In this document: positions 1 to 32,993 of the stretch, one piece after another
How the letters are laid out: each line of letters starts with the position of its first letter
How positions within the stretch are numbered: position 1 is the first letter of the stretch
Assembly: GCA_963169225.1 (NCBI GenBank)
Contig: CAUJDH010000013.1
Coordinates: 1 to 32,993 of the forward strand
Direction of reading: 5' to 3'
Source of the DNA: Actinomycetota bacterium
Lineage (GTDB): Bacteria > Actinomycetota > Actinomycetes > S36-B12 > UBA10799
DNA length: 32,993 bases
Translations under genes and position numbers: made by a program
The notes under the pieces: model-generated
What the model saw: the letters and a program-made list of their open reading frames with translations, nothing else
Told to the model about the DNA's origin: nothing
Database searches by the model: none

Positions 1-873
1 TACTAGGGCGTCGAGGTCACCTCGATGTTCCGCTAGGTCTGCTACCCGGGAGTACATGGCCTGAGCAATTTCGATGTTGCCCTCGGCCGAGTTGTTGTCG
101 GCCGTGTCGACCATGATGGCAAGTAGTTGATGTTCGGTAGGAATCTCGGTTCCCATTGACTCCAAAATGTCGTGAATTGCCCGAGGGTAGCCTGCGGTGG
201 TTTGGTGCAAACTACGTGCAAACTTTGCCATTTCATCAGGTTCAACACCAGGATTCTGGAGTGCTACGAGTTCTTGTACCTCGGTCATTGTGAGACCACG
301 AAGTTCTAGGTCGATGCCTTGTGATGGGACATCTACCCGAGCCTTGCCAGCGCGGTCGGTCGACCGAGTGCAAATAATCGTGATCGCCTCATTGGTCAGT
401 GCGAATGCCAAGTGGTTCAGTAGGCGGACAGAGTCTGGATCCATGAACTGAATCTGTTCGATGATCAAGATTGGGGGACTAGGCGATAGGTTGATCAACT
501 CGAGTAGGCGATTTGCGGTATCGCCTAGCGGCTCATTGGGATCCACTGGCGGGGGAGCATCAGCTTCCGGATTCTTAGCGCGTTCCCTAGCAGCTGTTGT
601 CGCTTCGCATTTCTCGACTGAGATGCCTTTTCGGTCAAGAGCGGCGACGATATCTGCGAAGGTGGCGAACGGTGTTTGGTCGCTCGTGTGTGCGGCGGCA
701 GTAACGATTAGGTCGTCCGGATGGTTGTCTATGAACTCGCGGATCAGTCGCGACTTGCCGATACCTGGTTCACCAGAAATAACGACCAGAGCACCTCGAC
801 CAGCAGCTGAGTTGCGCGTAATCGCATCGAGCTCACGTAGCTCTGAGGATCGACCAACAAATTTAAGCTGCAC
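1..873 (-). CDS. STAND/AAA-type signalling ATPase, N-terminal part (cut by window edge)
   Basis: Reading the minus strand from a GTG at 871-873 gives 291 codons without a stop, running off the left edge. The product opens with a pattern typical of AAA_16/LuxR-type regulator ATPases (KFVGRSSEL at residues 4-12). A Walker A loop GEPGIGKS follows at about residues 34-41. A Walker B-like hydrophobic strand ILIIEQIQFMD lies near residues 135-145; the catalytic position reads E-Q rather than D-D/D-E. The visible end may begin a helical repeat region. Such proteins sense a ligand or partner through a C-terminal repeat region and often end in a LuxR DNA-binding domain, but that part lies outside the window, so the output is unknown. 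No clear Shine-Dalgarno precedes the GTG; an in-frame TTG nine codons upstream is the alternative start. A 144-codon ORF on the opposite strand here is a shadow. Confidence 0.8.
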   Translation of the reverse strand, partial: MQLKFVGRSSELRELDAITRNSAAGRGALVVISGEPGIGKSRLIREFIDNHPDDLIVTAAAHTSDQTPFATFADIVAALDRKGISVEKCEATTAARERAKNPEADAPPPVDPNEPLGDTANRLLELINLSPSPPILIIEQIQFMDPDSVRLLNHLAFALTNEAITIICTRSTDRAGKARVDVPSQGIDLELRGLTMTEVQELVALQNPGVEPDEMAKFARSLHQTTAGYPRAIHDILESMGTEIPTEHQLLAIMVDTADNNSAEGNIEIAQAMYSRVADLAEHRGDLDALV

Positions 874-892
874 CCTATGGAGTTTAGTTACT

Positions 893-951
893 TGAACCAA
901 ATGGTGCTCGAATCTTGCGAGGAACTGACCCGAAATGAACCATTTGGTTCA
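893..951. promoter_or_regulatory. Paired palindromic sites upstream of the edge ATPase gene
   Basis: Two related 16-bp palindromes start at 893 and 936. The second, TGAACCATTTGGTTCA, matches its own reverse complement at 14 of 16 positions. The first has the same left half (TGAACCA) and a degenerate right half. The arm TGAACCAAATGG (893-904) is also an exact 12-base inverted repeat of 940-951. The start-to-start distance is 43 bp, close to four helical turns. The sites lie between the tRNA gene and the GTG of the ATPase gene, where an operator for that gene would be expected. The sequence supports the symmetry; the regulator is unknown. Confidence 0.5.
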
Positions 952-989
952 CTTAAAGAAGGGTGCGCTAAGAAATGCTTTGAAAAAGG

Positions 990-1065
990 TGGGGCCGCTA
1001 TGCGGAATTGAACCGCAGACCTATTCATTACGAGTGAATCGCTCTACCAACTGAGCTATAGCGGC
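990..1065 (-). tRNA. tRNA-Thr (anticodon CGT)
   Basis: The minus strand folds as a complete cloverleaf. The acceptor stem GCCGCTA/TAGCGGC pairs perfectly. There is a D-arm GCTC..GAGC, an anticodon stem ATTCA/TGAAT with loop CTCGTAA (anticodon CGT, reading ACG), and a T-arm TGCGG-TTCAATT-CCGCA. The body is 73 nt (993-1065), and CCA is encoded at 990-992. The discriminator base reads C, which I regard as unusual for threonine. A short T-run follows directly on the minus strand and may end the transcript. Confidence 0.95.
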
Positions 1066-1263
1066 GAGGCAAATCTCCAAGAAATTCGCGACTCGCCCAC
1101 TTTAGCAAACTGAGTTTCGTCGATGGTGCCCAGTGAATCCTTGCCCATTCCGTTATCCATTTCCGTCATCCGTTCCCTGGCTTCAATTTTCTACCGCCAG
1201 AATCTTGTGTCAGTGTTGAGGTGATTCAGCTCGCGACACAATTCGAGGGAAAGGTGTATTGCC

Positions 1264-2298
1264 ATGAGTACCTCGTTGATCAACAATATTGCGGATTCTG
1301 GTCGTTATACAAAATGGCGTCCTTTTGCTGTGGCGACCGCGTTGGCAACAGCGGCCGCTGTGTCGATTTTCGAGCCAAGGGCTCAACGAGGACAAGCGCA
1401 GGCAGCGCCGGTGAAGATCTGCAGCCAGAGTGCCAACGGCCTTTATGAGTTCGAAGGCAACCCGACCCAGTCAGTTGCCCAAAATTGCACTACCACTAGG
1501 GCAGGGGTGGTGCGAATAGTCGCTAGAGGAGCCGGTGGAGGATCGGCATCCAATAACGTCCCAGGCGGCGCAGGTGCAGTCGATACGACCCACCAGTTCT
1601 TGCCTAAGGGAACCGTTCTCACCGTCCGAGTCGGACACACTTCGTATCATCCGTCAGGCGGCGGCTCTGCGACGTCGGTTACCGGTAGCGGCGTCACAAT
1701 TGTGGCCGGTGGTGGCGGTGCGACCTTCGGCGCCGGTGGAGCAGGTGGCGCAGGCGGTGGCGGTGGTTATGGCGGCGGCGCTGGCGGAGCCAATTTTGGC
1801 GGCAATTCCAGTGGCGGTGGTGCTGGAGGTTCACATGCTTCAACGACTCGAGCGGCCTACGGATTCAGCACGACCTTCCGTCCCGGTGGCACTAACCAGA
1901 CTCCTCAAAACGGATCGATGCAAAATGGCTCCGTCTCAATCTCCTTTGTTCAAGACAAAGAGAAGCCCAGGCCTCAAGTGCCGGTTGGATCTTGCGCAGC
2001 GAAGATTCCGACTAAGAAGGTTAAGCTTCGAGGGAAGACGGTTGTACTACCTGCCAATTGCAAGACCAACGCAAATCGCAAAATGACAGTGTCTGCCAAA
2101 TGGTTCCTCAGCAAAAAGAATGTCACTAAAAATAAGAAACAAAAATGGCTCAAGCGCAAGACATTCAAGAACGGCAAGGTCCAACTAGTTGCCAATAACG
2201 TTCCTAAGAAGACCAAGGTCACACTTGTTTACTCGGCGCCGAGGACTTCAAGCCACAGCGCCTACAAGGTGATCAAAACGATTCGATTGCGAAAGTAG
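1264..2298 (+). CDS. Exported glycine-rich-domain protein with lysine-rich C-terminal domain
   Basis: The 344-residue product has a basic N-terminus, a hydrophobic segment at about 20-36 and an Ala-rich stretch ending AQAAP near residue 48, consistent with a signal peptide or signal anchor. Residues 85-195 form a glycine-rich domain with the alternating pattern of the Gly_rich families found in bacterial surface proteins and ALK/LTK receptors: TVLTVRVG, then VTIVAGGGGA, then GG-rich loops. Residues 240-344 are lysine-rich, have two cysteines (244, 266) and look like a beta-rich domain. A strong ribosome site (GAGGGAAAGG) sits about 10 bases before the ATG. It is probably a secreted or surface structural protein; the exact function cannot be read. 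The panE-like gene follows after 6 bases, so the two are probably co-transcribed. Confidence 0.75.
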   Translation: MSTSLINNIADSGRYTKWRPFAVATALATAAAVSIFEPRAQRGQAQAAPVKICSQSANGLYEFEGNPTQSVAQNCTTTRAGVVRIVARGAGGGSASNNVPGGAGAVDTTHQFLPKGTVLTVRVGHTSYHPSGGGSATSVTGSGVTIVAGGGGATFGAGGAGGAGGGGGYGGGAGGANFGGNSSGGGAGGSHASTTRAAYGFSTTFRPGGTNQTPQNGSMQNGSVSISFVQDKEKPRPQVPVGSCAAKIPTKKVKLRGKTVVLPANCKTNANRKMTVSAKWFLSKKNVTKNKKQKWLKRKTFKNGKVQLVANNVPKKTKVTLVYSAPRTSSHSAYKVIKTIRLRK

Positions 2299-2304
2299 GT
2301 AGGC

Positions 2305-3240
2305 GTGACAACATTTTCGGTGATCGGCGCTGGTGCAGTCGGTGGCTATTACGGAGCGCGTTTGGCTGATGCAGGCCACGAGGTGACGTTTGTTTTTCAG
2401 AATGACGCGGACTACATTCGCGAACACGGATTCAAGATAGCCTCGCCTCTTGGTGATATCGACCTCAAGAACCCGTTGTGCGTCAAGCAAGCTACCGACT
2501 TAGCGCCAGCTGACGTCGTAATTGTGGCGCTCAAAGCAACGGTGAATCCTGTTATCGCTCCCATGATCGTGCAAGCTCTTAAGCCCAATGGCACGGTTCT
2601 ACTGATCCAAAATGGCATCAATTGCGAACAGCTCTATGCCGAGCATTTGAGTGAAGATCAGTCGGTGGTTGGTGCTATCGCACTGATCGCGGCCGAACGC
2701 ACCGAACGCAATAAGGTCGAACACTATTCACTTGGCAGCCTGAATATCGGCAGATATCTTGACGGTTATAAGACAGCACCGGCAGACGATGCCCTTAAAC
2801 AGCTTGCGTCTACTTTCGTAGATGCTGGCGTTCCAGTGAACGTCGAGGATAGTTTGCTGACAGCTCGTTGGCAGAAGCTGCTGTGGAATTCGTCCTTCAA
2901 TCCAATCAGTGTGTTGGCTGATCGAAACTCAAAAGAGATGACTGAGGAGCCACACTGTGCCGAGTTGGTTAAACGTGTGATGGATGAGGTGCTTGCTGCT
3001 GCGCTTGCTGATGGTTGTACAGCTCTCACCGAAGCAGACAACGAGATGATGTTTCAGTCCAGTGTGCACATGGAGCCATACGATCCAAGTATGAAAGTCG
3101 ACTTTGATCATGGCCGCATTATGGAGGCGGATGCGATCTTAGGAGAACCGATTAAACGAGCGCAAGCCAATGGCACTCCAACGCCCAACCTCCAGGTGAT
3201 CTACGACCTCATTAGCTCTCTGAATGCCAAGGTTGGCTAA
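2305..3240 (+). CDS. panE: 2-dehydropantoate 2-reductase family protein (PanE/ApbA)
   Basis: This 311-residue protein has the two-domain layout of ketopantoate reductases. An N-terminal Rossmann fold carries the NADP-binding motif GAGAVGG near residue 8, followed by HEVTFV, and ALKATVN contains a conserved lysine position. The C-terminal all-helical ApbA_C domain contains RWQKLLWNSSFNPISVL, with the family's catalytic lysine and the asparagine/serine pantoate-binding positions. Known members reduce ketopantoate to pantoate in vitamin B5 synthesis, in the cytoplasm. The start is GTG, six bases after the previous stop. The stop overlaps the longest possible frame of the next gene. The family includes paralogues of other substrate range, and panC lies 18 kb away with a DUF2520 candidate reductase beside it, so the substrate here is likely but not certain. 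Confidence 0.85.
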   Translation: MTTFSVIGAGAVGGYYGARLADAGHEVTFVFQNDADYIREHGFKIASPLGDIDLKNPLCVKQATDLAPADVVIVALKATVNPVIAPMIVQALKPNGTVLLIQNGINCEQLYAEHLSEDQSVVGAIALIAAERTERNKVEHYSLGSLNIGRYLDGYKTAPADDALKQLASTFVDAGVPVNVEDSLLTARWQKLLWNSSFNPISVLADRNSKEMTEEPHCAELVKRVMDEVLAAALADGCTALTEADNEMMFQSSVHMEPYDPSMKVDFDHGRIMEADAILGEPIKRAQANGTPTPNLQVIYDLISSLNAKVG

Positions 3241-3283
3241 ACGGACGGTGGCTCTTTTATTGCTTAAGAGGTTTAATCGGTGG

Positions 3284-4138
3284 ATGGGTCAAATGAGATC
3301 GCTGACGGTACTCGCGGTGGCAGTATTGCCGTTGGTGTTCAGCACTCCGGCGATGGGTGTGGCTGATATTGCCAAGGTGCAAACCGGAGCAGCCTTCCAT
3401 CAGGGATCTGCCAAGCGAGCTCAGACCGATGGCCAGCAACTTGGGGTTCGATCGAGTAAAAGAACCCGCCCGTTGGCTTTGGTTTATCGAGGCCCAGCAT
3501 CGTGTCAAGGATGTAGTGAAGCAGCAGCCCGCCTTGTCAAATCTGCTCGACAGAAATTTCGAGTAGCCTATGTTGGCCCCAAGGAGCGGCGCAAACTCAC
3601 AACTTCCACCTTGCGCAAAGCCGCACTCTATGTGCAACCGGGTGGAGACACTTCGGTGGCAAGAGCCGACAAGCTAATGGGCGCCAAAGCTAAGAAGTTG
3701 ATCATTCGTTATGTCCGCGACGGCGGTCGCTATTTGGGAATCTGTCAGGGGGCATACCTTGCAGGATCGATGCCTGGCATGGGGTTGCTCCAACCAGGCA
3801 ATACCGGCCAGTACATCGCTACTGAGGGAGCATCGACCAAGAGCACCCGAGACACCGTCATTCCGGTGCGTTGGGGTGCAAAGCACCGCTCTATGTTCTT
3901 CCAGGACGGACCGTATTTCACCACCGGTTCGGCACGCGGTGTCCAAGTGCATGCCCGTTATACAAATGGACGAATTGCAGCGCTCACAAAACGGGTTGGT
4001 GCTGGTCGGATCGGCGTAGTAGGCCCTCACCCCGAAGCTCCGGCTTCGTGGTACCGCGCAATTGGCGCAAAAAACTATTCCAAGCAGGGCCGTGTGCTCG
4101 GTCATCGACTCATTAACTCAGCAATGGCACGACGTTAG
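3284..4138 (+). CDS. Exported class I glutamine amidotransferase-like protein (BPL_N type)
   Basis: From the ATG at 3284 the product is 284 residues; 3293 and 3224 are alternative starts, the latter overlapping panE. The N-terminus (MRSLTVLAVAVLPLVFSTPA) is a convincing signal peptide. The mature part starts with RPLALVYRGPASC and contains the strand/nucleophile elbow GGRYLGICQGAYLAGS, with the putative nucleophile Cys154. It ends with VVGPHPEAP, supplying His249 and Glu251. This Cys-His-Glu set and the order of elements match the GATase-like domain found at the N-terminus of eukaryotic biotin-protein ligases and in free-standing bacterial proteins (BPL_N). No synthetase partner is fused or adjacent. 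The role is unknown; export makes an extracellular amidase or peptidase-like role more likely than ammonia channelling. DUF5522 follows after 2 bases. Confidence 0.75.
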   Translation: MGQMRSLTVLAVAVLPLVFSTPAMGVADIAKVQTGAAFHQGSAKRAQTDGQQLGVRSSKRTRPLALVYRGPASCQGCSEAAARLVKSARQKFRVAYVGPKERRKLTTSTLRKAALYVQPGGDTSVARADKLMGAKAKKLIIRYVRDGGRYLGICQGAYLAGSMPGMGLLQPGNTGQYIATEGASTKSTRDTVIPVRWGAKHRSMFFQDGPYFTTGSARGVQVHARYTNGRIAALTKRVGAGRIGVVGPHPEAPASWYRAIGAKNYSKQGRVLGHRLINSAMARR

Positions 4139-4140
4139 TT

Positions 4141-4362
4141 ATGGAACTTTCTCATCGAGATTTTTTGACGCCGAGTGAGAGCCGGTTGCCGCTTGATGCG
4201 CTAGGTAGAGACGAAATCATCGAGGCCCATAAGGCGGCATTGGAAGCTGGCAAAGACGGATACTTTGATCCGGTCAGTGGATTATGGGTTTTCACCGCTG
4301 AGTATCTGGCTGATAGGGAATGTTGCGACAACAAATGCCGTCACTGTCCGTATGTCGACTGA
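4141..4362 (+). CDS. DUF5522 small cysteine-rich protein
   Basis: This is a 73-residue protein with the features of the DUF5522 family. The central part is GYFDPVSGLWVFTAEYL, and the C-terminus is CCDNKCRHCPYVD, with four cysteines and a histidine in a C-C-x3-C-x-H-C arrangement that could bind a metal ion or cluster. The family's biochemical role is not known to me. It starts two bases after the preceding stop, so it is probably translated from the same message as the exported amidotransferase-like protein. It is the last gene before the TPP riboswitch. Confidence 0.8.
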   Translation: MELSHRDFLTPSESRLPLDALGRDEIIEAHKAALEAGKDGYFDPVSGLWVFTAEYLADRECCDNKCRHCPYVD

Positions 4363-4430
4363 GTGATGTTCAGAGGTTTGAGCTGCCAGCAGTGCCGTGC
4401 GGTTCCAACTTAAGCTAATCTCGATTATGT

Positions 4431-4516
4431 AACTCCACGGGAGCCTTAGGGCTGAGAGGGCGGAGATTCCGCCGACCGTACGAACCTGGTCAGGTAATGC
4501 TGACAAGGAAGAGGAC
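4431..4516 (+). promoter_or_regulatory. TPP riboswitch (THI element)
   Basis: The leader carries the conserved blocks of a thiamine-pyrophosphate riboswitch in order: ACGGGAGCC, GGGCTGAGAGGG, GACCGT, GAACCTGGTCAGGTAATGCTGAC and the terminal AAGGAAGAGGA. P2 forms from ACGG/CCGT. An extra P3a hairpin, GGCGGA-GAT-TCCGCC, is present. P4/P5 forms around GTCAG/CTGAC. The terminal block is itself the Shine-Dalgarno sequence (AAGGAAGAGGA, ending three bases before the ATG at 4519). Ligand binding would therefore be expected to hide the ribosome site; I see no separate intrinsic terminator before the gene. This fixes the downstream transporter as part of thiamine supply. Confidence 0.93.
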
Positions 4517-4518
4517 GA

Positions 4519-6423
4519 ATGTCATTCCATTTGGCTTTGCCGCGATACCGCTGGCGAACTGTCGATCTTGTCACCATCGCCGTATTGGGGTCTGCTTTCG
4601 GCGTCATCTATTGGGCATGGAATCAAATCTGGGTCATTACGACTCCACTGTTTATTGCATTCCCTCCTGCCCAAGCGTTGCTCTATGGCGTGTGGATGCT
4701 TCCACAAGTGATTGCCATGCTGATTGTCCGTCGCCCAGGTGCTGCACTCTTTGCCTCTATGGCAGCTGTAATCGTCTCGACTTTGTTAGGTAACGCGTTC
4801 GGTCTAACGATGCTCTTTTATGGAATTGCGCAGGGTCTGGCCGTCGAAGTGGTGTTTGCTGCAACGAGATATCGCCACTTCACTTGGCCGCTAGCTGGTC
4901 TTGGCACTGCACTAGCTTGCGCAGCTGGAACTACGCTTGACACTGTTCTGTACTACCCCTTCTGGGCAGACAATTGGAGGCTTGCCTATATCGCGTGTGG
5001 TGCCGTTGGTGGTTTCGTATTGGGTTCAATAGTTGCCCCGCTTGTCGTGAGACGCTTGGCTCAAGCCGGAGCGCTAAACGACTTTGCTGCCAGTAGTCAA
5101 GGTCGTACCTTCGAAGGGATCGACCCGACCACCCTCAACTTGCAGCCGGGTGAACGAGTGTTGATCACTGGTCGATCTGGCTCTGGCAAGTCGACCTTGC
5201 TTCGCGGACTCGCGACTTATACGGCCGCATCTGGTGGGCGAGTAATCGGTGGTGTGGCACTCATGCAGCAAGATCCAGAGTCCAACATTCTCTTATCTCG
5301 TATTGGCGACGATGTGGCTTTTGGTTTGGAGAATCGCTGCTTACCGCGTGCTGAAATATGGCCCGGTGCGGAGCAAGCTTTGACTGATGTCGGCCTGGAG
5401 TACCCGTTGGATCGGTCGACCATGGAGCTCTCCGGCGGTGAGAAGCAGCGGCTGGGTCTCGCAGGCGCATTGGCACCTAGACCGCCGTTGGTTTTGCTCG
5501 ATGAGCCGACAGCTAACCTCGACCCTGAAGGGACACGCGAAGCACTTGCAGCGGTTGCCCGCTACATCGACTCCAGCGGTGCCACGTTGGTGGTGGTCGA
5601 TCACAATCCAGAGCTATTGAGAGGTCTCGTCGACCGCACCGTCGTACTCGAAGACTCCCAACTGTTCGAGGTTGATTCGACGCCAGAATCCTCGGAGCTG
5701 AGTGCGCAGTCGACCTTTCGGCAGGCGGGGCCTGGATTGGTTGCCGACTCCGAAGAAGTGGTGCTCTCTGCGCGCCATTTAGTTGTTGACCGAGGTCAGA
5801 TGCCGCAGCGGATCTTGGATGATGTGACTCTCGAGATCCATCGCGGTGAATTCGTCGCGATCTGTGGGGTAAACGGTGCAGGCAAATCAACCCTAGCGCG
5901 GGCACTTGGTGGGCTACTCGCGCCGACTGCTGGCGAAGTTGTTGTTGCCGGTCAGCGCAAGCCAGCACACAGACTCTCGGCTCGTGTTCTTGCCAGTGAG
6001 ATCGTCAATGTCTTTCAAGAACCTGAGCATCAGTTCCTGACCGATACGGTGCGTCAAGAACTCTTGTTTGGACTGCCCAAAAGCAGTGCTAACCGGTCCA
6101 GGGCAGACGAGATATTGCGGTCAGTTGGTCTGGACTACGTGGCCGAAGAAAATCCGTTCACCTTGTCGGGTGGTGAGAAGCGGCGGCTTTCGTTGGCAAC
6201 TGCCTTTATGCGTGAACCGAAAGTGCTGATCGTAGATGAGCCAACTTTTGGCCAAGATACAGATACTTGGCAGCGCCTGACAGCTGAGTTGATTAACTTC
6301 ACTAAGCGTGGAATCGCGGTGGTTGCTGTGACTCATGATGAGGAGTTTGTGCGTGAGACGGGTGCGAGGGTGTTCATGCTCGAGAAATGCACATCGCCCA
6401 CTCAAACGGTAGGAGGTGCATGA
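4519..6423 (+). CDS. ECF thiamine/precursor transporter: S-component fused to two ABC ATPase domains
   Basis: This 634-residue fusion begins with about 180 residues of hydrophobic helices resembling YkoE-type substrate-binding S-components (residues 15-180). Two CbiO/EcfA-like ATPases follow. The first has Walker A GRSGSGKST (218-226), signature LSGGE (304-308) and Walker B LVLLDEP (324-330). The second has Walker A GVNGAGKST (450-458), LSGGE (549-553) and VLIVDEP (569-575). Both Q-loops are present (LMQQDPES, VFQEPEHQ). With the EcfT gene overlapping its 3' end this makes a complete ECF importer. The layout matches the Rv2326c-type fusion of mycobacteria. The TPP riboswitch directly upstream argues for thiamine or its hydroxymethylpyrimidine moiety as substrate; the choice between them is inference. 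Confidence 0.9.
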   Translation: MSFHLALPRYRWRTVDLVTIAVLGSAFGVIYWAWNQIWVITTPLFIAFPPAQALLYGVWMLPQVIAMLIVRRPGAALFASMAAVIVSTLLGNAFGLTMLFYGIAQGLAVEVVFAATRYRHFTWPLAGLGTALACAAGTTLDTVLYYPFWADNWRLAYIACGAVGGFVLGSIVAPLVVRRLAQAGALNDFAASSQGRTFEGIDPTTLNLQPGERVLITGRSGSGKSTLLRGLATYTAASGGRVIGGVALMQQDPESNILLSRIGDDVAFGLENRCLPRAEIWPGAEQALTDVGLEYPLDRSTMELSGGEKQRLGLAGALAPRPPLVLLDEPTANLDPEGTREALAAVARYIDSSGATLVVVDHNPELLRGLVDRTVVLEDSQLFEVDSTPESSELSAQSTFRQAGPGLVADSEEVVLSARHLVVDRGQMPQRILDDVTLEIHRGEFVAICGVNGAGKSTLARALGGLLAPTAGEVVVAGQRKPAHRLSARVLASEIVNVFQEPEHQFLTDTVRQELLFGLPKSSANRSRADEILRSVGLDYVAEENPFTLSGGEKRRLSLATAFMREPKVLIVDEPTFGQDTDTWQRLTAELINFTKRGIAVVAVTHDEEFVRETGARVFMLEKCTSPTQTVGGA

Positions 6424-6425
6424 CG

Positions 6426-7163
6426 ATGCTGAATCGCCTGAATCCGTTAGCCAAGCTTGCGATCGTGTGCGTGATGACGGTTGCGGCTGTTTGGACGTTG
6501 GACCTTCGTGTTCTTGTTGCATTGTTGATATTGGAATTGATTGTCATTCCCTTTATGGGCCTGAATTTCAAGTCCGTCGTTTGGCGTACGGCACCACTAG
6601 TCCTGATTGCTGCGATCGTTGTGTTGACCAATGCGCTGTTCAGCGGAATCGCGCCAGAGGATCCTGAAGCTTGGGTTTGGGCGTGGGGGCCTTTCACTCT
6701 CTCCGCTGAGGCACTTGTTACGACTTTGCCGATCGGCTTACGCATCCTAGTTTTGTCGATTCCAGCTGTGTTGCTGCTTGGTACTACTGATCCGACTGAC
6801 CTCGCTGACTCGATGATGCAGCATCTCAAAGTACCCGCGCGATATGCACTCTCGATGGTGGTTGGCCTGCGGCTTTTGCCACAGCTTCGATCTGATTGGG
6901 TTGAACAGTCCGCTGCTCTGCGTGCCCGAGGTGTCGATACACGAAATCCGCTCACTGCGATTCGGTTGGGGCCGTCGCGCCTAGTCAACCTACTGGTATT
7001 CGCTTTGCGCCGTGCCACCCGATCAGCGACAACGATGACAGCCAAAGGTTTCGAGCCTTATGCGCAGCGAACCTTGGCCCGGGAATCGACACTCAGCATC
7101 GGCGATGCCTGTGCAGTAGTCGTCACTATGGTCGCGGCGGTTGTGATCCTCATCTTGCTGTAA
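6426..7163 (+). CDS. ecfT: ECF transporter transmembrane subunit EcfT
   Basis: This is a 245-residue membrane protein with about five to six hydrophobic segments, of the CbiQ/EcfT family. The cytoplasmic coupling region has the two characteristic Ala-Arg-Gly-like helices: SAALRARGVDTRN, and later ATTMTAKGFEPYA, where AKG replaces ARG. These grip the two ATPase domains encoded just upstream. The ribosome site AGGAGGT (6411-6417) lies inside the end of the fusion gene. I prefer the ATG at 6426 for its 8-9-base spacing. The ATG at 6420, overlapping the upstream TGA as ATGA, is nearly as good and would add two residues. Translational coupling is expected either way. The gene ends just before a strong hairpin. 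Confidence 0.88.
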   Translation: MLNRLNPLAKLAIVCVMTVAAVWTLDLRVLVALLILELIVIPFMGLNFKSVVWRTAPLVLIAAIVVLTNALFSGIAPEDPEAWVWAWGPFTLSAEALVTTLPIGLRILVLSIPAVLLLGTTDPTDLADSMMQHLKVPARYALSMVVGLRLLPQLRSDWVEQSAALRARGVDTRNPLTAIRLGPSRLVNLLVFALRRATRSATTMTAKGFEPYAQRTLARESTLSIGDACAVVVTMVAAVVILILL

Positions 7164-7178
7164 TTTGTGCCGTAACAA

Positions 7179-7210
7179 GAGCACGGCCGGACCGTAGTCC
7201 GACCGTGCTC
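7179..7210. terminator. Bidirectional terminator hairpin between ecfT and the MFS gene
   Basis: GAGCACGGCCGGAC and GTCCGACCGTGCTC form a 14-position stem with one C/A mismatch and a four-base CGTA loop, placed between two convergent genes. No long T-run follows on either side, so efficiency is uncertain, but the position and stem strength fit a shared transcription stop. Confidence 0.7.
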
Positions 7211-7231
7211 GATGTTAGTAGAAGAACCTAG

Positions 7232-8971
7232 CTAAACCTCGCCGTCGAGATCCTTGAGCTTCTTGATCTCCTCAGCCTCTTTTGCTTGAGCCTTCTTGAG
7301 CTTCTTCTCAGCCTTGGCTCGAGCCTTTGCTTTAGCCGCTTCAGCCTTCTCCTCGGCATGCTGCTTACTACGCTCGGCAGCCGTTTGCGTGGCCTTCTTC
7401 CCGCGCTCAGCGACGACTTCCTCGTCGGCGACTTTGGCTTGGATCTTCTCAACTTTCTTGGCCGATTTCGTCTTGATCGTTGCTACCGCTACATCGCCGT
7501 CACCGGACAAATCATCTGGAATATCGTCGACTGCTGTGAGCGGTTTGGCCACGTTCTCGAGCGACTTGCCTTCAGCGTTGACGCCGAAGAGTATCTCGAT
7601 GACACCGCCGGCAACCATAATTCCGGCACCGATTAGATACCCGATGAATAGAGATGTTCGGTCAGTTCCGTCGCCAATCAACCAGCCGTAGAACACTGGG
7701 CCAAGAGCACCGAAGCACTGTGCGATCGCGAAGAACACGGCGATTGCTTGAGCGCGAACCTCAATCGGGAAGATTTCGCTAACCGTGAGATAAGCAGAGC
7801 TGGCACCTGCGGATGCGAAGAAGAAGATCACGCACCAGCAGATCGTCTGAGTAACGGCATTGAGTGCATCAATGTTGAACAGCCACGCACTAATAGCCAG
7901 CAAGATTCCAGAACCGATATAGGTCGACGAGATCATGACTTTACGACCGATGGTGTCGAATAGGTGGCCAAGCAGTAGTGGACCGGCAAGGTTGCCGACC
8001 GCGAAGCAGATCAGGAACACCGGTGCCATGTTCGGGTCAACGCCGAAGAACTTGACCAACACCAGGGTGTAGGTAAAGAAGATCGCGTTGTAAAGGAACG
8101 ATTGCGTGATCATTAGCGAGGCACCAAGCACCGTTCGCTTGGGATACATCTTGAACAGCACCTTGAGTAGTTCGATGTAACCGTATGACTTCTCAGGCTT
8201 GACGGTGATCGCCTTGGACATTGGGACGTCCTTGACTTCTTGACCGGCCTTACGACATTCACCCTCGATGTATTGCATTGACTCTTCGGCCTCTTCGGCA
8301 TAGCCGTGGGTGAGTTGCCAGCGTGGGCTCTCTGGCAAATGTCGCCGGACGAGCATGATCACGATTCCGAGAATCGGTCCCAAGAGGAAGCCAATGCGCC
8401 ATCCGAGGTCTTCTGGGAGGGTGTTGAGGAGAATCAGCGAGGCTACGGTACCGATGATCGAACCGGCCCAGTACGTGCCGTTGATGCCGATGTCGACTCG
8501 ACCGCGGTACTTCGATGGCATCATCTCGTCGATTGCCGAGTTGATTGCGGCGTACTCGCCACCGATACCCATACCTGCAATCACGCGGGTGGCGTAGAGG
8601 AAGATGACCCAGCCGGTTCCCTGGCCCATGGTGAATGCGCTCAAGCCGGAACCGAACAGATAGACGCCAAGCGTGATCATGAACAGCTTGCGGCGTCCGA
8701 GTCGGTCAGACAGCTTGCCAAAGAACAGAGCGCCAATCACCTGGCCGACCAGGTAGGTCGTAGCGACCAGACCGATTTCGGTAGACGACATGTTGAGCGT
8801 GCCGGGTTCGCCCAGCACGCCGGCGATCGAACCTGCGATCGTGATCTCGAGACCGTCAAGGATCCAGGCGACACCTAGTGCCATGATCATCTTGCGGTGG
8901 AACGGGGACCACTTAAGGCGGTCTAGCCGAGCGGGAATCGTACTTGTAACTGCTTCGGTTGTCGTTGCCAT
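7232..8971 (-). CDS. MFS transporter, sugar-porter-like, with long charged C-terminal tail
   Basis: The product is 579 residues from the ATG at 8971, or 585 from an ATG at 8989; neither has a clear ribosome site. It has twelve predicted membrane segments and clear major facilitator signatures. After helix 2 comes GKLSDRLGRRK, helix 4 has RVIAGMGIGGEYAA, after helix 6 comes PESPRWQL as in sugar porters, and the second-half loop has GHLFDTIGRKV. These suggest a proton-coupled importer of a sugar or organic acid; the substrate cannot be read. The last ~80 residues are almost entirely Lys, Ala and Glu (for example KAEAAKAKARAKAEKKLKK read in part), predicted as a cytoplasmic coiled coil, which is unusual for this family. 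It lies downstream of the DsbA-fold gene on the same strand and ends against the shared terminator. Confidence 0.85.
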   Translation of the reverse strand: MATTTEAVTSTIPARLDRLKWSPFHRKMIMALGVAWILDGLEITIAGSIAGVLGEPGTLNMSSTEIGLVATTYLVGQVIGALFFGKLSDRLGRRKLFMITLGVYLFGSGLSAFTMGQGTGWVIFLYATRVIAGMGIGGEYAAINSAIDEMMPSKYRGRVDIGINGTYWAGSIIGTVASLILLNTLPEDLGWRIGFLLGPILGIVIMLVRRHLPESPRWQLTHGYAEEAEESMQYIEGECRKAGQEVKDVPMSKAITVKPEKSYGYIELLKVLFKMYPKRTVLGASLMITQSFLYNAIFFTYTLVLVKFFGVDPNMAPVFLICFAVGNLAGPLLLGHLFDTIGRKVMISSTYIGSGILLAISAWLFNIDALNAVTQTICWCVIFFFASAGASSAYLTVSEIFPIEVRAQAIAVFFAIAQCFGALGPVFYGWLIGDGTDRTSLFIGYLIGAGIMVAGGVIEILFGVNAEGKSLENVAKPLTAVDDIPDDLSGDGDVAVATIKTKSAKKVEKIQAKVADEEVVAERGKKATQTAAERSKQHAEEKAEAAKAKARAKAEKKLKKAQAKEAEEIKKLKDLDGEV

Positions 8972-9063
8972 GGGCAGATACTTGCACATTTGGATATGCG
9001 CATGCTCGTCAAAAACTTCAGGAGGTGAACTTTGTCAGCCCTCAAAACGGCTATTTAGCGCGC

Positions 9064-9642
9064 TTAGCCTCGCCCGTGTTTGATTTCGAAGAAGCTAGGG
9101 ACCTTGACGATAGCTGCCACCGCTTCCCATAAAGCGAGAGCCTCGTCGGTTGTCATTGGCTCAGAATCAACAACAGGGCCGTGGAAACCCTTTTCTACAT
9201 CTGGCAGTACCAATAAGGGCGACCCAATGTCTTGACCGCCGCGAACCATGGCAAGGGCAGTGATCTCGGCGATAGGAGCATCCAAAGTTTCATCCTGGAT
9301 CGGATCGAGATCTTCAATACCAGCGGCAAGTGCTGATTCTTCGATGACCTTGATCGACCACTTCCGCCCCTCGTTGTGAATACGTGTGCCTAGTTCGCGG
9401 TAGAACGCCCAGAGTTCGTTGTAGCGTCCCTGGTTATCAAGCGCTTGAACCAAACGAAGTGCCTGGAGCGACAAGAGGACTGGCTCACGGTATTCGTCAG
9501 GAACTTCGTGATTGTTGATCTCCCACAAACTCATGGGATGACCATGGATCTCAAAGTCGAGTTCTTCAGCAACTGTGGTGAGCCAAGTGGCTGTGTACCA
9601 GGTCCATGGGCAAGCAGGGTCAAAGTAATAGTCGACTGTCAT
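9064..9642 (-). CDS. DsbA-fold, Rv2466c-like (mycothiol-dependent nitroreductase family) protein
   Basis: This 192-residue thioredoxin/DsbA-fold protein begins DYYFDPACPWTWYTATWL, matching the N-terminus of the actinobacterial family containing Rv2466c, which uses mycothiol as reductant. The middle is helical (LSLQALRLVQAL), and the cis-proline-like region is GSPLLVLPD near residue 160. The active-site motif is C-P-W-T: only the first cysteine (Cys11) is kept, so a monothiol mechanism is expected instead of a disulfide exchange. The ATG at 9642 has GGAG six bases upstream. ppa lies upstream on the same strand, but a strong terminator separates them. The substrate is unknown. Confidence 0.82.
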   Translation of the reverse strand: MTVDYYFDPACPWTWYTATWLTTVAEELDFEIHGHPMSLWEINNHEVPDEYREPVLLSLQALRLVQALDNQGRYNELWAFYRELGTRIHNEGRKWSIKVIEESALAAGIEDLDPIQDETLDAPIAEITALAMVRGGQDIGSPLLVLPDVEKGFHGPVVDSEPMTTDEALALWEAVAAIVKVPSFFEIKHGRG

Positions 9643-9658
9643 AGTTGCTCCAACGAGA

Positions 9659-9694
9659 AACGGACGCCACCTATTCCGTTAGGTCGCGTCCGTT
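9659..9694 (-). terminator. Rho-independent terminator after ppa
   Basis: On the minus strand AACGGACGC pairs perfectly with GCGTCCGTT. Inside that, ACCTA pairs with TAGGT around a six-base loop, with one G/G mismatch between the two stems, and TTTCTC follows. It lies 22 bases past the ppa stop and just before the ribosome site of the DsbA-fold gene, so it should separate the two transcripts. Confidence 0.85.
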
Positions 9695-9715
9695 CCTTAT
9701 AAATGTAAGCGCTGG

Positions 9716-10252
9716 TTAGTTCGATTCTGCTGCCTCTGCGGCTGCCTCTTCCGCGGCGATCCTCTCGGCCTCTGCAACTTCGAAGCGTTTATAAGACTCG
9801 CGGACTTCTTCTTCAGCCTCGGTACGGCCAGCCCATGAGGCTCCTTCTACCGACTTGCCTGGCTCAAGGTCCTTGTAAATTTCGAAGAAGTGTTGAATCT
9901 CGAGACGGTCGAATTCTGGAAGGTGATGGATATCGCGCATGTGCTCCAACCGGGGATCGTCAGCTGGCACACAAACTAGCTTGTCGTCGCCGCCGGCTTC
10001 GTCGGTCATGCGGAACATTCCGATTGTGCGAGCCCTGATCACGCAACCCGGGAACGTTGGCTCTTGCACGATGACGAGTGCATCGAGCGGATCGCCGTCG
10101 AGACCGAGTGTGTCATCGACAAACCCGTAGTCATGCGGGTAGCGAGTAGCAGTGAACAGCATGCGGTCGAGGCGGATACGACCAGATTCGTGGTCAATTT
10201 CGTACTTGTTTCGGCTCCCGGTAGGGATTTCGATAATGACGTCAAACTCCAC
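9716..10252 (-). CDS. ppa: Inorganic pyrophosphatase (family I)
   Basis: The product is 178 residues from the GTG at 10252, chosen because AGGAGA stands five bases upstream and the family N-terminus ([18 protein letters not shown]) starts there; a longer frame from 10330 would add 26 unlikely residues. The soluble enzyme splits pyrophosphate and so drives polymer synthesis. The catalytic signature DGDPLDALV, with its metal-binding aspartates, is present, as are [14 protein letters not shown] and [13 protein letters not shown]. The last 20 residues are a Glu/Ala-rich extension ([17 protein letters not shown]) beyond the usual core. It is divergent from dacB, as in many actinobacteria. Confidence 0.97.
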
Positions 10253-10306
10253 GAGTTTCTCCTGATCTTGTAAAAAGCTTCTGAAACTGGTTCGAAAACT
10301 TGGTCG

Positions 10307-10335
10307 GTAACTTAGTGTGGCGTAAAGCAAGTTAC
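10307..10335. promoter_or_regulatory. Inverted repeat in the ppa/dacB divergent promoter region
   Basis: GTAACTT (10307-10313) and AAGTTAC (10329-10335) are a perfect 7-base inverted repeat with a 15-base spacer. It sits in the 128-base gap between the divergent ppa and dacB starts. It could be an operator or a chance repeat; no promoter hexamers stand out clearly. Confidence 0.3.
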
Positions 10336-10380
10336 TAATGCCAGTCGAACTAATCCAGAAGTCTGATTTAACATGGGGGG

Positions 10381-11751
10381 ATGTTGTCCGCTCGTCGCAA
10401 TCGCCTTGTTCCGCGAGGCCTTATCGCCGCGGCTGTCTGTACAGCTGTGGCGTTGTCAGGCGGTGCTGTTTATGCAGCAGGTGATTCCCAGTGGTCTCAG
10501 TTGCCGGCTAAAGATTCGGTCACAGTTCTCGAACCCCTCGATTTTGAGGCTGGCATTGCACCCACTTCTGCAGGAATCCAGGCGGTCGTGGCCAAACCGC
10601 TGGCCGAGAAAGATCTGGGTCCCAGTGTTGGCGTTTCTGTGATCGACGTTGGTTCTGGCGATGAGGTGTACTCGCGTGCCAGTGCAACGCCGATCATGCC
10701 CGCCTCAACCACCAAGATCATTACGGGAACCAGCGTCCTGACGGCATATGGTCCTGACCATCGCCTCGTAACACGCGTCATGCGCAACCCAACGGGAACG
10801 GATCTCACGATTGTCGGCGCTGGCAATCCGCTGTTGATCGACGGCTCTGGTGATAAACGATCCGATTATGGCGAGACCCTGAACCAGTTAGCGATCAAGA
10901 CGGCAAATGCCATCAAGTCTGGCGGTAGTTCATCGTCCACGTTCCGTATCAATTACGACGATTCGCTATTCACAGGTCCGCAAGAAGCTCCAAGCTGGCC
11001 TAAGAATTACGTTTGGGATCTCGTCGTTGGCAAGATCTCTGCACTGTCCTCTCGTGCGAGCGACGATGTCTACAACAGTATTCCTCGCGATGCAGTGCCC
11101 ACGGCAAAGAAGTTTGCCTCGCTTCTGAAAAAGCAGGGCATCAAAGTTGGCGGTGGCGTCTCGAAGGTCAAGTCCACCAAGAACCAGGAACTGGTGGCTT
11201 CGGTCACCTCTGCACCCATGTCAATTCTCGTGGGCCAGATGATGGAACTAAGCGACAACACGACTGCAGAGAATTTGGCGCACTTGGCTGGGGTCAAATT
11301 AGCGGGTTCGGGAAGCTTTACCGGTGGAGTTCAAGCCGCACAAGAAGTCTTGAGTCGGCTCGGCATTAGTACCGCAGGTTTGGTCCTCAACGATGGTTCG
11401 GGTTTGAGCCGCAAGAACCGGATTACGCCGATTACTTTGGCACAGACCCTCAAAGCCTCCGCGCTCAGCGAGAACAGCGCGATCTGGGCTGTCCAATCGA
11501 CGTTGCCAGTGGCCGGATTGACGGGAACGCTGGTCAATAGATTCGCTCTTGAGGCCACCCGGCCTGGTCGCGGAGTAGTTCGCGGAAAAACCGGCGCTCT
11601 TAGTGGTGTGAATAGCCTGGCAGGTTTGATCACAGACTCATCCGGGCGACTATTGACTTATGCATTCATGGCTGACAAAGTCAAAAATCCCGACAAAGCC
11701 AGACTTGCTTGGGACGAAGCGGCTACGAACTTGTCCAAGTGCGGATGCTAG
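10381..11751 (+). CDS. dacB: D-alanyl-D-alanine carboxypeptidase/endopeptidase (PBP4, peptidase S13)
   Basis: This 456-residue exported penicillin-binding protein trims peptidoglycan cross-links in the cell envelope. The N-terminus is a signal peptide or anchor (basic RRNRLVPRG, then a hydrophobic stretch to about residue 33). The three catalytic motifs are present. SxxK is STTK at 109-112, with the nucleophile Ser109. SxN is SDN at 290-292. KTG is at 402-404, in [10 protein letters not shown]. The spacing between the first two motifs (about 180 residues) fits class C PBP4 proteins with an inserted domain. A run of six Gs abuts the ATG; an ATG eight bases upstream is in another frame. It heads the long plus-strand series through DUF3180. 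Confidence 0.95.
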
Positions 11752-11788
11752 CCGGATCCGACCGATCCCAGATTGAGGAGTGCGCGAG

Positions 11789-12838
11789 TTGAGCCGCAGT
11801 ATTGTTGATTGGGGATTGGCCAATAAGGTCGGTGGCAAGTTCGCGCCCAAAGGGCCGCAGATCCCCTTGACTCAAGCTCACGAAATCGTAGAACAAATCA
11901 GGGCGCTATCGGCCGAATCGGTAGAGCCGGTTGCTAAGTGCACTGGATTGGTGGCACCAGGCAATGCACCCAAAGCGCAGGTCGTTGACCGTAAGGAGTG
12001 GATTGCTTCCAACATCGATTCGTTTGCTTACCTGACAGCTCCATTGGCTGATCGGATTCGTGAACGTGGCGAAGCCGGACTGATCGATGAAGTTAGTTCA
12101 AGAGCGACAGCCTTTCAGCTTGGTGCCGCTTTGGGTTGGATGAGCGGCAAGGTTTTAGGCCAGTACGAAGCGCTAGTTGCTCCTGGCAAAGAGCCGCGCT
12201 TGTTACTTAACGCACCTACGATGCTGTCTGTCGCCGGGGAACTTGAAGTTGATCAACGTGACTTCTTTTTGTGGGTCTGTTTGCACGAAGAAACTCACCG
12301 GCTCCAATTCTCGGCGGTCCCGTGGATGTCCGGCTACATGCAAAGCGAAATCAGCACGTTGGTTGTGAGTTCGGATCTTTCGACTTCGGCGGCACTCGGG
12401 CAAGCCACGGAGGTAGTACGCAAACTTGCCGATGTCTTGCGCGGTAGGGCCGATATGACGGAGCTAGCTAAGGTTGTTGCTGGGCCAGGTGGAGCAAAAG
12501 CTTTTGATGCTCTGCTCGCGCTCATGACTTTGCTCGAAGGGCATGCCGACGTTGTGATGGATGCTGTTGGCCCAGAGGTCGTACCTACTGTCGGTCAGAT
12601 TCGCGAACGGTTTAACGAGCGTCGCACTAATCCGCGGCTAATGGACAGCGTTATGCGTAAGGCCATGGGTATGGATGGCAAGCTCAAGCAGTACACCGAG
12701 GGTGCCGCGTTCGTTAGGGAAGTTATCGACCGTGTGGGCATGGAATCGTTCAATAAAGTGTGGGAATCGCCAGCTACTTTGCCGACGAGGCCCGAGATCC
12801 AAAACCCAGACCAATGGGTGGCGCGTGTCCTTGGGTGA
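11789..12838 (+). CDS. Zinc-dependent metalloprotease (DUF2342 / zincin_2 family)
   Basis: I choose the TTG at 11789 because GAGGAG ends eight bases before it; the GTG at 11780 overlaps that ribosome site and would add three residues. The 349-residue product starts SRSIVDWGLANKVGGKF. It carries the zinc-binding motif HEETH (166-170) in LWVCLHEETHRLQF, and a later LEGHADVVMDAV that would provide a further ligand and glutamate. This is the conserved actinobacterial family sometimes labelled 'F420 biosynthesis associated' because of phylogenetic co-occurrence; no F420 gene is seen here. There is no signal peptide, so it is probably cytoplasmic. The usual place between dacB and tilS is kept, with a 14-base overlap into tilS. 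The substrate is unknown. Confidence 0.88.
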   Translation: MSRSIVDWGLANKVGGKFAPKGPQIPLTQAHEIVEQIRALSAESVEPVAKCTGLVAPGNAPKAQVVDRKEWIASNIDSFAYLTAPLADRIRERGEAGLIDEVSSRATAFQLGAALGWMSGKVLGQYEALVAPGKEPRLLLNAPTMLSVAGELEVDQRDFFLWVCLHEETHRLQFSAVPWMSGYMQSEISTLVVSSDLSTSAALGQATEVVRKLADVLRGRADMTELAKVVAGPGGAKAFDALLALMTLLEGHADVVMDAVGPEVVPTVGQIRERFNERRTNPRLMDSVMRKAMGMDGKLKQYTEGAAFVREVIDRVGMESFNKVWESPATLPTRPEIQNPDQWVARVLG

Positions 12839-13916
12839 CCAGCTCAGAGCTGCGAACCAGTCGACTCAGAGAACTGAGGTCGACTCGAAACCGTTGCGAA
12901 CAAGTCAACGTGCCGTCGAACGGTCACTAGCCGACCTCTCCAGCGACGAGCTCGTCCTGGTGGCTTGTTCCGGTGGTGCTGACTCACTGGCACTTGCCGC
13001 CGCTGTTGCCAAATGCCAAGATCGAGGCCTGATTCGGGCTGGTGCTGTGATTGTTGACCACGGGCTTCAATCCGGTTCCCTTGCTGTTGCGACTCGAGCT
13101 GCTGAGCAATGCGCCGAGCTCGGGTTGGATCCGGTCGACATAGTGCAAGTAGACGTGGCGCGGGGAGCTGGCTCGGGAGGGCTTGAAGCCGCGGCTCGTG
13201 ATGCTCGTTACGCGGCACTTGATAGCGGCGCTAAGCGATGGCAGGCCAGCGCCGTGCTTTTGGCGCATACCCAAGATGATCAAGCAGAGACTGTTTTACT
13301 GGGCTTGGCGCGCGGATCTGGCAGCCGGTCGATCAAGGGGATGTCATCTATTAGTGGTCTATATCGGCGGCCTTTTTTGGACTTACGTCGGACTGATACC
13401 GAGGCTGTGTGTGTATCGCTCGGGCTTCAGCCGCACTACGACCTCCACAACCAAGATCAAAAGTTCACGCGCGTCCGGTTGAGACAACTGGCTTTGCCTG
13501 CTTTGAAAGATGCTCTGGGTGACCAAGTCATTCCCGCGCTTGCTCGAACAGCTAGCCAGCTACAAGATGACTGCGCTGCTTTAGACGGCCAGGCTGAGGT
13601 TGAAGAGGCTCAGCGAATCTCTAGACAACCCGATGGTGCTTGGTTATTGGCGGGACATGTCGCTGGCATGCGACCACTTGGCGAGTTACCGCGCGCTATC
13701 CGCACTCGGATCTATCGGCTGTTTTTGCTACGTGGTGGAATCGACCCAGAGAAGCTGACCTCGACTCATATCGAGGCGATCGATGCACTGGTTGTCGCTG
13801 GCCGGAATCGTGGGCCGGTGCGAGTTCCGGGTGATCGTGAGTTGGCACGGGTTGAGTCTGGCCTACTACTCTATGAGGCGGGTCCGCTTTCGACGAGTGG
13901 CTCGCATGCGTCATGA
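12825..13916 (+). CDS. tilS: tRNA(Ile)-lysidine synthetase
   Basis: From the GTG at 12825, overlapping the protease gene by 14 bases, the protein is 363 residues. The N-type ATP pyrophosphatase loop SGGADS (49-54) in LVLVACSGGADSLALA is diagnostic. It is followed by IVDHGLQ, the GLEAAARDARYAAL helix and LLAHTQDDQAETVLLGLARGSG, all standard for TilS, plus RRPFLDLRR. The enzyme converts the wobble cytidine of the tRNA-Ile that reads AUA to lysidine and is essential. The C-terminal substrate-binding region is short, as in other actinobacteria, compared with the ~430-residue E. coli protein. The exact start is uncertain because the first ~30 residues are poorly conserved. Confidence 0.93.
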   Translation: MSLGDQLRAANQSTQRTEVDSKPLRTSQRAVERSLADLSSDELVLVACSGGADSLALAAAVAKCQDRGLIRAGAVIVDHGLQSGSLAVATRAAEQCAELGLDPVDIVQVDVARGAGSGGLEAAARDARYAALDSGAKRWQASAVLLAHTQDDQAETVLLGLARGSGSRSIKGMSSISGLYRRPFLDLRRTDTEAVCVSLGLQPHYDLHNQDQKFTRVRLRQLALPALKDALGDQVIPALARTASQLQDDCAALDGQAEVEEAQRISRQPDGAWLLAGHVAGMRPLGELPRAIRTRIYRLFLLRGGIDPEKLTSTHIEAIDALVVAGRNRGPVRVPGDRELARVESGLLLYEAGPLSTSGSHAS

Positions 13917-13958
13917 TCAACTAGTAAGTTCTTCGCCACTAGCCTAGGAGCACTCTAA

Positions 13959-14504
13959 ATGCGCGACTCTGATATCGAAGAGCACCTTGATCGGGTGCTC
14001 TTCACCGAAGAGCAGGTTGCCCAGCGGGTCAAAGAGTTGGCGGAACAGGTTGATCGTGACTACGAAGGCAAAAGGATCGTCCTGATCGGAATCCTCAAAG
14101 GTGCCATGATGATCATGGCGGATCTTTCTCGCGCGATGAAGTCTGATGTCGTGATCGACTGGATGGCTGTTTCTTCCTATGGCGGCAATATGAAGTCCAG
14201 TGGGGTCGTGCGAATCCTCAAGGATCTCGACGTCGATATCCAAGGCCGTGATGTTCTGATCGTCGAAGACGTACTAGACACTGGACTGACTCTGCAATGG
14301 GTGATGCGCAATCTTGAGTCACGTAATCCAAACTCGCTCGAGCTACTCTCACTCTTGCGCAAACCCAAGGCCCGCGAGAATCGGTCCGAAGCTAAGTACG
14401 TTGGTTTCGATATAGATGATGACTTTGTCATCGGTTATGGCATGGATTTTTCCGAGCGTTACCGCAATTTGTCTTCGGTAGCGATCCTGCGCAGCGAGCA
14501 ATAG
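13959..14504 (+). CDS. hpt: Hypoxanthine phosphoribosyltransferase
   Basis: This 181-residue type I phosphoribosyltransferase of purine salvage forms IMP/GMP from hypoxanthine or guanine and PRPP. The PRPP-binding motif [14 protein letters not shown] lies at residues 99-112. The loop near [10 protein letters not shown] (42-51) contacts pyrophosphate, and the flexible loop [11 protein letters not shown] is present. The C-terminal [16 protein letters not shown] supplies the purine-binding site. AGGAGC stands nine bases before the ATG. The tilS-hpt-ftsH order is conserved across many bacteria. Confidence 0.96.
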
Positions 14505-14562
14505 GCGACTTTTACCGACCTTTACGCTCGCGGCTTGGAGCTTTCGCATAGGCTTGACTTCA

Positions 14563-16548
14563 ATGGATGCAAAGCGTTTTTTTCGGGGCCCTTTTTTCTG
14601 GATCGCCATTCTGGTCATGGTGGGCTTACTTGCTGTGCGATTTTTCGGTGGGGCTGCCTCCGTCAAGGATGTTGATACGTGGCAAGCGGTCAACGATATT
14701 CAGTCAAATCAAGCCAAGAGTGCCACTTTGGTGGATCGCGAGCAGCGAATTGAACTGACTTTGCAGGATGATTCCAAAGTTCGCTCCAAGTACATCACTG
14801 GTCAGGGAATCGAACTCCAAGAGCAGCTGCAAAAGAAAAAGGATGAAGGTCAACTCCAAGACGGATATAACGTCGAGGTTCCGACCGAGAACTTGCTGAC
14901 CACCATGTTGGTCTCGCTGCTTCCGATTCTGCTGATCGTTGGTTTGTTGTTCTTCTTCATGCGCCAGATGGCTGGTGGCGGCGGAAAGCTCATGAACTTT
15001 GGTCAGGCTAAGACCAAAGCGATCAACAAAGATATGCCTAAAACCACATTCAAGGATGTGGCCGGCGCTGATGAGGCCGTCGAAGAACTCGAAGAAATCA
15101 AAGACTTCCTCAAGGATCCTTCTCGCTTCCAAGCCGTCGGAGCCAAGATTCCCAAGGGCGTATTGCTATACGGCCCGCCTGGTACGGGTAAGACTTTGCT
15201 GGCGCGTGCAGTCGCTGGCGAGGCCGAGGTTCCGTTCTACTCGATCTCGGGTTCTGACTTTGTCGAGATGTTCGTTGGTGTTGGTGCCAGCCGTGTGCGT
15301 GACTTGTTCGAGCAGGCCAAGACCAATGCGCCAGCAATCATCTTCGTGGACGAGATCGATGCTGTCGGTCGTCACCGCGGTGCCGGTATGGGTGGCGGTC
15401 ACGATGAGCGTGAGCAGACGTTGAACCAGATGCTTGTTGAGATGGATGGCTTTGATGTCACCACCGGCGTGATTTTGATCGCTGCGACGAACCGTCCTGA
15501 CATCCTTGATCCGGCCCTACTGCGTCCTGGTCGATTTGATCGACAGATCGCCGTTGAGCGGCCCGATCTGGAAGGTCGTTTTGCGATCCTGAAGGTTCAT
15601 GCGAAGGGTAAGCCGGTCGACTCGACGGTCGACTTGATGGCTGTCGCTCGCCGCACCCCAGGCTTCACCGGTGCTGACCTTGCGAATGTGTTGAACGAAG
15701 CTGCTTTGTTGACCGCTCGCCTTAACAAGTCGGTGATCGATAACGAAGCTCTCGACGAGGCTATTGACCGTGTGGTCGCTGGTCCGCAAAAACGTACCCG
15801 CGTCATGAGTGACAGCGAGCGCGTAATGACCGCGTACCACGAGGGTGGTCACGCGATGGTTGCCGCCGCATTGCCGAACAGCGATCCGGTTCACAAGATC
15901 ACGATCATGCCGCGCGGTCGAGCTCTCGGTTACACCATGGTTTTGCCGGACAAGGATAAGTACTCGGTCAGTCGCAACGAACTGCTTGATCAACTCGCTT
16001 ATATGTTGGGTGGCCGTGCGGCTGAAGAAATGATCTTCCACGATCCGACTACGGGTGCTTCAAATGACATCGAGAAGGCGACCGCTGTTGCCAAGGCGAT
16101 GGTTACCCAATACGGCATGACGGAGCGCCTTGGTGCGATCCGTTACGGCAAGGAGGGTGACGAGGTCTTTGTCGGTATGACGCAGGGCAACACTCGTGAC
16201 TTCTCGGAGGAGATCGCGGGCGCGATCGACGAGGAAGTTCGTTCGCTGATCGAGCAGGCGCATATGGAGGCCTACGAGATCCTGTTTGACAACCGCGAGA
16301 TCCTCGACAACTTGGTACTTGAACTGCTCGACAAGGAGACGTTGAACAAAGAGCAGGTCGCTGAGGTATTCAAGGATCTTGATCGTCGCCCGGCCCGTCC
16401 GGCCTGGACTGGCTCGGATCGCAGGCGCCCACATGAGCGTGGGCCGGTTGAGGTTCCGCTCAAGAGCAGTGAAATTGACTCAACTGGTCAAACGATCTTG
16501 CCTACAAACGAATCCTCGTCGACTGACAAGCCGGATTCCGACCAGTAG
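14563..16548 (+). CDS. ftsH: ATP-dependent membrane zinc protease FtsH
   Basis: The product is 661 residues from the ATG at 14563; a TTG at 14554 would add three. Two membrane helices (about 10-30 and 112-133) flank a small extracytoplasmic domain. The AAA module has Walker A GPPGTGKT (204-211), Walker B IIFVDEID and the second-region-of-homology pattern [20 protein letters not shown]. The protease domain has the zinc site HEGGH (426-430), where most family members read HEAGH, and the third ligand region [14 protein letters not shown]. FtsH removes misfolded or short-lived membrane and regulatory proteins. The tail after residue 610 is charged, Pro/Arg- then Ser/Thr-rich and poorly conserved. 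No strong ribosome site is visible, only ATAGG ten bases upstream. Confidence 0.97.
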
Positions 16549-16561
16549 TCTTGGGGTCACT

Positions 16562-17173
16562 ATGACTGATCCGATTAGCAATCCTGGGGTCGATGATCGC
16601 GACTACCCCGAAGTTGATCTTGACCGTGCCGCTGCGGCTGTGCGGGAACTCTTGCTGGCGGTAGGTGAGGATCCCGACCGAGAGGGCCTGCAAGATACGC
16701 CAAGGCGAGTGGCACGGATGTATGCCGAGGTCTTTGCAGGTCTGCGTCAGAAGCCTGAAGATGTGCTGTCTACCGTATTCGACATTGGTCATTCGGAACT
16801 CATTGTTGTGCGTGACATCGAGATGTGGAGCACTTGCGAACATCATCTTGTTCCATTCTTTGGGACAGCCACTGTCGGCTATATTCCGGCAGAGAGCGGC
16901 AATGTCACGGGACTGTCGAAGCTTGCGAGACTCGTCGATGTGTACGCCAAGCGGCCGCAAGTCCAAGAGCGACTCACGACTCAAGTGGCCGATGCTTTGG
17001 AGCGGATACTGCAGCCATTGGGTTCGATCGTGGTGATCGAAGCCGAGCACCTGTGCATGGCCATGCGTGGTGTGCGCAAACCTGGAGCCAAGACGGTGAC
17101 CAGCGCAGTGCGTGGTCAGTTGGTCGATCCTGCCACCCGTGCCGAAGCCATGGCGCTTATCCAGTCGCGTTAG
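16562..17173 (+). CDS. folE: GTP cyclohydrolase I
   Basis: This 203-residue enzyme makes dihydroneopterin triphosphate from GTP, the first step of folate synthesis. The zinc ligands are Cys92 and His95 in [10 protein letters not shown] and Cys165 in [12 protein letters not shown]. The [15 protein letters not shown] helix and [20 protein letters not shown] are hallmark segments. The start at 16562 is 13 bases after the ftsH stop; an upstream extension inside ftsH is possible in frame but is not family-like. It opens the folE-folP-folB-folK set. Confidence 0.97.
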
Positions 17174-17186
17174 GTCTTTTTGATCA

Positions 17187-18017
17187 ATGCCGTATGACAT
17201 TCCGGTTCGTGAAGATGGCCGTACCCTCGTCATGGGTGTCCTCAATGTAACGCCCGACTCCTTTAGTGACGGTGGCGAATACTTGGCTCCTGCGGATGCA
17301 GTAGCCCGGGGTCAAGAGCTGATTGCCCAAGGTGCCGACATTGTCGATATTGGAGGCGAATCCACCAGGCCTGGCGCTACCCGAGTGTCAACGGCAGAGG
17401 AGATTGACCGCACCATCTCCGTTGTTTCCGGGTTGCGAGACCAGGGTGCCGTGATCAGTATTGACACGATGCGCGCCGAAGTTGCGCGGCTTGCAGTTGA
17501 GAACGGTGCGGGAATCGTCAACGATGTCAGTGGCGGTTTAGCCGATGAGGCGATGCTTGAGACTGTCGCGGAACTCAATGTGCCATATGTGATCATGCAC
17601 TGGCGCGCGCACTCCGAACAGATGGAACAGTTCACCCACTATGACGACGTGGTGACTGAAGTATGTGAACATCTGGCTACTCGTGCTCAAGCCGCTCAAG
17701 CTGTCGGTGTAAAAAATTCCAAGATTATTGTGGATCCAGGTCTCGGCTTTGCCAAGCGGCCAGAACACAATTGGAAACTCCTACGACATTTTGACGACCT
17801 CAAGAAGATGGGGCATCCAATTTTGGTGGGTGCCTCGCGTAAAAGGTTCTTGCGTAACGCTGTGAGCGAACCCGGAGCCAAGCCGCGTGAGTTCGACGAC
17901 CTTGCCGCCGCCACCGACGCAGTGTCGGCTCTGATGGCACATGCTGGCGCATGGGCTGTCCGTGTGCACGATGTTCCTGGCACTATTGATGCCGTCACAA
18001 TCGCGAACTATCTTTAG
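17187..18017 (+). CDS. folP: Dihydropteroate synthase
   Basis: This 276-residue TIM-barrel enzyme joins p-aminobenzoate to the pterin pyrophosphate and is the sulfonamide target. The first signature is VLNVTPDSFSDGGEY, with the flexible loop after it. GADIVDIGGESTRPGA is the second signature. NDVSGG, HWRAH and the late KRF-containing PILVGASRKRFL, with the conserved Ser/Arg pair for pterin and phosphate, are all present. It follows folE by 13 bases and precedes folB by 33, so it sits in one message. Confidence 0.97.
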   Translation: MPYDIPVREDGRTLVMGVLNVTPDSFSDGGEYLAPADAVARGQELIAQGADIVDIGGESTRPGATRVSTAEEIDRTISVVSGLRDQGAVISIDTMRAEVARLAVENGAGIVNDVSGGLADEAMLETVAELNVPYVIMHWRAHSEQMEQFTHYDDVVTEVCEHLATRAQAAQAVGVKNSKIIVDPGLGFAKRPEHNWKLLRHFDDLKKMGHPILVGASRKRFLRNAVSEPGAKPREFDDLAAATDAVSALMAHAGAWAVRVHDVPGTIDAVTIANYL

Positions 18018-18050
18018 ACGGACGTTCAATCGACCACTAGGGTTATTCGC

Positions 18051-18419
18051 ATGCGCGACCAGATAACAATCACCGGAATATCCGGCAAGGGCTTTCACGG
18101 GGTCATGGGTTTTGAACGTCAGAATGGCCAGCGCTTTAGTGCCGATGTCACGCTGTACTCGGACTTTGCCAAGGCCAGCGCAAGTGATGATTTGGCCGAC
18201 ACCATCGACTACAGCAAGGTCGCAGAACTCACTCACGCCATGTTGGTAGGTGAGCCTGTCAACCTGATCGAGGCACTGGCTGATCGGATCGCTCGTGCGG
18301 TATTGGACCTTGGTGGCATCGACGAAGTTGAGGTAACGATCCATAAGCCACATGCGCCAATTGAGGTTGCATTTGACGACGTGCATGTCATCGTGCGACG
18401 TTCGGCAAACGAGAATTGA
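18051..18419 (+). CDS. folB: Dihydroneopterin aldolase
   Basis: This 122-residue member of the FolB family starts DQITITGISGKGFHGVMGFE, in which Glu22 is the pterin-anchoring glutamate. It ends with VTIHKPHAPIEVAFDDVHV, which contains the catalytic lysine. The enzyme cleaves dihydroneopterin to 6-hydroxymethyl-dihydropterin. The length is normal for the octameric bacterial enzyme. The stop is seven bases before the folK GTG, so translation of the two is probably coupled. Confidence 0.95.
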   Translation: MRDQITITGISGKGFHGVMGFERQNGQRFSADVTLYSDFAKASASDDLADTIDYSKVAELTHAMLVGEPVNLIEALADRIARAVLDLGGIDEVEVTIHKPHAPIEVAFDDVHVIVRRSANEN

Positions 18420-18426
18420 GCGACTC

Positions 18427-19002
18427 GTGAGTTATTTCGACGCCGACGATCACATTTACGATCGTGAGCTGATCTCGTTTTCGATCGGTTCCAATCTGGG
18501 TGACCGAGTGGGGTATTTGCAGTTGGCGGTGGATCGGTTGGACGAGAGCGACCTGCTTGAGGTCCAAGCCGTCTCGGCGATCTATGAGACTGACCCTGTC
18601 GGAGGGCCTGAGCAAGACGACTTCTTCAACGCCGTGGTGATAGCCAAGTCTGAACGACATCTCACAATCGCCGAGTTTCTTGACCTGATCCGGTCGATTG
18701 AGCAAGACGCCAACCGTGTGCGGATGGTTCGCAATGGGCCACGAACGCTAGATGTGGACGTGCTCGCAGTCGGTGATCGTGTGAGTGACGATCCGGACTT
18801 GTTGTTACCACATCCGCGTGCTTTGGAACGCGCCTTCGTCATCGTCCCGTGGGCCGAAGTTTCCCCCAAGCTCCGGGTTTCAGGCGGCGACCTTATGAAT
18901 GATCCCAAGCCCCTCGCTGAGCAAGCTGCCGATCTGAGCGACGAAGATCAGGCATCCGTTCGTAAGCGTGAAGACCTGGGACCTCTCCGGTTCACCAACT
19001 AA
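18427..19002 (+). CDS. folK: 6-hydroxymethyl-7,8-dihydropterin pyrophosphokinase
   Basis: The protein is 191 residues from the GTG at 18427, which is seven bases after folB. SFSIGSNLGDRVGYLQLAV is the HPPK N-terminus. RNGPRTLDVDVLAVGD carries the two magnesium-binding aspartates, and LLPHPRALERAFVIVPWAEV is the classic C-terminal signature. It provides the pyrophosphorylated pterin for FolP. A tail of about 35 residues beyond the core is acidic and unconserved. With folE, folP and folB this completes most of the pterin branch; no pabB/pabC genes are in the window. Confidence 0.95.
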   Translation: MSYFDADDHIYDRELISFSIGSNLGDRVGYLQLAVDRLDESDLLEVQAVSAIYETDPVGGPEQDDFFNAVVIAKSERHLTIAEFLDLIRSIEQDANRVRMVRNGPRTLDVDVLAVGDRVSDDPDLLLPHPRALERAFVIVPWAEVSPKLRVSGGDLMNDPKPLAEQAADLSDEDQASVRKREDLGPLRFTN

Positions 19003-19058
19003 TCGCCTGGCTGCGACAGACCACTTAGGCGAGTACCGAGACGCGTTAGGCTGGCACT

Positions 19059-19514
19059 ATGACTCCCACCCGATGGCGCTTGATTGTCACGCTGGCTGTT
19101 GTCGCGGCGGTGCTCGGTTGGGTAGTGGCGAACCTTTACGAATTGGTCGCCGGGCGAACTTTGCCAGTCCCGATACTGGCGGCCATATTTTTGGTGGCGA
19201 TCGCCGTTGTGCTTTTCATCTGGACAGTGCTGATGCGCCAACGGTTACGACTCAAGACTGGTCAAGAGCCGGTAGATCCTTTTGTTGCAGCACGATCAGC
19301 AGCATTGGCTATGGCCTCGTCACGCACTGGCGCGCTGGTTGGCGGTTTCTATGCTGGTGTCGCAATCGAGATGCTCACTCTGTCAGATACGGAATACGGA
19401 CTAGAACGCCTGTGGATCTCGATTACTTGTGTCGCAGCGAGTGCTGCACTCGTGTTTGTAGCGATGTGGCTTGAGACGATATGCCGAATCAAAGAAGAGG
19501 ACGACCAGCCCTAG
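19059..19514 (+). CDS. DUF3180 integral membrane protein
   Basis: This 151-residue protein has four hydrophobic segments (about 6-27, 36-57, 88-107 and 119-140) and a short charged C-terminus. The central conserved part RLKTGQEPVDPFVAARSAALAMASSRTGALVGGFYAG (given in pieces: EPVDPFVAARSAALAMA, SSRTGALVGGFYAG) matches the DUF3180 family, which is found directly after folK in many actinobacteria. Function is unknown. Its stop is only three bases from the stop of the convergent NuoD-like gene, leaving no room for a normal terminator. Confidence 0.88.
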   Translation: MTPTRWRLIVTLAVVAAVLGWVVANLYELVAGRTLPVPILAAIFLVAIAVVLFIWTVLMRQRLRLKTGQEPVDPFVAARSAALAMASSRTGALVGGFYAGVAIEMLTLSDTEYGLERLWISITCVAASAALVFVAMWLETICRIKEEDDQP

Positions 19515-19517
19515 CGC

Positions 19518-20684
19518 CTATTTGGCTAGATCGCCGCTGGTGATTTGCCAGGACATGAGGGTGGATTTGAGTTGGCTCATAGGCATGCCAATCAGTACCT
19601 TCTCCAGTGCTTGTGCATTGTTGAACGAGGCGGTACGCAATTTGACGCGGTAGGGGGTTGGTCCGCCAGTTGAGGTAATGAACCAGCCGTTGATTCCGGT
19701 CGGGTTCTCGGTCCAGCCGTAAAAGCTGCCATGCGGCAGTCGAATAGACCGAGGTAGCTTGACCGAGATTGGCTCCTCGGTACTCATCGAATTCAGGCGG
19801 TCGGCGCAGGCTGTGATGCAGTTAGCACTCGTGTCGAGTTCGCCGACTAGAGTCTGGAATCTGGCTTGGTTGTCGCCACTCGTGCCGACTGTTCGATTCA
19901 GGATCCTATTGTCGATGAGTTCTGGATAGGAGCAGTAGCTGTCATCGAATCGAAGATCAAGTTCGAGACCAGAGGCGCGAGCGGTCGGTCCTGATACTCC
20001 GAATTCCTTTACGTCTTCAAGTGAGAGTTGGCCATCTGAAGCGCCTACGAAATCGCTACTGAAAAACTCGTTCAAGCTTTGTTGGACAGTAGGCAGCTGC
20101 TCCAAGGCACCGATAAGTTGATCAAGCCATCCGTCGGGAACGTCTAGTCGCATTCCCCCTGGTTGCACCAACATGGGGTGGAGTCGGCCGCCCGAATATG
20201 ACTCGTGCAGTTCGACCAACTGTTCGCGTAGTCCAGCAGTCTGAGTCTGTACCTCGACACTGCCCAATTCACCGGCGGTTGACCCAAGCCAACGAAGATG
20301 ATGGATCGCACGATTGAGCTCTGCCATGAGCGTCCTCAACCAAGTGGCTCGTTCCGGTGCCGTGATTCCGAGCGCTTGCTCGATCGTGAGTGCCAAACCA
20401 AGCTCGGACCCAAACGAGCTGTTCCAATCATGCCGATCACCGAGCATCATCATCTGCCGATAGTCGCGAGATTCAAACAACTTCTCGGCCCCGCGATGCG
20501 CCAGATGAACGCGAACGACAGCACTGGTGATCGTGGCATCAGGTTGGGGCTGACCTGAATCGGTAGTCAATATGAACGTGATCGGTCCGTGACCTGCAGG
20601 GTGCTCAAGGCCGAACGTTGGTTGCCAAATAAACGAACCAGTTAGTGGATCTTCATCAAGAACTACGCCCATTGCGTCATTCAT
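19518..20684 (-). CDS. NuoD-like protein (complex I 49-kDa subunit homologue), stand-alone
   Basis: From the ATG at 20684 the protein has 388 residues; longer starts up to 20735 are possible but look non-conserved. It aligns with respiratory complex I subunit NuoD by several blocks in the right order. FGLEHPAGHGPITFIL is near residue 25 (the HPxxHG motif). HRGAEKLFESRDYRQ begins near residue 63, DRHDWNSSFGSELGLALTIEQALGI follows to residue 107 (read in two parts), and the C-terminus is GGPTPYRVKLRTASFNNAQAL. There are no other Nuo genes nearby. The usual C-terminal end of NuoD (GDIDR) reads SGDLAK. A NuoD paralogue at this position between DUF3180 and the DUF2520 gene is, to my knowledge, recurrent in actinobacteria. 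The catalytic or structural role is unknown. It is transcribed against the flanking operons. Confidence 0.72.
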   Translation of the reverse strand: MNDAMGVVLDEDPLTGSFIWQPTFGLEHPAGHGPITFILTTDSGQPQPDATITSAVVRVHLAHRGAEKLFESRDYRQMMMLGDRHDWNSSFGSELGLALTIEQALGITAPERATWLRTLMAELNRAIHHLRWLGSTAGELGSVEVQTQTAGLREQLVELHESYSGGRLHPMLVQPGGMRLDVPDGWLDQLIGALEQLPTVQQSLNEFFSSDFVGASDGQLSLEDVKEFGVSGPTARASGLELDLRFDDSYCSYPELIDNRILNRTVGTSGDNQARFQTLVGELDTSANCITACADRLNSMSTEEPISVKLPRSIRLPHGSFYGWTENPTGINGWFITSTGGPTPYRVKLRTASFNNAQALEKVLIGMPMSQLKSTLMSWQITSGDLAK

Positions 20685-20766
20685 CTCACCACTCGCAGTC
20701 ACAGATGTCAGTCTACTAGGGCACTTCCCGCTCAACGGGTGACGTTAAAGCTCTAGGCTGGTCTGT

Positions 20767-21669
20767 GTGTCAACGGAATCTTCACCAGAGCCGCCACCAC
20801 GGTTAAACGTTGGCGTGGTGGGCACTGGCCGTGCCGGTTCAGTATTGGGTGCCGCCCTCAAAAGAGCCGGTCACGAGGTAGTGGCCGCTTATGGTGTGAG
20901 TGACACCAGTCGACTGCGGGCTGAGGCGTTGTTGCCAGGCGTTCCGCTTGTTCCGGTTGAAGACGTGTTGGCCAAGGCCGACTTGGTGTTGGTGACTATC
21001 CCGGATGACTCGCTTGAAGCGTTCATTTCGGGAATCGTGACTCAAGGGCTGGTCACTCCCGGACAACTACTAGTCCACGCCAGTGGTCGATTCGGTATCG
21101 GGGTTTTGGCTGAAGCTACGGCTGTCGGTGCTTTGCCGTTGGCACTTCATCCAGCTATGACTTTGACTGGTACGAGCTTGGATTTGGACAGATTGTCAGG
21201 TGCGCCATTCGGTGTTACAGCGCCGGAGGCCCTACGTCCGATCGCAGAGGCTCTGGTTGTTGAGATGGGCGGGGAACCCGTGTGGGTTCCAGAGCAGAGC
21301 CGCGCGCTGTATCACGCAGCGCTAGCCAATGGTGCGAACCACTTGGTGACCTTGGTGTCTCAGTCGGTCGACCTACTGGCTTCTGCCGGTGTGGAAGAGC
21401 CGGGCAGGTTGTTGTCGCCACTGCTGTATGCCGCGCTCGACAATGCACTGCGTCAAGGCGACCAAGCTTTGACTGGTCCCGTGGTTCGTGGTGACGCATC
21501 GTCGGTTGCCGCCCATATCGAGGTAATCGGTGAGATCTCTCCAGAGGCTCGCAATGCCTATATCGCGATGGCTCGGTTGACCGCCGACCGTGCGTTGGAT
21601 GCCGCTCTGTTGAATCCCGTGAATGCTGCTCAACTCTTGGAGGTCTTGGCTGATGCCCAAGATCATTGA
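20767..21669 (+). CDS. Rossmann-like / DUF2520 domain protein
   Basis: This 300-residue protein starts at a GTG. The N-terminal Rossmann domain has VGVVGTGRAGSVLGAALKRAG (given as GTGRAGSVLGAAL, the nucleotide-binding loop). A central LHPAMTLTGT follows, then a helical DUF2520 domain with YHAALANGANHLVTLVSQ. The overall plan resembles pyrroline-5-carboxylate and ketopantoate reductases. Its place directly before panC, overlapping it by 17 bases, suggests a role in pantoate supply, but a PanE-family gene exists elsewhere in the window. It is divergent from the NuoD-like gene, with 82 bases between the chosen starts. Confidence 0.85.
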   Translation: MSTESSPEPPPRLNVGVVGTGRAGSVLGAALKRAGHEVVAAYGVSDTSRLRAEALLPGVPLVPVEDVLAKADLVLVTIPDDSLEAFISGIVTQGLVTPGQLLVHASGRFGIGVLAEATAVGALPLALHPAMTLTGTSLDLDRLSGAPFGVTAPEALRPIAEALVVEMGGEPVWVPEQSRALYHAALANGANHLVTLVSQSVDLLASAGVEEPGRLLSPLLYAALDNALRQGDQALTGPVVRGDASSVAAHIEVIGEISPEARNAYIAMARLTADRALDAALLNPVNAAQLLEVLADAQDH

Positions 21670-22510
21670 TTCCCTCGCCGCTTTGGATGAGCACACATCA
21701 ACCGCACCGGAACAGGGCCGTGCAGTCGTCATGACCATGGGCGCACTGCACCCGGGACACATGTCGCTGGTCGACACTGCACGGGAGCTGGTGGGTCCAG
21801 CGGGCGAAGTGATGGTGACCATCTTCGTGAATCCCTTGCAGTTCGGAGCGAACGAAGACTTAGATAAGTATCCGAGGACCTTCGATGATGATGTCGCTAT
21901 GTGTGAAGCAGCTGGCGTGGACGTGATCTTCGCGCCGACCCCTGAGCTCATGTATCCCGATGGTGAGGCTGCGATCACGATCCAGCCGGGTCCGCTCGGT
22001 GCGCTTTACGAAGGAGCAGCCAGACCTACTCACTTTGCCGGGGTTTTGACTGTCGTGGCCAAGCTGCTGAACCTCACTAAGCCGAATTACGCGGTCTACG
22101 GCGAGAAGGATTACCAACAGTTGGCTCTCATCGGTCGCATGGCTCGTGAGCTCAATTTTGATGTTGAGATCGTCGGTTCGCCCACTATTCGCGAGGCCGA
22201 CGGTTTGGCGTTGTCGAGTCGTAATCGTTATCTCGATGAGGAGGGTCGACAGGCTGCTTCGGAGATCTCGACGGCCATTGAATTAGCTCAACAAACGGCG
22301 CGTGCTGGTGGAACCGCCGAGGAGATCGCGGCCACGGCTCAAGATCATCTTGCGCAGTTTCCTGCGCTCAAGGTGGACTATGTTGTGTTGACGAGCAACG
22401 ACCTTGGCGACCCGCCAACGTCTGGTTCCGCGCGGCTTCTTGTGACGGCATATGTCGGTTCCACTCGGTTGCTCGATAATGCCGAGGTGGTGATCAATAG
22501 TGGTAGCTAA
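21653..22510 (+). CDS. panC: Pantoate-beta-alanine ligase (pantothenate synthetase)
   Basis: The protein is 285 residues from the ATG at 21653, preceded by GGAGG at nine bases. It overlaps the end of the DUF2520 gene. MTMGALHPGHMSLV carries the HxGH nucleotide-binding motif as HPGH, and NPLQFGANEDLDKYPRTF binds pantoate. YGEKDYQQLALIGRM and SSRNRYL are the remaining signatures. The enzyme condenses pantoate and beta-alanine with ATP. In mycobacteria panD follows, but here nadB follows, overlapping by 11 bases, so the beta-alanine source is not encoded in the run. Confidence 0.97.
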   Translation: MPKIIDSLAALDEHTSTAPEQGRAVVMTMGALHPGHMSLVDTARELVGPAGEVMVTIFVNPLQFGANEDLDKYPRTFDDDVAMCEAAGVDVIFAPTPELMYPDGEAAITIQPGPLGALYEGAARPTHFAGVLTVVAKLLNLTKPNYAVYGEKDYQQLALIGRMARELNFDVEIVGSPTIREADGLALSSRNRYLDEEGRQAASEISTAIELAQQTARAGGTAEEIAATAQDHLAQFPALKVDYVVLTSNDLGDPPTSGSARLLVTAYVGSTRLLDNAEVVINSGS

Positions 22511-24158
22511 GACTGATTTGTGGCTGCCAGGTGCCTTGAGGGCGCCCACCCCCGGCTGGACTCGTGAATCAGATGTCGTCGTCGTGGGTTCTGGGATCGC
22601 TGGGCTGGCTGCCGCTATGCATGCCAGGCGGGCAGGTTACAAGGTTTTGCTGGTGACCAAGGCGACGATTGATCAGGGCTCCACTCGTTGGGCGCAGGGT
22701 GGAATCGCAGCTGCGCTGGCAGAGGAGGACTCTCCCAGCGAGCACTTGACTGACACCTTGGTCGCGGGGGCTGGGCTGTGTGACGAGTCGGCTGTGCGGA
22801 TCTTGGCCTATGGCGGACCCGCGGCGATTCGACGTTTGATCGATTGGGGCGCAAGATTCGACAAAGATCTCGCCGGTGACCTCGAGCTCACTCGTGAAGG
22901 CGGGCATCACAAGAACCGGATTGCGCATGCTGGTGGTGATGCTACTGGCGCAGAGATCAGTCGGGCTTTGGTCGATGCGGTTGAGTTGGATCCGCTAATC
23001 GAGGTGGTCGAACACGCACTTGTTTTGGATCTGATCTTAGATTCGGAAGGTGCGGCTCAAGGACTAACGCTGCACGTTATGGGCGAAGGGCAGCGGGACG
23101 GTGTTGGTGCTGTTCTTGCACCAGCCATAGTTCTAGCAACTGGCGGAATCGGTCAAGTGTTCTCCGCTTCCACCAATCCGAGCGTGGCAACTGGTGACGG
23201 AATCGCTTTGGGTATCCGTGCTGGGGCTGAGGTCGCCGACATCGAGTTTGTGCAGTTCCATCCCACTGTTCTGTGGCTGGGCGGCAAACAGCGTGGCCAG
23301 CAACCGCTCGTATCAGAGGCGGTCCGTGGCGAGGGAGCGTTCTTGATCGATGCCAACGGTGAGCGATTCATGCAAGGTCAGCATGAACTCGCTGACCTCG
23401 CGCCACGTGATGTGGTGGCCAAAGCGATCCGTCGTCGCATGATCGAGACCAGTCAAGAACATGTGTGGTTAGACGGTACACATATGAACCAGGACCAGTG
23501 GCGAGAACGATTTCCAACCGTTTACGAGTCCTGTCTTAAGTACGGATTTGATCCAGCAGTCGCTCCGATTCCGGTTGCTCCCGCGCAGCACTATGTCGCT
23601 GGCGGTTTGATGACCGATCTCAACGGTCGTACTTCGATCCCAGGTCTCTTCGCTGTTGGGGAATGTGCGTGCACTGGCGTGCACGGTGCGAATCGCTTGG
23701 CCTCTAACTCGTTGCTAGAGGGGTTAGTCTTTGCTGATCGCATTGGTTCGGTTTTGGCTACTGGACTTCCAACCAAACGCGAGCCGATCTTCCCGGACAC
23801 CTCGGAGGAGGCATCAGCGAAGACGCTGACTGCCCAGTCGCGTGAACTCATCCAAGACGTGATGACAGCAGAGTCTGGGGTTTTGCGTACGGATGAATCC
23901 ACCGCTGATGCCACGAGCCGGATTCAAGAGTTGTTTACCGACCCGGCAACTGATGCGACCGGTGAGACTGCCACCTGGGAGGCAACCAACATCGCCACCG
24001 TGGCAACCGTGTTAGCCCATGCCGCCCACTTGCGTGCCGAGACAAGGGGCTCACATTGGCGAGAGGACTTCCCCGAAGCTCGCGATGAGTGGCGGGTCCG
24101 AATCGTGGCCAAGCGTGGTGAATCCGGCAAATTGTCGAGCGAATTGCGGGAGATTTGA
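22500..24158 (+). CDS. nadB: L-aspartate oxidase
   Basis: The protein has 552 residues and starts at a GTG overlapping panC. The FAD-binding dinucleotide motif is VVVGSGIAGLAAAMHA (near 27-42). STRWAQGGIAAAL is the flavin-contacting loop. The substrate region shows HHKNRIAHAGGDATG and RGEGAFLIDANGERFM, and the C-terminal FAD part shows GLFAVGECACTGVHGANRLASN. This is the succinate dehydrogenase/aspartate oxidase family. The lack of an electron-transfer partner and the nadC neighbour settle NadB, which makes iminoaspartate for quinolinate. Its partner nadA is not in this window. Confidence 0.96.
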   Translation: MVAKTDLWLPGALRAPTPGWTRESDVVVVGSGIAGLAAAMHARRAGYKVLLVTKATIDQGSTRWAQGGIAAALAEEDSPSEHLTDTLVAGAGLCDESAVRILAYGGPAAIRRLIDWGARFDKDLAGDLELTREGGHHKNRIAHAGGDATGAEISRALVDAVELDPLIEVVEHALVLDLILDSEGAAQGLTLHVMGEGQRDGVGAVLAPAIVLATGGIGQVFSASTNPSVATGDGIALGIRAGAEVADIEFVQFHPTVLWLGGKQRGQQPLVSEAVRGEGAFLIDANGERFMQGQHELADLAPRDVVAKAIRRRMIETSQEHVWLDGTHMNQDQWRERFPTVYESCLKYGFDPAVAPIPVAPAQHYVAGGLMTDLNGRTSIPGLFAVGECACTGVHGANRLASNSLLEGLVFADRIGSVLATGLPTKREPIFPDTSEEASAKTLTAQSRELIQDVMTAESGVLRTDESTADATSRIQELFTDPATDATGETATWEATNIATVATVLAHAAHLRAETRGSHWREDFPEARDEWRVRIVAKRGESGKLSSELREI

Positions 24159-24161
24159 GCG

Positions 24162-25103
24162 ATGTCCAGTGCGAACGAAATCGAGACTGAAGTTGAAGAG
24201 CGCCTCAAGGCTTCTGGACTTGAGGTTGACGAGATCCGAACGCTGATTGATCTGGCGCTCACCGAAGACCTAGCTGGCGGTGTCGATGTGACGACAGTAG
24301 CTACTGTTCCGGCAGACCAATGTTCGCTCTTGAGTTTGGTTGCACGTAGCACCGGAGTGATCGCGGGAGTGGACATTGCCGCTTTGGTATTCGCGGCTGT
24401 CGCCGAAAAGGCCGATGCCGAGCTCGACCTCAAGGTCGTTACGCCAGACGGTTCACAAGTTGTCGGCGGTGACACAGTATTGGTCTCCACTTCGCTCACC
24501 TCGGTGCTGTTGACTGCCGAGCGAACCGCACTGAATTTTTTGGGTCATCTCTCAGGAATTGCCACAGTTACGAACGAATGGGCGACATTGCTCGCGGCAA
24601 GCAAGACGCGCGTACGTGACACTCGTAAAACAACGCCCGGCTACCGTGCGCTTGAGAAGTACGCAGTCCGTTGTGGTGGCGGGGTCAACCATCGCATGTC
24701 CCTGTCGGATGCGGCACTGATCAAAGACAATCACGTGGTGGCCGCCGGAGGAGTGCCAGCAGCATTTGCCAAAGTACGAGAATTATTCCCCGAAGTTGAT
24801 CTTGAGATCGAAGTAGACACCTTCGACCAACTCGATGAAGCGCTCGAAGCCGGTGCAGACTTGATCATGGTCGACAACTTTTCGATTGACGATATGACGA
24901 GAGCGGCAGGTTTAGTCGCGGACTTCAACCAGGCAAACGCAAGGTCAGTCAAGCTCGAAGCTTCCGGCGGTTTGATGCTTGCCGCTGCTCCAGCCCTGGC
25001 AACAACTGGCGTCGATTACGTCGCGATCGGTGCCCTCACTCATTCCGCTCCGGTACTCGACATCGGTGCCGATCTCGAACAGATAGCTACACTAAACACA
25101 TGA
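24162..25103 (+). CDS. nadC: Quinolinate phosphoribosyltransferase (decarboxylating)
   Basis: This 313-residue enzyme converts quinolinate and PRPP to nicotinate mononucleotide. ALTEDLAGGVDVTT at about residue 32 is the N-terminal signature. RDTRKTTPGYRALEKYAV and GGVNHRMSLSDAALIKDNH contain the arginines, lysine and histidines of the quinolinate pocket. LEIEVDTFDQLDEAL and IMVDNFS complete the barrel. A leading ~25 residues are acidic and extra to the core. It starts three bases after nadB and its last codons overlap coaX by four bases. Confidence 0.97.
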   Translation: MSSANEIETEVEERLKASGLEVDEIRTLIDLALTEDLAGGVDVTTVATVPADQCSLLSLVARSTGVIAGVDIAALVFAAVAEKADAELDLKVVTPDGSQVVGGDTVLVSTSLTSVLLTAERTALNFLGHLSGIATVTNEWATLLAASKTRVRDTRKTTPGYRALEKYAVRCGGGVNHRMSLSDAALIKDNHVVAAGGVPAAFAKVRELFPEVDLEIEVDTFDQLDEALEAGADLIMVDNFSIDDMTRAAGLVADFNQANARSVKLEASGGLMLAAAPALATTGVDYVAIGALTHSAPVLDIGADLEQIATLNT

Positions 25104-25861
25104 TCCTGACGATCGATATCGGAAACACCAATACCGAGCTTGGCCTATTTGAGGGCGAGGAGCTGCGGGACTACTTCCGAATTCAGACTGACTCACGGCG
25201 CACGCCCGACGAAATCGCGTTGATGTTTCGTGGCCTGCTCCCTGAGGATGCGGACATTACGGGAATCGCGATGTGCTCGACGGTTCCAGCGGCTCTTCGT
25301 GAGACGCGGGCCATGCTCGACAAGTACTACTCGGATGTCCCGACCGTCATCGTTGAGCCGGGCGTCAAAACCGGGGTGGGTATTCAGACTGATAACCCCA
25401 AAGAGGTCGGCACTGATCGTGTCATGAATACGCTCGCTGCCTATTCGCTTTTCGGGGGACCTGCGATTGTGGTGGATTTTGGCACCTCGACAAACTTCGA
25501 TGTGATCTCCGACAAGGGTGAGTTCATTGGTGGAGCCTTGGCTCCAGGCGTTGCGATCTCGGTTGATGCGTTGGCCCAGCGAGCGGCTCAACTTCGCAAG
25601 GTGGAATTGGTTAAGCCTCGTTCGGTGATTGGCAAGAACACCGTCGAGTCGTTGCAGTCGGGAACCTTGTATGGCGTTGTCGGACAGATTGACGGAATCG
25701 TCGGACGAATTGTCGAGGAACTCGGTGGCGAGGTTAAAGCTGTCATCGCGACTGGTGGACTGTCACACATAGTCAAAGACGAAAACACGTTGATCACGGA
25801 CTTCGTGCCGGAGCTCACCTTGATCGGTCTACGGCTAGTGTTCGAAAAGAACGGCCAATAG
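25100..25861 (+). CDS. coaX: Type III pantothenate kinase
   Basis: This 253-residue ASKHA-fold kinase catalyses the first step of CoA synthesis. The phosphate-1 motif is TIDIGNTNTELGLF, GTDRVMNTLAAY is the pantothenate-binding stretch and VVDFGTSTNFDVI is phosphate-2. GGALAPGV and ATGGLSH follow. The ATG overlaps the nadC stop (ATGA), so the two are coupled. The type III enzyme needs a monovalent cation and is not feedback-inhibited by CoA, according to family knowledge. It links panC upstream to CoA. Confidence 0.97.
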   Translation: MILTIDIGNTNTELGLFEGEELRDYFRIQTDSRRTPDEIALMFRGLLPEDADITGIAMCSTVPAALRETRAMLDKYYSDVPTVIVEPGVKTGVGIQTDNPKEVGTDRVMNTLAAYSLFGGPAIVVDFGTSTNFDVISDKGEFIGGALAPGVAISVDALAQRAAQLRKVELVKPRSVIGKNTVESLQSGTLYGVVGQIDGIVGRIVEELGGEVKAVIATGGLSHIVKDENTLITDFVPELTLIGLRLVFEKNGQ

Positions 25862-26398
25862 ATGTCTGCTAGCCAGATTCCCAACGGGCAGATTATTGTG
25901 CGGCCAGCCCGCACCTCCGACGTCGAAGTTGTTCGACGTTTCATTGATCTCTATTCCAATGACCGCATCTTGTTGACCAAAGCAACGGTTGCGCTTTATG
26001 AAGATGTGCAGGAATTCGTTGTAGCCGAAATCGTCGCGGACGATGGCGAATCAAAGGTGGTTGGTTGCGGAGCGCTCCACGTTATTTGGCAGGACCTAGC
26101 AGAGGTTCGAACCATAGCCACGGACCCCGAGTTCACCGGACGGGGAATCGGGGCCGCAATCCTTACTCGATTGCTAGAGAACGCGCGCGAAGTCGGGGTG
26201 GAACGTGTTTTCGTTCTGACTTTCGAGGTCGACTTCTTTTCGCGCTTCGGGTTCACCGAACTTGAAGGCACACCCGTTGAGCCGGGTGTCTACGAAGAGA
26301 TCCTCAAGTCCTACGACGAAGGTGTGGCCGAGTTCCTCGAACTTGATCGAGTGAAGCCCAACACCCTCGGCAACACCCGCATGCTCAAAGTTTTCTAG
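25862..26398 (+). CDS. argA: GNAT amino-acid N-acetyltransferase, Rv2747-like N-acetylglutamate synthase
   Basis: The ATG follows the coaX stop with no gap. The 178-residue product is a single GNAT domain: IIVRPARTSDVEVVR at the start, VVGCGALHVIWQDLAEVRTIA, the acetyl-CoA loop TGRGIGAAIL, and VFVLTFEVDFFSRFGFTELEGTPV. From memory this is close throughout to mycobacterial Rv2747, a short ArgA that acetylates glutamate (or glutamine) to begin arginine synthesis; the YxKxVxxxLGNxRML-like C-terminus (VKPNTLGNTRMLKVF) also agrees. Its position behind coaX, away from other arg genes, is unusual. It ends three bases from the convergent pirin stop. Confidence 0.87.
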   Translation: MSASQIPNGQIIVRPARTSDVEVVRRFIDLYSNDRILLTKATVALYEDVQEFVVAEIVADDGESKVVGCGALHVIWQDLAEVRTIATDPEFTGRGIGAAILTRLLENAREVGVERVFVLTFEVDFFSRFGFTELEGTPVEPGVYEEILKSYDEGVAEFLELDRVKPNTLGNTRMLKVF

Positions 26399-26401
26399 TA
26401 C

Positions 26402-27370
26402 TTAGGTGTGCGGGATCGGTACGTGCCCCATGCGTCCTTTTTGGAAGTCTTCCATCGCCTCGATCACCTCTTCGCGTGTATTCATGACGAAGGGGCCGTA
26501 GTGAGCGATTGGTTCGCGCAGTGGCTTTCCACCAAGGACCAGGATCTCCAGCGCATTGGTCGGACCCTCTTGTTTCGCGGCGGCCTTGACTCGAATTGAG
26601 TCGCCTTGACCAAACAAAGCCAGCTGGTGATCGGCAATTCGCGCGGGATGAACTCCGCCGCCGACTTCTCCCTGACCAGTAAGGACGTAGACCATAGCGT
26701 TGAACTCAGGATTCCAGGGCAGTACCAATTCGGCGCCCGGTGACACTGTTGCGTGAGCGTAGGTGATGGGCGTGCGAGTTTGACCAGGTCCCTCATAGCC
26801 AGCGAGGTCGCCGGCAATCAGTCGAACCAATGCACCGCCGTCATCTGAAGCCAACATCTTGACCGAGTCGGCGGTGATGTCCTGGTACTGGGCGGGGGTT
26901 CGTTTGAGTTCGCGTGGCAGGTTCACCCACAATTGAACGCCATGAAACAGTCCACCAGAAGCCACGAGTGACTCTGGTGGTTTCTCGATATGGAGGATTC
27001 CGTCGCCGGCCGTCATCCATTGAGTGGAGCCGTCTTTGATCAGACCGCCACCACCGATTGAGTCGCTGTGTTCCATTGCGCCGTCGATCATGTAGGTGAC
27101 AGTCTCGAAGCCACGGTGTGGGTGCCAGGGTGTTCCTTTGGGTTCGCCTGGGGCGTATTCGACCTCACCCATTTGATCCATAAGTAGAAACGGATCCGCC
27201 TGTGCCATCGTGACCGCGCCGGGGAAGGGGCGGTTAACGGGGAAGCCTTCGCCCTCAAAAGTTTTGACGGCGGTGGTTACCGAAAGCACATGTCGCTCGG
27301 AGGCCAGCGCAGAGTCGATTCGGGGGATGCGTGGGAGCACCAAAATGTCGGATGGAGTTACTGCAGGCAT
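26402..27370 (-). CDS. Pirin family protein (metal-binding bicupin)
   Basis: The product has 322 residues, with GGGAGG six bases before the ATG. The N-terminal cupin holds the metal site His83, His85 in WHPHRGFETVTY, and His127, Glu129 in MTAGDGILHIE, matching the four ligands of pirins. PRELKRTPAQYQDI and the second cupin with GEVGGGVHPARIADHQLALFGQG follow. Bacterial pirins include quercetinase-like enzymes and redox or transcription modulators, so the function stays open. It is convergent with argA and divergent from pgm, with a palindrome-rich 166-base gap upstream. Confidence 0.92.
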   Translation of the reverse strand: MPAVTPSDILVLPRIPRIDSALASERHVLSVTTAVKTFEGEGFPVNRPFPGAVTMAQADPFLLMDQMGEVEYAPGEPKGTPWHPHRGFETVTYMIDGAMEHSDSIGGGGLIKDGSTQWMTAGDGILHIEKPPESLVASGGLFHGVQLWVNLPRELKRTPAQYQDITADSVKMLASDDGGALVRLIAGDLAGYEGPGQTRTPITYAHATVSPGAELVLPWNPEFNAMVYVLTGQGEVGGGVHPARIADHQLALFGQGDSIRVKAAAKQEGPTNALEILVLGGKPLREPIAHYGPFVMNTREEVIEAMEDFQKGRMGHVPIPHT

Positions 27371-27393
27371 GACAACCTCCCAGGGCTAGTTTT

Positions 27394-27460
27394 CTATCTG
27401 CCAATAGCTTCTCACAATTTGGTAGATATATCAACCTTTTATTTTTGGTCAGGCAGATAG
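27394..27460. promoter_or_regulatory. Palindrome-rich divergent control region, pirin/pgm
   Basis: CTATCTGCC (27394-27402) and GGCAGATAG (27452-27460) form a perfect 9-base inverted repeat. Between them lies a second, compact palindrome GGTAGATATATCAACC (27421-27436), symmetric at 14 of 16 positions around GATATATC. The latter has the size and AT-rich centre typical of MarR-family sites. It is 51 bases upstream of the pirin ATG. A third palindrome, GTTCGCGAAC (27511-27520), lies 16 bases before the pgm ATG. The regulator is not encoded in the window. Confidence 0.45.
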
Positions 27461-27536
27461 GCCCCAATCGGCCCATTGAGCGGTCAATGGGTTAGTTCGG
27501 CATGCGCCAAGTTCGCGAACACGGCAAGATCGGAGC

Positions 27537-29180
<1,644 letters not shown>

Positions 29181-29188
29181 GGTTTCCG

Positions 29189-29980
29189 TTAGTTCAATCC
29201 TTGACTCAGAATGGCCAATGCTGCTTGACCTTGTTGTCTATGTGTCTCGGACAGAGGCTTCCAATACGGGGAGCTAGCGGGAAGTTGCCTAGCCAATATA
29301 AGGACTCGGCTTCGATCTGACCCGGTGAAGCTTTTGCGGTCGGCTCTAGGATCCTCGATGCAGGCTAGAAGGACAGCAGCGTCTGTTAGATGTCGTCCTG
29401 GGTCACGTGAATCTGCTCTATATGCGGCGGCCTTAAGCAGTGCGGCCCCGAAAGCGGATGGAACGCTCAGAGTTGTAATGCGCCCAGGGTTGATTTCTAG
29501 TTCCGCATTGATAGTTCGGTTGAGAGCCTGTGTTCCACCTTCAATTGCAACCATTTTCCTTCCTTCAAGTTTCTCAACTTGTCGCGGTGCGGAATGGTCG
29601 GCAATGAGTACATCGACAATGTCGAACGGTGTAGCAACAATAGAGTGAACTCCGGCTTTGGATTTGGCGCGACGATATCGGTGTGCGGTTTCGTTCTTGT
29701 CGTCGAGAGAAGGAGTGAGTTCGTATCCGAGTCTCTTGAGAACCTTTGCGGCTTGTGTAGGTCGCCCACGTCGAGTTTCAATGTGCAAAACCACATCGAC
29801 ATCGTTAGTGGGGCGAAGGCTCGCAACACCGTTATGTATGGCGTGCAATTGAGTCATGAGACCGCCCACCAGGGTCCAATTTTGGTGGGCAAATGCCGCT
29901 TCGATTTCTGCCACATTTGGCCATGGATCTAACCAGCCACCCGGTGGCGAATCGACCGAAATTGTTGGACGACTACTCAT
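29189..29980 (-). CDS. Nucleotidyltransferase-fold protein, AbiEii/MenT-like (putative toxin)
   Basis: This is a 263-residue protein from the ATG at 29980, which overlaps the stop of the upstream helix-turn-helix gene by eight bases. The DNA-polymerase-beta-type nucleotidyltransferase core is visible. LVGGLMTQLHAIH has GG at 39-40, and TNDVDVVL has Asp60 and Asp62. A third carboxylate, Asp123, is in DIVDVLIAD. ALLKAAAYRADSRDPGRHLTD (in parts: ALLKAAAYRA, DPGRHLTDAAVLL) resembles the K-x-R/D helix of AbiEii proteins. Size, order and overlap fit the second gene of AbiE/MenAT toxin-antitoxin pairs, whose toxins modify tRNA or GTP-linked targets. Toxicity is inference; a standalone sugar or RNA nucleotidyltransferase remains possible. 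Confidence 0.7.
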   Translation of the reverse strand: MSSRPTISVDSPPGGWLDPWPNVAEIEAAFAHQNWTLVGGLMTQLHAIHNGVASLRPTNDVDVVLHIETRRGRPTQAAKVLKRLGYELTPSLDDKNETAHRYRRAKSKAGVHSIVATPFDIVDVLIADHSAPRQVEKLEGRKMVAIEGGTQALNRTINAELEINPGRITTLSVPSAFGAALLKAAAYRADSRDPGRHLTDAAVLLACIEDPRADRKSFTGSDRSRVLILARQLPASSPYWKPLSETHRQQGQAALAILSQGLN

Positions 29981-30626
29981 GGAAGTTTTCCAAGGCAGTC
30001 GCCAGGGCGTTGAGGCCTGCGTTCCGTTCGCGCATGTCAAGCGATTCCGCAAGGTCAAGTGCAGTTGCGATCACAATGTTCTTGCCGTTGATCAAGGTTG
30101 ATTCACTAATCACTCGAAGTGTGACGTTCCCCCTTCTTGTTTCAATGAGTGAAAATTGTTCCACGAGCCGACCTAGGTGGGTTTCTGAGATGTAACCAGA
30201 AACATCTTGTTGTTGAACGAGTCCCAGCAACTGTTCCGCTTGTGACGAATCGATGATTGCAGAACGAATTTCATCTAAGGAGCTGGCGTGCGCAGTGAAT
30301 TCTTGTCTGGCAGCTCGGTTCCGGGTGAGGGCAACAAGTTCCTCTGCGTTTATTGACCTGAGTCGCTTGTGAAGTCGGGAAAGCTGGCTAGCGCCGAGGC
30401 GTGACGCATCTTGTTCTGACAGTAGATCGATGGCTGCCCAAGCAGTTTCCTGGGACCAAGCTCGAGCCCGGTTGGCATTGCGCTTAGCAAGGAACTGTTC
30501 GACAGAAGTAGCATCGACCACACCGCGAGCGGCGTAGTCAATCTCACCTTCGAGGGCTAGGCGGCGAACTTGCTTGGTCGTCACCCCAAGACGAGCAGCG
30601 GCAGCCGACACCTCCATAAGCTCCAT
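29973..30626 (-). CDS. Helix-turn-helix protein, partner of the nucleotidyltransferase (putative antitoxin)
   Basis: The product is 217 residues from the ATG at 30626; 30617 (ATG, GGAG close upstream) and 30662 (TTG) are alternatives. The N-terminus is an excisionase/MerR-like winged helix: VSAAAARLGVTTKQVRRLALEG, then a wing and VVDATSVEQFLAKR. The rest is mainly helical (SQETAWAAIDLLSEQD, LSRLHKRLRSINAEELV) and ends in a mixed region with IETRRGNVTLRVISES before LDLAESLDMRERN. I do not recognise that C-terminal part. Gene order, overlap with the nucleotidyltransferase, and an inverted repeat at the promoter suggest an autoregulating antitoxin. Confidence 0.65.
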   Translation of the reverse strand: MELMEVSAAAARLGVTTKQVRRLALEGEIDYAARGVVDATSVEQFLAKRNANRARAWSQETAWAAIDLLSEQDASRLGASQLSRLHKRLRSINAEELVALTRNRAARQEFTAHASSLDEIRSAIIDSSQAEQLLGLVQQQDVSGYISETHLGRLVEQFSLIETRRGNVTLRVISESTLINGKNIVIATALDLAESLDMRERNAGLNALATALENFHE

Positions 30627-30627
30627 A

Positions 30628-30659
30628 ACAGATAGAGTCTCATAAGGGACATTATCTGT
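30628..30659. promoter_or_regulatory. Inverted repeat at the start of the HTH/nucleotidyltransferase module
   Basis: ACAGATA (30628-30634) and TATCTGT (30653-30659) are a perfect 7-base inverted repeat with an 18-base spacer, directly in front of the ATG at 30626. A GATAAT hexamer on the minus strand (30656-30651) could be the -10 box, so a protein bound here would block the promoter. If translation begins at the TTG at 30662 the repeat lies inside the coding region instead. Confidence 0.45.
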
Positions 30660-30708
30660 CAAACCAAGTAACGCACTTCACGGGAACAAAAAGCCACGCG
30701 GTTTAGTT

Positions 30709-30758
30709 ACCTATAGGTGACCCCGAGGGGTGGTTACTGGTTAGAGTGGGGAATCTAA
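30709..30758. promoter_or_regulatory. Palindromes upstream of clpC
   Basis: ACCTATAGGT (30709-30718) is a perfect 10-base palindrome, extended with one mismatched pair to GT and AC. Further on, TTAGA (30741-30745) and TCTAA (30754-30758) flank an 8-base spacer, 18 bases before the clpC ATG. I do not see the GTTCGC/GCG-type site expected for ClgR, the usual clpC activator in actinobacteria. Which element controls clpC is unknown. Confidence 0.35.
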
Positions 30759-30776
30759 ACGAAACGGAGTGTGCTT

Positions 30777-32993
<2,217 letters not shown>

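Follow-up and report, generated by a model that had tools for sequence, protein, structure and literature searches.

The closest described relative of the locus examined here is the nuo2 system of Streptomyces, which comprises nuoA2, nuoB2, and nuoH2 to nuoN2 (SCO4599 to SCO4608 in S. coelicolor, in the sources as consulted) and whose nuoD2 gene has already been published as lying apart from the operon (sections of PMC3765725 and PMC8388888). According to the consulted sections of PMC9239103, the function of nuo2 is unclear, and the system is said to lack NuoCDEFG and NuoL. A similar enzyme in Desulfitobacterium hafniense has nuoABCDHIJKLMN content and no NADH module; its authors leave the electron donor unresolved and favor PFOR/ferredoxin or a hydrogenase (sections of PMC11238625). 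Further away stands the NuoD/NDUFS2/Nqo4 subunit of the 14-subunit complex I, in which the tyrosine ligating the quinone head group (Y144 in Yarrowia) is said to be strictly conserved (PMC8119997 and PMC8042128, in part) and H95 of NDUFS2 is a catalytic loop residue (PMC8042128, in part).

The gene analyzed here, nuoD2, occupies positions 19518 to 20684 (minus strand) of the window, that is, of the whole 32,993-nucleotide stretch of DNA under study, and encodes a protein of 388 residues. It belongs to the same family as Streptomyces nuo2 and shares the same D split; the NuoD2 proteins of six sampled genomes from one family (f22) are 90 to 98% identical to those of Streptomyces. Yet the membrane arm, complete in Streptomyces, is lost in the genome carrying our window. 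The same holds against D. hafniense, whose enzyme resembles the full form of nuo2 but has D inside the operon and a membrane arm present, whereas in our genome D is relocated (consulted sections of PMC11238625). NuoC2 is not listed in the consulted sections of the Streptomyces nuo2 papers, yet it is present in the two f22 loci that we read. Nor do those sections mention the tryptophan, Kor, or a reduced module. Within the sections of the open PMC literature consulted, no description was found of NuoC2, the tryptophan substitution reported below, the reduced module, or its spread; tryptophan in place of the quinone tyrosine throughout nuo2 and the reduced B2-C2-D2-I2 module are apparently undescribed.

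NuoD2 and its genomic surroundings

The nuoD2 reading frame runs from an ATG at 20684 to the stop at 19518, with a possible alternative TTG start at 20735. Its product matches Pfam Complex1_49kDa (PF00346) with an E value of 1.8e-39 and 135.9 bits against a cutoff of 24, and matches the NCBIfam NuoD equivalog models, though far below the cutoffs of all of them (230.9 bits for a cutoff of 360, 206.8 for 459, and 200.7 for 522). An AlphaFold model built from a 20-row alignment reached a pLDDT of 80.6 and a pTM of 0.84, and the matches listed by Foldseek against the PDB are complex I 49-kDa/NuoD chains, with a TM score of about 0.79. An earlier note had described a NuoD-like protein with four ordered motifs and a C-terminal SGDLAK, and these motifs, together with the PF00346 match, are indeed there.

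All of the motifs lie on the minus strand. HPAGHG (residues 28 to 33; 20586 to 20603) falls in the β1-β2 loop, and its second histidine aligns with the catalytic H95 of Yarrowia NDUFS2 (PMC8042128, in part). In HRGAEKL (residues 63 to 69; 20478 to 20498), R64 corresponds to Yarrowia R121, which adjoins cluster N2 (PMC8042128, in part). DRHDW (residues 83 to 87; 20424 to 20438) places R84 at the position of R141 and W87 in the column of the quinone-ligating Tyr144 (PMC8119997 and PMC8042128, in part); the spacing R64-R84-W87 equals that of R121-R141-Y144. The fourth motif reads SFNNAQAL. By alignment, E139 within GSTAGELGS (residues 134 to 142; 20259 to 20285) preserves the acidic position of the quinone-site loop, and GGRLHP (residues 165 to 170; 20175 to 20192) carries H169, which presumably faces N2. 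The terminal SGDLAK (residues 383 to 388; 19521 to 19538) aligns as a variant form of the VVGD[IV]DK sequence in which full-type NuoD2 proteins end. NuoD2 thus has in common with canonical NuoD/NDUFS2/Nqo4 the fold, the HRGxE motif, and the arginine and histidine on the N2 side, but differs in having tryptophan for tyrosine and in lacking dedicated E, F, G, or H partners. The large subunit of [NiFe]-hydrogenases (HycE type), in which two CxxC pairs serve as nickel ligands, is a relative by distant common fold, and NuoD2 weakly matches formate hydrogenlyase subunit 5; unlike the hydrogenase subunit, the 388-residue sequence contains neither the N-terminal nor the C-terminal CxxC pair.

On either side of nuoD2 lie genes for a DUF3180 protein and a Rossmann/DUF2520 protein, both on the opposite strand, so the gene is transcribed against both neighbors, as had been noted before. 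The arrangement recurs widely. At least one of FolB, FolK, DUF3180, DUF2520, and PanC was found in the flank of 78 of the 140 NuoD2 loci read, whereas the other 62 show none of these genes, and in many of them the flank spans only about 1.5 kb; in 77 of the 78 informative loci, every such gene runs opposite to NuoD2. The suggestion that a separate NuoD-like gene occupies this place in many actinobacteria is therefore well founded, since NuoD2 is a conserved paralogue in many Actinomycetes. One locus with the full folate/pantothenate neighborhood (L208) sits on a contig titled as a Bifidobacterium breve MAG, which is probably mis-binned. The DUF2520/Rossmann-like protein of the window (20767 to 21669, plus strand), encoded directly upstream of panC, weakly matches KARI_N and ApbA and is a candidate ketopantoate reductase.

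Partners and origin of nuoD2

That no other nuo gene is near holds for the window, but not for the genome (1.9 Mb, 109 contigs, 96% complete), which has two nuo clusters elsewhere. A canonical nuo1 operon on one contig (C41) includes a 447-residue true NuoD; subunits A to J are confirmed by Pfam, with K and L as the following open reading frames. A search with PF01058 revealed two NuoB proteins, the second on another contig (C107) in an operon encoding NuoB2 (186 residues), NuoC2 (about 180 residues), and a NuoI-like two-cluster ferredoxin (NuoI2, about 114 residues), with no NuoD. Since the genome holds a second NuoB along with NuoC2 and NuoI2, nuoD2 is not an orphan, and the idea of an orphan without partners was dropped once the second NuoB was found. 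A second full complex was likewise discarded for this genome: the second cluster consists of B2, C2, and I2 only, and a PF00146 search of the genome gives a single NuoH. Divergent from this operon is a 2-oxoacid:ferredoxin oxidoreductase pair that we call korAB; the KorA-type subunit beside NuoB2 scores 670.5 bits as an OAFO_sf alpha subunit, above the cutoff, and the KorB-type subunit scores 239 to 253 bits on PorB/KorB models, below their cutoffs.

We surveyed 197 genomes of the class and found NuoD2 (E value of at most 1e-57) in 79, plus one fragment at a contig edge (G020). NuoC2 was separated from NuoC1 by profile score, the low scores of two genomes (G004 and G029) being settled by gene context. 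Both proteins occur in 78 genomes and neither in 114; NuoD2 is present with no NuoC2 found in a single genome (G179), and NuoC2 stands alone in four, namely, the genome with the fragment and three MAGs of 80 to 94% completeness in which NuoD2 was not found (G004, G039, and G089). The association gives a Fisher P value of about 1e-48, uncorrected for phylogeny. It also holds within family f20, where NuoC2 occurs in all 7 genomes with NuoD2 and in none of the 10 without it (17/17 agree). One genome rated 100% complete (G119) carries NuoD2 together with a nuo2 cluster, whereas the nuo1 NuoB, NuoC, NuoD, and NuoH are all absent.

Evolutionary distances point the same way. NuoD2 distances correlate with those of NuoB2, NuoC2, and NuoI2 (r = 0.85, 0.86, and 0.84, uncorrected for phylogeny, like all NuoD2 correlations given here) despite the lack of linkage, and the partial correlations given PPS or KorA are 0.74 to 0.86. 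The values are 0.32 for NuoN1 (partial, 0.22 and -0.01) and 0.34 for KorB (partial, 0.37 given PPS and -0.10 given KorA). Among genomes with a reduced nuo2 alone, the correlations with B2, C2, and I2 are 0.68 to 0.81 (partial, 0.43 to 0.79), and those with NuoN1 and KorB are 0.40 to 0.44. By co-occurrence and covariation, NuoD2 is thus tied to NuoB2, NuoC2, and NuoI2, in line with the earlier suggestion of another redox complex.

We read 51 second clusters, in which the NuoB2 assignments also rest on neighboring C2 or I2: 29 are reduced (B2-C2-I2) and 22 are full, some of the latter being rearranged or truncated where the contig ends. A D gene is absent from all 51. That of G021, at the same place beside korAB, encodes A2, B2, C2, H2, I2, J2, K2 (identified by BLAST), L2, M2, and N2; of the 11 subunits of such an enzyme, D alone is missing. 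In another genome (L129; G088:C1:5196000-5215500), nuo2 is rearranged, with NuoB2 and NuoC2 about 5 kb apart and only B2, C2, and H2 in the stretch.

Outside the class, D is found where it is missing here. Thirteen of 16 loci, taken mostly from the top of the phylum-search list rather than at random, carry a second nuo operon of the order A-B-C-D-H-I-J-K-L-M-N with D beside C2, and 8 of these 13 have nuo1 genes on the same stretch; of the remaining three, L258 and L262 show different-looking operons and L266 is a short contig. Identity of the 13 D proteins is 48 to 59% to the NuoD2 of G021 and 32 to 37% to NuoD1. In a careful tree of 42 rows, the NuoD2 proteins of the class form one clade (support, 100/100) inside a nuo2-D clade (100/99), with NuoD1 apart (100/99); a quick tree of 83 rows likewise nests NuoD2 among the nuo2-D proteins, away from true NuoD. 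Because D lies inside the nuo2 operon in other classes and NuoD2 is nested there, nuoD2 moved out of nuo2, and because NuoD2 is one clade, this departure took place no later than in the common ancestor of the class's nuo2. While D remained between C and H elsewhere in the phylum, in the Actinomycetes it moved into the folate/pantothenate region, with the rest of nuo2 staying near nuo1 or korAB. The earlier note had asked for a phylogeny against true NuoD and a search for a full nuo operon, and it held that a gene grouping with true NuoD in an organism that had lost the main copy would be an ordinary relocated subunit. Neither is the case here: NuoD2 lies outside NuoD1 in strongly supported separate clades, and a normal nuo operon complete with a NuoD is retained in the genome.

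Reduction of nuo2 and the quinone site

In at least 26 genomes, including our own, nuo2 has shrunk to B2-C2-D2-I2, with neither NuoH nor the membrane helix of NuoI nor the quinone loop of NuoB, and with all 12 cluster cysteines kept; full-type relatives include L040, L112, and L117. None of the 26 reduced genomes has a nuo2-type second NuoH, extra matches in four of them (G011, G018, G033, and G192) reaching at most 137 bits, while 14 of 17 full-type genomes have one at 327 to 347 bits. The three full-type genomes without a match have contig ends (G014 and G065) or a remnant (G027). Read by eye, the N-terminal membrane-associated segment of NuoI2 is present in 18/18 full forms and 0/29 reduced forms. 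The NuoB2 loop RHDFIRLG...PRQADL is replaced in reduced forms, with traces in two genomes (G101 and G111). The eight NuoI2 cysteines are present in 47 of 47 sequences, and all 29 reduced forms have the four NuoB2 cysteines, G157 being included on the strength of the alignment. Excluding two genomes of undetermined cluster type (G005 and G179) and counting G027 with the full type, the 68 NuoD2 columns that are invariant in full-type proteins are conserved in 92% or more of the 26 reduced forms. The dN/dS ratio of nuoD2 is 0.16 to 0.41 in reduced pairs (n = 6) and 0.03 to 0.15 in full pairs (n = 4).

G027, a complete chromosome, represents a halfway state in which nuo2 is in the middle of its reduction. 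It has A2, B2, C2, and I2 with the helix, no J2 to N2, and an intact NuoD2 motif set, and its NuoH2 bears an internal in-frame deletion (L116, 9047 to 11358), with an HtpX gene adjoining. Quick trees place the reduced D2 proteins in one clade (98), as they do the reduced B2, C2, and I2 together (99). Yet the careful tree recovers the reduced D2 clade in only 24% of bootstraps, long branches being a risk, and families f19 and f31 each hold both full and reduced nuo2, which implies several reductions or horizontal transfer. For these reasons, a single reduction event was no longer assumed.

The quinone site, whose residues the earlier note had singled out for comparison, was examined by sequence alignment. 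The column of the quinone tyrosine holds tryptophan in 51/51 NuoD2 proteins and in 14/16 D proteins of the other-class loci, the two with tyrosine (G198 and G353) being those of the different-looking operons, and holds tyrosine in 16/16 NuoD1 proteins. Tryptophan is also found in 79 of 80 NuoD2 loci of named organisms, the remaining one seemingly read in the wrong frame. At the positions occupied in NuoD2 by HRG and His169, true NuoD proteins from these Actinomycetes carry HTG (threonine at R64) and asparagine. E139 is kept in 32/32 full-type proteins and about 5/26 reduced ones, T31 in about 4/26 reduced ones, and the second loop histidine is lost in 4 of 27 rows of the motif comparison, in which G005 and G179 were listed as reduced. 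Since the NuoD2 of our genome itself keeps H28, H32, and E139, its quinone site is not plainly destroyed.

Proposed function and alternative readings

Taken together, it is likely that the lone gene encodes the relocated D subunit of a second complex-I-like enzyme without NuoEFG, reduced in this genome to a putative soluble redox module that probably does a new redox job. Homology, relocation, co-occurrence, covariation, loss of the membrane parts, and retention of the cluster ligands are what the sequences themselves show. We infer that NuoB2, NuoC2, NuoD2, and NuoI2 would assemble into this module, which would take low-potential electrons, most likely from ferredoxin reduced by KorAB, into the two [4Fe-4S] clusters of NuoI2. 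From there, electrons would pass to cluster N2 in NuoB2 and on to a putative acceptor at the NuoB2/NuoD2 cleft, the former quinone site. The position of korAB beside NuoB2 makes ferredoxin the leading donor, although naming ferredoxin and KorAB is our guess. Chances seem about even that the module is a soluble, membrane-free and quinone-free iron-sulfur enzyme derived from the Q-module, found in many actinobacterial families and acting on a new acceptor or substrate in the former quinone cleft, while its 11-subunit parent works with tryptophan. The earlier idea of a function other than quinone reduction is accordingly plausible for the reduced form and less likely for full nuo2, which keeps its membrane arm.

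KorAB as an obligate partner was weakened by several observations, as each occurs without the other and KorB distances hardly follow those of NuoD2. korA lies within the locus in 16 of the 29 reduced and 13 of the 22 full second clusters. Seven reduced-type genomes (G061, G175, G108, G118, G157, G183, and G128) keep B2-C2-I2 without KorAB, so KorAB cannot be the sole donor. Conversely, among the 118 class genomes without full-length NuoD2, korA surroundings were read in 20 and in G020; 19 of the 20 korA loci lack B2, C2, and I2, the exception being G039. With korAB at the same place without NuoD2, and the module without KorAB, their adjacency may be history only. In G183, a 72-bit KorB-like reading frame lies between PPS and NuoB2 beside the reduced module (L132) and is probably a remnant of korAB.

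Other explanations are less convincing. The module might dock on the nuo1 membrane arm, so that ferredoxin electrons still reach menaquinone. The retention of H28, H32, and E139, a nuo1 membrane arm encoded in the same genome, and the position of the module just 3' of nuo1 in many genomes all agree with this, and the authors of PMC9239103 (sections consulted) raise the possibility of cooperation between nuo2 products and nuo1 proteins. However, the reduced forms have lost the membrane-arm contacts, both the NuoI2 helix and the NuoB2 loop, and D2 distances hardly follow those of NuoN1, which makes docking unlikely. That NuoD2 is an ordinary extra NuoD able to replace its counterpart in the 14-subunit enzyme is scarcely credible: Pfam family and fold are identical, but the protein forms a separate clade with tryptophan for tyrosine, co-occurs with NuoC2 rather than nuo1, and persists in G119, which lacks NuoD1, NuoB1, and NuoC1.

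The conserved folate/pantothenate location could instead speak for a nonredox scaffold or moonlighting protein linked to that synthesis, a role close to the scaffold that the earlier note had entertained. We regard this as very improbable given the strict tie to iron-sulfur partners whose genes lie elsewhere, whose cluster cysteines are all retained, and whose distances covary with those of NuoD2, and given the opposite strand of the folate/pantothenate genes in all but one informative locus. That the module is a remnant of nuo2 in decay and heading for loss would fit the long NuoD2 branches, the higher dN/dS of reduced pairs, the diverged quinone-site columns, and the internally deleted NuoH2 of G027. 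Yet dN/dS stays well under 1 with intact frames, the 12 cysteines and the 68 columns are retained, and many families retain B2, C2, D2, and I2 jointly although the genes sit at two unlinked loci; decay, too, is highly doubtful.

On our preferred reading, that of a relocated D subunit, what looked like an orphan would be the subunit that a second complex I was missing, and the function of Streptomyces nuo2 becomes testable. The natural series from D in nuo2, through D moved out and the mid-reduction state of G027, to the bare B-C-D-I module separates electron transfer from proton pumping, so that the role of the complex I quinone module in the absence of a membrane arm can be addressed. The tryptophan of nuo2, in turn, questions the view of the quinone tyrosine as indispensable.

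Two further features of the nuo2 surroundings were observed. An HtpX protease gene adjoins nuo2, full or reduced, in many genomes (L074 to L078, L139, L040, L112, and L117). In one locus (L126, in G019), a NuoF-like gene with 37% identity to NuoF1 (251 bits) adjoins nuo2 and is perhaps an added input module.

Follow-up and report, generated by a model that had tools for sequence, protein, structure and literature searches.

MenT toxins modify tRNAs by nucleotide addition at the acceptor end, and MenT1 requires T39, D41, K137, and D152 (PMC10435456). The published MenT antitoxins are structurally unrelated, and each of them seems to cause phosphorylation at a single Ser/Thr of the active site; with MenA1 and with MenA3, two proteins that share no relationship, T39 or S78 becomes phosphorylated (PMC11375011). 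In AbiEii of the AbiE type IV toxin-antitoxin (TA) system, motif III is KLxAaxxR, of which K173 and R180 are needed, and motif IV is +DxxD (PMC3985639). We analyzed a helix-turn-helix (HTH) gene and an adjacent nucleotidyltransferase (NTase) gene in the window (the whole stretch of DNA under analysis, 32,993 nt). Sequence comparisons indicate that the two genes in all likelihood form a mobile TA cassette with an NTase toxin and a two-domain HTH antitoxin-repressor, best filed as a variant of the DUF1814-type NTase TA kind. No published description of the pair was found in a literature search of open-access full text.

The initial annotation described two minus-strand genes overlapping by eight bases, and both open reading frames and the overlap were confirmed. 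The span that it gave for the module (29973-30659) covers the HTH gene only. The features of the locus are as follows:

29189..29980, minus strand, NTase gene, predicted toxin (ORF, 263 aa)
29973..30626, minus strand, HTH gene, predicted antitoxin and autorepressor (likely ATG start, 217 aa)
29973-30662, minus strand, HTH gene with the alternative start, an in-frame TTG at 30662 (229 aa)
29973..29980, minus strand, 8-bp overlap ATGAGTAG of the NTase start and the HTH stop (ORF positions)
30626..30661, unstranded, predicted operator, imperfect 36-bp inverted repeat, TGACAGATAATGTCCC TTAT GAGACTCTATCTGTTA
30471..30620, minus strand, Xis/MerR-type winged helix, HTH residues 15-64 in TTG numbering (model, Foldseek, HTH_17)
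29976..30467, minus strand, C-terminal alpha/beta domain, HTH residues 66-229, predicted to be neutralizing (model, Foldseek)
29861..29866, minus strand, NTase motif I, G39-G40 (alignment)
29795..29815, minus strand, NTase motif II, R56-P-T58-N-D60-V-D62, with T58 corresponding to MenT1 T39 and MenT3 S78 (PMC10435456, PMC11375011)
29612..29614, minus strand, third Asp of the NTase, D123 (alignment)
29432..29434, minus strand, NTase motif III Lys, K183, corresponding to MenT1 K137 by motif order
29381..29395, minus strand, NTase motif IV variant, R196-H197-L-T-D200, with MenT1 D152 as the counterpart by motif order

As read from translations, one flank of the pair carries coaX, a GNAT-like gene, a pirin gene, and pgm, and the other carries clpC, in agreement with the location between coaX and clpC given earlier. 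The GC content of the pair is 52%, and that of the flanks is 57-59%. Most relatives keep an overlap of 8 or 4 bp between the HTH and NTase genes, and the overlap suggests translational coupling of the two genes. In two members of the family (G005 and G006), the counterpart of 27537-30777 consists of pgm and clpC as divergent neighbors, and the pair is absent. The orientation of pgm in the window is opposite to that in these two genomes, indicating that the interval has been rearranged; because pgm is inverted there, the pgm-clpC interval of these close relatives was rejected as a clean empty site. A separate AbiEii (PF08843) match above the cut-off is located elsewhere in the window's own genome (G000 contig C45, 3864-4448).

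The active site of the NTase is strongly constrained. Among 92 homologues, position 58 is T or S in 92/92 and D60 and D62 are kept in 92/92, while GG39-40 is found in 91/92, R56 in 89/92, K183 in 90/92, and D200 in 91/92. The nucleotidyltransferase core originally read as GG...DxD with a third Asp is thus present as GG...RxTxDxD, followed by D123, the Lys, and the C-terminal Asp. T58, D60, K183, and D200 match the MenT active-site set of T/S, D, K, and D, the last two by motif order; the importance of these residues has been demonstrated in MenT1 and MenT3 (PMC10435456, PMC11375011). A PDB search with the NTase family profile gave MenT1 (8an4) as the best sequence match (E 0.0009), in an alignment that covers T58-D62, the equivalence of K183 and D200 coming from the order of the motifs. 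The pair resembles MenAT1 and MenAT3 of Mycobacterium tuberculosis in GG, T/S-x-D-x-D, and the downstream Lys and Asp in equal order, in having the antitoxin gene first, and in MenT1 being the best solved sequence match, but the MenT1 chain has 196 aa and the NTase here has 263 aa.

The locus also resembles AbiE, which is bicistronic with the antitoxin gene first, encodes a winged helix followed by a C-terminal domain, has inverted repeats in its promoter, and occurs on mobile DNA (PMC3985639). The NTase shares with AbiEii the hG[G/S] motif, an Arg four residues before DxD, the motif III Lys, and the motif IV Asp (PMC3985639). Motifs I and II of AbiEii (hG[G/S]...DhD, with Arg before DxD) are matched with a longer spacing, as the distance from GG to DxD is 15 in AbiEii and 19 in the NTase here (PMC3985639), but the family matches neither the motif III nor the motif IV consensus. 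In motif III, K183 and an aromatic residue at +4 are kept, whereas the Arg of AbiEii is replaced by Asp190 (PMC3985639), and position +7 is Asp in 78 of the 92 homologues. In motif IV, R-H-x-x-D, present in 91/92 homologues, stands in place of +DxxD, the first Asp being replaced (PMC3985639). The Pfam AbiEii profile (PF08843) scores 17.1 bits on the window NTase, under the gathering score of 22.5, and 16 of 75 homologues match it with E values no higher than 0.01 (best 4.4e-06). In a profile-profile comparison, the core alone aligned with Actinobacterial AbiEii proteins (probability 46-50). Because PF08843 is below its cut-off and motifs III and IV are altered, we did not accept membership in AbiEii; the earlier description "AbiEii/MenT-like" holds for the catalytic core, for which MenT1 is the best PDB profile match, but not for family membership.

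The AlphaFold2 model of the NTase (mean pLDDT 93) gave weak Foldseek matches to DNA polymerase beta-type proteins (E 0.03, TM about 0.23), and neither a MenT nor an AbiEii structure was among the best 50 of 227 matches. As the Foldseek matches are weak and include no MenT within these best 50, we claim a predicted NTase core with a MenT/AbiEii-type active site and not a shared whole fold. Searches of NCBIfam, PADLOC, PHROGs, and the PDB with the single NTase and HTH proteins returned nothing specific, and weak matches such as RNA12, VirB5, terminase small subunit, and HalB were attributed to chance or to the HTH alone. The PADLOC profile PDC-M21B, a candidate defense protein, matches 14 of 75 NTases weakly (best E 2.2e-4), and it has no match in four pair-holding genomes at E 0.01.

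The AlphaFold2 model of the HTH protein has a mean pLDDT of 94. Its N-terminal domain matches mycobacteriophage Xis, BldC, RacA, and phage Xis/MerR-like proteins in Foldseek; HTH_17 is matched by 18/18 HTH homologues and scores 17.3 bits on the window protein (cut-off 27). The N-terminal winged helix recognized in the initial annotation is accordingly of the Xis/MerR type by model, Foldseek, and HTH_17. Mycobacteriophage Xis, BldC, and RacA share this winged helix but, unlike the HTH protein, have neither the C-terminal domain nor an NTase partner. The doubt voiced earlier over the C-terminal two-thirds was justified, since Foldseek gave no convincing match to this domain among solved or viral structures. 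AbiEi and COG5340 proteins differ from the HTH protein, in that AbiEi has its own C-terminal domain after the winged helix, whereas here the winged helix is of the Xis type and AbiEi_4 is below its cut-off (13.1 bits vs 25). The AbiEi structure 6y8q compares to the HTH model with a Foldseek probability of 0.16 and a TM of about 0.2, which is not significant. The MenA antitoxins are also different, MenA1 being a helical protein of 68 aa and MenA3 belonging to COG5340 (PMC10435456, PMC11375011), while the antitoxin here would be a protein of 217-229 aa in which an unmatched C-terminal domain follows a Xis-type winged helix. By the sequence and model tests run, the pair falls outside both AbiE and MenAT. 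We lean, with some reserve, towards the HTH protein as a third structural antitoxin class for DUF1814-type NTase toxins, with a Xis/MerR winged helix and an unmatched C-terminal domain, which would neutralize an NTase of a separate branch (R-H-x-x-D) within a mobile cassette that has its own operator.

Four distant HTH relatives (L162, L166, L168, and L169, in genomes G300, G282, G309, and G218) match both domains, and a small gene and a long methyltransferase/helicase-like gene, by reading, lie downstream of them. No NTase was found near these four relatives, which we count against the TA reading. Because these two-domain proteins occur without an NTase, the fold of the C-terminal domain may be more widely used in regulation and may also serve a regulator outside the TA module.

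The stretch from the TTG to the next in-frame ATG (30626) is spanned by the 36-bp inverted repeat, whose whole sequence is TGACAGATAATGTCCCTTATGAGACTCTATCTGTTA. Since the conserved repeat (30661-30626) occupies this stretch, the ATG at 30626 is the likely HTH start. The repeat had been described as perfect, and its position directly before the HTH start was upheld, but perfect pairing is limited to the outer 7 bp (ACAGATA/TATCTGT), with 12 positions pairing over the 16-bp half-sites. Half-sites matching at 12/16 or more near the HTH start were found at 34/95 loci vs 0.36% of shuffles, a count over related, not independent, loci that is evidence of conservation and not a probability. The outer word ACAGATA/TATCTGT is common to many relatives, and different words occupy this place in plasmid members. 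As judged from this recurrence, the palindrome near the HTH start is not due to chance, and the conserved repeat together with the predicted DNA-binding domain leads us to infer that the HTH protein autoregulates its expression through the repeat. A second palindrome (GTTACCTATAGGTGAC) at 30706-30721, 56-71 bp before clpC, may be part of the clpC promoter and not of the HTH/NTase pair.

We surveyed how consistently the two genes occur together. The NTase is present in 9 of 148 relatives, and an HTH homologue is located upstream at 10 of 11 loci. A GTDB genome scan gave 187 NTase relatives, of which the best 80 were assessed for neighbors; all 80 are from Actinomycetota, and the HTH gene is directly upstream of the NTase in 78 of these 80, in named genomes, which bears out the co-occurrence of the two genes. 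The two NTases without an HTH gene (L075 and L109) begin at model positions 45 and 54, and motif I is absent from them. Because the scan was made with NTase motifs, it undercounts broken NTases. Within a sample spread evenly over the class, the NTase profile was found in 33/395 genomes, some by fragments alone, and the HTH profile in 57/395, many by a short HTH stretch alone; in the phylum survey, 17/396 genomes match. Several MAG contigs titled Bifidobacterium breve (L063, L066, L079, L090, and L109) match genomes of the window's order, and L063 is part of G129:C195; the titles of such contigs look mislabelled.

The adjacent, co-inherited HTH/NTase pair moves as a unit. In 242 locus pairs with a DNA match over the module, the median start of the match is 27 bp ahead of the HTH domain, placing the boundary at the operator, and it usually ends at the NTase end, extending more than 300 bp beyond the module in 9. 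The expectation that the genes move together is thus supported, as DNA similarity between hosts is usually confined to the module. Nocardioides albus and Occultella gossypii, which belong to different families, share 79% identity confined to the module. The NTase tree follows host family in part, with 23 changes compared to a minimum of 16 and 44.8 on shuffling.

A search of 2.9 million viral contigs found one relative. The locus L015 (MT835669.1), a GenBank 'Bacteriophage sp.' scaffold, contains the pair with a frameshifted NTase; its neighbors, by translations, are ABC transporter, ArsR-like, and channel genes, and the scaffold looks like a bacterial chromosome or island. With one phage-labelled record bearing chromosomal-looking genes and one match in the viral contigs, phage carriage was rejected. 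The viral search also bears on the idea that the NTase is an effector, such as an abortive-infection gene responding to a phage cue, which the HTH protein controls by repressing transcription alone, with no protein neutralization. The strongly conserved operator, the ability of AbiE to abort phage infection (PMC3985639), and the weak PDC-M21B matches in 14/75 NTases are in keeping with such an effector. However, one relative in 2.9 million viral contigs gives no direct phage link, strict pairing and a large conserved C-terminal domain exceed the needs of a repressor, and the T/S58 kept in 92/92 homologues is the residue phosphorylated in response to MenA antitoxins, making this explanation improbable.

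Asymmetric decay of the two genes points to their roles. Among plasmid records, 38 carry the NTase and 39 carry the HTH gene, the extra one retaining a 37-codon NTase remnant. Each of the 39 HTH copies aligns unbroken across 80% or more of the query, whereas truncation or a frameshift affects the NTase in 7 records representing about 5 separate events (CP054208 and CP088909; CP063236 and CP044283; CP083975; CP017423; CP130956), with a transposase gene downstream of the broken NTase in CP063236. A broken HTH gene with an intact NTase was never found in these 39 HTH and 38 NTase plasmid records. A broken NTase beside an intact HTH gene also occurs at L086, L107, and L015, and the class survey of 395 genomes revealed NTase remnants beside an intact HTH gene in G444, G424, and G190. 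The sole case with a frameshifted HTH gene and an open NTase frame is L052, which we count against the TA reading. L094 was rejected as a broken antitoxin, as one-base losses in both genes relative to a sister sequence are probable sequencing errors. Loss of a toxin with the antitoxin kept is tolerable, and the opposite is costly. Because the NTase is often broken beside an intact HTH gene, and on plasmids never the reverse, the NTase is predicted to be the toxin of the pair.

The same pattern weighs on two other explanations. NTases act as antitoxins in HEPN-MNT (PMC7641770), and with such reversed roles the NTase would be an antidote that modifies a toxic HTH partner. However, truncated or frameshifted NTases are found beside intact HTH genes, a state that should kill the cell if the HTH protein were toxic; searches of Pfam, NCBIfam, PADLOC, PHROGs, and the PDB found no recognizable toxin domain in it, and the HTH-first order and the operator fit a repressor, so that reversed roles are very unlikely. 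The NTase might instead be a non-toxic housekeeping or small-molecule-modifying enzyme (e.g., of the antibiotic-modifying type) with its own regulator, as the NTase superfamily is broad and the catalytic core alone is assigned. This is highly improbable given the sporadic distribution, the compact mobile unit, plasmid carriage, asymmetric decay, and MenT1 as the closest PDB sequence match.

The initial proposal of a two-gene TA module is therefore retained on the basis of co-occurrence, module-limited similarity, NTase-only loss, the operator, and the active site, but without membership in AbiE or MenAT. In the TA cassette, the NTase toxin would most likely act like MenT toxins, halting translation through nucleotide addition at tRNA acceptor ends; the tRNA target, an analogy taken by itself, is tentative, with slightly less than an even chance of being right. 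The N-terminal winged helix of the HTH protein would bind the 36-bp inverted repeat and repress the operon, and the C-terminal domain would silence the NTase, either by binding it or by promoting autophosphorylation of T58. Neutralization and this division of roles between the HTH domains are presumed. If T58 is the phospho-acceptor, antitoxin-driven autophosphorylation would extend to a third, unrelated antitoxin fold. A widespread pair with the Ser/Thr kept and another antitoxin domain would provide a test of the generality of the phosphorylation mechanism.

The pair presumably serves to hold plasmids or other mobile DNA. The plasmid hosts are Rhodococcus, Arthrobacter, Pseudarthrobacter, Paenarthrobacter, Glutamicibacter, Bifidobacterium, and Tsukamurella, and the plasmid genes are in almost every case labelled 'hypothetical protein' or 'helix-turn-helix domain-containing protein'; AbiEii/AbiGii toxin family is the name given to one Tsukamurella NTase. 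Because the pair is common on plasmids, including those of Rhodococcus, Arthrobacter, and Bifidobacterium, where its annotation is almost always hypothetical, we regard it as a candidate for plasmid maintenance in strains used by industry. The pair adjoins a RAMP/VWA/ParA-like cluster on Rhodococcus pLP2 (L013) and a ParA gene on Tsukamurella pTpau01 (L019).
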